DNA from: Microthyrium microscopicum
Lineage: Eukaryota > Ascomycota > Dothideomycetes > Microthyriales > Microthyriaceae
Assembly: GCA_010405405.1 (NCBI GenBank)
Contig: MU004231.1
Location: 1,695,386-1,759,385, forward strand
Length of the DNA stretch: 64,000 bases
Direction of reading: 5' to 3'
Shown here: one piece after another, positions 1 through 64,000 of the stretch
Position numbering within the stretch: position 1 is the first letter of the stretch
Layout: every line of letters begins with the position of its first letter
Translations under genes and position numbers: made by a program
Notes under the pieces: model-generated
Told to the model about the DNA's origin: nothing
The model's database searches: none
The model's input: only the letters and a program-made list of their open reading frames with translations

Positions 1-1514
1 CCTAAAATATACTTAATACTACTTAGGATATTATTTATAAGCGTTAATATAGCTTAAACTACATTAAAGAGATATATTTACCTAGAATTACTACCTAAAA
101 TGCTATAATAAATAGTACTTAATATTCTAAGATCTTTTTACCTAATTCTAGCGCCCTAGTTCCCTAGATTAATTTTATGCTCTTAACTTTACTAGTACCT
201 AAATTCCCTCCTAAAATAACTATTATTACTAAGATTTAGAAGCAAGGAATAGCTATAATTAAGAATAAATTTAATTATTTTCACTAGAGCTTAGTTAAAG
301 GCTTTAAAAAGACTTAGGACTAGCTAAATCTACGCCTTAAGGAATAAGGAACAATATATAGTTCTTCTATCTTAATATAGATATTTTTAAAGTAAAAGAT
401 AAAGAAGAAGACTAAAGATCTTTAATATAGCTTTAGCATTAATTTAGGCTTAGGCAATAAGAAGCTTAGTAATATTCTTACTCTAATCTAGTACTAAATT
501 ACTTACTAGTATAAGTCTAATTTCTATAAGAACTCTTAACGCGTTAGTAATCCAAAATAGGAGATTATATTCAGTATTACTAAGCCTAAACGTCCCCCTC
601 TAGCGTTAGCGATAGTAATAAAGATATTAAAATAGGCAAATCTATAGGTTAAAGAACATCAACGTCGTCTTAATTCCGCTACAGAATTCATTACATTATT
701 AAATAAATAAATATGTCAGAATAGCTATTATCCTAACTACCTAGATAGCGGTTATTACTTTATTAATATACGTCATAAATACCTATTCTTAAACGCTTCG
801 TTTTTAAATAACTAGGCCTAAAAGATTACATCTAGAGACGCTAATGTTAATAAACTACTACAAGTAATAATGCTCAAGTTACTAGAATGTATAGCTATTC
901 AACGCGCTTACTATTATAAAGAGGTACTATTAGCATTAAATTTATAATAGCAACCTATTAATATTAATATCTACTATAATTAAGAGAGCTTAAACTTACC
1001 TAGTAGAGTCTCTAGTAGGCTATTTAATAGCTAAAGCTAGCGCTTGCGTTTAATATCTCCACTACGCCGTTACAGCGTTCCTATAGCTTTAACACAATAT
1101 CTTAGTCCTTCATTAGTAACAAAATACTACTTAGAGAAGGAATTTAGTAAATTTAAATAATAGTTCTCTAATAACTTAGAGTTTAGGTAATATTTAGTAT
1201 TTAATCGTATTATAGAAGCCCTTAAAGAGAAGAGATATCGTTTAAGGCAAGTAGTAGAGTATAATTATACCTAGTTTAAGCAACTTCTTAGTAAGGGGCT
1301 ATTAACTATAATTAATAATATAATTAAAATTTATAAGGAAATCATTACTAATTTTTATTAGTATTATGCCTATTAGATTAGGCTTCTTAATAATACTAAT
1401 TTTAGAAGCTCTAGATAAGTTTTATAGTAGTAGTAGTTTAATATTAAATTCTTATTATAGTATAAAGAAATTAGAAGTAGAAGTAATAATTAAAGCTATT
1501 TCCTAGATATTCCT
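1..1514. repeat. AT-rich, RIP-like mutated repeat DNA, identity unknown
   Basis: The stretch is very AT-rich. CA and TG dinucleotides are scarce while TA is very common and CG persists, which is the signature expected of repeat-induced point mutation in ascomycetes. No open frame of useful length exists. On the plus strand, about 280-1500 keeps a faint coding-like periodicity interrupted only by TAA/TAG-type stops, so a decayed repeat-encoded gene is likely, but I could not name its family. The left end lies outside the window. Confidence 0.7.
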
Positions 1515-2840
1515 ACATAACCCTAAACCCTAAGAGATTATAGCACGTTCTATAACATAATTGCTATATTAAATATATCCTAAAGCTTAATTCCTACCTA
1601 CTACTCCCTTACCTAAAACCTTTATTCCTATCCTTAAAAACTACTTAAAAGATATAGAATTCTTATAAGAATATTACTAGACGTTATTTATCTTTAACTA
1701 AGCTTTTAAATTACTAAAAAATTCCTTAATAGGATTAAAATCTAGACAATAAGGCAATAAGAATTCTAATCGTATCCCTATAGTCCTAAATATCTTATAG
1801 ACCTATTTACTATAATAAAAGGATACATTATCTATAATAATAATACTTCTAGGAAGAGGATATTACTAATATATATTTAGAAGCCTATTCTTATACTACT
1901 AAGTAAAGCCTTTACTATTACTATTAGCTATATAAATATCTACTAAAAGGATACTATTATACTTATACGCTAGTAGAATATTATACTATTTAATAGCGTT
2001 ACTAGTATTCTTTAATTTCTACTTATTAAGCATTAGGAAGCTTTTAATATTAAGCTTAATACCTAATTTACTCTACCCTATTATTCTTAAGACGCTACTA
2101 ATCCTATAGCCTACTTTATTAATAAATATAAGCTATTCTATAGTATATTTTATTATCTATTTATAGTATTTAAGACATACTTTAGTAAAGCGCTAAGTAG
2201 TAATAATCTTTAATTATAAAGGATAAGATTACTACTATTTAACGATCTAAATACAACTAACCTTCTTTTTAGTATAACTATACTTATTTAGGACTTTAGA
2301 GATAGTCGTTTAACTTAATATAATCCTAAATCTATCCTATATAAACTCTAATATCTTAAATTATATCAAATTAGGTTAATAAAGAAGATATTTAAATAGC
2401 GCAATTTAAATCTTACAATCTAGTTATAGTAGAAGTCCTAGTTTAGTATAAATAGGCTTAAACGATCCTCTTATCTTTAATATACAACGCTAGTTCTATA
2501 TAGTAACTATACTATAACTAACTTCTCTTATAATAATAGCTTTAGAGTATTTAAGCGTTATTAGTTCTTATACCTATATTTGCTATATTTTACTAAGATA
2601 TTAACCTAACAATAGGGTTAAAAAAGAAAGAGGGCGTTTAGATAGCATTATAATACTAAAAATTAAGAAATTTAAGGAAGATTTAGCTTTAGAATTAATA
2701 ATATTATAATTAGGGAAGATAATAGAGTTAGTAAGATTAAACTAAGAGGCTATGCCGCTAAATTTACATACTAACGTACTCTTTAGATCTTCTCGCCCTT
2801 TAATCACACCCTAAAGCGCCATTTTAGCATTTCAGGGGGG
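1515..2840 (-). mobile_element. Dead Tc1/mariner (IS630-type DDE) DNA transposon, RIP-degraded
   Basis: Read on the minus strand, about 1880-1620 encodes a degraded DDE transposase C-terminus. It shows an IIIIDNVSFYYS-like block, where the second catalytic Asp and the following substrate-facing residues sit, then an LEFLLPYCLDFNPIKEFF-like block (normally L-PPYSPDFNPIEEFF), the third catalytic motif of Tc1/mariner elements. A start-like MLSKRPLS segment occurs near 2650, which fits the N-terminal helix-turn-helix of this family. Stops are dense and almost all fit C-to-T or G-to-A changes, so the copy is inactive. I could not define the terminal inverted repeats; the bounds are approximate and set by the compositional border near 2840. 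Confidence 0.75.
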
Positions 2841-3278
2841 GATAAGCAGGTCCCTGACAGCACTGTATGCACCACCACGGAGGCTCTTGTCAAGTTGTCA
2901 CGGCTGACGACACGCGACAAATCGGCCTCGTTTCACCATCCATCAGCGCGTAACCTCTTGTCCAACGCAATATTGTACCTCTTTGTTCCTTTGACCTATG
3001 AATTCACACTGAAAAGAATACGATTTACCTTGACTAGGCACTTTCTCTATTTCTTAGCAATCACTAGAGCTGGCATAACTAGACCGCCCTCATTAGGAGC
3101 AGACGATTCCACGCAGTGTCATCACTTATTCCTTTAGGAGTGGTATCAGTCAACTCTAATTACTCTCGCATCATTCACTAAGAGATAGACTTGTAAATCA
3201 TGATTTGAGATTTCTATCAAACATCGCTGTGAACGCCTCCCAATGCTCGCATATATGGTCCGTGGATATGATACAGCA
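2841..3278. other. Intergenic spacer, nothing recognised
   Basis: Composition returns to normal right of the RIP-affected block. The short open frame at 2895-3137 has no recognisable family, domain or coding bias and was not accepted. The stretch presumably contains the 3' untranslated region of the minus-strand ribosomal protein gene to its right. Confidence 0.5.
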
Positions 3279-3896
3279 TCAAAGAATGCCTTCCAAGTTC
3301 TCCAACTTGCCCATCATCTCTTCCGTTGACTCTCCTGACCCAGTACTTTTCTTCTGCCCTGCCATCGCTGACGGTATCTCTCCTCGATATATTGCATCCA
3401 TGCGCTTCACTCGCTCTCGCGCCTGCTGTAAGCTTAAAGGCGGCTCAAGAAGTCCCACCTGCAACCGTCATCATTAGTATATTCCGCGCATCAGAATGAA
3501 GGATTCGCAATGTATGAACTGTAGTGTATGTTGGAAATCGAGATCAAGGAAGGCGTACTAGGTTAAGAAGTTTCCAGGCAGGCAAAGTTGGTTGCGCGCC
3601 AACACCGAGCCAGTATTTTGCTCTTGAAGTGTCTAGCTTGAAGTCTTTGAAAGGTTTGCCCTCGCCATCGATGGGTGCTTTAGGTATTGGATCGAAGGTG
3701 CCGAGGACCTCAAGAGGTTTAGAGCCGCGGGCTGTTCTGCAAGTGGAAAACAGTTTGTTAGCTAGGTTGTGAATGGGAGGATGTATGGGTCGATCTGCTA
3801 TGGCCAATTTAGGACGTACCGCGCATTGGTAACGACGATGTTGTAGAAGGGCTGTCGTTTTTTGCCGAAGCGAGCTAGGCGTATTCGGACGACCAT
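3279..3896 (-). CDS. MRPS16: Mitochondrial small-subunit ribosomal protein bS16m
   Basis: Three exons on the minus strand, 3896-3820, 3736-3559 and 3458-3279, give a 144-residue protein. It opens with MVVRIRLARFGKKRQPFYNI, the hallmark start of ribosomal protein S16, followed by an NAR...SKPLEVLGTFDPIPK block and a D-SRAKYWLGVGAQPT block. All three are diagnostic of the family. It is a structural component of the mitochondrial 30S-like subunit, near 15S rRNA. The C-terminal 40 or so residues, after LLNLVGLLEPP, form the fungal mitochondrial extension. Intron 2 uses a TTGCAG acceptor, which restores the conserved LL-L-VG-L sequence; an earlier AG would break the frame. The gene is divergent from the NAD(P)HX epimerase, only 280 bp away. 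Start ATG is the only one preserving the VVRIRLAR start. Confidence 0.92.
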
Positions 3897-4176
3897 GGTG
3901 TGTGAATGGGGATTGGTATTATTGTCAATTGAAGTCTTGCTCTCAATTGGTGTTCTAAAAAAGTCGCGAGATGTCGAGGGGCTGTGGCGAGGGGGCTACG
4001 CTTGGGCAATTACTTCAATAGGTGATCTGACGACTTCGTTTGATCATTCGATTCTGTCGATGAAGTCATTCGTGAAATCTGTTGCTTGCTCTTATTTAAG
4101 TCGTAGTAACTCTGCTTCATATCGCCGAGTGCCTTTTTGTCTAAGACATCCAGTACATCGCTTGAATCTTCACACA
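3897..4176. promoter_or_regulatory. Shared divergent promoter region (bS16m / NAD(P)HX epimerase)
   Basis: The two start codons point away from each other across 280 bp, so both promoters and 5' leaders must lie here or overlap the neighbouring gene. I saw no convincing TATA box. The link between a mitochondrial ribosomal gene and a nicotinamide-repair gene is inferred only from position. Confidence 0.5.
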
Positions 4177-5261
4177 ATGGCCATTCGAGTGAGCATTTGC
4201 CTCATTCTCAGCCTTATTGTGAGACACAAACTAACAACATATAGACACTCAATGCCAAAACTGCCGGCGAGTTAGACGCTGAGCTTATGGACTCTGGTGG
4301 TTTCTCCCTTGACCAGCTTATGGAACTGGCAGGTCTCAGTGTCTCTCAAGCTGTTTACAAGCTCCATCCCCCCAGTAAAGGAGACCGTGTACTCGTAGCT
4401 TGTGGCCCTGGAAATAATGGTGAGTTGCGAGATACGTCTTAACCATATACGGCTGCTGTCCAACCCAATGACTCGCTTTATGATAGTACTCTGGGATTCA
4501 TGTAGTGCAAGTGCTGAGACGTCAAGGAGTCATATATGAACTCGGCGATCGCTAATGTCAGGTAGGCGGTGATGGTCTAGTTGCGGCCAGACATTTACAT
4601 CACTTTGGCTATACGCCTACCATCTACTACCCGAAGCAAGGAAAAGCTGAACTATACAAAGTATGCTTTAAAAGACCCAATGTCAATCCGACCATAACTG
4701 ACAGACATTTAGCGCTTGGTAACACAACTTCAAAGCCTAGATGTCAAATTCGCAGAAGACTTTCACTCGGCCTTGAAAAACACCGATTATCTAGTTGATG
4801 CAATCTTCGGTATGTGATATGCCATACTTCCGCGCAATACATGATCGTAACCTCCCCTCTAGGTTTCAGTTTCTCCGGTGAAGTCCGCGAACCATTCCCA
4901 TCAGTCATAAAGGCTCTACGCGATACCAAGATACCAGTACTATCTGTTGATGCTCCTTCTTCCTGGCACATCGAGATTGGTCCACCGGAGGAGGGGCCTG
5001 GACAGGGTTTTCAGCCAGAAGCACTGATAAGCTTGACGGCACCTAAGCCGCTCGTCAAACACTTCAAGGGAAGACACTTTCTTGGTGGCAGGTAAGAATC
5101 CAATCCGATCTTTCCTGATTCTACACTATCAAATCTTAGTCTCTAACGGTGTGTGAAGATTTCTGAGCAAACAAATGGCACAAAAGTATAGCCTAGACAT
5201 CCCACCATATCCAGGATGCGATCAGATTGTCGAGGTTGATGTTCAAGGTCAGAAGCTATAA
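4177..5261 (+). CDS. NNR1: NAD(P)H-hydrate epimerase (YjeF_N / AIBP family)
   Basis: Six exons (4177-4188, 4245-4419, 4566-4660, 4713-4809, 4863-5091, 5159-5261) give 236 residues, the normal size of a stand-alone YjeF_N domain. The enzyme interconverts the R and S forms of hydrated NADH and NADPH, so that the partner dehydratase (not in this window) can restore the cofactor. Family motifs are all present: [10 protein letters not shown] at the start, [16 protein letters not shown] (the phosphate-binding loop), [16 protein letters not shown] with the catalytic-region Asp, SVDAPSSW, and the C-terminal [21 protein letters not shown]. The first coding exon is only 12 nt (M-A-I-R). No long mitochondrial presequence is visible, although an upstream in-frame exon cannot be excluded. 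All introns are 49-146 nt with GT...AG ends. Confidence 0.93.
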
Positions 5262-8200
5262 CACATGTGCAACTAAGACCTCTCCAATTGAAACAAGCGT
5301 GTTCATGGATAGTTTGAGCTTAATCCATGCCGGACCCGACTACTGAGGAGAATACCAGGATTACTTTCTGAGCTGTTCAACTGTGCAGACCTTGTACTCT
5401 TTAACCCAGTTAGTCAAGACCCTTTTTATTCAGGACATAGCACCGATCTGTTGGACCTTGTTTTTACGCATCATGATGCGGAGTAAATGCACGTCAGCTG
5501 CGGGTTAGAACTGGTTCACGGTACATATGTAGCATGCCGACACTTGTATTGAGTAATCTGAGCTTGAATGCATGTGGTGCTTGAGAGCGGTGGTTCTATC
5601 ATCATATCGCCAGTAACAGGTTTATAGTGCACATTGAAGCATAAGTTACTAAAGTTTCAACGGATACCTATATAGATACAATGTGGAATGGATGGTATTC
5701 TTCCCTAACGCTCCCTATGCGTGTTTCTATTAGCTTCTGAGCACCAGTTGATTTTACCCACAGTTTCAAAGACAACAGAGCGATCTCAATTGACATCTCG
5801 ACATACATCCAATCATTAAAACGAAGACCTCATATATTACCACAAGCTACACGACCTCCTCACCAAACAACAACAATAGCGGATCAGGCATCCGAAAAGC
5901 TAGAAAAGTACCGTCCCACGAGAAGACTTGACCTATATATATATCTCTGGAATGTGTAGTACCTGAGGCCTCACAGACAATGTCACTCGTAACTATCACT
6001 TCTAGTCCAGATCACAAACACATGGCTCAACAAAACCACGAAACATCACTCACCAACTTTCAACACTGTGTAACCACCCCTAAGCATTAGGAGATAACTC
6101 CGACGACCCCCTCAACCGCGAGAAAACAATCTTTTCTCCCTTCCCAAAAGCAAGCAACCACCTCCTTGGCGTATCAATACTAGCCAATCTAAATCTACTA
6201 CGCATCTCCTATCTCCTTCGCCCTGAAAACCATCTCAGACCGAGTCCCGAGGCGTCGAGCGAACCGAGTAAAGGGGACCACCAAGACAAATGAGGAGAAG
6301 GGGAGTGATTGGGTACGCGGGGAATCGGAAACAAGTTGCATAAAGTGTGGTTACACAACAACGAAAGGTGTGGATGGGCTACACCAAATATCATCAGCAC
6401 GTATACTGGGGTCCATTGGCATTCTTGACAGCAAAGCCAAGTTTTCCCATGTGGCCCCACGATAGGGACTTGTGAGACATTTAAGCTTCTGGGGGATGTT
6501 TGTGTATGAGGCTGCTTTTGTTTTTTGCCACTTTGGGTCCTGTTCGACGGGAAGACGGGTTGCGGGCCGTGCTGGGTAGTTGCCGCTGTTGGATGAGGGT
6601 GTTATTACGAGGTTGGGTTTGAGACTCGAGGTCTTCATGTCCTTGGTGAGGCTGGGCGGTCATGGCTAGGGAGATTAGGTGTTGGAAATTGTGTTTATGG
6701 ACAAATGTTCCACGAAAGATATATCGATGATTGGGTTGATGGTATGTTGGAGTTATTGAACTTTTTATGAAAATATATTAGTTCTTGATGAAGAAGAGTT
6801 ATGTTTTGAGGTAACGAAGCCAGAATGGGATACATGCATGATACGAGCATGATCGGTATACCAACGGTTGTGCCTGGAAGAGGCACGGCAGTCGGCGGAT
6901 GTGATTGCGCAACTCGAACGCTTGTTTCGATCAGGAGTTGCCTTTTGCGGCAAGGTATACAGAAACTGTTCGTAGTTTGGCAAACTTTGGTACGTAATTT
7001 GGCTACGAATTGAGGTCTCAAGGATCTACAGTGACGAGTCTTTGCGCAATACTTTACAGTTAGTACTCGGCAGCGATACGCAGTACAAAGTCTTCTTGGA
7101 ATCCAAGTATTCGGACGTCCATATATTAAAGATAGGCAGCACGAGCTGTACTATAAACGAGTTAGCTTTGAGATGACTATATAGTTTAACAGTTAGACAT
7201 GGTTCTAACCTCTCTTAATCTTCCGTGCCTCGTGAAAACGTGCGATTGCGCAAGGCTGTCTCGGGCATGTGGTCGCAATTTGTCCTATGCTTGAGCCAGC
7301 CCCGTTGCGAACTATCATCCTCGTGGAGTCAAATTGCCACAAGTATGGAAGCGACACATAATGAACAGAGTTATACGTGGTTCGTCTCCAGAGAATCATA
7401 AAGACTTCTTGGTCGATGATTGTTAGTGATGGTCTTGCTTTGTAGTAAGTGAAGTATTGGTGCAATACTCATGCCTTTTCAAACACAGAACTACAATATG
7501 CGCGAGAGCTGGTGCTAGTACAGCATCAAGCAGAGTAATGAGTGAACCAATCGAGAATGAGGAATAAAGAAAGGTTGGCAAACCAATAAGATAATGAGTT
7601 AGTAGTAAGTAGGTCGAGTTTTGCGTTGTGCAAAGCGCTCAATTTGATGCAATGGTGACAAGGATAAGCATTGCGCCCTTGTTATTTCATTACCTCCTTG
7701 CCCCAGACATCAGTATGGATGGCGACGTGGATGAAAGCATATGAGAAAGATAAGTGCAAGGATTGATGGCCAAATTTGAAGGTATCTGAATCAATTATCA
7801 TGGGTCATTATTGCAGCGGTAGGCGAGATTTGTAATGTTCCGTCTACTTTATCCATAATAGGGGTTTTGATAGAGTGCGACACGGAAGACGGAGACCAGT
7901 CATACTGAACATTTTTGAAGAGCCTCAAGCGCGGTTGGGAGCCGTCGTACCTGAATCGAAGTTTTTTATATTGGGTCGGATGAAGTTAGCTGGATAGAGA
8001 ATTGGGACAGAAACGATCATCGTAATTGATACTGGTAGAATCCGAAATGTCGGGTTCGTCTGTTACGGAAGGATTGTGCACGGTGATGCGGATTGCTCAT
8101 TGATCAGATGCCAGGACGCAAACTCTCGATGCAGCCGCAGATAAGCTTGGCGATGACTCTCGTCGACTTCAGTGTTCACGAGATGCGGTCCAAGGTTGGA

Positions 8201-10249
8201 GTCAGGCAAGATATCCACAGCTACAGCAGTCCTAGGGATGATGTACATTGGTCAGTTGTTGACCTGCACTAGGGGGTAAGCACAACCTGGCGGAAATAAA
8301 CAGTATCCAACAAGGCTGGTTAGGCTGGAAAAGCATCACGAAGAGTTAGTTCAAAGGTCAGCCGGTATGGAGTACCAGTTCAATCAACCCGAACTGTTGG
8401 ATCGCCACTAGGCAGTTAGGCCGTCTTGATCGGTGTGCTTGGTCTAATTCTGATAGCCATTGAGGGTGATGGATTGGGCGCTCAAGCGAAAAGATATGAC
8501 AGACAGACTCATGGGCATCAAGCAGGAGGCCGAGGATGAAAGTGATGGCCGCTTGAGAGGTTCAAAGCATAAAGGCCGGAGCGCGGCTGTGGTTGGACAG
8601 ACTGGTTCACCATTGAGGTGATTCACAAGTTGAAGTTGGAGGCAACAGACCAATAACAGCAGCGTAAAAGCGGGTGTGTGGATGGCAAAAGCCGCAAAAG
8701 GACCTTTGATGCATTTGTAGTTGATGGCGATGGCCCGGTCGTGGACCTGGGAGTTTGGACCTCGTCTCCTTCAAATGTTGACCTCTTGTTCTCGACACCC
8801 CTGCACTCACGTTTGAAGCGCTTCCTCAATGGGGCTTCCCAGGCTCAATTGGGTACATCCATCCTGTTCCTCTTCCCATCTCTCGCACCCACGAGTCTTG
8901 TAAAAGTCCAAAGATGGCAATATGACGGGGTTCTGAAGCACAACGGGTACTGCAATGCTTCGAGAAAGACTAACAAATGGCGATCCCTGGAACCAAACTT
9001 CGGTGTATCTCATTATCCATGCCAGACTCTTTAATCACCAATTCTAGGGTCGGTTGAGCTCAAGCCATCAGATCCCATGCGCGAAAAGTTGCTCTATATT
9101 GCTGATGATTGCGCGGCTATATGATAGTTTACCAGTTACCGTGGTTCTGCAATGTCCTACGTATATGATCAAAATGTCGTCGTCGCAGTAGGGTGTATTG
9201 GAGCAAATGGAGGGGAAAGAGCAACTGGTCATGGTCGCATTATTTTCATGCTGGCCGAGTCAAAATCCCAAGGTTGCGACACCGATAGATATAATTTCTA
9301 GTTTACATTCAAGTTGATGGCGGGACATTCGAGTCTCAGGCTCTCAGGCTGACCCGCATCTGCCGTGTACAACTTACCAATTCCCCCAGATGTATGCTGC
9401 ACAGCTGCTATGGCGGTGATGCAAATTGCAATCCAAGCCAGTGATTTGCTGCTCCGTCTACCCAAGATTGGTCAAGATGCAAGTTGGGTCAAATGTAGAG
9501 TCGCCCGTGGCCTCATTAGCCAGTAGCGGCAAAGAGGAGAGAATGAGTCTGCAATCTGCATCAAACTGCTGCAAGACAGCTTTAATCGTCGACTTCCCGC
9601 AGCACCTTTGCATCAGAGGTTCAAGCTTTCATCCCTACTACTCTCAAGTGTGCTTTAAGACAGTCAGACTAGATATTCCTTACTCCGTACCGTCCGTTCA
9701 TCCTACAGGGCTAGCCAGCTCTTTAGTGCTGGGTTCACACTGCACAGAGCTGCCAGGTTCCCGTTTTTATCAACGTGTGTCTCTGCCCTGTCAGACGAGA
9801 GCCTTCTCTTCTGTACTGCCGGGGCCCCCGTCCTCTACATTTGAGTGCTACAGCCTTCAATTGACGTCTCGGGACTCCAAGCACCCCAAGCGTTATTCCT
9901 AGTTGCGGTGCGCGATTGCTGCTTTGGCCAAGTCAATCTCCAACCTTGAAGACGCCTCTTGCTCATCGGCTTTTGGGAGAGTGTTGCTGCCCAGCGCGCA
10001 GACTTCCAAAGTATCCATATCATAGTCGAGGATCCCGGGATACGGAGTTGGAGAATGACAGAGTTGACGGAAGTTTAAAAGATACGCCAAGTGTGGTCAA
10101 CCAGGCTGAAAGTGCGCCAATCGTGACAGAAAAGCTAGTATTCCTTCCCAATTCCCAACAAACGGTGCGCGCTATTCCAGTTGGAACCTATGCCGTACGG
10201 AAGTAGACTTTTCTTACCTTAGACTGGCTTGACTGGCTACCGATGAGCA
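5262..10249. other. Gene-poor 5 kb, nothing recognised
   Basis: No open frame here has a recognisable domain or convincing exon-intron structure. The largest, 9426-9902 (+) and 8678-9034 (+), look random and start on non-ATG codons or lack coding bias. The part 6100-6660 is C-rich then G-rich on the plus strand, like the coding genes at 15.8 and 61.5 kb, and might be a decayed or very small gene. No tRNA B-box or CRISPR-like repetition was found. Confidence 0.45.
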
Positions 10250-11384
10250 GAGGTCCCAAGGAGAAAAAAGAATTATACCATACCTGTTCTTCTCTCTCCC
10301 CACCACTTTCGTTGAGTCGCAAACCTCCAAAACCTCCGTAGTCAACCCTACCTACACTCTCTCCCCGCTACATCTTTGATGCTTTCCTGACCTCAATATC
10401 CGTATTTTACTACCTCTTACTCTTCTCTACATAAACCTTCATGTACTTTACCTTGCCTTCCGCCCGCTCTTGGACTCGCACCACTACTGCTGGCTAAGAC
10501 TGGCGTAATCAAGCTTGATCCTTCAACCGGTAATCCACACTAGTTTACTCACAGCAGCAGGCGTGCAGGCGTGCAGGCGTACAGCAAAGGCTTGCTTCAA
10601 AGTAGTTGCAGGCTTAAGCCAGGTCTTGCTTCCAACTTTTCCAAATCCCCCCCAAATTATCCAATCTAGGATTATCTAGCACACGCTTAATCTTTTGGAC
10701 TGAAGCCAAAGCAGCAGCCACCGGGAAGGCATCCAAGCACCATCTCTGCAGTCCGCCTCGTCCGCATAATCCCATTCCCCCCCAGCTAGGGCCACTTGCT
10801 CCCCTACTGTTCACTTTCGAGCACTTTGGCACTACTCTACTCTCAGCCTTCACTGTTCACTGTTCAGGCTCTCAACGTTGAACGCCAGGTCGCTCTTTCA
10901 AAACATCCCAAGCGATCATCCCAATCATCTCCTCCATCTGGTCTTTGCGCGCGCCTGCCCTTCTGCATCCATCTTTCACCCAAACCTCTCTCCAAACTCA
11001 TCCACCTGTTCTTCTATCCTAGGTCTGCCTATCGTCGCTTTTTTCCTTCCTCCCAAGTGTCGCCGATCTGTGCCCCGGCTTTCCACGGCTTCAACTTGCG
11101 ACCTTTGTTCCTGCAGCCTATCTACTCGCCAAATTTGTAATCTCCTGGCCCCTCTGCCCCCAGTCTGCCACTCCCGCGCCCTATCAGCATTCAACCTCCA
11201 GAATCCTACTTTTTGCCTCAATTGTCGACCGCGACCTTCCTCTAGTGCGCATATCTATTGAACTTGCCAATTCCATCTAGCTCTCTGCCCGCTGCTCTTT
11301 TCTCGCGTCTTGCGACATTGAGCCGTCTATTGCATTTGCGGCCGCTATCCGTTTTAACGCTCGCGGGGCTGCGTGGACAAAGAA
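10250..11384 (+). promoter_or_regulatory. Pyrimidine-rich promoter / long 5' leader of the Scw1-like gene
   Basis: The plus strand is strongly C+T-rich with many TCTCTCC, CTTCC and CATCC runs from about 10280 to 11300, as is common in core promoters and 5' untranslated regions of filamentous ascomycetes. The first ATG in frame with the RNA-binding protein is at 11385. Short upstream open frames are possible (for example those beginning at 10796 or 10878), but I cannot show that they are translated. Confidence 0.5.
10561..10584. repeat. 8-bp tandem repeat, three units
   Basis: The unit GCGTGCAG occurs twice, followed by a one-base variant GCGTACAG, directly head to tail. It lies in the upstream region of the RNA-binding protein gene. 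It may be just a microsatellite. Confidence 0.8.
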
Positions 11385-13130
11385 ATGGCCGGTGGGCCGA
11401 GTCCGAGCAGTCTAAGTCCCAACAACGGAATAAACTCTTCTTTCATACCGACATCATTCGCATCTTCAACTTCTCCACATCCTCATACTGCATTTGGTCC
11501 CCAAAGGTCCATGGCCGTGGACTCCCTTCCAGGAGTTGGCCCAACTGCGCATCCCTTCTCACTCAACACGATAACAGCGCGCAAACCTATGGAACACGCG
11601 CCAAATACTCTATTCTCCCTTGGACAACTCGAACCATCGCCTACTATCCTAGAAATGGATAACTTGCCCTCCATACTCATTCGCAAACTCCCTCGAAACT
11701 GTAATTCGGATGTCTTGCGCTCAATGCTACTGTTCGCAAAGGACGTGGCAGATATGAGGTTTGTCGACTTTGACTTTCCTGATGACAAAGGATTTCAAAC
11801 TGCGATCGTACGCTTCAGTTCACTCGCTAGCGCGAACGATGCTAGAGAATTGCTCCATGGAAAGACTATGGGTGCCGATGCGACACCCCTGGTGGTCGAG
11901 GTACACAACGCGCCCGCAGGGCGACGCAATACTGTTGATGGGATTTCGTTGCGACACGGGCCAAACCAAGCTTCCTCAATGGCTCCAACCAACGGATTAA
12001 GACAAAGCTCGCGCTTTAATGGCACCTTTCAAAACTTGGAAAAGCTGTCTCCCCCTAATGGAATGGATACCTTACCTGCGCCCGAATCGAACTCTGCGAA
12101 CATTCAAAGTCTGTTTTCTCCACAATCTCCATTGGCAAATTCTACCGTATCCAAGTCCATCATCAACGACGATCCAACGGACGAGACTGGCAAACTTCTC
12201 AATGATGCTGTCACATTCCCAAAAGGAGGGGACTCCACAAACCCAAACATGGGACGCCGACTAACCGCTCAGCACATGCCTATATCTCGATTTGGTAATC
12301 TCTCGCTATCGACTGCAAATCAAAACGCAGGTCTTACTTCCCCACCCATGTCTGCAATGGTTTCACCTCGATCAATAGTTCCAAGTCAATCGCCAAATCC
12401 AACAATGTCTCCAAGTGGCATGACTCCTCTCCCAGGACTAGGCCCAAATTCTGCCTACCCAATGCCACCGCAGCATTATCATCGACCAAATTATCCTCCA
12501 GTAAATCCAGCGGACCAAAACCCACCATGCAATACTCTATACGTTGGTAATCTCCCAATGGACACATCTGAAGATGAGCTCAAGGCCATGTTTTCCAAGC
12601 AGCGTGGCTACAAGAGGCTTTGTTTTAGAACCAAGGCCAATGGACCCATGTGCTTCGTTGAGTTTGAAGATACTTCTTTTGCAACGAAGACCCTCAACGA
12701 GCTGTATGGGCAGCCTCTGCACAACAGTGTCAAAGGTGGCATTCGACTTAGCTTTTCCAAGAATCCTCTAGGCGTCCGCAGCGGACAAAATACCTCCAAT
12801 CATAGCATGATGAACTCGCATGGCTCTATGAGCAACATGGGCACCCATTCTGGACAAGGTGGATTTTCTACCGCTACTGGACCTCCACCTGGTCTATCAG
12901 CTCCACCTGGATTCACTAGCCCCAGCATGCCCAACATGAACGGTATGAACGGCATGAATGGCATAAGCGCTATGAATGGAAGTAACGGGCTCGGTCTCTA
13001 CAATACCAATGGCTTCAGCGTCGCGGGGAATGGCTTCGGCGGATCAATGCGCCAGCCGCTTGCCAATGGTGTTCCTTCGTCAATGGCTGGAGGCCAATAC
13101 TCTAATATGGATTACCACAACTACCGTTAG
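11385..13130 (+). CDS. scw1: Scw1/Whi3-type RNA-binding protein with two RRMs
   Basis: One uninterrupted exon encodes 581 residues. RRM1 lies at about residues 94-175 (ILIRKLP as RNP2; TAIVRFSSL as RNP1). RRM2, about 381-460, carries the canonical LYVGNLP RNP2 and [12 protein letters not shown]1 and is followed by the conserved [11 protein letters not shown] tail typical of the Scw1/Whi3 family. The rest is disordered and rich in Ser, Pro, Asn and Met, ending in Met-Asn-Gly repeats (about 513-530). Family members bind mRNAs of cell-wall and cell-cycle factors and influence wall integrity and polarised growth; that role is inferred here. ATG 11385 is chosen because the upstream in-frame codons are non-ATG. 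The very long leader agrees with post-transcriptional regulation seen for such genes. Confidence 0.88.
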
Positions 13131-15782
13131 ATGCGACAACGATTTTATCAAGAAGAATATGCGACTCATGATTAGCAAGGCCGCTGACATTCGTTGAAAC
13201 TATCTGGGTGGTATCATAAAGCATCATTATGCATTTTGAACGCAGCATGACGGTTGCTTTTGCATGGCGTCTGCATACATTGGCGCATTTTCTTGCGCTT
13301 ACACTTTTCTGCCCATACATCTACAGCATTTTGTTGTTTCTTTCCTTTTTGTCTTATTCTTGATTTCATTGGATACTCGATGCATTGCGAACGGTTCTGC
13401 ATAGCTCGGCTTTCCAAATTCCTTTATTATACCACTCATGGATGGAGCACTTTACCGCAGGGTTTTTTAACCATCGGATTCGTCCATTATGCCAAACCGT
13501 GGCATAGACCTCGACTTCGGAAATGGCGTTTTCATACGCCAAGTATGGATTGCATTGGATTTCTTATGTCAACAAATGGTTCGGTAAACCCTGACCTCAA
13601 CTTTTAAATCAGGACTATTCTGCGCCTTATTCCAGGAACGCAAACATATACTTCTTCTTTCGACACCGAAATCTGTACATGTATACATCTCATGGCGCAC
13701 CAGCAACACTGTCCCTACCATTATACCATGCATACAACCTTCTGGCATATTCGCGATTTTTCTTGTGTCCTTTCATCATTCTGGTTTTTTTCATTCTTCT
13801 ATACCCCATCTTCCCACCATGTTCACTCGGGCATTGTTCAACAACAGCATATGGCGCCTGGCGTGAAGCATGGCATCTTGTTGAGAACGGGCTTCACCTT
13901 TTCTCAATACCCAAACACAATACCCAATGCAATACCCAACATCTATCCCCATTCTCATTTTCGAGACATTCACCATACCCCAACAACATGTTGCCATTTT
14001 TATAGTCGAGCATACGCGGGAAAGAGCGAGGCATGGAGTTTTTCGTTGCAGTAACCACATTGATGACACCATCAGGATAAAAGGAAGCGCAAGGGCGTTT
14101 TGGGAGGCAAAATCGGGACACTTTACAGAGATGTTTATTCATTCATACACCCCATTGTTGCGATGTTATTTTGTGCGGATTATATTCTTGGTTGCTTTCT
14201 CATTTGTATTCGCTGGATTTTGTTTTGCGGCTCGATATCCACCAGTTGTAGTTTTCATTCCAAGGCAATTGTAGTTCGTTACCCCTTTTGAACATTTCCA
14301 GAGCTCGAGTCTCGTGGGTTTCTATTCGTGTTTTTTTGGGATTGTAATCATTGAGCACAGCGGTGAAGGCACATCACGAGGTGTTTTTTGGTTGGGGTTT
14401 GCTGCCGTTGAGGTTCAATGAATGGGCTGGGTTAGAATCTTTAGCTTGGTTTTAGTGCGATATATACGATCGAGATCTTTGGCCTGTGGCTATAGGTCTG
14501 GTTTTTATTTTATTTCATGGTGTGTTGAATGCAACTGTTTTGGATCTCTCGTTTTATTGACTGTGTGCCAAATTGTCTCTCTCGCCAAGTTCTTGGTACT
14601 CGGTACCTGGCTTATCTGTGACCATTAAGCAGCGACAGGGTGGGTGTTATGGGCGCTGATGGCTGCATCGTGAAGATCAGGGGCACTGGCGAACTGATAG
14701 TGGGGGGTCACGATGGATTATGGGGCTGGGGTCCTCCTTCGGTACCGTTCGTTCCTGTTGTTCCCGGGCAGGCTGAAACACATAAAAAGAGCCTAAAGAG
14801 GCCGCCGGTCCCTGCCGTTTCCTTTGTTCGCTGCAGAGCCTCATTGTCCGTTTTGGGAAGTTGCGATGCATTTGTGATACTTTCTTAGCTTGAGCTTCCT
14901 TTGTGTTAAATATATCGCTCTGCTTGTGTGTACGTTTTTGATAGGCTTCTGAGTTGCTGTTCTGAAGGAGGATTTGCTGAGCTTGCGGCGTCGAGTCTCC
15001 CATACTACATACCATACTCTCTATAAAACCTGCAGATCACTTCCTACGTCATTCTACTTTTTTGTGCATCCTTACTTCTCCAGTCACAAAGGTCAGTCTT
15101 GGACAGTAATAGTTCGTACACGACGATGATCACTACAGCTATAGAACAAGTACAAGTCTGCGTCCCCTGGAACTGCAAGTAGTTGGTTGAAATAGAATCT
15201 GGAGTACAGTCTTTAGCGCCCTGCATGGTGAGCCATAACCTGTTTGCTTCAACTTCATTCCTTACAACAGTTTGAGTCTACTTGCAGCCAAGAACTCCAG
15301 AATGAATACAATAGTCCACATGATCATGTTACTTCTCCATGGTCTCGCTACTAGTCGTTTGTGAGCTAAGTATTCCTTGTTTAATTACTCATCCTCCAGT
15401 CCCGTTCTTCTAACAATACATACCAAACATTGTTCCCATGCCCTACCTGTCACTCACTGCACGAATGACATTGACATCTGATATCCAGGAACAATTGGAA
15501 ACGTGGAAACCTAAACACCCGTCTTCAAAACGGAGCCCAATTCACTTCATACCTCTCCTCATGAACTCATGACATCCTCAACTGTGACCGAAAATATCCA
15601 ACTACGCCGCTTCACTCGTTCACACAAATCACACCCTCAAACGACCATCACCGAACCCTCAAACCCGCCTAAAAGCAAATCGTTCTTTGTAAGTCCCATC
15701 AGAATCCGTTCAGAAACGACCGTCCATACACCACCTCTACAAACTCTCCCTCCACACAATCCTTCCAAACTCTCAGCATTAC
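13131..15782. other. Intergenic 2.65 kb, nothing recognised
   Basis: The left part (13131 to about 14300) is T-rich on the plus strand and may hold a long 3' untranslated region of the RNA-binding protein gene. The right end (15400-15782) is C/A-rich and probably the leader of the following membrane protein gene. Open frames such as 13679-14005 and 13692-14054 overlap each other in different frames and carry no family signal. Confidence 0.45.
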
Positions 15783-16394
15783 ATGCCAACAACAACATAC
15801 ACTCTACCAACATTCCAACCAACTAACAGAATGAAGAAGTCAAAGCAAACCCCAGCGCGCCAACGAGCAATGAACTACGTATCCGCCCACAACACCCCCT
15901 CCATCCCCGGCGGTCTCCCCCTAACCTACACCCGACTCCTCCTCCGCCTCTTCCAATTCATCCTCGGCCTCACCGTCTGCGGTCTCTACGGCACCGACCT
16001 AGACGTCGCGCGCCAAGCGCACTTCCCCGTAGATTCACACTGGGCATATGCCGTCACCATTGGCGGTCTATCCGCCTTTGTAGCCCTGCTCTTCCTCATA
16101 CCGCAGATTCCGTGGGGCGCGGAAGGTGGGGCGGGGAAGGTTTTGTTTGCGATTGATGGGGTGTTGGCTTTGCTGTGGGTGGTGGTGTTTGGGATGTTTG
16201 GGAAGATGTATATTGGTGAGGATCCGGAGGATACGGGGCATGGGGATGGACCGGGGATCGTGAGGATGAAGAATGCGGTTTGGGTGGATTTGACGTGTGT
16301 GGTGCTGTGGATTGCTACGGCTGGGTGGGGGTTGTTTTTGTTTTTGAGGGGGAGGAAGGGGAGGACTTTACATACGGGGCGGGCGGAGGTGTAG
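15783..16394 (+). CDS. MARVEL-like four-helix integral membrane protein
   Basis: A single exon gives 203 residues with four hydrophobic segments, about 50-68, 90-110, 118-138 and 168-187, and charged tails at both ends. This is the MARVEL-type topology common in fungal plasma-membrane or vesicle proteins. The LLRLFQFILGLTVCGLYG segment resembles the first MARVEL helix. No enzymatic motif is seen. ATG 15783 is used; a second ATG at 15831 (MKKSKQTPAR) would drop 16 polar residues and is equally plausible. The gene is oddly split in composition: codons up to about 16100 end almost always in C, those after about 16115 in G or T. It is convergent with WBP1, separated by 345 bp. Confidence 0.7.
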   Translation: MPTTTYTLPTFQPTNRMKKSKQTPARQRAMNYVSAHNTPSIPGGLPLTYTRLLLRLFQFILGLTVCGLYGTDLDVARQAHFPVDSHWAYAVTIGGLSAFVALLFLIPQIPWGAEGGAGKVLFAIDGVLALLWVVVFGMFGKMYIGEDPEDTGHGDGPGIVRMKNAVWVDLTCVVLWIATAGWGLFLFLRGRKGRTLHTGRAEV

Positions 16395-16739
16395 AGGGAA
16401 GGGCGATGTGCCGTGGATTGTGTTTGATGGTATGATATGGAAGCATGGAGTTTGGGGATCGATATACCACATGAAAGCGAACCTTTCTATGAAGCGAAGG
16501 TTTTTTGGGGGCTTGATTTCGAACTGTGATGGATTTGGTCAATATGGCTGAGCAGAGGGATTGGCAGGCAATCATTTGGCATGATAACACATTGATGGAA
16601 CAGATATCTATCTTACAAACCCCAATGCGACACGTCATATCCCATCCTCTCAAGAACACCTGGCCGACAAAAACCCAACGCCATAGCATCAAAAGATTTT
16701 ATAATCAACATCGTCGCCTTTCCCTATTACACCAACTTT
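16395..16739. other. Convergent 3' spacer
   Basis: The 345 bp between the stops of the membrane-protein gene (+) and WBP1 (-) show no further gene; they should hold both polyadenylation regions. Confidence 0.6.
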
Positions 16740-18241
16740 TTACTGTGTCTTCTTGATGCCCGTTTGCTTTGCTGGAGCGCTCCATAGCCACACCGCAACA
16801 AACGCCAGCCAGCCAGCAACAGTCACCCAGATTCCAGCAATCCAAGTCCAAGCACCGCTAATGTTCCAGCTACGTGGCCACTCATCGTGAGCAAAGTGGC
16901 GAACTGTTACTTCGCGCTTCTCGTCTACGTTGGACAGGAAGGGGCGCTTGTAGTTGACGCGGAAGTTGAAGATGCCGTGTTGGTCGGGAAGGGTGAAGGA
17001 GGTGGAGAAGAAGGTTGAGTTGGCGGTGGTGCCGGATGGCTCAAGACGGAGGCGGTGGAAGGGTGAGAGCATGCTGAATTCGAGCTGGACGACATCGTTT
17101 GCGTCTGGGGTGAAGGGTATGAGACGATCGTTGGAATATTCGGATAGTTCGATGGTAAATGTCTAATCATCATCAGCTCAAGGTATCTTTGCACCTTTAG
17201 TCAAACTTACCACATCGTTCTTGACTCGGTAGATCTTTGGGTTCAAGTCGCCGGCAGGATATAGGCTCTCGTTCAAAACGCCATCAGAGCCCGACTTCAA
17301 ATGATGTTGCACTCGGCCAACCTTGAGCACGCCCACCTCCTTGAAAGTCCACGCGGTAAGCTGCTTAGCAAACTCGCTGTTCTGAGTCTTGCTAGTTCTA
17401 CCATTGACTTCCACGACAGCATCAAACCACTTGTCTTCTAAAGCTTCGACTGATCCAAGAACAGTCAAACGAGCAGAGTTCCTGGCTTGAAGCGCAGAGA
17501 CTAGAGCAATTTGTTCACCAGACGCATACAAGTCTTCTACAGTCTCTGTTTCCTCCTTGGGATTGTAAACATATGCGTTAGGGGACGCGCGAAGGATAGG
17601 CGCGAGCAGGGGGCTGTCATTGCCCAGGGTCTGGCCAACAGCCCGAGGGAAAGCAATTGGAAGTTTGCCAGCAAAGAAGTTCTTGAGGTCTGTACGCAGT
17701 GATTTTGGCGTAGGTACGACAAGGACGTCATGCTTTTCTGATGCGGAGCTTGAATCGTAGTTAAAGTGATCGACAACTACGGCCTGTCGGTCAGGGGAAA
17801 TGTGAATATCGAGTTCGAGAAGGAGGGAGCTGATGGCAGCTGGAGTAGGATGATCTGCGGTCAGACCAAGGAGGATATTTCCTTCACTGTTGATGAAATC
17901 TAGAAGGATTTTGGGACTGAGCGCAGGGCCGTATGCCTTGCCAGCTGGTGGTAGTAGAATAACGTGGTCGTAAGCTCGTTCTCCAAGACGGAAAAGGGAG
18001 AGTTTATCGCTTTTGGGAGATTCAAAGCTCAAATCATATCCTCTTGCTATCCGCGACTATCAGTATACACTTCTGACATCAATAATAGCGACGTACATTT
18101 GAGTTGTGCCCATAGACTGGAGTACTGGCTTTGCTTGGATTCCTCTTCGAGAACAACGAGCAGTCTAGTGCCTGTGGAGCTAAGGGCCGTAGCCCAGCCT
18201 GCAAGAGCGGCAGCTATGAGAGGTAAGAAGGACCACCGCAT
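16740..18241 (-). CDS. WBP1: Oligosaccharyltransferase 48 kDa subunit (Wbp1/OST48)
   Basis: Three exons, 18241-18097, 18046-17211 and 17162-16740, give 467 residues. This is the essential ER membrane subunit of the oligosaccharyltransferase complex that transfers the N-glycan precursor to nascent proteins. A signal peptide (MRWSFLPLIAAALAGWATA) precedes the TRLLVVLEEE start typical of OST48. Further family blocks are RGYDLSFESPKSDKLSLFRLGERAYDHVILLPP, P-NAYVYNP and the luminal beta-rich part with RVKNDV and FRVNYKRPFLSNVDEK. One transmembrane helix near the C-terminus (about 440-459, WIAGIWVTVAGWLAFVAVWLW) is followed by a short basic cytosolic tail. ATG 18241 was preferred to an upstream in-frame non-ATG extension because it begins the signal peptide. 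It lies head to head with the complex I subunit gene. Confidence 0.93.
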
Positions 18242-18595
18242 CTTCAGGAAATAGTGATGGTGGAGAGGAGGGGGACAATGCAAATGGGAGGTTTCGTTGA
18301 TTTCATCCTGAACATTGCTTCAAGGCCACAGTAGCTGTTCAACCCAAAAAGGTCTAAGCACGCTAGCAGCAGTCAGCCAATCGGAGATCGTTACATCTCC
18401 CGCCACAACCTCCTACTTCAACAACAAGTGCATCTCCAACTCCAGTCTTCCTTTTCCTCCAAAGGTATGCAACAGGACCTCTGAATCACACAATGACCAT
18501 GTTCCGGGCTTCGCGCGTCCTCAGGGACTCCACCAGCGCCGCATTGAGTCCGTACTCTTCCCCTTCAAGCTCTGAACGCAGCTAACAACAACCAG

Positions 18596-18880
18596 GACAC
18601 GAACAGATATATCCACGATTCTGGTCCCAACCCTTTCGATACATGCGATGGGCCGCACGAGAGAAACCCACCTTCTTTTGGTCCACCATCTTCGGTCTCG
18701 CCGGTCCCGTCATGCTTCTTTTAGCCCCTCCGATCAAGAAATACTACAACATACAAGACAGACCGCAGATACCCATCACATATCCAAGTAGGAATCACAG
18801 GTCCGGCACAATTATATACCATGCTAACGCAAGTAGTACCCGTGGGCACGCGCAAGATTCCAGAAGGTTTTGATGATTAG
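18596..18880 (+). CDS. nuo9.5: Complex I 9.5 kDa subunit (NADH:ubiquinone oxidoreductase), start unresolved
   Basis: Two exons are clear, 18596-18787 and 18837-18880, joined by a 49-nt intron with a GCTAAC branch point and TAG acceptor. The product reads PRFWSQPFRYMRWAAREKP, then a hydrophobic helix (FFWSTIFGLAGPVMLLLAPP) and IPITYPIPVGTRKIPEGFDD at the C-terminus. This matches the fungal single-span accessory subunit of mitochondrial complex I. A stop at 18583 closes the frame upstream, so an intron must precede it; an intron ending at the AG at 18594-18595 or at 18605-18606 (both have CTAAC near 18582) is likely. The initiating exon could not be fixed: candidate ATGs at 18494 or 18500 do not join in phase with the first acceptor. 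An internal start at ATG 18643 would lose the conserved PRFW block. Confidence 0.8.
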
Positions 18881-18910
18881 ACAGTCTCAAATGAATCGAT
18901 TTACAAATTA

Positions 18911-19010
18911 TCCATGCCTCCATTAAACAACAGTTTCTCCTTGCTTCTGGTCCATATTATTCATGCCCTGGTAAAACACAACGATTTCTCCGTGTTCTGA
19001 TCCAAATCAT
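18911..19010. repeat. Imperfect 50-bp tandem duplication
   Basis: Two adjacent units of 50 bp (18911-18960 and 18961-19010) share CATGCC, TAAA-CA-CA, TTTCTCC-T and CTG-TCCA blocks in the same order. They lie between the complex I subunit and BTB genes, in AT-rich sequence. Confidence 0.7.
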
Positions 19011-19077
19011 ATAAAACATCAAGGTTATAACCATATTGTCTGAATAACGATCTAGCCACACACACTTGCACTTTCAT

Positions 19078-19171
19078 AACACATACAGTCTAACAAAAAC
19101 AACCTGATAACACGTACAGTCCAAAAGAAAACAACCGATTAACACATACAATCTAACAGAAACAGACTTGG
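19078..19171. repeat. Imperfect 31-bp tandem repeat, three units
   Basis: Units start at 19078, 19109 and 19141, each beginning AACAC-TACA and continuing TCTAACA-AAACA or a close variant. They probably lie in the 3' flank of the BTB gene. Confidence 0.75.
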
Positions 19172-19265
19172 TCCCAAAGCCATCACCAGTCGAGACTATC
19201 AATCTTCCCTTCCCGGTCCAAGGTCACTTTCCAGTATTCCTTATGATTTTAATACAATGCTGTAG

Positions 19266-21227
19266 CTAAGCTTTGGGAGCAGTGGAAGCACCTACGGTCT
19301 TTGCCTTCTTCGCCAGAATATTTTGCTGCGTGTCGACAGCTTTGCGCTTGTCGCCCGGTGCAGTAGCTGGGCGCAATGCAACCTTCTGGAGAGATTCGCT
19401 GATTTTGGGCTTCTCACCTGGCGCAGAAGATGGGCGTGGCGTGGCCTTTTGCTGAGACTCGCTGGATTGACGCTTCTCGCTCTGTGCAGAAGCTGGACGT
19501 GGTGTAGCCTTTTGTTGACTGTCACCAGGTTTGCGCTTCTCGACTGTTGTAGGAGTCATCAGCTGAGGTGTAGCCTTCTGGCGCGTCTCATCAGATATGC
19601 GCTTCTGGCTCGCCTTAGGAGCAGGTTGCGCTGTCGTCTTTCGACGTGCATCGTCCGTCTTACGCTTTCCATCTGTAGCAAGGACTGGCTTGATTGCGAC
19701 CTTTTGGCTAGCGTTGTCTGTGACATGCTTCTCGCAAGTCGAAGAATCTTGGCTTGAAAGCGCCTTCGCTTTGGCTCCATCAGCTTTACGCTTTTCAATA
19801 GCCGCAGGAACTGGCTGTGCAGAGACTTGGTGGGGAGTGTCCTTACGTCCACGCTTCTCAACGGTAGGAGTAGCAGCTGCAGGTGGGCTTGCAGATCTGG
19901 AATCGCGGACTTGGTGTGCTCCATTTGTTGAAACCTGTGGGTGGTGGTGGCGAGGACGCATGTATTCGACCATTGGCTCAACATTTGGTCGGTTCCAGTC
20001 AAGGGTCTGACTCTCCCCCCAGAGTGCCTTGATCTCAGTACGGCCGACATCAGCGCAAGTCAGATACTTGACTGGAGTCTCTGAGAGATCCAAACTGCTC
20101 TTGTTTTTCAACAATGCATCAACCTTGCCACTAACGGCATTTTTGAAATCGTCGAGATGAGCTTGAAGATTGTTCAGCCCACGTGTGCTCATTGCAAAGT
20201 CTGCGTGCCATTTCTCCATATGCTTGGGAGTGAGATATGCACCAGCCCCATGCTTGATTAGAGAATAGAAAGCGTAGCCTCCATCAGGTGCCAAACGCCC
20301 AAGTCCCTCTGAGAAAGCATACCCCAGGTATTCTTTGAAGATGCTAGCACACATCCAGTCGATCACTTCGTTAGCATAGCTAGAGCGGTTCTGACGAGCA
20401 GGTGAATCGATGCCATCGTACCGCTTGACTCGGGTGGGATAGTAACGCAGGAGATCGGCCTCGACATTTTTCTTGGCATTGGCGAGCTCCTGTACTTTTT
20501 GGGCACACAGATCATGGAGTTTGTTTGGCAAGCACTGCTTCTGATGGTCTGAGAATTGTGCCCATTGGCCGACGAGGTGAATGACCAGCTCTCTCACGAT
20601 AGTAACGCTGCCGATGCGAGTTGCCAAGTCTGACCAAGCCAAAGGATTCATGGCGACGTTGATCCACAAGTCTTGACCATACTCTGTGAGCATGCTTTCC
20701 ACTTGACGGCTGACAACATGAATGCAACCTAAGGTCTCTGCCACGTTGACAATATCAGTGACTTCGTTCTTGATCTCGTACACCGTCACTCCTGAGGTTT
20801 TGAGAGGACGGTTGTAGATGGCATCAAATACTTTAGAGTACGTATCGCAGGCGGCTACCTGAGAGGCATCGAAATGGGCATATGATATACCAGGCAAGCT
20901 GATGGGTTTCCCATCAGCATCAAGATCCTACAGTGGTAGTTAGAAAGCAGCGCTAGAGTGCATTTGGGTGCTATTAAAACTTACAGTTTCTGTGAATTGT
21001 GTCTGGCCGTGCCTAAAGATTAGATCAAAGCGCCAGTGAATCGCATTCATAACCTTTCGTGAGCCTTGTTTTGTGATGAGCGGCTTCTGGGTAATTTTCT
21101 TGGAGAAAAACTGGCTATGGCGAGTCAAGATCTCAGAGTGAAGTCGAAAGTGGCGATGAGGTGCCAGGACAATGAGGACATTGCCATCAGTACATTCTGG
21201 ATAGCCAGTGAAATCAACCATTTTCAT
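19266..21227 (-). CDS. BTB/POZ-domain protein with lysine-rich repeat tail
   Basis: Two exons, 21227-20985 and 20927-19266, give 634 residues. The N-terminus (about 8-75: DGNVLIVLAPHRHFRLHSEILTRHSQFFSKKI) is a BTB/POZ fold of the fungal type, where the H-L-ILTRHS-FF block follows beta2. The middle (about 95-400) is helical, with no domain I can name. The last 200 residues are disordered and built of about eight degenerate 22-24-residue repeats, each with a KR(K/Q)..D/S..Q.K(A/V)..(R/K)P..A pattern; the best preserved are the final four. The gene is probably an adaptor or nuclear protein. Start ATG 21227 begins M-K-M-V-D; the in-frame sequence upstream starts on TTG. Confidence 0.8.
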
Positions 21228-22465
21228 TTGCTGGAGACTCCGCAAAATGAACAGAGATAATTATGGGTGGTTCGAGAAAGAGGCGAGGCTACAAACGCGA
21301 CCTGATATTGGTCAAAGAGTCCAATATTAAGGATATGCTGCGAACTGACCCAGAAGCTTGGTCGTATAGGATTGGGTCCGTTAGAAGCTTTTAGCTTGCT
21401 GTTGGAGCTTTCAGTGTTGATGAAGCAGATGTAAGTTGCTCGCCGCCAGCAAAGATGATGATTCAAAGGTGAAGCAAGGATGCAGAAAAAGGTTGTAGTG
21501 AAGGAGAGGAAGAGATGGGGAACTAGGAGGATTGATTTGAAGAAGAGGGATTCTGGCAAACAGCAGGTCGCCTGGACACATGGCGGGTAGTGCTTTCCTA
21601 AGTAGTCTACACCTTGAGCTGCCTTGGCTACCCTTCAAATGGAAGGACCGCAGTGGGTGTGGATCAGCAGACATATAACTGGCAAGTTCGTACTTGCTAA
21701 CTTGGGGAGGTAGCAATACTCGAGGCTGTGATGTCGCCTAAATATCATCGCTTATAGCAAGTGATAAGAGTATGAGGTAGTGGTAGCTTGCGGATTGGGG
21801 TACAGTAGCTACAAGGTGTCTGACCTTCATATAAGGTGCTTAGGCACATGGAAGAGAACAACGTAGTCGCTGAGGCAAGAGCACATGATGAATTGGCATC
21901 AAGTAATCGCAGAAATGAATCACGTTAGGACAGATCATTTCAGGTTTAGACGCATACTCTGGTCTTCATAATATATAAGCAATTTATCTTAAGACTACGC
22001 TCTTTATGCCTCAAAAGCTACTAAGAACGCGTAAATGGTTCTACTCGAGTCCTTGAAGTTTTGATAGACCTCTTCTGTGATACAATGCGTGTTGTCTGGG
22101 TGAGCTGATTGCAGGAGATGAAATCAATACCCGGCATATAAAGCATACTGTCACCTGCGAGGTGCTAAGTCAGTGACTTCAGCATGCCATGAGTCAAGTA
22201 GGTTTATTCTCCGAAATGCACCTATATGTGTTCGTAAGATCGTCAAATCAATAGCATGCCTGAAGTGCAGCTGAATACAAATTCATCGTCACCTGTTTCG
22301 AATCTGTAACTTCTTAAAGATTCTTTTGTTCGTGCTTTGTTACGTGGAGAATCACAATAACCTCTCCAGGTGGAAGATTTCACATTTTTCATTCTCAAAA
22401 CCTGTAAAACTCTGATCTGGGACCTTCCTAATCATGCTCAACATTACAGTCACCGATTCCGTCCA
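21228..22465. other. Intergenic, nothing recognised
   Basis: This holds the upstream region of the BTB gene and the 3' flank of the exonuclease-fold gene, both minus strand. Two minus frames (21224-21559, 21411-21716) overlap each other out of phase and look like chance. Confidence 0.5.
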
Positions 22466-23236
22466 TCATAGCTCCCGCCACGGACCGGTGAGATCTCGCG
22501 GTGCAGGCTTATTAGATTCTGACCACAGACGCTCTAGACGCTCTAGACCCTCTCTCAATCGCCTTTCGCTTTCATCCGCAAGCCGTTCCATATTCTCCCC
22601 TTTCTTCCATAGATCATACAGCATCGGGTAATGCACCACCTGATTCACACAATACTGTAGCACTCGGGCATCAAGTGGCCGTTCAATGAATTTACGTGGA
22701 TCTTTCCGACTCTCCACAACCTCTCTTGTGTCCCTCCATTCATCCAGTGTTTTTTTGGGTAGTAAGTGTTGCTGACCATCGTTACCAGATTTCCAGAAGA
22801 CATCCCTTTGCAAGCGCGTGTTTCCTGGCCCGCCATGACGTTTTGCATTCTCTAGTAGTTGCATGTCCAGGACGCTAGCAATATGGATTCTGTAGACCGA
22901 TTTTGAGGCGAATACGGCTTTGGTGACATCCCAAAGACATTTCTGGATGGTGGCATCCGCTAGAATATCTCGAAGGGTTTGGCCGTTGCTTGATGGGGTG
23001 GTAAACGCAAGCTGGCCCAGAATATCGAGGTCAATTACTCGTGTAAGATCGCCGTTTGCTCCTGAACTGATGAGGATGGTGAGTAGATGCAGGGGCTGGG
23101 GGGCTATTAGGCCGATAACTATGCCATGGAAGTCGAGGTAGAGTTTGCTGGATTTAGTGATCGATGACAGGAATGTCTGAAGTTCGGAGACCGTTCTTAT
23201 CAACGCCGAGGCGTTAATGCTGGAGCTGGAAGCCAT
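22466..23236 (-). CDS. 3'-5' exonuclease-fold protein (EXD1/Egalitarian-like), probably catalytically dead
   Basis: One exon gives 256 residues starting MASSSSINASALIRTVSELQTFLSSI. The order LYLDFHGIVIG, then VIDLDILGQLAF, then TLRDILADATIQKCLWDVTKAVFA, then IHIASVLDMQLLENAKR follows the DEDD 3'-5' exonuclease fold of the EXD1/Egalitarian branch. In that family, motif I is D-x-E, motif II FD-(5)-D and motif III a D-LQL block. Here motif I is D-F-H and the second Asp of motif II is missing, so metal binding and catalysis are doubtful. Many fungal genomes have such proteins; their function is not established. The C-terminal 80 residues are charged and helical (YDLWKKGENMERLADESERRLREGLERLERL). 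The 3' end reads cleanly to a stop. Confidence 0.75.
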   Translation of the reverse strand: MASSSSINASALIRTVSELQTFLSSITKSSKLYLDFHGIVIGLIAPQPLHLLTILISSGANGDLTRVIDLDILGQLAFTTPSSNGQTLRDILADATIQKCLWDVTKAVFASKSVYRIHIASVLDMQLLENAKRHGGPGNTRLQRDVFWKSGNDGQQHLLPKKTLDEWRDTREVVESRKDPRKFIERPLDARVLQYCVNQVVHYPMLYDLWKKGENMERLADESERRLREGLERLERLWSESNKPAPRDLTGPWREL

Positions 23237-24128
23237 GGTGAGAATAAATTAGCTTCTGATAATCCGTAATAGCAGTAAAAGAAGATGAAACAGAAACTGA
23301 CTGATGTTGGTGTTCTCCCGTACGAGGGATGGCATTGCTTTTATATGTATGTCCTCATCAATGACTGTCATTTGTTCCTGTCTCACATGGCTTTCTCTTC
23401 CATAAAAATTCAAAGAGAAAGTATCAGGCAATGAGTATATCGTATATCGATATCAAATACAATTAGTCCCAACAGATCGTGCGCTTGAAAGATACTGAGT
23501 CTTTGCAGTCAATCACACAAGGAAGGAATTTGTAGCTATTATTTCAATTTGCAACAGAAGACTACTCGTTTTCATTTCGTCTACTGCTGATCAATGTACT
23601 CGAATTCCACACCAGCCAGGCGATCGAGTCAGTCATCTCGCCCATCTCGCCTTGCTATTCACGTGAAAAGTGGGCACAACCTTACACCACAAGACCTGAT
23701 CAAGCCTCAACGTGGACTCGTTCTGGCTTCGATTGTGTCAGACGCGGTCTAGTCATAGGACATATAACCATTTCAATAGAGCCTGTTGCTGGCGAGTCCT
23801 TGATTATTGCCAAGTGCTCCTTTTTGATAGCGAGGATCTGCTTAGCAATCCTCGGGCCCTTCTGCAACTGAATTTGAATTTCCTCCGGAGTGTCGAGAGC
23901 GGGAGCGCGAAATCTTACTCAGACTCCCAAGAATGCCTACGTGGATATGAGCTAGACGATACGAGATCATCTTTGGTGGTCGCATACATCATTGTTTCCT
24001 TTAGGTATATACGCTTCGCCGAGTTTGATGGAGTTGGTGCCTTCATGGAGTTTATTCTTCATCTTTTGAAGGTAGCATCGATGACCGCTGTTGGTCTAAT
24101 GAATGTGTTGAGGTTGCCTCACTGCAGC
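23237..24128. other. Intergenic, nothing recognised
   Basis: Upstream region of the exonuclease-fold gene. The plus-strand open frame 23712-24134 starts on GTG and resembles no family. It reaches into the end of the YwbE-domain gene on the other strand, so I treat it as chance. Confidence 0.5.
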
Positions 24129-24710
24129 TCATGAAAGAGAAGCCAAAACTGTCCGTGCTTCGGAGACTGAACCATAATCACTGAGAATGGCTGCTATCAA
24201 CGCCGAATCTGTAGCAGGAAATTCATTTTCGAGATGAGCTTGATCTGACATGTCTTCTTTTTTCCCGTCGGTCCCTACTGCCAGTTTTTGATGTGGTGGA
24301 GAGATAGGTACCGAAAACTCGGTTTCCGGAGCACTGGCCGCGTTCTTCTTGTTTTTCTTCTTTTGGTTACGCGATGGTGCTTTGATGTAGTCTGAGAGAC
24401 TGCTGGACGCAGTTGCTGGAGCTTCAGTCTTTCTGAAATCTTCTTGGAATTTGTAAGGACTTGTTAGATTATGGCGCGCATCCAAGCTGTTTTGTACCAA
24501 AACATTAGGATTATCGCCCGTGTTCAGTGACTGCACTCTGCCCACGGCTCCGGTCTGAAGCCTAACCTTTATACCACGAGGGTGGTCGCCTTTGGTCAAG
24601 ATGTCTGCAATAACGCCTGTGGTGAGCTTTCCAGTGGGCTGGTCGGCCTTGAGAACGATATTTACAAGCCGGCCGGGGCCTAGAGTAGAGTACTTTGGAA
24701 CTGGCGCCAT
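24129..24710 (-). CDS. YwbE-domain (DUF2196) protein
   Basis: One exon, 193 residues. The N-terminal 60 residues (GRLVNIVLKADQPTGKLTTGVIADILTKGDHPRGIKVRLQTGAVGRVQ) are a typical YwbE domain, a small beta-barrel widespread in bacteria and fungi with no firmly assigned activity. The middle has a Lys/Asn-rich basic run (NQKKKNKKN). The last 40 residues (FPATDSALIAAILSDYG-VSEARTVLASLS) look like a CUE/UBA-type three-helix ubiquitin-binding module, as found at this place in fungal members of the family; this is inference from the D-ALI-AIL-DYG pattern. ATG 24710 opens the domain directly. Confidence 0.8.
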   Translation of the reverse strand: MAPVPKYSTLGPGRLVNIVLKADQPTGKLTTGVIADILTKGDHPRGIKVRLQTGAVGRVQSLNTGDNPNVLVQNSLDARHNLTSPYKFQEDFRKTEAPATASSSLSDYIKAPSRNQKKKNKKNAASAPETEFSVPISPPHQKLAVGTDGKKEDMSDQAHLENEFPATDSALIAAILSDYGSVSEARTVLASLS

Positions 24711-26065
24711 TGGTTTGTCTAGCTTGGGATGATATTATACGATTGACGTTGTGCTGAAAAGTGTTTTGGAATATGAAGTGGCAGTTTGTGGCGTAGATCT
24801 CGCGCTAGCATGTGACAGGGATCAAGGTTAGAGTACTTTACCCGTAGTCCATTCTTGATGGACAGCTATATTTCGTCCGAAAATGGCAGTAGAAAAGCTT
24901 CATGTTTCTATACAGGAATCCGGGTCTTTTGATTATTCAACTTAAATGAACCTGTTTTGGGCTCTCAAAGTTTAGTGTGACGAGAATTTGTGCTCTTGGA
25001 CGAAAACGTTCAATCATCAAATGATCTTCGCCAAGCCAACACGTGAGATTGGAATATTCGTTAGTCTTGCATCTGGTTGAAAGAACGGCTTGGCGAGCGT
25101 TGAATCTGAGTGGTATGGCCACAACGGCATGGCAAAATGAAGGGCGTGCTCCCATCAACTCTGATGGCGCCCCGAGGCTACGGTCTGTTGTCGAGTGCTT
25201 TATTTGCCATAAAGGGCGTTCGGATTAGGAGTATTTATCAGATACGATGGGAATTAAAGCCCTGTTGGTTAGCAGCGCTGGTGGTAGCCATCAGAGTTGT
25301 TGGGAGTATACCATTTATTTTGCCATGCCGTTGGGTCATTAGCCCGTTAACGTGTACCGAGCAGCCTGATACACTAGGATAGCTTTCTGGGTCAACTGGA
25401 ACATCATTGAGCCAACACATTTCGCAGACATGCATCATGTGTAGTAAATCCGGTCACTGGCGATCAGGCTGAGAATCTTCCTCCAGGCAAATGGTGGATA
25501 TGTGTAAGTTCTAAACATGGAATGAGAGCCTGCTGTTAGGTTCAGTTTCGATTCGCTCAAGAGCAAGTATATCCCTACCATTGCCATTGACTGCCTCGTA
25601 ATATGCGAGCCTAAATTCGGCTTCGTGTCTTGACTGAGCTAATCAACTTCTGTAAAAGTCTGTGTGCCTTGTGTTGTGTACGGGTGTATTCTTTCTGCAA
25701 TGAGACTAGATTGGGAATACCATGTCAGCCTTGTGCAGTAGATACTTCACGCAACCGGACCTAAGCTTCAAGCGGCCCACTCGAATACTCAAACCCAAGA
25801 AAAGCACAACTTAGGATTGATTCCGTAGAACTTGGCAACCGTAAGATCAAGTGGATAGTGTCATGATCATACCTAACTCTTGTTTACCCAGAAAATCATA
25901 GACTAATGAACCCTCTTCAGCGCGGTTGGCCGCAAACTCGGTCGGCCAGCAATATTCAACCATTGCAGTCGCTCGACACTGGTCAACGGAAAACTGCTCG
26001 GTTTCCATTTCTCTCACAACCTTGTCTTCAATCTGGGTTCGATACTACCTTAGACACTACGAAAT
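24711..26065. other. Divergent intergenic region with a foldback repeat
   Basis: The YwbE gene (-) and the RBR ligase gene (+) diverge across 1.35 kb. Except for the 46-bp inverted repeat described separately, I found no gene. The plus frame 25906-26157 overlaps the start of the ligase in another phase and might contribute an upstream exon, but no splice pair supports that. Confidence 0.5.
25123..25332. repeat. 46-bp imperfect inverted repeat with 118-bp spacer (MITE-like remnant)
   Basis: The left arm 25123-25168 and the reverse complement of the right arm 25287-25332 align without gaps. Both begin AACGGCATGGCAAAAT and end CAACTCTGATGGC, with about six differences between. Most differences are C/T or G/A transitions, as expected if RIP acted on a repeat. 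Two inverted fragments of one element, or the arms of a short non-autonomous foldback transposon, would explain it. Confidence 0.75.
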
Positions 26066-27365
26066 ATGACAATCACGAATCACCCATCAAGCTACCTAAG
26101 CAATACAGACACCTCGTCCGGAAAGCCAAGCGCTGTTTCACCTGCCATTGGTCCTAACAACGCATCACCATCAAATATGCATCGACAGAGATCAGAGGAT
26201 ACTAAGCGTCAACCTCCACCGAAGCCGAGCCTGATTACTGTCATTGACATTCGGAGTTGGCCTGTTACTAAGCTGAAGATAGTTCTGGATGACTTGAAGC
26301 AGCTGGAGCATGCAATCGACCCGGAAGCCACCCCAAGATTAACAGTTAACGAGTACCAAATCAGATCAAACTTGATTTCATTAATGAAAGAGTTTCAAAA
26401 TACTGTTTGCGACAACTCCTTCAGTCCCAGGTCCAAAACAGAAAGATTGAAACTATATCAAGAGCTCAGTAGTCAACTCTACACCATTTGGGAGAGAAAC
26501 AACAGAACTGTCTGCCATTCATGTGTTGTCTGTGGGGAGGTTAAGAAGCAGCATCACTTCAACTTGCCACCAACTGAAAGGTGCTCTCATCCAAACCGAT
26601 GCTGCAGGGACTGTTTGTCAAAGTGGTAGGTTTTTGACGTATTCATGGTCTTTTCTAATCTCGAAGTCTTCACTTTGTGCAATCGACTTATTTCTCATCT
26701 TCGTCGACTTCTGCATTGTTATGAGCTAATCAAGTTCAGGACTACCACTCAGTTCGAATCTCAAGGCTGGGATCATATCAGATGTCCGGAATGCCCTGAG
26801 ATTTTGGGGCGATACGATTTCAAAGAAGTGGCGCCAAAGTCAATATATAAGAAGTAAGATTGTGAGAATTTTTCATGGAAATGCGATACTTAAGATCCTC
26901 AGATATAAATCGCTCCGTAATCGATCGATACTTAGCTCCGACCCAGACTGGCACTGGTGTCTATCAAGCAAATGTAATGCAGGTAAAGTGCACTGTCCAT
27001 CGTTACATGGGCCCAAGTACGTATGCGATAAATGCGGGCACAAAGCTTGCATAACACATATGACAAAATGGCACTCGAACGAGGATTGTGTTGAATTCGA
27101 TGACCGTGTAACTGGCAAAACAGCCCAGCGAAAGCGTGATGCAGAAAATGCGAGCGAGCGGTGGAAAGGCAAACAGGCCAAATTATGCTATCACTGTGAT
27201 GTTGTTATTCATAAAATAAGTGGCTGTAATGCCATGCATTGTAGGTTCATGTCGAAGGTCGTGAAAATTCCGCTTCGCTAAATGTCACCAGGCACAAATT
27301 GCAATAAAAGCTTCGATTGGGCAAAAGCTCAAGCGTATAGACCAACATTTGTTGAGACTGCATGA
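26066..27365 (+). CDS. RBR (RING-IBR-RING)-type E3 ubiquitin ligase, atypical RING2
   Basis: Four exons (26066-26625, 26740-26853, 26903-27240, 27292-27365) give 361 residues. RING1 (about 152-205) has C-VVCGE, C-SHPNRCCRDC and CPEC ligands and spans intron 1. The IBR (about 236-280) shows CLSSKCNAGKVHCPSLHGPKYVCDKCGHKAC-TH-KWH. RING2 (about 310-345) has CYHC-(9)-C-NAMHC-TNC; the Cys of the SGCNAM motif corresponds to the catalytic ubiquitin-accepting Cys of the family. The usual following FCW-C is FDWAKA, so the last two zinc ligands are missing and the protein ends 15 residues later. The last intron was placed with a GTAGGT donor because it alone restores the C-TNC pair. RBR ligases pass ubiquitin from E2 through this Cys to the target; whether this one still does is uncertain. 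Confidence 0.8.
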
Positions 27366-27686
27366 AAGGCTGCGCCTAAGAACCAGAAGAGTCCAGAGTA
27401 GGCGAGAGTGAGCACATATATGAAGTTCAATTGGGAGTAGCTTCAAGAAATCATGTCATAATCCATCGACTCTGTTTCAGTGTTCGAGAACCGTTTGTCT
27501 GACTGATAATGGATCTGATTGGATGTCTTACAATAAGAATACAATTCTATGTCAACTGAGAAGTATTAAGGTGGTGTATAAAAAAACATGAGAAAGAAAA
27601 CATAATCCAGTGCTGACTTCGTAGAACGAATCGACTTGATTCATGAAACCCCTATCCCATTTCCATTAATTACATGCTTGATGGTC
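27366..27686. other. Convergent 3' spacer
   Basis: About 320 bp between the stop codons of the ligase gene (+) and the PAN/Ser-rich gene (-). No further feature was seen. Confidence 0.6.
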
Positions 27687-30600
27687 TTAACGAGTGGAAC
27701 TAGCAGGCTTGGTGGATGTGCTGAAAGTTGTTCTTGTGGAGGAGCTGGTCACTGATGACGAGGCTACCAAAGGAGCATAAGGAGGACAGTAGGTGTCGGT
27801 AGTAGCAGGCTTGGTCGATGTTGTACCCACGCGCACCATGACTTGACCGTTAGTCTTTGGCACAATAGCGAAGCCAGCAGTGCTGTACAGCAAGCATGCA
27901 GTTGCTTGCGTAGTTCCAGTGAAATCGACACCGGCACAGTCAGCAGCAGCAATACAGGCTTGAAGACATGAAGCATCGCTCAAGGAGCTGGACCCAGGAC
28001 CCAATTTGGCTGTTACGGTAGTTGCCGTTAAACCGTAGCCGCAGAAATTCTTGAACCACCTTGTGGTCGAGCCGCTGGTTTGGCTGCCGCATTGTAGGCT
28101 ATTGGATGAGGTGCCTGAGCAGCTGACAGTTGTAATTGTTGCACCAGGGCAAGTCGCAGGGCATGCGGAGGCAGATGGTGCTGCGCTGCTGCTGCTGCTG
28201 GATGCGGGTTTAGACGAGGAAGAGGAGATAAGTGAGCTTGACGATGCCTTCGTCGACGATGACGATACAACTGAGCTTGAAGATATCTTGGTCGAAGATG
28301 AAGACTTGACTGAGCTCGATGAAGTAAAGGAGCTTGAGGTCACACCTGGTGCACTGGTTGAAGGAATCGAGCTCGATGCTGCGGGAGAGGCTGAGGATGA
28401 AGTGGCAATACTGCTGGTCGCTTGACTGCTAGTAGCAACGACAGAACTCACCGAAGAGCTTGCACTGTCGCTAGAGCTAGCAATAGCACTTGAGGAGCTG
28501 GGGACATCGCTAGAAGAGCTAGGGATATCGCTAGAAGAGCTTGGAACGTCGCTGGAAGAGCTTGGAATGTCGCTGGAAGAACTTGGAACGTCGCTGGAAG
28601 AACTTGGAGAGCTGGAGGAACTGGCAATGTCACTAGAGCTGGAAGAACTTGGAGAGCTGGAAGAACTGGCAATGTCACTAGAGCTGGAAGAACTTGGNNN
28701 NNNNNNNNNNNNNNNNNNNNNNNNNNNNNNNNNNNNNNNNNNNNNNNNNNNNNNNNNNNNNNNNNNNNNNNNNNNNNNNNNNGAACTGGCAATGTCACTA
28801 GAGCTGGAAGAACTTGGAGAGCTGGAAGAACTGGCAATGTCACTAGAGCTGGAAGAACTTGGCGAGCTGGAGGAACTGGCAATATCGCTGGAGCTGGAAC
28901 CTGAACTTGGAGAGCTGGAGGAACTGGCAATGTCACTAGAGCTGGAAGAACTTGGAGAGCTGGAGGAACTAGCAATATCGCTAGAGCTGGAAGAGCTTGG
29001 GGGGCTGGAGGAACTTGGCACGCTGGAGGAGCTGACAACATCGCTGGAAGAGCTGACGTCGGAGGAAGTTGCCACAGCGCTGGAAGACGCGGGAGAAGAA
29101 CTTGAGCTCATGTCAGAAGATGATGCAATGCTACTAGAGCTTGCGACGCTTGATGAGTCCGTGGCTGAAGCTGAAGAAGAGACTACCGAGCTTGAGGTTG
29201 AGGCAAAGCATGCGAGATCATAAAAGTGATAAGGTGACGCTGTGTTGGAGACCCAGTTTCCTGCAACGACAGCTGTGTACAAAAGGCACTCCGTGCCGCC
29301 AAATGTGAGTGACAAGCAGCCAGCCTCTGATTGGCAAAGAGCAGCGCAAGAAGCTACGTCGGCAACATTTCCATCGTATAAGAATGATGCAGGTTTGCCC
29401 TGATCATAACCCGCCAGATTGCAGCTTGAGCTGGACGCGCTTGGGGCGCTGCTTGATGAAGTAATGGTAGCTGAAATGCTGCTAGAACTGTCAACACTGC
29501 TAGTGGAAATTTGCGAGGCAGAGTCAGTTGAGGATGCTGTGGAAGAACCACTAGACATTGACGAAGAGGAAGAAGTCGACGAGAAACATGCGAGGTCGTA
29601 AAAGATGTAAGATGAACTGGGGTTCGAAATGAAGTTTCCAGCAACAACAGCTTGGTATGTAAGACACTCGGTGCCACTGCCGCCGAACGCAAAGGCGAGG
29701 CATGATCCCAAGCCTCTGCATTCCGCAGCGCATGCAGCCACGTCGGCAGTGTTTCCATCGTAAGTGTAGGCCAGAGGGGATTTGTTGTCATAGCCTGCCA
29801 TACCACACGATGCAGATACGGATGGAGCAGCAGAGCTTGAAGTGGTCGACGAGATGCTGGAAGATATATCTGAGGAGGAGCTGCTAGAGGCTGCAGTACT
29901 TGAGCTAGATAGGTCGCTTGAGGAAGAGGACGCACTAGACGAGACCTCGGAGGATGAAGCAGTGCTTGATATAGACGAAGTCTCAGATGACGAGGCTGTG
30001 CTGGACGCAGTTGAAGATACGTCAGAAGAACTTGCTGAGCTTGAAGCAGTTGACGACACTTCAGATGATGAAGCGGTGCTGGAAGCAGTTGAAGATACGT
30101 CGGAAGAACTCGCTGAGCTTGAAACGGTTGACGACACTTCAGATGATGAAGCGGTGCTGGAAGCAGTTGAAGATACGTCGGAAGAACTCGCTGAGCTTGA
30201 AGCAGTTGACGACAATTCAGATGATGAAGCGGTGCTGGAAGCAGTTGAAGATACGTCGGAAGAACTCGCTGAGCTTGAAACGGTTGACGACACTTCAGAT
30301 GATGAAGCTGTGCTGGAAGCAGTTGAAGATACGTCGGAAGAACTCGCTAAGCTTGAAACGGTTGACGACACTTCAGATGATGAAGCGGTGCTGGAAGCGG
30401 TTGAAGATACATCGGAAGAAGTTGCTGAGCTCGAAACTTTTGACGACACATCAGATGATGATGCTGTGCTGGAAGCAGTTGACGATACTTCGGAAGAGGA
30501 GGCGGTACTTGATGAGCTCTCGGTCGATGATGCAGTGGAAGACACGGTGGAAGACATATCAGATGAAGCCGTGGATGAGACAGTAGAGGAAGAAGCGGTT

Positions 30601-32233
30601 GAGGAAGGTACAGACGAGCTTGTAGAAGAGCTCAAGTCTGAACTGCTTGAAGTAGCCGATGAACTGGCTGAACTTGATTCTGTTGAACTGACATCTGAGC
30701 TTGAGCTAGATGCTGAGCTAGATGCTGAGCTGGATGCCGAGCTGGATGCCGAGCTGGTGGCGGAAGAATCTACAGAAGAAGAGCTGCTAGCTGATGATGA
30801 GATATCAGAGCTACTGGCGGAGCTTGATGCTGCGGAACTGGTCGCGGAACTTGATACGGCAGAACTAGTTGCGGAGCTTGATACAGTCGAACTGCCGGCC
30901 GAGGAGACATCAGAGCTGGTCGCGGAGCTTGAGGCAGAGCTACTAGCTGCTGATGATGATATATCAGAGCTCGTCGCGGAACTCGATGTAGCAGAGCTGG
31001 TGACCGACGAGGAGACTGCTGAGCTGGAGCTGGAGCTGGACACGGCAGAGCTAATCGCAGATGAGGAAGCAGAACTTGATACTACAGAGCTGCTGCTGGC
31101 CGATGAAGAAATGGCGGAACTGCTGGCCGACGACGAAATGGAGGAACTAGTAGCCGGAGCGCTCGATGAACTGCTCGCGACAACGAAGCACGAAATGTCG
31201 TAAAACTTGTATGGTGAGGCTGTGTTGGTGTTTAGGTTTCCAGTCACTGCACCCTTGTACAAGAGACACGTATTTGAGCCAACGGCGAAGGACAAGCAGC
31301 CGGTGTTGGCTTTGCAATACGCTGTACATCCCGCAAGCGTTATCTGCGCCGCCGTGGTACTAACAAGGTAGGCTGGAAATCTGTTAGCATAAGAGTACGA
31401 CCAAAATTATCGACTTGAAAAGACCATTTGGTCATTTCGCGAGAAACCGCAAAACATGCAAACACCCATCTCATTCGGTGGGAGCCATAGCTCTCGATAG
31501 AAGTGCATTGCACGGTGCCCATCAAATGCGATGTGAGATGTCATGTCCTTGGTCTTATCGTATGTCATCAAGATGTGTGATGAGAAACCAGGGCTATCTT
31601 ACCGGCCGGCTTTTGGTTGTCATATCCGGCGGTTCCACAAATTCCTGATCCCAGTGGAGCTGGCGCGCTTGATGTTGATGACTTGATGCTCGAACTTGAG
31701 GAAGGCTTGACACTGGACGTTGACGATGGCTTGACGGAAGAGGAGCTCGAAGGTTTGACACTCGAAGTAGAAGCAGGTTTGCTAGAGCTGGATGGCTTGA
31801 TACTAGAAGTTGAGGATGACTTGACTGAAGAGCTCGAGGCTTTGACGCTTGAAGATGACGCTGGCTTGGAAGAAGTCGACGTTGGCTTGATAGAAGATGT
31901 TGTTGCTACACATGAGCGGTCATAGAAGGCATAGGGAGAGGCCGTGTTTGCCATGAAATTATTGGTACTAGTCAAGGTAAGCATTAAATCATATCATTCG
32001 TGATGTAGAGACCCATACGTAGGGACTGTATAAAGAAGGCAAGTGGCAGATCCAAACGCGAAGGATTGGCAAGTTGTATCTGCTAAACATTTTGTCCCAC
32101 AGGCAGTATATGTTGCTGCTGCTGACACAGAATACGCGAAGGTGCCGCCATCATATCCTTTGGCTCCACAAGCAGCAGACTGCGCGGTGGCAGCAAGTGC
32201 TGCGACGAGCCCGACTGACAGAAACGAAGGCAT
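27687..32233 (-). CDS. Giant secreted mucin-like protein with PAN/apple-like modules and Ser-rich linkers
   Basis: Three exons, 32233-32019, 31967-31603 and 31372-27687, give about 1421 residues including a stretch of unknown bases. A signal peptide (MPSFLSVGLVAALAATAQSA) is followed by four cysteine modules, each C-x-x-GYD ... C-x3-C ... C-x-SFAFG ... CL-Y ... NTASPY-FYD-x-C, near 32170-31905, 31640-31180, 29820-29580 and 29425-29205. They resemble fungal PAN/apple-like adhesive domains. Between them are linkers of almost pure Ser with Thr, Ala, Val, Asp, likely heavily O-glycosylated. A distinct Cys-rich domain (about 28165-27760) ends the protein. There is no C-terminal hydrophobic GPI signal, so it is probably a secreted or wall-bound protein. 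The intron 2 acceptor was set at TTTCCAG, because the nearer AG gives a stop. Copy number of linker repeats is uncertain because of the gap. Confidence 0.8.
28500..28995 (-). repeat. Coding minisatellite, about 42-bp units (SSSS-DIAS)
   Basis: Within the Ser-rich linker, units encoding SPSSSSSSDIASSSSS follow each other head to tail with small length changes. The unknown-base run falls inside this array, so the true number of units cannot be read. Confidence 0.8.
28698..28782. other. Assembly gap (85 N)
   Basis: An 85-base run of N inside the repeat array of the PAN/Ser-rich gene. Identical repeat units sit on both sides, so the gap probably reflects a repeat the assembler could not resolve. 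The frame as written continues across it, which may be accidental. Confidence 0.95.
29990..30480 (-). repeat. Coding tandem repeat, 78-bp (26-residue) units
   Basis: The block AAGC-GTGCTGGAAGC begins at 30071, 30149, 30227, 30305 and 30383, exactly 78 bp apart, with degenerate units on either side. The protein repeat is Ser/Thr-rich with a recurring SSE(V/L)SST-SS pattern. The near identity of neighbouring units suggests recent expansion. Confidence 0.88.
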
Positions 32234-34904
32234 TACTATAAAACGAATGTTAAAAGAAAGACAATCAAGAGCAATAACGAGTGTACTCCGAAGGGAAGAA
32301 AGTGACGAGAAGAGGAAACAGAGAAGGAGTAATATTTCTACAAGATTAGAAAAACAACACTACGGCCATCTCCATGCTTAGACAGAGCAACTACCAAATC
32401 AAGCACTCCTTTCTTGTTAGCATTTGGTGCAATCGATGCCAAGTCCAAAGCAAAAGAACTGAAGCTGTCGCGACTCTGGAAATGCGCCATGGGCGGCGCC
32501 ACATGTTGGTCTAGATTGGTCGAAGAAATCGATTTGCAGTAAATCCAAGGTCCTTGTGAAGGGTGGATCTAGAATCCTAGATCAATTCATAGTGGCTCGC
32601 GTGTCTCGCGTGCGTAGCAGCGGGACCCCCGTCTTTCTTCAAGCCACTATTGACTCCAAACTGTTGGGCTGTAGTGCGACTTCACTTTTTACAGTTCCAG
32701 CCTCAAGTCGCAATCGACTAGCATCATAGAAGAAAGTCGGTAATGGATCATGCAGGAGCGCCTAAGGTCATGAAGGCTTGAGAGATTATCAAAGTCGCAT
32801 TAAAGGTTCATGGTGATTGATATGGTTGAGATGTTGAAAAGAGCCGCAAAGTGCAGGTAAGGAGTAATGAGATTGAGGAAGTTAAAATCTGGCGCTAGTC
32901 TCTTTACAGCCGAGCATTCGCCGCTTTCCCCCTTTTTGGCTGTTGCTTCCAAGATCCTGCAACTTTTGATTTTCCAAGTTCCGTTCCTGGGGACCTGTGG
33001 ACGGCCAGACGGAATCAGCGGCTATATTTTTGTACCTGCAGCAGTGCATGATCCAATCATCCAACCAGAGAACCATGTGGGGGTGAAACCTGATTCTCAT
33101 GGCCTTTCAAGGCTCCAAGGTCATTGATTGATCGTTCTGACGCTATCAGTATCGCGAGTTCTTGCAGCTGCCTCATCACATTCACAATTCACAACTCCGC
33201 ACGCCGTGCAGCTCATTGAAGAGAAAAAGCCGACAGAGCTGCCAGCTGTATGCATTGTGAATCTGCGACTGACCAAGAGATAACAATCAGTACTAAACTT
33301 CGACTTACTTGACTCAGATCGCTACGCCTTGATAGCGAACTCCCGTTTCTTTGAAGTTACCGACATGTCTGAAAACTGAACGCGACGCGTTCGTTGATAC
33401 TCTCTTCAATGCTCGCCGCCGCCGCTCGGCGTATTACCGACACTCGGCCTGGCAGCCCTGGCTTGGTTTGTCGCCATTGAGTTCTCGACTAAAACCGATG
33501 CGTCTTTACTTATCTAGGTCGATGGGTAAACTTTTCCATGAGTTTGATCCCTATCAATCTGTTGGATGTCCTTCACGACACATTCGATGTACAAACCTTA
33601 GTAGACTCGACCTTGCTTTAGCCAAATACCCTCTTAACTATCAAAATGCTCTTTTATTTTGCCGCTAATCTTATCGACCTTGGCTCTTCTTGGATTCAAG
33701 GCCTCAGTTCGACCGAAATGGGCACGGACCTACTACTTGCTTTTCGAGCTGCACCGAGCTGAAATCAGACAGACATAACAGGTTTACTTTTTAGGTTGGC
33801 TTTTAAAAGCCATATGCTCGTCGTACAAAAGAAACGAGGTGAACACTGAAGCCAACTCAGGTTGAGATTCGACTTGAGGCAGCTTCATGACTTATTCCGC
33901 GCAAATGCTTCCCAAGTCCCATCAGGCAAATACTCATCTCCTGAACGCTCATGCGTTGTGAGAGGGAAGCTTCACAGCCGGCGCCCTTTTCGCGGTGAAG
34001 TCAGCCATAGTCAATAATACTGACAGACATCGGGCACACTGCTCTATAAGAGGTTGCCAAAGAAAAACACGATCAGCAACTTGAAAGACAATTCGTGTTG
34101 ACTGCAAGATTGTTCCATATTGTCAATTCCCAAGTTTTGGTGGCAAAACAACATAGATTGAGATGCGCGAACTGGCAGCGCGACATTGCCTGGGCAGAAA
34201 AACACGATGTATTGAAATTGGCGAACAATCCAGGAAGTAGTGTCAAGAACGGAGCCATTCTCTGTTTATAGAATAACCAAGCTTGTTCTTATTGAGTTGG
34301 CTTGGGAGAAACCTGGGTGGATCATATGAGCACCTTTTTTGGATCACTCTAAATTGATTTAGATGAAGGCCTGGGTCATGTTGCGCTCGAATTGACTGCG
34401 ATGGCAAGCCGTTGGTTCTAAGAGTTATGCTGGAAGGTATCGACTTTCCTGCAAAGTACTTGGAGAAGGAACTCCTTTTGTTGGTGAATTTTTCCCTTTG
34501 ATACTTTACACCGCAATTCTCACGAATACCAATTAACTCGATTGTGATAGGACGAAAACAACCTTGTATAGGGTCCAGTCGCAAGTGGTCGATGCCAAAG
34601 ATTCTAGGTTACGATGTTAAAGGTTTTAGGTTATACCTTTCATGCACAATCTAACCATGTCGGTTAATCTATTAATGATCTCGGAGCCTACCTGATCGGC
34701 AAAATTCAACCCGGCAAAGAAACTTCTCCAGATATATAGATGGGCTTCTATTCGACTCACATCCTTCGCATGAGCTAAAAGGGGACACGACACGACAAGA
34801 CAGCAACCGGTCCCGTTGAAGGTCGCTAAAGGGATATGTTAGGGTTTTGCACGATTGAGGTCTAAATTTCACCTTGGTTCTGTATCAATCATTGTGACAG
34901 AATC
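32234..34904. other. Intergenic 2.7 kb, nothing recognised
   Basis: It is the divergent space between the PAN/Ser-rich gene (-) and the beta-galactosidase gene (+). A 9-bp inverted repeat (ATAGTGGCT at about 32589, AGCCACTAT at about 32642) was noticed. Open frames such as 33351-33668 (+) and 34243-34584 (-) show no family motif and begin on non-ATG codons or lack neighbouring exons. Confidence 0.5.
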
Positions 34905-37900
34905 ATGATATTCACCACACTCCTTTTCGCGGTTTCGCTCCTGTGCCAGCTTGTCTCTGGTGCTGTTGATCAACATCCCACGAGGGCTGCTGAGAAGGAA
35001 TCGGCACAGAAATTGGTAACCTGGGACAAAGATTCATTTTTCATTCGTGGAGAGAGGCTCTTTATATATTCTGGAGAGTTTCACGCCTTCCGCCTCCCGG
35101 TTCCCGGATTATGGCTCGATATTTTTCAAAAGATCAAGGCACTAGGATTCAATGCGGTCTCATTCTACATCTACTGGGGTTTACATGAAGGCAAATCTGG
35201 AAGGTTCATTGACGACGGTATCTGGAGTTACGATGAGTTCTTTCGTGCTGCAAAAGAAACTGGTCTTTATTTGATTGCTCGACCTGGCCCCTATATTAAT
35301 GCCGAGACATCAGCTGGCGGTCTACCCGGCTGGACTTTACAAATACCAGTCACTCAACGCTCTGATAACCCAGTCTGGTATAATACAACAGTAAACTACC
35401 TCGACAATATTCTCGGAATCATTGCAGATCAGCAAATTACTAGAGGCGGACCAGTCATCATGGTACAATCAGAAAACGAGTACACTGGATGGCCAGGTCT
35501 CACCAAGACGGAATTTCCCAACATGGAGAATAAAAAGTACATGCAAGGAGTCAAGCAGATGTTTTTGGATCGAGGGATTGTTGTACCTTTGTACGTTAAT
35601 GATAATACTGTCAGTGGTTATTTTGCGCCTGGAACGGGAGTTGGAGAGCTGGATCTTTATGGAATCGATGCCTATCCACTACGTTACGACTGTTGGAATC
35701 CAAGCGTATGGCCTATCATAAGGTTCCCGGAGAATTGGCACAAGCTCCACCTCAAACAAAGCCCCAATGCTCCTCTTGCAGTCACAGAGCTTCAAGGCGG
35801 ATCCAGCGCTAATTGGGGAGGCGTTGATCAAGATCAATGCGGTGCTCTTGTCAACGAAGAATCAATTAGAGTCTTGCACAAACAACAGTACAGCTTTGGA
35901 ACCAGACTGCTGAACATTTACATGGCTTATGGAGGAACAAACTGGGGAAACCTGGGCTATCACGGAGGCGATACATCTTACGACTATGGTGCTTTTATTG
36001 GCGAGACTCGTCATGTTCGACGTGAGAAATACAGTGAAGTCAAAATCCAAGCCAACTTCCTAAAGGTTACGCCAGCTTACCTGCGAGCTACTCCTGGAGA
36101 TGTCTCAAATGGATCGTTTGTGGGCACTGACAAGCTCGCAGTCACTCAAGTCAATGCGACTGACAGTGATACCAAATTCTACATTGTCCGACACGCCGAC
36201 TTTCAATCTCGAGAGATCACAAATTATCGATTAAACGTGTTTTGTAGTCTGGGGAATGTTAGCATTCCTCAAATGGCAGGACAGTTGACGTTGTTTGGAC
36301 GAGACTCGAAGATTCATGTCACCGATTATGATGTTGGCGATATCCTCTTACGATACTCCACAGCTGAAATCTTCACCTGGGCCACGAACCGCGCTGGAAA
36401 GACTATCTTGATTCTCTATGGTGGGGAAGGTGAATGGCATGAATTTGCTGTCGACCAGTCACTTGGAAAACCTGATATTCCGTTAGACGATCCACTCATC
36501 CAGTTGGGTAATGTACCTCCGGTGTGGCTCGTCAAGTGGAAGGTCACCAAATCACGACGAATCCTGAGATTTGAAGAGGCAGATCTTGAGGTTCATCTTA
36601 TCTGGCGTAATCATGCTTACAGCCACTGGACTTTGGAGCTCCCTGCACCGATGCCAATAGGAAACTACTCGTCTCCTTCCAAATCCAGTGTCGTCATTGC
36701 TGGAGGTTATTTGATGCGATCTGCCAGCGTTTCTGGGAACGAGCTTCATCTAACTGGAGATGTGAATGCGACCACTGATATCGAGCTTCTTCACGAACCC
36801 ACAGGCAAAGTCATGCAGATATTCTTCAATGGACATGATTTGAATGCTGCACAATCTCCTGAAGGCCTTCTCAAAGCTACCATTCCATGGAAGGCTCCTT
36901 CATATACTTTGCCAGACTTCTCAGCTACCAAGTGGAAATACATCGATTCTCTACCAGAGCTCTCAGACACATACGATGACTCTAAGTGGACGGCGTGTGA
37001 TCGTGCGACTACACCAAATCCTCACAAGCTCCAAACACCTCGTTCACTATATGCAAGTGATTATGGATATCATACAGGGTCCATGATATACCGCGGCTCT
37101 TTCAAAGCGAACGGTAACGAAACTTCGCTATACCTTTTAACAGCCGGCGGCTACGGATTCGGACAAACTATATTCTTAAACGGTACCTATGTCGGGATGT
37201 GGCCAGGTTCGAACACAAACATGTCCTACGAAGCAACTTACAGTCTCCCTCGGAATCTAAAGCGCAGTGAAAACTACATGTTGACTATCCTCATCGAGCA
37301 TTTTGGATTCATCGAGTCCGCTCCTGGCAACGACGAGATCAAGGCGCCGATGGGTATCCGAAACTATAAACTCGATGGACACCCGCAATCCGACATTACA
37401 TGGAAGATGACAGGTAACTTCGGGGGAGAAGACTATGCTGATCTGGTTCGTGGACCAAAAAACGAGGGAGCAATGTTCGCGGAAAGACAAGGTTATCACC
37501 AGCCCAAGCCGCCCAGTGCAACTTGGAAATCTGTCGATCCTATATCAGAGGGCATTTCTGGCGCTGGTGTTGGATTTTTTACAACAGAGTTTGAATTGAA
37601 AGTGCCTGCGGGATATGATGTGCCAATGTTTGTTCGGTTGGGCAATGATACATTCAACAGAGACGACAAGACATCACCTAGTTGGAGAGCGCAGATATAC
37701 GTCAATGGATACCAGTTTGGAAAGCACGGTAAGTGAGCCTACTCTCAAGTTCTCGCTCAATTTAACGTCTAGTAGTTTCCAATCTGGGCCCGCAGTATAA
37801 ATATCCTGTCCCTGAGGGTATTCTGAATCACAACGGCATCAATACTCTGGCTATCACTATTTGGTCACTGCGGCCAGAAGGAGCGAGCCTAGGGAAATTA

Positions 37901-37993
37901 GAGTTGATTCCTGACCCTGCTATATTAAGCTCCTACAGCAAACCAGAGCTGGTCTCGATGCCAGCCTGGAAGCTGCGACCTGGTAGTTACTGA
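34905..37993 (+). CDS. lacA: Secreted GH35 beta-galactosidase
   Basis: Two exons (34905-37728 and 37776-37993) give 1013 residues, the normal length of fungal LacA-type enzymes. It hydrolyses terminal beta-galactosyl residues of plant galactans, xyloglucan or lactose outside the cell. A signal peptide (MIFTTLLFAVSLLCQLVSG) precedes the TIM barrel: GEFHAFRLPVPGLWLDIFQKIKALGFN, RPGPYINAE. The acid/base is Glu192 in QSENEYTG and the nucleophile Glu295 in TELQGGSSANWGG, as in GH35. The later jelly-roll domains contain YRGSF and INGYQFGKHV, the last split by the only intron, which has an AGTAG double acceptor; the second AG keeps the frame. Several N-x-T/S sites fit secretion. Neighbours share the strand but no obvious pathway. 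Confidence 0.94.
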
Positions 37994-38636
37994 GCAAAAT
38001 CAACAAAATCATGTGTTTTCTCTGTTTAATGGGTCAGGCATAACATCTAATTTATATCAACTGACCAAGCTGTGGAACAACGCCGTCTTGTTCTAGAAGT
38101 CTAGTACTTGCGTTCTGCAAAGATCGTCGTTTCCATTGCCGTCCCTTCATACAATGTAAGACTAAATTCAGTGCCATCACATACAGACTGTAGGATAGCC
38201 TATGTGTTCCTTAGAAAGACGATAGCTTCAGCACCATGTACGAAAGTGCCGGGACTTCCCAAGCGACTTCTAACAATCAATTCGTTGCTGCGTAGTGTAC
38301 ATTAATAGGCAAGAACGAAGATCCGGCGGCAATTGTACCTTTCTTTTGAGACGTTGCCAGCTAAGAGTCGACGCATAGGCGAATCATCAATCGATTAGCA
38401 ATTGGCCAGACTCTTTGGACCTTATGTGTGGTACGAGGTTTCTAATTTTAGTCAGATTGTCACTTTCGATGCTGCCTTTGGCGGTCAGTCTCACCAGCCT
38501 TTTGGGCTTTTTGGTCACTGTATAATGTCGTCATCTTATTCATACTCAAATCATTATCTGCCGAAGAGGAGCATGATTATACGCTTGATACTTTCCAGGC
38601 CTCTGGAAAATAGCCTTTTTCAAAAACATTCGAACA
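37994..38636. other. Intergenic, nothing recognised
   Basis: About 640 bp between the beta-galactosidase stop and the TENA/THI-4-like start. The two open frames in it (38108-38305, 38402-38809) have no family signal; the second runs into the following gene out of phase. Confidence 0.5.
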
Positions 38637-39494
38637 ATGAAGCAGTCTATTGTTTTCGTTGTGGTACAGTTTCTTACCCTTGCGATGACCACGCAGTCGA
38701 AACAGAACTTGACAGATTATCTTGTCGAAAAGTACTCAAAGACATATCAGAGCACAATCAAGGATCCTGTCTTCTTTCACGAAGTTTTGAATGGGACTGT
38801 GGATGTTGAAAAAGTGGCCTACTTCTTCGAACAGGTAAAATTGACCTGTTGATTCATGGACGCCGCGATTAACTGTTCAAAAGGACACACAATATGGCCG
38901 TGGGTTTACGACACTTTGCGGCAACACTTTGAACCTACTGGCTGGAGATTTGATGAAACCTACATCAAATTTGACCCTTTCAGCTATAAACAATTTAGGC
39001 CAGACTGCATCAGGATTGGCTGACGAAGACGGTCGATTGACAACTTTACGAAATGAGCTTCTACCAGGCTCTAGTGCAAAGCCTCTCTCGCCTTCACCAG
39101 GCACGCTAAGCTACGTTAAATATATGAAGAATGTGTCTAGTGCCCCTCATGATCCGTTTGAGGCTTTAGTATGCTCGTGGACTATGGGAAAGGTTTGTGA
39201 ATTATTTTCGCTCCGAGCCAAGCTTGGTGGCTAAAACGTATTCTTTAGGCTTTTGTGGATGTCTGGACTAACATCAAAAAGAATCAGGTCAACAAGCCAA
39301 ATAAGATTCCCCAGCTTCAAACCATTATTGACTATTGGGCCGATCCCAGTTATGTTGCTGCTATCGATGCGACAGGTGCTCTCATCAACAATTGGTACGA
39401 CATGTCATGGCCAAAGAACACAGATAGCGTGTTCTTAGATACTCTGCAACATGAGATCAATTTCTGGGTCAGTGTTGACGAAATGGGCAAATGA
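38637..39494 (+). CDS. TENA/THI-4 family protein with N-terminal hydrophobic leader
   Basis: Three exons (38637-38834, 38884-39192, 39249-39494) give 250 residues. The helical pattern FFEQDTQYGRGFTTLCGNTL, then PFEALVCSWTMGKAFVDVW, then a final LQHEINFWVSVDEMGK follows the heme-oxygenase-like fold of TenA proteins. In that family a Cys in the LPC-type block and a Glu before FW form the active site; both appear kept (Cys of LVCSW, Glu of HEINFW). Family members hydrolyse pyrimidine amines in thiamin salvage, but many fungal homologues have unknown roles. Unusually, the protein starts MKQSIVFVVVQFLTLAMTTQS, which looks like a signal peptide or anchor. Both introns are phase 0. The start is the first ATG in frame. 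Confidence 0.68.
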
Positions 39495-40255
39495 GAGTCC
39501 AGTGACTCAGAAAAGGAGGCAACCAAGTACAATTTTGGTAGATAATTTTCAAAGTCAAGATCACCTCCTTGCAGCAATGTGACTTAGGTTACAGGTCATC
39601 TTATAGATAACAGACCGAAATGATTGTACTCCCAGAAGTATAACTATTTTATTTTAGTCTAGAACTTTCACAATGTCCAGAAGCTAGTTCAACTGAATTA
39701 CATATCTTGAAGTATGAAGGGTCTTGAAAGGAACCATCTTCACACTCAACGGATGTATTTCTTCAGCAATGATGTTACTTATTGCTACTATCGTGTTTAC
39801 CATACATTATGCTTTACTATTAACTAATGCGTACCTTAGTATCGTACCTGAAATTCTACAAATTAGGTAGGTACCAGGTAGGTATTCACGCTGCCAACAA
39901 AATGATATATAGTATTTATGGAATGTGACAGTGACCATGTTAACTCTGAAATTCAAAGGTGTGCTGCATGATTATGCCGAATTAAACACTGCTCTCGATG
40001 CTCATAGACTTTAAAGATGTTTGAGATAATTGGTAAGAGGCGAAGTTGAGACCCGAGCGATCCCCGAATGTTGTGGATTTGTCACAACTTTATGACGAAT
40101 TTACTTTACTTTCTGGACATATGCCGGCCAGGCTAAAGTCACAGCTCCTTATTCTATAACAAGTACAAAGCAGGTATCAATCCAATCACTATATAAGCTA
40201 CTACAAAACCCGGCGCTCGTTCAGCTCCTCTGTTCGTATAGGTAGTCATCCAGCG
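39495..40255. other. AT-rich intergenic, nothing recognised
   Basis: About 760 bp, AT-rich, with a repeated TAGGTAGGTACC/GGTAGGTA motif near 39868-39885 but no gene. It ends with the probable promoter of the epimerase gene. Confidence 0.5.
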
Positions 40256-41419
40256 ATGACGAAAACAAAACTCTTCATGTATGCCTCACCTTTCCTTCGA
40301 TACACCTATCGAAAGTTAATACCCTCATAGAACGGGTGCCACCGGCTTCATCGGTGGAAGTGTTCTGAACAAGTTAGTTGTTACACATCCAGAGTTGCAA
40401 ATCACTGCCCTCTTACGCTCTCCCTCGTCCGAATTTGCCGACAAGTATCCAGACGTCATAGTGATCAAAGGCACTTTTGATGACTCTGATACGATTGAAT
40501 CCGCAGCTCGCGAGTCAGACATTGTCCTACGTATGGTGAAATGTCTTTCAACTCTCCCACTATTACTGATTTGATATAGACTGCGGAGATACCGATCATG
40601 TTACCTCTGTTGAAGCTATCTTGGCAGGGCTTCAATCCAGAAAAGAAAAGAGTTATTTGATCCACCTTACTGGGACTGGATGTATCTCGGACGTAGCAGA
40701 AGAGGAGTGGCTCGGCAAAACAAATCCGCATATCTGGAACGACGTTGATGGCATTGACGAAATCTATAACTTACCAGAGAAAGCTATGCACAGGACCGTG
40801 GACAAGTGGATTCAAGATGCTAGCAATGAAACTCTAAAGACCGTTTGTGTTTGTCCTCCTGACATATATGGGCAATCTAGGGGCATTGGCAACAGAGCGA
40901 CTTTCATGGTTCCAAATTACGTTGAAGCACTATTTCAGTTCCAAGAAGCCTTCTATCTAGGAGAGGGACAGAATTATAGAGCTGTCACTCATATCAACGA
41001 TGTGGTAGATATCTTCATTCTTCTAATTGAACAAGCACTACAGGGAGGAGGAAATGCAAGCTGGGGCCGAGAAGTAAGTTGATCAGCCTTGACAGAGTTT
41101 ACTCGCTCTAATATGTGTCGAGGGATTCTATTTTGCAGTTTCAGATGAAGTCAAATGGAAGGACGCAGCAGTGGCTATCAACAAGCTTGCCCAGGAGAAC
41201 GGCTGGTTGCCACGAGGCACAGAAACTGTTTCCTGGGATAAGAAGACGCTGTTGTCCAACTTCCCAGACGCACCTGAAAGAGCTCAATATATCTGGGGAT
41301 CAAACAGTCGAGCCAAATCTGCTAGAGCTGCTCAATTGGGCTGGACTCCTCGTGGACCTTCCTTCTGGGCAGCTTTGGCTGAAGATGTCAGTATTGCAGC
41401 TAAGAACCATGCCAAATAA
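40256..41419 (+). CDS. NAD(P)-dependent epimerase/dehydratase (extended SDR)
   Basis: Four exons (40256-40278, 40331-40530, 40580-41073, 41123-41419) give 337 residues. The Rossmann start KLFITGATGFIGGSVLNKL carries the G-x-x-G-x-x-G dinucleotide loop, split by intron 1 just before it. DIVLHCGDTDHV, LIHLTGTG and the PDIYGQSRG block follow the extended-SDR pattern, as in fungal NmrA-like or DFR-like reductases. The canonical YxxxK pair is not obvious: the region after the TGTG block reads EEEWLGKTNPH, so activity could differ from classical epimerases. The C-terminus (GFYFAVSDEVKWKDAA, LGWTPRGPSFWAALAEDV) is as in fungal relatives. The gene ends tail to tail with a decayed DUF6604-like copy, whose remnant nearly touches its stop codon. 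Confidence 0.85.
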
Positions 41420-43953
41420 ACCGTTTTGCTGTATTTCTGGAGCTCTTTGCATGCTATATCACCGCTTGCTTTTACGTATTCTACCATCAGATTCGCACCC
41501 CAGCTAGACAACACCTTTTCAAGATTGCCGCGCGGGTGTTCTCATTTAGCTTTGAGCAATAGAGTTCTCCGTGATATGAAATTTTCAAAGCAGAATAGAC
41601 AAGTTCCAAGGTTTCATGCTTTTTGCAGGTGTTGTTTTCTCCGTGGATCTGTTGTGTGGAGTGGTGGAACTGGTTCAAAAACTTGGAGCAGCGAATCACC
41701 ATGCCAATGTACTTGAAAAGAAGCTTTGGCTCCTCTGAGATCAAACAAATGCGCATATCTTTGAGGATTTGAAGTGAAGTCAACAGTTTTGCGCTTGTGG
41801 GGTTGTCTTGCAACAGAATAGGACTCAATATCTCGGCAGTATCTCCTCCTATGGTGAGCTTTTGCTGCTGCTTGGGTTTGGCACTCGAGTAATGATTCAA
41901 AGCATCTACAGCAGCAGCATTGTATGGCATCTTAGCATCATTCACAATGTCCTCTTGGCAGGCCAAAGCAAATGGTGTTGTGGATTGTACCATACGTGTT
42001 CCACGTTTTGAACATCGAGAAATACCCTTTCGAGCGTTTTTTGCCGTGGTAGCCAAAGACATGCCATAGAACAATTGAAGCTTATGGATGCATTCTTTCA
42101 AGCCTTGGGGTCGGCCGTCCATGAATATGTTTTCCTCGTCATGCAGTTTCAAGAATTCTTCTAGGTCTGCCCAATCGACAAATGATGTCGCGGTAGTCGT
42201 CTTCATTATAGAATAGAGATAGAGGGTTGGAAACACGGTGGCCCACCAAGCGCACGAAGTCCATGATGCTGCAACATCTGTTGCATGCGGTACATGGTAA
42301 GGCCTGCAACAATTGGGTTCCCCTTGTACAGATAGAAGTTCTCGAGGCTAAGCCGCTCCATCATGTCGTCTTTGTCGTCAAGGATCGTCTCTAGTATGAA
42401 CTTCCTAATCTTTGTAGAACCATTGTTCAAGTAGTCACGGGTGATTTTCGTGCAATAGACTTTGGGTCGCCTCTCGATCAAGATCTGTCCACACTGGAAC
42501 TGGAACTTCTATCTCAAACTTCGCGAGTGCAGTAAGCTCGTTTTTTGCCTTTTGGGCTGCTACTTGAAAATTCTCAAACGGGTTGTGCGGACTGCTGGCT
42601 AGGATGTCGCGAACATAAAATATGATCTGGGCGCAGAAGGCATGCCAGATGGTCACCTTTTTGGTTGTGTAAGCTTCGAAAATGCTCGCTTCGGCCTCGC
42701 TCATCACTATCGAATGAACTTCCGTCCTGAACCAAAGGGTAGCCTCGAACGAGTAGTCGTACAGAGCATTCTCTTTCTGTATCATCTGTGATTCCCAGGA
42801 AAGTGTCCTATGTGGTGCTTTTAGGTGTTTGTTGGTGTCTTCGCGCCAGTCAGCAAATAGAGGCAAATTATCGTTTGCCGTTAGCTCCTTTATAACATTG
42901 CGGACACAAGCATTAGTGCGATACAACGGAATTTCTCGCGAGCATTCCTGTTCAAGACTGAAGACATCTTCAAGATGATGTTGTCGCCAAAAGTCGATGC
43001 CTTTGGTAAAAAACGTGTCCGTAGACACCGAATTCGCCAGATGGTCCCAGTCCGCAAGCAAACGAACGTCTAGTGCGATGACCTCTTGAATCAGCTCCCG
43101 CGCTATAATCAAGGCCGAATTTGAAGTAACGCTTTCAGCCATAGCATCCAACTGACCAGCAGCATAGTCCTCCCAAGTACCCTTGATAAACTCCCGGAGG
43201 TTTCTCAAATCAACAAACAAGCAGTAAGCGATGAGATTCTCCTCTGCAAACTGTTGATCATGATCAATCTCAACCTGAAGATTCTTGCTCTGTTGCTGGA
43301 ATTGTTTGCTCCCCAAGATAGGCCTTTTGTCAAAATCGGACCTTGTAATAGCCTCAGTATGTTCGCGTTCGTTATGGTTGATAGCAAGGGTTGCGAAACG
43401 ATTGGAGACCGGAAGCACAAGTTCCTCTTTTGTTTTTGGAGGTTCAGTTGTTGATATCTCATGACCATGCTGAGAGTATTCGTGGGCTTCGCGTGTATCA
43501 TTGGAGAACGAGAGGAGTTCGACAGTACTCTAAGACTTCTGTCAGCAGCTTGAAACCCTGTCATGGAAGGCATCGCGGAAGAAGCTCATGCGATAGGACA
43601 GGGAGAGGATCAAGACAGTACCTACCTTCAGAACTGAGATGAAATGATCATGACCAGAATTCGATTTAGTATCATTGCTAGCTTTCTAAAAAAAACTTGG
43701 CACATTGGACTCGCAAAGCTATGGCATTAGCCACAGCTGTTTTGATTGACGATGGAAGGGGAATCCTCGCTCGAGCGATAGTCTGGGCTAGAACTTGGTA
43801 GTCGCGAGGGCGGATGTTGGTGGATTGGCCTGGCCGGTCTTTCACTTCGATGACCGTGCCACAAACCGCTGCCTTCGCTACTAACCAAGTGTTGAAACGA
43901 TTGGTATCTGCCTTGTGACGATCGTAACTGCCAGCGAGATTGTCCGGCAGCAT
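41420..43953 (-). pseudogene. DUF6604-like paralogue, copy A (decayed)
   Basis: Exon 1 is 43953-43626, exon 2 begins at 43529 after an intron in the same place as in copies B-D. The start SYDRHKADTNRFNTWLVAKAAVCG is the family N-terminus. Later family blocks are all found in order: SNRFATLAIN, GNPIVAGLTMYRM, FPTLYLYSIMKT, WADLEEFLKLHDEENIFMDGRPQ, CLISEEPKLLFKYIGMVIRC, and GDIACKELQKYSK. They lie in different frames: about four frame breaks are seen, near 43685 (next to a run of eight A), between 42435 and 42481, between 42206 and 42236, and near 41500. The original stop is gone and the remnant stops against the epimerase gene. Sequencing errors could explain one homopolymer break but hardly all. 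Its upstream inverted-repeat element is intact. Confidence 0.78.
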
Positions 43954-44064
43954 TTTGCGTCGTAAAATCTGGTGGTCTACTTGGTGGAAATGGTGCTTAG
44001 TGCGGTATAGAGTGTGTCTACCTAGGTACCTAAGTTACACAGGCAAAGCAATTTCGGGCTAACA

Positions 44065-44105
44065 AGGCTGAAGTATTGACCAATCAGCTGGGCAGCCTTA
44101 TGGCG
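44065..44105 (-). promoter_or_regulatory. Array element 1, copy A: inverted repeat around CCAAT
   Basis: Read on the plus strand: AAGGCTGA, 7 bp, ACCAATCA, 6 bp, CAGCCTTATGGC. AAGGCTG and CAGCCTT are exact inverted arms around the CCAAT core. It starts 112 bp before the ATG of the decayed copy A. Confidence 0.85.
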
Positions 44106-44628
44106 AGCATCGTGGTAGAATGTGGGGGTACCTCGCGCCAAGATAGGCGCGATCGTGATTCGTGTAAAGTTACCCTCGTGTCATACCTGTGTGCTGTATG
44201 TACCAGAGGCCTGAGAATAATCCAATGGGCAGCTCACTGGAGTCCCTTTCATGGACAAAATTGCCGGCGCGCTCTCATCAAGTTAGATCCATGTCATCGC
44301 CCTGTATGGCGAAAAGATGCTTCGAATTTCAGCGGGTTGGAGGCGGAGTGAAGGGTCCTGCGCATTCAATGTTGAAGTTTATCAGATTGTTGACATCGTC
44401 TTTGTAGGCAGAATGGGCCGAATCATTAACCTCGCACTCGATTGATCCTGCCGTGGACTTTGTCGACCAGAAGTAACTCAGTGAGCTGTACCAGTTTGCC
44501 AAACTTTGAATGATCTCCATCAAGTACAACCATTATGAAGGAAGCAGCTTCAGTCCATGAGAATCTGTTGCAAGATGATAAGCTTTCTTTAATGTACAAT
44601 GATTTTGGTCTCCTGATACACATGGAGT
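44106..44628. other. Spacer between copies A and B with second shared element
   Basis: The segment AAGATAGGCGCGAT (44141-44154) recurs in the upstream regions of copies C and D in the same relative place. The remaining 470 bp should include the 3' untranslated region of copy B; nothing else was recognised. Confidence 0.55.
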
Positions 44629-47124
44629 CTAAGAGCTATTCGATCTTCCCTTTTTGCCAAAAGCACGGAGTTCCTTACACGCAATGTCCCCTTTTGATTC
44701 AATGTAGCTGTTCATGGTCTCCGTCGCTGTCCTCAGCAGATGTTGCTCTGTACCCATCATGGCCAGGGTTCCGACAAGACCTCGCGGCTGCTTTTGACAA
44801 GCGGATATGGCTCTCAAGGCCCGGAACGCGTCTAACGGGTGTTCATATTCAGTCATTGCAAGACTCAGTCCGAATTGCTCTATAAAAACCTCGCTTAGAC
44901 CATCATGGATTTGACGCAGGAACGTGAAGCAGCGGATTGTCAATCCGAAGTAGTTGAAAAGCAATTTGGGCTCTTCACAAGCTAAGCGTTCTCGCATTTC
45001 CGTCAAAATTTGTATTGGCTGGCGATAAGTGTCGTGTCTAGTGTATAGCTTCGCCACACTGCCCTGACGGTGAGGCACTGTCTCGACTTTGCTGAACGTA
45101 ACATTTGTCAAGAAAGGACTACTCGGAGACTGAGAGAACTCTTTGATAGTGGCAGCCAAAAGAGAGTTGGGAAGATCGTCGAACAGAGCTTCCAGTGAAG
45201 CAACAGCCAATGGCGTCAGGCTTTTCACTCTATGCGGCTCTTCAGGTAGATTCGAGCTGACCGTCGGCGCAGTGCTATCGTTCCGGCGATAGAACTGGTC
45301 CAGCTTATCCACACATTCTTCTAGATTTTGAGGGCTTTTGCCCATGAAAAGGTTATCCCTGTCGTGATGTTTCATGAACTCCTCGAGATCTGGCCAGCTA
45401 ATGTTCGCTCTCCGGGTATCAACTTTGAGCAAAAAGTAGAGATACATGGTTGGAACAACAGCAGACCATCTGTCCAACGCTATCAGCCCAAATTTTTGTG
45501 CTCGAAGATTCATGGAGTACAGTATAAGACCTGCATCAATGGGATTGGTTTCGAACTTGTGAAAGTGCTTGTAAGCGTTTGGTCTCTTGGTGTCCATGAT
45601 AGTGTAATGTTCCATGTCGTTGAGAAGGCCTTGAATAACCTCATCGGCTTCTTTTGGCCAGGAAAGACTGCAAGTTTTCGAGGTGAAGTCAAGAAAAGTG
45701 GCATAATTCTTTTTTGTTCTGAAAGCCGTCATTTTGAGGTCGATGAAAGGGCTTTTCTGAGTGCCTGATAACGTGCTGTGGATATCAATTAAGATTTGGA
45801 CACTAAACACGTGCTTCAGTTTGAACTCTTTTGTTTCCATCACTTCTAAAAGGCTGGCCTCAAGCTCATTTCTTACGGACGATGGGACGCGCAGAACATG
45901 TCGAAGCCGGATTTCATCAAGAGCATCCCATAAGACACGCTGCTGATAGGCATACTGCTCGTCGGGGTTTCGCTTTGTGTCTGCGACCTTTGAGAGAGCA
46001 AGAACAATCTCACGCAGCTCATGATTCGGGAAGACGTCGGGATTAGCCGTCACTGCACGCACATATCCTCCAAGATGTAGACGCGCAGTCATCAACGTGC
46101 GGTCTGCAATATCGCGGACTTGACTAGCAAATGGGTGCTGAGAAAATTTTGGCTTTTTCTCCCAGGCATTATGGCCACCCTGGGCACATAGCATACAATA
46201 GAGAGCTCTTGGTAGATCCGCACAATCTGAGAATGACTTGTGCTTTTCTCCCAAAAACGCTTCTATGCGCTGCTGGCCTAGAGTTAAGGACGAGTTTGAG
46301 ATGAGGCTTGCGGATGCAGCATCGATCTTGTCGTCAATATATTCTTTCCAAGTCTCTTTCACAAATTGGCGTAGTTTGTTCAGATCGATCATAAGACAGT
46401 AGAGGGCCATGGCCCCGTCCAGATATTTCTCATCAGAATCCTCCTCAATCTCAAAGGGCAAGGTTGTTTGCGGTTCAACTTTGGCGGTCTCATGATCTGA
46501 CTTGATCATCTGGGCGGTGGTGTCAGGATCAAAACTCTCGACGTTGGTATCATCAATGGCCAGCCGTTCAAAATAACTAGGCTCAGGAACCGAAGAATCG
46601 TTCTTTGTAGGCGAAAGTGGTGCGACTGGCTGGCCAACTTGGGGATCCGTCTCAGCATTGTTGGGGGCCTTGTTAGAGCTCAAGTCTCTGAGAGCGTCCT
46701 ATAAGGATATTAGTCAAACTTTTCGCAGATGCCAATTGACACCATCTCTTCATTCAGCCATTATTCGGAAGAAGTGAGTACGACTTACTTCTAGAACAGT
46801 GATGAAGTGAGCATGATTAGAATTTGATGACTTGTCCTGTGATGTAAATCGGAAAGCCTTCGCACAGCGTGCCCGCAACTTTATTGCTCGTTCCAAGACA
46901 GCTTGGATAGAAGAGGGGAATGGAACACCAGCATCGACAACCGCTCTGACTAGAAGTGGATAGTCACGAAGCAGGATTGTTTGCCGCTTGCCGGAGTGTT
47001 TTTTGGAGGATTTCTTGTTCAGGGTAGTGCCGCAGCTGGCTGCCGTGTCAATTAACCAGCGGGTGAAAGCAGCAGTGTCTGCCTTGTACTGGTTATAAGA
47101 GCCGATGAGCGATATTGGAGGCAT
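44629..47124 (-). CDS. DUF6604-like paralogue, copy B
   Basis: Two exons, 47124-46789 and 46698-44629, give 801 residues. Exon 1 encodes the DUF6604-type head (SYNQYKADTAAFTRWLIDTAASCG ... CAKAFRF ... HAHFITVLE). The phase-0 intron falls right after ITVLE, as in every copy. Exon 2 begins DALRDLSSNKAP and has a disordered linker (about 113-190), then a long helical region with PLLVR..., TNPIDAGLILYSM, VPTMYLYFLLKV, WPDLEEFMKHHDRDNLFMGKSPQNLEECVDKL, CEEPKLLFNYFGLTIRCF and the C-terminal KGDIACKELRAFGKKGRS. No enzyme motif, transmembrane segment or signal peptide is seen. ATG 47124 (MPPISLIGSYNQYK) is used; the longer open frame upstream starts on TTG. Function unknown. Confidence 0.8.
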
Positions 47125-47218
47125 CTTGACGCTCCAAAATTGGTAATTTTCATGGGTGAGGGTGTGAAAGTGCGACAAAACTAAACTTTGTAGGCAGTGA
47201 CGAACAAGTCGAAATTGT

Positions 47219-47258
47219 AAGGCTGAAAATTTACCAATCAGCTATGCAGCCTTATGGC
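47219..47258 (-). promoter_or_regulatory. Array element 1, copy B: inverted repeat around CCAAT
   Basis: AAGGCTGA, 6 bp, ACCAATCA, 6 bp, CAGCCTTATGGC on the plus strand. The arms extend to 8 bp (TAAGGCTG/CAGCCTTA). It begins 95 bp before the copy B ATG. Confidence 0.85.
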
Positions 47259-47481
47259 CACAGGTAGGCAACACCCCGCTCACACGCACGCGCTGCATCT
47301 GATGTGAATCGAATGTGCATGTAGGGCATGTCCCACTAATATCAAAATTACTCGTGGTCATGGTTCTGTTTATCATTTACCGGTCTTGTTGCTACAGAAG
47401 GCTCAAAGTAGCACCAGTTGCGATGCGATTAGAACGAGAGGGGTAGTTTTCTTTCGAAAACTTCTTGATTTCTACCTGATT

Positions 47482-50206
47482 CTATTCCTTGGAACTTTCG
47501 ACACCACCCAACTTCGCTTTTCTGCTAAAAGCTCGTAATTCTTTACAGGCCTTATTCCCGTTATCCTTCGCATGTTTTGCCATGATCTTGGCGGCTCGCC
47601 GTAGATACTCCGTGTCCGTCAAGCTACCGCGCATACGCAGGGACTGGGATAACGTTTCGGACTCTACAACTGCAGCCAAGGCGTAGATGAGAACCACCAA
47701 TGGTCTATACCCACTGCTTGGAATAGACACATGTGGCGTGTACTGCTCAACCACGCGACACCCGGGTTCAATGAGTTCTTCCAAGAAAGCAGCGCAATGA
47801 AGACTCAATCCGTAGTAGTTGAAAATGAGGTCCGGCTCCTCTGTCATCATTTGATTACGCATTTTGGTGAGAAGCTCCATCGCCGTGATGTATTTGTCGC
47901 TGTTCTCCGAGCTACTCTGTTTTCTATTTCTTAACGGTTTAGACGGAGCTTCTTCTGCTTGATCATCTTGGCTGGTGTTTGGAATAGAGCGCAGGCAATG
48001 GAAAACCTTCTCAATCATGTCCACTGAGTAATCCACTGCCAGACCACTTGTTCCCATTGCTTTTAGGAATGTTAAGGCCATATGAGCTGATGATTTAACC
48101 ATCATACAGCGTTGCTTGAGTGATCGTTTGACTACACCCGGTCGAGCGTCCTTTGCCCATGAGCTAGCTTTGGCTCCATGAAATATCTGAAGCTTCTTGA
48201 AGCATTCTTGGAGGTTAGCTGGCTGGCCGCCAATGAAGATGAAGTCCTCGTTATGTAATCTTAGGAATTCTTCAAGATCTGGCCAATGCACCTGAGCCGT
48301 GTTGGGAGTAATCTGGAGAAGACGATAGACATAAAGGGCAGGAACAACCGCCCCTAGCCCTGCGAGGTAGGCCATGCCATCCCTATGAACACTTAGGCTA
48401 ATGTCGTACATGGTGAGGCATGCATCAATTGGATTGGCTTTGAAATGATAGAAGTCTTCGTGAGGGCCGACTTTATCGCAGTGCCGCCATTGAGCAGCAA
48501 TTGGATCGTTGATGTAGAGGTTCAAACTGTTGAGAAAAGCTCGACAATGATCTTCGTGGCCTTTTGACCAACTCGGATTGGAACGAACTGAGGAGAACTT
48601 GAAATAAGCACCGATATTTTTTTTCGCTCTCAAGACGGTCATTCGTAGATCGTTGTAGGGACTGTGTGGGCATCCTGCGATAGTGCTGCGTATGTCTAGA
48701 AAAACCTGGGCGTTGAAGGCATGCCATATTGAGACTTTTTGTGTTCTCAGCATGTCACGCATACTGAGTTCAATTTCACTCTTGTTCTGTATCCCAGAAG
48801 AGTAATCGCAAAACATCCCGAATTTCGATTCCTGAAGTACGTCGAAAAGCACCATCCAAGAAAACTCCCACTTGTCTCTTGCAGATCGGGCCTGGTATTC
48901 GATGCTTGAGGTTGCAACTGTTGCTTTACGTGCCTCATCGAAGTCATATAGTATTGCATCTTGACGATTGTCGAGCTCAAGTAGACACCTATTGAGAAGC
49001 ATGGTGGTATGCCTAAACGTCCTCTCGGCTATACTGAGAACTTGGTAGTTAAACCAGTCTCCGGCTTGCTCTGGTTTGTAAGCGTCGTATCCATCATACA
49101 AAGAGATCGCTGTAAAGAGGATATGCGAAAGGTTATCCCAGCTTCTAAAGCAACGATAGTTGGCTGCGATCAATTCTCGCATAAAAGTTCGTCCTAGTAC
49201 CTGAGTTTAGTTAGTAAGAAATCTCCAAAACACAATACGATTATTGTCAAGGTCAGTTGGAATACAACTCAACCAATTTGGCAAAGACTCCAACGTTGAT
49301 TGGAGAATGATCCGAGACAAAGAGAACTTACCAATGCTGCATTTGTAGTGACGCCTGCAGTGATGGCATCAATACTACCATCGACATATCCTAGCCAGGT
49401 TTCTTTCACAAATCCTCGGAGATTGTTCAAGTCGTATAACAGACACCAAACCTGGAGGAGGTCTTCAGTAGCTTCGTCCTCACCGAGACTTGCGCTGAAC
49501 TCTGGAGGATTCTTCCCGGTACTAGTGTTATGAGATTTCTTCTGGCTGACTGGGATGCTTGCATGGACGTTTTCGCGCTGATCCTGTTCATTGTGATCTC
49601 CGTGCTCAACCGACAGGGCTTCAAAACGGTTGACCATTGAAGGCACTTTGTGATTCTTGACGGAGAGGTCGGGCTTGCCCTGATATATCTGATTCCTGAA
49701 GGAATCTTGGAGCATGCTCGTGTTTATACTGGAAGGCTTGAGATGCTCGAGTGTGTTCTATAAAGTTCATCAGTCAATGAAAAGTGTGCGATATATAGGA
49801 CTTAAAGAAGCGGGATACGATAACAAAAATAAATTAATGGCATAGGGAAGACAGATTCAGAAGGGATATTTACCTTTAGAACAATTATAAAGTGATCATG
49901 CCCGTTGTTTGATGTTATGTCGTCAGAATGGGCTCGAAAAGCATTTGCGCATTGCTCTCGAAGGGATATAGCTCGTTTTACGGCAGCCTCGATTGATGTT
50001 GGGAGCGGGATATTTGCCTTAGCAATTGCTTGCGCAAGAATGGGATACTGGCTAATTGGAAGGATGTGAGGTGGAGTTAATTGGTTTCCAACCGGAATGC
50101 TGAGAGTTGTGCCGCAACTCGCGGCGGTTTCAACTAACCAGGTAGTAAAATGGTTGGTATCAGCCTTGTAACGACAGTAGCTCCCAGTAAGATCTTCTGG
50201 AAGCAT
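47482..50206 (-). CDS. DUF6604-like paralogue, copy C (extra intron)
   Basis: Three exons, 50206-49874, 49757-49332 and 49200-47482, give 825 residues. The head MLPEDLTGSYCRYKADTNHF-TWLVETAASCG and HDHFIIVLK are as in the other copies and intron 1 sits at the shared place. Exon 2 begins NTLEHLKPS and carries the VNRFEALS linker motif and FVKETWLGYVDGSIDAITAGVTTNAAL. A second, phase-0 intron of 131 nt (GTAAGT, TTACTAACTAA branch, CAG) follows and has no counterpart in A, B or D, where the protein runs on (SNSAL-ELI). The rest follows the family: ANPIDACLTMYDI, VPALYVYRLLQI, WPDLEEFLRLHNEDFIFIGGQPANLQEC, TEEPDLIFNYYGLSLHC, NGNKACKELRAFSRKAKL. Function unknown. Confidence 0.8.
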
Positions 50207-50440
50207 GATGCCTTGCAGGGCAGGATACCGAGTTAGTGGAAAGCGTGATTGGAGTTTGTTATGGAGTTTGATATTGAGTTTGATATGAAGTTTAATGTAG
50301 GTTTTTGGGAGGAGTCTGGTGCCAAATGACTGGACTGGGTAAGAGGTGGATATTCGGTGGGAAGTAGGTCTTTGGGGGAAACATGTTGTAGTCGGGCAAA
50401 TATGTAGGAAGCAACCTTAAGATTGACCAGTGAAGATTGC

Positions 50441-50480
50441 AAGGCTGAGAATCAACCAATCAAATGTGCAGCCTTATGGC
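50441..50480 (-). promoter_or_regulatory. Array element 1, copy C: inverted repeat around CCAAT
   Basis: AAGGCTGA, 6 bp, ACCAATCA, 6 bp, CAGCCTTATGGC on the plus strand. It begins 235 bp before the copy C ATG, farther than in the other copies; a stretch of TTGATATTGAGTT-like short repeats (about 50240-50300) fills the difference. Confidence 0.85.
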
Positions 50481-50509
50481 TGAAGCGTGGTGACAAGGGC
50501 ACGCCACGG

Positions 50510-50523
50510 AAGATAAGCGCCAT
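50510..50523 (-). promoter_or_regulatory. Array element 2, copy C (GATA/GCGC motif)
   Basis: AAGATAAGCGCCAT lies 29 bp beyond element 1. The same motif occurs at 44141-44154 and 53777-53790. Confidence 0.6.
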
Positions 50524-51105
50524 CAACTCCGGATCTCTCTTCAAGCTTCTTCTACTCATCTTCGAACTCGTTGACATTAATCGGTTCTTCAATCTAATAC
50601 TCCTTATTATTAGAGATACGAAGAAGTTTTTCCTGATTACGAGTTGAGACAGTTTGTCAAAAGCTCTTTAGAAGGTCACTGCCGTCTCATTGTCATCAGC
50701 TGGAGTTGCAGTTCTAAGAGATTCATCAGCTCTTTTGTTAGTAAATGTGACTTCCAAAAAACAGGCGTCAAGGCGCAACTAATAGACCCAAAGCTTGTTC
50801 GGCCCGATGGTATTCAGATAATGCGATAGACTGCTCAGTTAAAAAGTGTTATGTTTTCCAACACGCGCAACAACTCTCAGGATGATTGTGAAATACAACG
50901 AGAAGTAGTGTATATGGTATAAATGAGTAATCATGGCCGGCTCGATACTTCACATGAGATAATATAAACGATCGGAAAGGTCGCACTTGAAACAGGTCAG
51001 GATTATTCGATAAAGTCGCTGACTGAATAAAAAAACGGAGTACTATTCCAAAGATAGCTGGGACGGGGACAGCAATTACTTCTTGATTGCTCTCAATTTC
51101 TATAC
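50524..51105. other. Spacer between copies C and D
   Basis: It should contain the 3' untranslated region of copy D. No other gene or repeat was seen. Confidence 0.5.
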
Positions 51106-53592
51106 CTAGGCGGTTTTGAAATTATCCAGCTTCATCTTTTTGCTGAACGTACGCAATTCATTGCAGGCAATACTCCCATTGCGTTTCGCGTAGTCCGCCA
51201 TCAAGCTTGCGACCTTTTCTAGGAAATATGGCTGACGACCATCCTCGAGTGTCTCCACCACCTTATTCAGAATGTGCCGCGAAATAGTGAGCACGGCGTA
51301 TTCCCCTGTGAGATTGCTGGGCAGGCCAGCATTGATCAGGCGGTCCTCCATGTGACGATGGAGCTGTTCCGAGAATTCAAAGCTTCGAATGCTTAGGCCG
51401 ATGTAGTTGAAGATCACCTTTGGCTCTTCGCATGCCATTGCGTTTTGTAGGAGAGTCAGGCTCTCGATAGAGTCATTGCATTGTATGATCTTCTTTACCG
51501 TTCCAAGCGAGTATGGAGTCCCACACCCAGTTTGGAATGCATTCATGAAGGATATCGCAAGCGGCGTCGTACAATGGACCTGGCGTTGCCCGTTTTTCGA
51601 ACGTAATCGAACGCCAGATCGGGCCTTGTTCTTCATATAAACTAGGGACAAGCCAAAGAATAGCCGCAGCTTTTTATAACTGTCTTGAACATTACTTGGC
51701 CGTCCACCGATGAAAATGGAATTTTCGTCATGCAATTTCAGAAATTGATCAAGGTCTGGCCAGTCTGGAGTGTGTGGCATGTTCATTGTTTTGAGAATCG
51801 AGTAGAGGTAGATTGTAGGAATGACGGTTATCCATCTATTGAGAACTAAGATCCCAACTTTCTGCATTGTGCAGCTAAGATGGTACGCGGCGAGCCCTGC
51901 AGCAATGGGATTGACTTGATAGTGGAATGAAAGTTTCTGACCAAAGCCTGGTTGTGGAAACCACATTTTTGCGTCGTCGATATATTGCTGTGTCTCACGG
52001 TGACAGACTTGTGCCCAGTCCTCCTCTGTTTTTGTCCAATAAGGACTTGACTTCTTGGAGGTGAATTCGAATAATTTGGTGAGATTCTTCTTCGACATGA
52101 GCGCAGCTAAGCGCCAATCGTTAAATGGGTTATGTCGCTCTCCTGATAAGATAGTGCGCACATCAAGCAAGACCTGTGCGTTGAACGCGTGCAAGGTGTT
52201 GACATTATGGGTATCCAACATATCAACCAGGTTCTCTTCGATCTGGCTTTTCACCGGTGGGAAAACCTTGAACATATTCGCAAGTCTAAGTCCGTGGACG
52301 ACATCGTGAAGCAATTCCTGGTCTTCACGATATCTTTCTGGAGAAGCATCTTGTTTGCATGGCTTGGTCGAGCGAAGTTCGACCGCATCTCGAACCTCGA
52401 AGGTGGGGATTTTTCGAGAAGTCTTCGGAAAATCACAAAGAAGTTGTCTCAGCATCCCATTTGTGGAGAAAAACGTCCATGTCGCAACGTCATAAACATT
52501 TTCGCTGAAAGAAGGAAATGGTTTGGTATCATCCCAAGGTTCCTGGCCTCGTTGTTTGGATATTAGCCCAAAGAAAAGCTTTGAGACAGACTTGCCGTTT
52601 GAAAATAAGGGATGACCGACGGCGTCAAAGGCATTGATGAGTTCGCGCCCTTCAGCAAGGGCTGAATTCGAAGTAACGCCAGCAGTCATACTATCTATGC
52701 TTCCTGAGGCATACGCACACCAAGTATCCGCGATGAATTGGCGCAATTTATTGAGCTCCACAAGGAGACCAAAGCCTGCAAACAACTGATCAAGGAACAT
52801 TCTCGAATTGGGGGTAGCATCGGACTTTTCAGCAGACTGTGGCTTGGATATGGTCGCCTGGACGCCTTGGACGGTCGGTTTGGTTGTCTTTGCGGTGCAT
52901 TCGGTCTCAACCGCTTTGGAGTCGTCTTTTTTTATGCTTATTGCGGCAAAACGGTTAGAAAGCGAGTTGTCGTTCACGACAGGCTTAGCCGAAGCCCCTT
53001 GGCTGGCTCTAATGTTCTGAGATCGCCTATTGGCATTATCGGAGACCTTGGTGGATTTGAGACATTCAAGCGCATTCTAAACAGTGTTAGCTCAATTCAA
53101 TGCTGAAAGTAGACTTAATCAAGTCAACTTTCTGTCTGATCAAAGCGTTCAAACCAGCATATCTTAACGACGAGATGACAAAGTCATCCCCTGTGAAATT
53201 TGCTACTGCCTGTAACACTTTTTGAATTCAACGGAGAAGGAGAAGGAGAATGAGAAACACACCTGTAGGACGGTAATGAAATGATCGTGACCCTCGATCG
53301 AAGCGAGGTCTGGACAGTTGTTTCGGAATTCGGCGGCGCACTTTTCTCGTAGGACGATTGCTCTGCTTACTGAAGCTCCGATCGACAGCGGCAGTTGTAC
53401 TTTTGCTCCGGCAATCACCTGCGCAAGCTGAAGATACTCAACACAGCTGAGATCGTAAGTTTGGGTTGATCCATATTCCGCGCTGTTTTCAATCAACATT
53501 CCACAACTTGCTGCCGTCTCAAGCAACCAAGATGTGAAGATATCAGTGTCAGCCTTGTACTGGCAATAATTTTTGTAGAGCGAATCTGTCAT
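51106..53592 (-). CDS. DUF6604-like paralogue, copy D
   Basis: Two exons, 53592-53263 and 53076-51106, give 766 residues. The head (MTDSLYKNYCQYKADTDIFTSWLLETAASCG, GHDHFITVLQ) and the shared phase-0 intron (186 nt) are as in B. Exon 2 opens NALECLKSTK; the linker has SNRFAAISIKKDD. Family blocks: FIADTWCAYASGSIDSMTAGVTSNSALAEGRELI, NPIAAGLAAYHL, IPTIYLYSILKT, WPDLDQFLKLHDENSIFIGGRPSNVQDSYKKLRLFFGLSL, CEEPKVIFNYIGLSIRSFEF, NGSIACNELRTFSKKMKL. ATG 53592 is used; the longer in-frame start is a TTG. It is the outermost, apparently intact copy at the promoter-proximal end of the array. Function unknown. Confidence 0.8.
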
Positions 53593-53706
53593 TTTGGCTC
53601 GAGAGTCCTCCGCTGAAATTGTGTTTGTTGTTGGGGTGCGCAGTTTGGAGCAAGCTATACTCGAGAGGAACAAAACATATGGGGCGGTGATGGAGAAGTG
53701 AAGACT

Positions 53707-53746
53707 AAGGCTGAGCGTTCACCAATCAGTCGCGTAGCCTTATGGC
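53707..53746 (-). promoter_or_regulatory. Array element 1, copy D: inverted repeat around CCAAT
   Basis: AAGGCTGA, 6 bp, ACCAATCA, 6 bp, TAGCCTTATGGC on the plus strand, with one change in the right arm. It begins 115 bp before the copy D ATG. Confidence 0.85.
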
Positions 53747-53776
53747 TGGAAGGTGGCGACATGAGCATGCGGTGCT

Positions 53777-53790
53777 AAGATAGACGCGAT
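53777..53790 (-). promoter_or_regulatory. Array element 2, copy D (GATA/GCGC motif)
   Basis: AAGATAGACGCGAT lies 30 bp beyond element 1, matching the positions in copies A and C. Confidence 0.6.
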
Positions 53791-54146
53791 TGAGGTTGCG
53801 TCTTCAGCGTGCAAGTCTGCTACTTGTAACTCCATGGCACCTCGCCAATGCTAGTCATTTCTCTTCACCTCATGCGGCAATATGCCGCTAATAGGGCTTT
53901 GCAACATATTACGTCGAATGCAGTTACAATGAGGTGCAGTCTTTCGAGCTGACCATGATGTCTTTGCCTTCTATTAGTCACTGAGACATGATGTAGGGGA
54001 AGAGATAAATACTATTGCAGGTAAGCGGTCAACCAAATAAATGGAACGCTCCCATCAGAGCTTTGACTTCCATCTGCTACCTTAGTACGCTTTGTTGTTG
54101 ACTCCATAGCAGAGCCAAATCCTTGTCAACCAGAGCGGGCGTATTC
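53791..54146. other. Intergenic, nothing recognised
   Basis: About 350 bp left of the MDR oxidoreductase stop, presumably its 3' flank and the distal promoter of copy D. Confidence 0.5.
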
Positions 54147-55288
54147 CTAGTCTTCAAGCTTATACACGATCTTTATACCACTGACCTTCCCATTCTTCAG
54201 ATCATCCAATCCCCCAAAGATACCATCCAATCCCCCGTCTCTAACCTCACTCCGATGCGGTCGAATCTTCTTCTCCGCCACCAACTTCTCTGCGACCTGA
54301 ACAAATTTCTTGGTAAACTCAAAGTCCTGCGGCTTAGCCTCAATCTTTCTCGGACCCATCCTAAACTCCTCGCCTACAACAGTGTATCCGAGGATATACT
54401 TGTGCTCTACATCAGAGCGAGGGAAGTCTTTGACCGGTAGAATCGAGCCATATTGCGGCTTGTTACCATCTGGTTGCTTCTGATCTGACAACGCATCGCA
54501 GCAGATCTGGGGCGAGTTCTTCTCCGATATAGTATCCCAGGCATAGTACAGTGAGTTGTTGGTGAGTTTCTTGATGTCGGCGGCACAGGTGGGTGAGTTG
54601 TAGTCGAATACATGGTCTGCGCCGAACGACTTCAAAAGATCGAAGTTTCGTGGTGAGCACGTTGCTATGACTTCGAGACCAGATCTAGGAAAGGTTAGCC
54701 ATGAACCATGGATACAGCAAGGATTATATCTACAGCTTGGCCATCTGTATGCCCATCACACCAGTCGCAGAGCTGCCACCATAGATCAAGATAGGGAATT
54801 TCTCTTTCGCTGGCTCATTCGGCCATGGTAATTCCAAACTTTGGTACAATCCCAATCCACAGGTGACGATTCCTACTCCCAAAGGCGCTGCTTCCTTGAA
54901 TTTCAGATCATCGGGAATCTTCATGAGCAAGTCACCCTTGGCGGTCACGTACTCGCCAAACGCTCCATCTTCTGGGTGAACAACATTGCCCCCGTGGACG
55001 AATCCGAAGACTCGATCTCCTTTCTTCCATGGCTTTGTTACCGCGGAGCCAACTTCTTCGATCACGCCGGCAAAGTCACAACCGATGGTGCAAACAGTGT
55101 CGACGAAGTTGATGTGCTTCCAGTCCGTGGGATTGAGGGCTATCAATTAGCCAGGGACTCTTCACTCTCAAGAGCTGCTTACCAACTGCTTTGGTCCGGA
55201 CGGTAACATAGTCAGGACGTAGTGTAGGAGTTGGGACATCGTCCTTGATGGCGGACTTTCCTCCTGTAAGAGCTTTAAGAACACGCAT
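54147..55288 (-). CDS. Zinc-less MDR oxidoreductase (ToxD-like / trans-enoyl-reductase-like)
   Basis: Three exons, 55288-55183, 55139-54734 and 54684-54147, give 349 residues, the usual length. The GroES-like half shows TVRTKAVALNPTDWKHI, CDFAGVIEEVG and GDRVFGFVHGGN-...-DGAFGEYV; no structural zinc cysteines are present. The Rossmann half has ILIYGGSSATGVMGIQMAKL, SGLEVIATCSPRNFDLLKSFGADHVFDYNSP, the typical NADPH site of medium-chain reductases. Close relatives are annotated ToxD-like or as stand-alone enoyl reductases of polyketide clusters; no synthase lies in this window, so a cluster role is not supported. All three exons are joined by short GT...AG introns with family motifs continuous across each join. 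Confidence 0.88.
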
Positions 55289-56790
55289 TGTTCAATGTTT
55301 TGATTGCCTCCTGCTTTCCAGCTTCGTTAAAGTGAAATAAGTTCAAGCACGAAAACTATTCTCCTGAGGGTATGTTTGTAAGCTCTTTTGACATCATCAA
55401 ATTAATGAAGTCATGAGAACTTAAACCCGGGTTCCCCGCCAGAAATCTTCCCATAACCCCACAATAACGATCCCGAATCCCATGCTTTTAGTAATCAATA
55501 ATATGAAATATCCAGACAGAACTCTTAGCGTGATCGACATTTCACGCGAACGCCTTGTGCCTGGTGGTCAGGGAGGTAAGCTCGCCGGAGTCATCTCCGT
55601 CCAAAGCTGCCCTCTGAGGTTTGAGCATGAAGACCAACAGCTCTACAGTGCTCAGATCGCGAATCAATCTCGCAAAACACCAAGAAGGAAGAGGCACACT
55701 TCCCAACCACCAAAACCTCAGCTGCCATGACGCGTCCAGCGCCCTTTGAAATCTGCCTCAACACTGAATGCCCCACGACGCTCTCGAACCTTGCCGCAGG
55801 GCGTGCCAGCTTCAATGCTTCTCGGCAGATGATCAGTTACGGCGTCCACGGATACAGCACACCAGGATCATTCCCGAAAAGCTCCTCATGCAGAGCACAC
55901 CCAACCCATCCGCTACGTAGAGAAAATGATGCGGCTCAAGCGGCTGCATCGGAAACCAGCTCAAATCCTTCGGCGGTGTGGCAGAGCAAGCGGTGTGGCA
56001 GTGCACACTAGCCTCCTCCTATTCAGTCCACCCACTGAACGGCCAAGGGAGTGCATCATGCAGGTTGAGTTTGACAGGAGAGTTTGCATATCGACAATAT
56101 GGCATCCATTGGCTATGAGTGGTCATTGAATGCGGTAGAAAGCGGGGAGATTATCGTAAGATGACGGAGAGCTTCAAGGTGAAAACCTTTGATGCTTTTT
56201 CGACCGGCCTCTTTTGGGGACCTTCCTAATTGAGCTGCGAGTAGGCAATAGTTCGCATCTCAAAACACGGAGATGTTGGGCAGCACAGAGTTGGGTTCAG
56301 AATTTGCCGAAAACAGTTCGCGGAGAAGAGAGTACCAGAAAGTGTGAAGTATAGTGTATATTTTCTTGGTGAGAATTACTCTACCACCGAAGTTTTCCGC
56401 ATCTAGTAGGCCGCCCATGCCCGATCTATATAGTGAATACAAAAGCCTTAATCCAGTGCCATCTAATATAAACTATGCTAACCATAAACATAACCGTTTC
56501 TTTATATCGTGGGAGTATCTTTTTTAGTAATGCACCTATGCCAACCCAACCATTCAGATGCAATCCTTTCTAACACCAGGCATATATATATTGAATATGC
56601 TCGCAAGACCTATAGAAACATGCAAAATGGAAAGGGTATCGTTTATCGTCACTACATCTACATCAACATCAAGATATGTTGGTTAGGAAACGTTCCCCAG
56701 GTAGTGGCCGGGTGTCTCGGGGACTTCTGAAGATATCGTATGGCCGTGGATACAGAAAGTCCAGAAGATGGCAACTTGTGAGATGATGGT
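55289..56790. other. Intergenic 1.5 kb, nothing recognised
   Basis: Contains the upstream region of the MDR gene and the 3' flank of the zinc-finger gene. The plus frames 55482-55730, 55727-56011 and 56509-56730 lack family motifs; the middle one starts with a real ATG and could be an unrecognised small protein. Confidence 0.45.
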
Positions 56791-58648
56791 TCATGAGGAA
56801 CGGTTTGTGGACGCGGCAGGAGTAGCGCCAGCGTGATCGTCTCGAACATGTCTATTCACTAGGACCTTATTAGCAAGGATATTATGTAATTAAAAGAATA
56901 CCAGGAACATACTGTTGTCTTTGCGCGTAAAAGACTTGATGCAGTAGGCGCAGTTGAAGTTCTTATGCCCGGAATGCGTCGTCAAATGGCGTCGCAAGTC
57001 TTTCGGGTACAAGAAAGTTTTATCACACTCGGTGCAGCGGTGAGACCGATCATGAGAAACGCCAGCTTCTGATGGAGCTCTAGACCGAGCTGCTCCGCGA
57101 CGCCGACCTGGGCCGGAAACATGACTGTGTCCAGATATGCTGGGTGTTCGTCTCCTGTTGACTCTACCGGCAGGAATTGGATGTGGAGCATGGAGCATGG
57201 AACGATTAATGATTCCAGTTGGGTTTGATGGTTGTCCAGGGGCAGAGACTGGGCGTGGTTGTGCCAAAAGGGCCTCTTTGTAGGAAGGTTGTCTGGAATT
57301 TTCATATGGAATAATGGCAGCCCAACGATGAGGGAATCCAGTGTCTTCACCCGATTCATCATAATACAACCAAAGGGTTGACACAGACTGGGGCGATAGT
57401 GAGGTGTGGATGGTAGAAATGTACGTGCCAGGATCCGAGGCTTTTGACACAACACCGAGCTGGAAACAAAGACCATTGCGGAGACAATAACTCTGTAGGA
57501 CGTGGTCAAGCTCGTTCGCCGTCACTGTGACGTTGTTCTGGGTCTTATTGCGGACACGGTGAGACTGTAACTCGTGATCGAGCTGCTGGGTCGTGGGAGC
57601 AACTTTATCGGCGCTAAGATTGACGCTAAGATTGAAGCTCAAAGTCTTTTGCAAAGCCTTGATAGCTCCTCCAAGGAGGTCGTTGTCACCAGTGCCATGG
57701 ATACGATATCCATCTGTATTGATAGATTGGACAAGGTGGTTTGCTTCTTCGAATCGTTCTGTTTGGTATTCTAGACGAAGACCTGGTCGGTCTCGTCCGG
57801 TGAAGTCGTTGACTGACAAAGGCAATCTCATATCCAGTTCCTCGTCAAACATGGAAGGCGTCGCTGAATCAGGTGTGAGCTCAACTTGGAAGCCGGGTGG
57901 CATGGATTCGTCGGTGTTGTCGCCAACATGGTGCATACTCCACGGCCCATCGAAAGCCTGGGTTTGAACAGCATTATATCCCGAAGGCCCTGGGAGTGCC
58001 GGTCCTATTATGGTTGGTGTTCGGAGTAGAGGAGTCTTCGAAAAGCTGTCGAGAGGGGTTGGTTGGATATGTTCAAAGTGGACGCCAAATGTGCTAGTTT
58101 GTGCATATTCAGACCCAACACCATATGTGTCGATCTGCATATTTTCGAAGGCATCCTTGAAAGTGGACTGACCGCTGTGATATCCTGTACCATATGCAGT
58201 GGACTGAGCGTTCTCGTGTCCTTCAGCAAATGAAGCCGAGAATGCCTGTTGTACGTTGCCGCCATATGAAGCAATCTGTGTCGGTGATGGACTGCCTCCA
58301 AATGAAGATGGTTGACCATACTCGGATTGAGGGGCATCAAGGGTTTGCGAATATGGTCTTGAGTGGACTGAATTGAGGGGCTATACGTTTTAGCTGTGAT
58401 AAATACGTAATAAGGTACGAGACAGGTACATACCGAAGTTGGCGATACTAAGAAGCTTGAACACTTAGGACAAGCTCCTTGACCACACGTGCACTCAGGT
58501 TGAGGAAGGTGGAAATGCTCTTCGACAGGGGTGTGATCAAGGGATAGAAAGGCTGGATTGACAAATCCAGAACGGAATTGCTAAGAACAAGTGAGTAAAA
58601 TGGTGTTGGGTGAAGCGACGGTAGGGAGAGTCATACCTCGTGCTCCAT
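56791..58648 (-). CDS. C2H2 zinc-finger transcription factor, two fingers
   Basis: Four exons (58648-58637, 58580-58434, 58380-56913, 56858-56791) give 564 residues. The first coding exon is 12 nt (M-E-H-E). The N-terminus has a Cys-rich ECTCGQGACPKC segment (about 24-35), then a Ser/Gln/Thr-rich region, then a central conserved part. Two fingers close the protein: CTEC-(12)-H-LTTH (about 502-521) and CAYC-(12)-H-VRDDH (about 531-553). The second is split by the last intron; among several AG acceptors only the CCTAG at 56861-56859 restores FTRKDNMNRHVRDDH with correct Cys/His spacing. The two fingers at the extreme C-terminus fit a sequence-specific DNA-binding protein of the fungal C2H2 class; targets are unknown. 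It is divergent from the DUF4246 gene. Confidence 0.87.
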
Positions 58649-59951
58649 GGCTCATACTAGGCAGGTCGTTGTACCGTGAAGTGGGGGCAAAGAGGAAGTG
58701 GTATAGGTGATTCTAGAAAGGAAAATGGCAAAGAGTATATAGGATTACGAAATATTGGAATAAGATAGAGTGTTGGAAGAATAAGAAAGAGGATTCGAGA
58801 AGGAAGGAGAAGAAGAAAGTCAATGGAGGACAAGTTGAGAGTTGAGAGAGATGGATGGTGACAGGCATCGTAGGCAGCAAAGCGCATCAAGTGGACTTAA
58901 GCTCTTCAAAGAGTGAGAGCACTGCCCGCCCTTTGCTTCAGCGCCCAAGTGCTCAACCTTCAAGTTCTCAAGTGCTGGAAGAACGGGCGCGCGCAGCAGT
59001 TCTCGAGGCCGGTCAGTTGCTGACATTGCCTGCTTGCCTGCTGCCGCCGATGCCCATAATTGGCTAGCAGAGGGGCTTGTCACCGACACAATCCATTGTC
59101 CGCCGTGCGCAGTTCCTGGTCATCGGCAACGGAACGCGCATTACGACAGTGGCATTGGGATATTGAGCCGCGGGAAAGCATAGCTCAGATGGATAATGAA
59201 GGATATTAGCATTGAGATGAAGTTGGAGGACGAGGGTTGATGATGGGCGACCAGGCGTTGGGTTCCTTGATCCGTTTGTGGTCCTGTCCCGCAAGGCCCG
59301 TTCGGGAAGCGGAAGACGGCGATCCACATTAAATGAAGCTGGCATCCCTACGGTAGTGCTGCTGCCAAACTGTTTCCTTCCCAGAATCCCAGCCAAACAT
59401 CTTCACCAAACTCGTCTGTAAGCTTTTTTTGTTTGGTCTTGTTCCTGAGCTCGAAGCTTGTGACGTGCATCCCATCCTGCTGCCTTCCATTTGCTCGAGG
59501 TCATACTGTATGATGAGCTGCAGAGTTTGAGTTGCATGCTGACACAGTTACACGCTCCCGCTCATTAGATCAATGATTGCTCAAACATGGCATTCAACAC
59601 TCAAGAACTATCATCTTTTTTTCTTGATACTATCAAGCTCTCATCTCATCTCTTGCTTTCCATGTGCTCCTCCTGCTTGGTGGCCTAGAGAGTAGCATGC
59701 CACATCCCTCACTTCACCACTCACCCACTCAACTTGCTCTAGAGCACCGTAGGCAGCTGCAAGCCATGTCCTCAAACAAGCAAATCAGCATCAAGCATGC
59801 CTTGCTCTAACTACTAAATTGGCGGTCAACTCTTGAGCCAAGGAATTAGAGCTCTATTTGAACTTTCAGAATGCCTCCATCTTTCTATTGTACTAGGTAG
59901 CTGAAAAGCTCTTCCCCTATCGATTCAATTCCTCTCGTGTGATTGCGCATC
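58649..59951. promoter_or_regulatory. Divergent intergenic region (C2H2 factor / DUF4246 gene)
   Basis: 1.3 kb between two outward-facing start codons. The left part is GA-rich on the plus strand (CT-rich on the zinc-finger gene strand, 58680-58820), as expected for its promoter or leader. The rest shows no gene; a TAGCTCAGATGG stretch near 59180 recalls a tRNA A-box but no B-box follows. Confidence 0.5.
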
Positions 59952-62185
59952 ATGGCATCCCAAAATATGCTACCCATGAGAAGCTCTCAGCCTCTATACT
60001 CAAAAAGACTTCAGGTGCCTGGTTTTGGGCTTCCAATTCAGTATTTATTAGACAAGGACAAACGACACCAGCATGCCATTGCCGATCGCTCAAATATCAC
60101 TCCAATCACTGAACGGGAACTTCGAATGCTTCAATTTGTCAATCAAATCACGGACAAACCATCTTGGGAGACAAAAGTGTATGATGAAGCAATCGTTAGG
60201 AAATGGAAAGAGGAAGGTAGCACAGAGATTGGAATAGGAGAGCCAGCAATATCAGATGTAATACTCTCCGAACAGATGTTCGACTTTGTAAGCGCTATGC
60301 GATAGATCTCCGATGGACTCAATGGACAAAGAACTCAGTGCTAATAAGTCGTCCAGTGCATTCAAGAACTTCGCGCCAAAGCGAAACTCGTCAAATCCGG
60401 AGAAATATTCACCAGAGTCTTTGACATTGACGATACCTGCACAATCGCCAAATCGGACGCAGCAGTCCCATGCTCAATCAAGTCCGCATTACAAAAACTA
60501 GTCAAACCACTGGAGGACATCAATGAAAAATACAAAGATTGGCACCCAGGATCAGACAATAAGGTTCTCGATTTGATTCATCCCAGTCTCAATCCCATCA
60601 TATACGGAACAACCAAAGCAATCGCTACTGAAATTGTTCCGCTCAAGAATTGTATCGACAAATATGCATGTGCAGGTGAACTTACACTTCCTGCTCCTAC
60701 CGAGGAGGATTCTGTGTTCGAGCGACCTCCTGGAGATGGATTCTTCAACAAGTCAAGTGTTCCGCATGCTTGGGGATCGTATCAGTGGATGCCATCGGAT
60801 GTCAAATTTGAGGCTGGCAAAGCTAAGATCACGAGCTATATCAATAATCTTCATGCGGAGTATCATGAAGATCTGTATCATGTATTTGAGGATCTACTGG
60901 ATGTAACTATTCCCCTCTGGAATGCCGTGCTTGCGACGTACTCCAAACGGGAGCGTATACCAGTGAGTAGCACAAGCCAGGAGGATTTTGAGCTCATGCC
61001 TGGTCGCTTATACCCGTATGAGCGCACACCAGATGGGATACGTGTTCCTAATAATGCTGTTGCTGCTGCTAGAGCTGCAGCTCAACGGCGCCGGGACGCT
61101 GGAGAGGTAGTTGAAGTTGACGAGGAAGAGGAAGAGAATGAAGAAGATGACGGCGAAGAAGACGACGACGAAGAAGACGAAGGAGATGACGAAGAGTATT
61201 TGTACGACAACGACTACCTCGAATGGGTTCGAGAAAACAGCAACCTCAACTGGCCTGAACCAAAATCATACAAATCATACATCGAAAACCTCACCCATGA
61301 ACCCGAAGATCTAGAATCTTACCCGAATGGTCTTCAAGTAATCTTCAAAATGGCCAATATCCACCTGACCCCCGATTCACCCACCTACGACGGCGGTTCC
61401 TGGCACATCGAAGTAAATATCTCCCCAAATCTCACCTTTCCTTTCGACCTCCTTGCTAACCGCTAGATCTAGGGCGCACTAAACGACCACATATGCGCAA
61501 CCGCCATATACTACTATGACTCAACCAACATAACTCCCTCCTCCCTCTCCTTCCGACATCACCTCGATACCTGGGACTTAACCATGAAACCCATGCAAAA
61601 CGAGCCCGAATCCCTGGAATACTTCTACGGCATCCAGAACGATGGCTCCAACGAGCAAGATATCGGATCTGTCCTCACACCACCCGGTCGACTGCTATGT
61701 TTCCCCAATACCGTCCAACATTGCGTAGAGCCCTTTGAATTACTCGACAAAAGTAGGGAGGGGTATCGTAAGATTGTGGCAATGTTTCTTGTTGATCCGA
61801 ATATCCGTGTTCTGTCGAGCGCGAATGTTGGGCCTCAGAGACGGGATTGGTGGGCGGAGAGGGTTCGCTTGGTGCCGGCGTTTGCGAGTTTGCCGTTGGA
61901 GATTTTTGAGAGGGTGGTGGGATTCGTGGATGGGATGCCCTTGGGACGGGAGAAAGCGGAAGAGGTGAGGGAGGCGTTGATGGAGGAGAGAGGGATGGTT
62001 GATGATGAGGCGGCGGAGGCTTTTCAGGTATGTGATTTCAATTTCTGTTTACTTGTGATACATATGTTTCGAGAAGGGAAGTGCGATGGGCAGCGGGTGA
62101 GATGTTGTTGTGGTTGGAGTGGCGATTCGCTGATAAAAGAGTCACTGACACATTATAGGAGACATTCAACTTTTGCGAGCACTAG
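59952..62185 (+). CDS. DUF4246 protein, putative Fe(II)/2-oxoglutarate-type fold
   Basis: Four exons (59952-60287, 60357-61412, 61473-62027, 62159-62185) give 657 residues. Conserved family blocks: LPGFGLPIQYLLDKD at the start, ELRMLQFVNQITDKPSWETKV, DLIHPSLNPIIYG, PSDVKF, SYINNLHAEYHEDLY, SYIENLTHEPEDLESYPNGLQVIFKMANIHLTP, GSWHIEGALNDHICATAIYYYDS and FPNTVQHCVEPFEL-...-GYRKIVAMFLVDP. WH-x-E (His462, Glu464) and the later His and Arg recall iron/2-oxoglutarate oxygenases; this is inference. An acidic run (about 362-398, almost all Glu/Asp) interrupts the middle. The last exon is nine codons including the stop and ends F-N-F-C-E-H, the usual C-terminus. The ATG chosen follows a TTG-initiated in-frame stretch. 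Exon 3 switches from C-rich to G-rich codons midway. Confidence 0.85.
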
Positions 62186-64000
62186 AACTGCGCTGAAAGA
62201 AGGAGAGATATGAAGCATTTGCGCATTACAGCGTCAAAAGCAAGAACGTTATGTTGTATCTATCAACACTGCTTGCTCTCAGCCAGTTTCGCCTTTAGAG
62301 TTCAGATACGCGCAGATTTCTTGCGCTCGAGGTCAACCTCATGAAGAACCTCAATGATGTTGACGAATCAAAATCGTGAGGTCTTCGGCATAATCGTCTA
62401 GTCGTTAATGGCGCTTTCTATTGTATGCTGCTTGTTCAATACCTGAAAAGCTTCTACGACTGGATGAGTGGCGCATTTGACCATCACAACCAAACCTTAC
62501 TTCATTCCTTCACATGGACATACCAATGGGATCAAATTGATCGAGCAATGCAAGGAAGTGATAGCAGAAGTGCATTAAGAACAGCTCCATCTTGTCCTCA
62601 TATCAAACACAACGGGCCATAGCTTTGCAATATTGAATGAGAAAAGTCAGGAGTCGCAGCTTGCCAACGAACGCCAGAAGCCAACTCAAAATTCACGATA
62701 TCAAAATAATCAAGTGACCTCGAATTCCCCAGCCATGAAATAATCCTCTCCAGTCACCCACGAAAAGCTCGCAACAAAAGCAAAACGATCAACGGCAAAA
62801 CAGTTGAAGTTGTAGATCGCGTGAGTACTAACCGCCCACGCCAGAAGTACCTTTACGTACACACTTCCAAAGGCACACGACACCAACGTCTCCCCAAGTA
62901 CCTCCCCAGTCCACGCCAGTCCGCGCTGAACGGGGCGAGACAAACAGTTACATGGGTCAACAGCCATTTGTTTCTGTTACATGGCGCTACAAGTTTCGTT
63001 AGCATCAGGATTCAGGGTCCAGCAAAGCTGAGCGCTTCACATTGCCGATGTCGGCAATCTTCGAAACATGATTCAATGGCTCAACTGCTCACTTTAGCTG
63101 GTATCATTCTGTGGAGTTTTCTAGGTTTGGACGATCAATTGCCCATATCCAACGCATACAAGTCACTTTTGACCTACTACCATCACGCGATTCGATATAA
63201 TTCTCAATGAAAATTTTGGCGGGGGGAGAGACCAGGGGGTAAAGGAAGTAGATTAAAAGGGGCTACACTGCGACAGGGCGTTATTGAAAAGGCACGTGCG
63301 TTATCGCGTGTGTACTCCAGAAGAAAAAGTGAAAGGTCTGACGACTTTTTTGATGTTGATCTGTGGAGACTTGGGGCTCGCCTGGCGGCTGGTTCAATCT
63401 ACTTCCATGCGCGCTTGCTGGTTTTAAGCTGTCTAGCTTGTGCGGATCGTTCTTGGGTGTAAATTGAGCTTGAGGATTAGAGCAGGAGAGTTTTGTACGA
63501 CAATCTGCATGATGTTGGACGCGTGAAGTGAATGAGGTGTACTGGTAGGTAGTAGGTGTTGCCGAGGATATGCAAGGCAAATGTGGCACGAAGGATCTCA
63601 TCTCGAATGGTTATTTGGGCGAAGCGCCAACGACCTGGCTTGCAGGCGGCAGCTGGCGTGGTACAGATGGGAAAGGTCCGCTGCTGGCGATAAATGCTTT
63701 GCGGATGTCAGTTTTGGATTTTGATCACTGAATGCTGCCAACACCAGGGGCGTCGCCAGCTAGAAGCTTTCAAGTAGTGGATTGCATGCGGCCCGCATCT
63801 CATTCGCGAGCTTGCGACGTTGGCAGCTTGCCCTGGTAGAGTTTGCGCAAAGGATTGATAGAGACATCTTCACCGCTCCAGCGATATCAGACAAGTCATA
63901 TTCACAGGCCGAATAGGCGATGATCTATGCCCCGCGTTGATGTCAGATATTTGGGGCTCTGAAGGAGCTTCTGGGATACTCTGGTCCAGATACGTCTCGT
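62186..64000. other. Intergenic, nothing recognised
   Basis: 1.8 kb to the window edge. Open frames at 62710-62967 (-), 62821-63210 (+) and 63281-63601 (-) overlap each other and carry no family motif. A gene beginning beyond the right edge may have its promoter here. Confidence 0.45.

Follow-up and report, generated by a model that had tools for sequence, protein, structure and literature searches.

The locus analysed here raises the question of why four tandem genes should each carry the same short, gapped module in their promoters, and whether that module serves these genes alone. The window, a stretch of 64,000 nucleotides, corresponds to C2:1695386-1759385 of the 36.9-Mb, 20-contig genome. 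Open frames and Pfam place its four tandem minus-strand genes in family PF20253 (DUF6604), on which no paper was found in the open-access literature. The structure predicted for the DUF6604 protein of gene 4 from five segments of the window is helical throughout, with a mean pLDDT of 42.5 that is too poor for a fold search. Near the array lies a probable C2H2 zinc-finger gene (56890-58380, minus strand) with three Pfam zinc-finger matches, all of them below the curated cut-offs. The first 2000 nucleotides of the window form an AT-rich tract of 26% GC; elsewhere in the window, steps of 2 kb have 38-51%.

Structure and conservation of the module

Read on the plus strand, the module is AAGGCTGA-N6/7-ACCAATCA-N6-YAGCCTTATGGC; since the genes lie on the minus strand, its form in gene sense is GCCATAAGGCTR-N6-TGATTGGT-N6/7-TCAGCCTT. 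An exact pattern search without mismatches found four copies in the window, all on the plus strand and one upstream of each array gene (Table 1), and 0 in 100 dinucleotide shuffles. The original prediction of a four-copy module is thereby borne out, with the correction that copy 1 begins at 44064 and not at 44065. Also as claimed, the copies are identical at 27 of the 28 named positions, the exception being a Y (C, C, C and T in copies 1-4). The spacers, which measure 7, 6, 6 and 6 bp (spacer 1) and 6 bp throughout (spacer 2), had been described as free. This holds for most of their bases, but every copy has G as the final base of spacer 2 and one column of spacer 1 agrees in all of them when right-aligned; spacer 1 begins with A, A, G and G, and the other spacer bases vary. 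In gene sense, the likely ATGs of genes 1-4 lie 110, 94, 234 and 114 nt downstream of their modules, that of gene 3 having been read by eye; further candidate ATGs exist for copies 2 and 4.

Table 1. DUF6604 genes, module copies and second promoter block, in positions of the window
Feature	Position	Strand	Description	Basis
DUF6604 gene 1	41487..43953	-	several exons; main open frames 42435-43529 and 41487-42347; PF20253; likely ATG 43953; limits approximate	
DUF6604 gene 2	44629..47124	-	main open frame 44629-46698; PF20253; likely ATG 47124; limits approximate	
DUF6604 gene 3	47482..50206	-	frames 49802-50416 (PF20253) and 47482-49206 (main; no Pfam match); likely ATG 50206; limits approximate	
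DUF6604 gene 4	51106..53592	-	main open frame 51106-53076; PF20253; likely ATG 53592; limits approximate	
Module copy 1	44064..44104	+	AAGGCTGA-N7-ACCAATCA-N6-CAGCCTTATGGC; promoter of DUF6604 gene 1	exact pattern
Module copy 2	47219..47258	+	both spacers 6 bp; in the promoter of DUF6604 gene 2	exact pattern
Module copy 3	50441..50480	+	both spacers 6 bp; in the promoter of DUF6604 gene 3	exact pattern
Module copy 4	53707..53746	+	both spacers 6 bp; right arm TAGCCTTATGGC; in the promoter of DUF6604 gene 4	exact pattern
75-bp right flank with second block, copy 1	44105..44179	+	GATA-type site AAGATAGGCGC	alignment of 75-bp right flanks
75-bp right flank with second block, copy 3	50481..50555	+	AAGATAAGCGC	alignment of 75-bp right flanks
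75-bp right flank with second block, copy 4	53747..53821	+	AAGATAGACGC	alignment of 75-bp right flanks

The flanks are far from being as conserved as the module. Aligned without gaps over 150 columns per side, they are identical in all four copies in 6 columns on the left and 4 on the right, in agreement with the claim that they have diverged widely, although the right flank is partly conserved in three copies. Were each column to have a chance of 0.2 of being identical, far above the rate in the flanks, the probability of at least 27 identical columns out of 28 would be approximately 3e-18. In nine pairwise comparisons of paralogous coding segments pS was 0.72-0.80, that is, saturated, and amino-acid identity was 23-41%.

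It is scarcely credible, given these values, that the module is the remnant of a recent duplication, of gene conversion or of a dispersed repeat. The genes are indeed tandem duplicates, with modules about 3.2 kb apart, but the divergence of spacers and flanks and the saturation of synonymous sites led to the rejection of all three. Membership of a dispersed repeat or transposon is further contradicted by the genome, in which no additional close copies were found and the right part of the module has only two further matches, with 2 mismatches each. Because 27 of the 28 positions were kept while the spacers and most of the flanks diverged and synonymous sites became saturated, the module is conserved by selection and not through recent duplication, as originally proposed. 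It is a real conserved promoter element, probably one bound by protein.

The partial conservation of the right flank takes the form of a second, weaker block centred on a GATA-type site, AAGATARRCGC, which is present in copies 1, 3 and 4 and absent from copy 2. When the 75 bp past the right arm are aligned with gaps, 11 columns are identical in all four copies, where 60 shuffles gave a mean of 4.8 and a maximum of 11; three copies or more agree in 41 columns, against no more than 34 after shuffling. Copies 1, 3 and 4 alone have 23 identical columns there, against a maximum of 16 in 60 shuffles.

The arms AAGGCTG and CAGCCTT complement each other and are paired in the predicted folds of copies 1 and 4, as would be expected of an RNA hairpin in the 5' leader. 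For copies 2 and 3, however, other folds are predicted, z-scores range from -0.7 to -2.0, copy 4 by inspection loses the innermost arm pair without compensation, and a hairpin leaves the conserved CCAATCA in its loop unexplained. With the arms pairing only in the predicted folds of two copies, this highly improbable explanation was rejected.

Distribution of the module and its parts in the genome

Genome counts were obtained by scoring the best candidates only, with very common words skipped, and may be low. When up to two mismatches were allowed, ACCAATCA-N7-AGCCTTATGGC gave six matches, namely the four exact array copies and the two imperfect ones mentioned above. The shorter ACCAATCA-N7-AGCCTT gave 31, against 11 for the reversed control; 26 of these carry one mismatch and five are exact, comprising the array copies and C1:4267846, the sole exact match outside the array, which is without TATGG. 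CCAAT lies within 19 bp of AGCCTTATGG at nine places: the four array copies, two with CCAATCA at gap 13 to TCAGCCT, and three in which CA does not follow CCAAT. The array right arm at the array distance, CCAATCA-N6-YAGCCTTATGG, was not found elsewhere in the genome. The left half, AAGGCTGA-N5/6-ACCAATCA, has six exact genome matches, all with N6, which are array copies 2-4 and three others. Scoring of the whole module over 52 loci gave, among the 80 matches listed, at most 23/28 outside the array (L034 and L006), followed by 22/28 (L021); these three loci were discounted as chance matches or, in the case of L006, as a product of selection by the search. As far as searched, the complete two-armed module appears confined to the array. 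Scatter across the genome, which would count against the original prediction, is seen for its components, widespread beside mixed genes, but not for the module as a whole.

A site here called X, TCAGCCTTRTRG / CYAYAAGGCTGA, has 213 matches in the 36.9-Mb genome (places were taken for the first 100 of the 213), against 7 for the reversed control and 17.6 expected with uniform bases. No description of X was found in the titles and abstract beginnings of the open-access literature surveyed, and it may be described elsewhere; searches of that literature for a CCAAT box with an inverted repeat, or for a CCAAT composite element, gave no match either. GGCT and AGCC are absent from the main text of an Aspergillus ATAC-seq study (PMC8419926).

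The core of X is found close to CCAATCA in all four arrangements. AGGCTGA upstream of CCAATCA at gaps of 0-20 gave 59 matches (reversed control 4), among them the four array copies, every one of which has an X core no more than 20 bp from CCAATCA. Within 20 bp, CCAATCA upstream of TCAGCCT gave 82 matches (control 3), CCAATCA upstream of AGGCTGA 18 (control 3) and TCAGCCT upstream of CCAATCA 52 (control 1), the uniform-base expectation being 5.8 pairs per arrangement. The 211 pairs merge into 201 loci when those within 1 kb are joined and the four array copies are counted; the reversed controls total 11. AGGCTGA and CCAATCA may both be common in promoters, which would raise their co-occurrence, and only the spacing peaks described below argue against this.

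The original prediction envisaged a dimeric factor on inverted arms. Such a factor is weakly supported: beside CCAATCA the X cores take all four arrangements, and they are also found alone or directly repeated, so that X does not have to work as an inverted dimer. Direct repeats of AGGCTGA with a 12-bp period lie beside a CCAAT box at C4:2255115, C8:1045462 and C10:1609873. CCAATCA is flanked by X cores on both sides at four loci outside the array (C1:2968222, C1:3830023, C8:205808 and C4:112126), in other spacings or orientations.

A pair of X cores in opposite orientations overlaps in the sequence AGGCTGAGCCTTATGG at C2:3503888-3503918, 8 bp ahead of CCAATCA, and the open frame that follows encodes a cytochrome b5 domain.

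The confinement of the complete module to the array would suit an element dedicated to these DUF6604 genes, at which a specific dimeric factor acts with the CCAAT complex. The pairing of the arm sequence with CCAATCA, however, is in use at about 200 loci beside mixed genes, and the three further DUF6604 loci outside the array (C4:186833, C10:243655 and C18:217964) show no module in the upstream 1 to 1.5 kb that was examined, nor does a close X-CCAAT pair stand in front of their DUF6604 frames. An AGGCTGA-CCAATCA pair at C10:242310 was considered as a DUF6604 promoter and rejected, as it precedes a different open frame of 335 aa. A dedicated array element is consequently improbable, and the DUF6604-only regulon that had been suggested is unlikely.

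Spacing, consensus and surroundings of the sites

The distances between X cores and CCAATCA are discrete. Among the 82 matches with CCAATCA upstream of TCAGCCT, 19 have the form CCAATCA-N9-TCAGCCT and another 19 the form CCAATCA-N13-TCAGCCT; gap 6 accounts for nine and gaps 10-12 together for one. In 200,000 uniform simulations of this arrangement the largest bin reached 16. Six of the 18 matches with CCAATCA followed by AGGCTGA are at gap 9 (P 0.003), and where TCAGCCT precedes CCAATCA the largest bin, at gap 19, holds nine of the 52 (P 0.015). For the left-arm arrangement a preference for gap 7, which array copies 2-4 use, is only suggestive (8 of the 55 non-array matches, the largest bin; P 0.09). 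That fixed distances point to DNA-bound proteins, as had been argued from the array, is supported, and the genome-wide peaks are stronger evidence for it than the array itself.

The consensus was drawn from 30 of the 38 peak sites, all 19 at gap 9 and 11 of the 19 at gap 13. Beside RCCAATCA, it runs on as TCAGCCTTRT at the gap-9 sites and as TCAGCCTTRYAG at the gap-13 sites. The array uses neither of these gaps, its right arm being 4 bp closer than at gap 9. This arm contains AGCCTTATGG and looks like a gap-9 or gap-13 site with G plus Y in place of the TC of the genome-wide X; the left arm is the X core plus the purine that commonly follows it. With its right-arm spacing unique, G plus Y standing for TC, and the left-arm gap not significant alone, the array is best read as a variant of the X-CCAAT grammar and not as a typical case of it.

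The sites examined are mostly noncoding. An open frame of at least 150 aa covers two of the 30 peak sites, against 12 of 25 chance matches (Fisher P 0.0006), the latter being one-mismatch ACCAATCA-N7-AGCCTT matches for which loci were obtained in 25 of 26 cases. For the left-arm arrangement the corresponding figure is five of 26 loci (P 0.04), drawn from the 55 non-array matches and including two loci at the same place.

Pfam assigned a family, at E 0.001 or better, to 13 of 30 open frames that were picked near the sites, one of the 13 being a THOC3 propeller that lies below the Pfam cut-off. The other families included eIF3 zeta, eIF2B epsilon, Nop16, fructosamine kinase, cytochrome b5, Roadblock, catalase, glyoxalase and MAPEG. 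Some of these frames do not point away from the site, so that they give a picture of the neighbours and not a list of targets. At three loci (L093, L095 and L105) composite sites stand beside frames that by eye look of F-box type and have no Pfam family.

Candidate partners and proposed mode of action

A partner of the bZIP kind, such as HapX or Yap5, would make the module an iron-response element. The end of the arm, CTGA, could be read as part of a bZIP half-site. Fungal CCAAT complexes pair with bZIP proteins at a close, conserved distance; in Candida glabrata the Yap5 site lies 10-14 bp from CCAAT, and Yap5 fails to bind its target in the absence of Hap5 (PMC5471220). The present sites are like these in combining a CCAAT box with a second promoter site at a close and constrained distance. 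They differ in that the partner site is TCAGCCTTRTRG and not TTACTAA or a TGAC half-site, and in that X occurs in several discrete spacings, on both sides of the box and beside mixed genes. By inspection, TTACTAA occurs in none of the four modules and TGAC in copy 1 only, where it overlaps CCAAT; X, a site of 10-12 bases, is longer than a half-site, and none of the mixed named neighbours is an obvious iron gene, the haem enzyme catalase apart. The HapX/Yap5 bipartite element was rejected for want of TTACTAA or a conserved TGAC half-site, and a bZIP partner of this kind is very unlikely. By analogy, an X factor and the CCAAT complex would most likely follow the same logic as Yap5 and the complex in C. 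glabrata.

Two other systems invite comparison. The ERSE of animals, CCAAT-N9-CCACG, is bound by NF-Y plus ATF6 and resembles the present sites in having a single fixed spacing between the NF-Y box and its partner site. The main gaps found here, measured from CCAAT, are however 11 and 15 bases and not 9, and membership was rejected on the absence, by inspection, of CCACG and CGTGG inside the four modules. XlnR/Xyr1 sites (GGCTAA type) have a GGCT core beside a CCAAT box and are sometimes inverted; here the core is GGCTGA, with a 5' CYAYAA extension, and no xylanase gene was seen among the named neighbours of the sites.

The reading that we consider likely is a composite promoter element, used by the CCAAT-binding complex together with an X-binding factor, of which the array genes have kept a double-armed version since ancient tandem duplications. 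The CCAAT-binding complex (HapB/C/E, NF-Y type) would bind the central ACCAATCA. This complex prefers certain flanks of CCAAT, and favourable ones accompany the core here, ACCAATCA being found in all four copies and RCCAATCA in the consensus of the 30 sites. The genome has one match to NF-YA/HapB (PF02045, E 3.3e-28, C1:1234047-1234214), and the CCAAT complex with a flanking factor, as first suggested, appears to be the best reading. One or two molecules of the second factor would bind the arms, AAGGCTGAR on the left and GCCATAAGGCTR on the right, both of them putative versions of X. The fixed distances would allow the partners to touch, or to bind cooperatively on DNA bent by the CCAAT complex, and together they may act on the promoter, presumably in activation rather than repression, about 95-235 bp upstream of the start codon. 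At about 200 loci this pair may be at work in other spacings, and the two-armed version would have been inherited from the founding gene and retained through the old tandem duplications.

CCAAT boxes are among the commonest elements of fungal promoters, and to our knowledge little has been established about partners of the CCAAT complex outside iron and respiration control. We tentatively propose that X (TCAGCCTTRTRG) may be bound by a general regulatory factor, hitherto undescribed, of this fungal lineage, which would partner the CCAAT complex at about 200 loci, with two or three stereospecific registers allowed; the array would then be a frozen two-sided register, the surroundings of which have nearly all turned over. 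A motif that accompanies the CCAAT box at exact, discrete distances in about 200 places offers a testable handle on such a factor. The four array promoters provide a natural record of which bases matter, in which 27 of the 28 named positions have survived and most of their neighbours have not.
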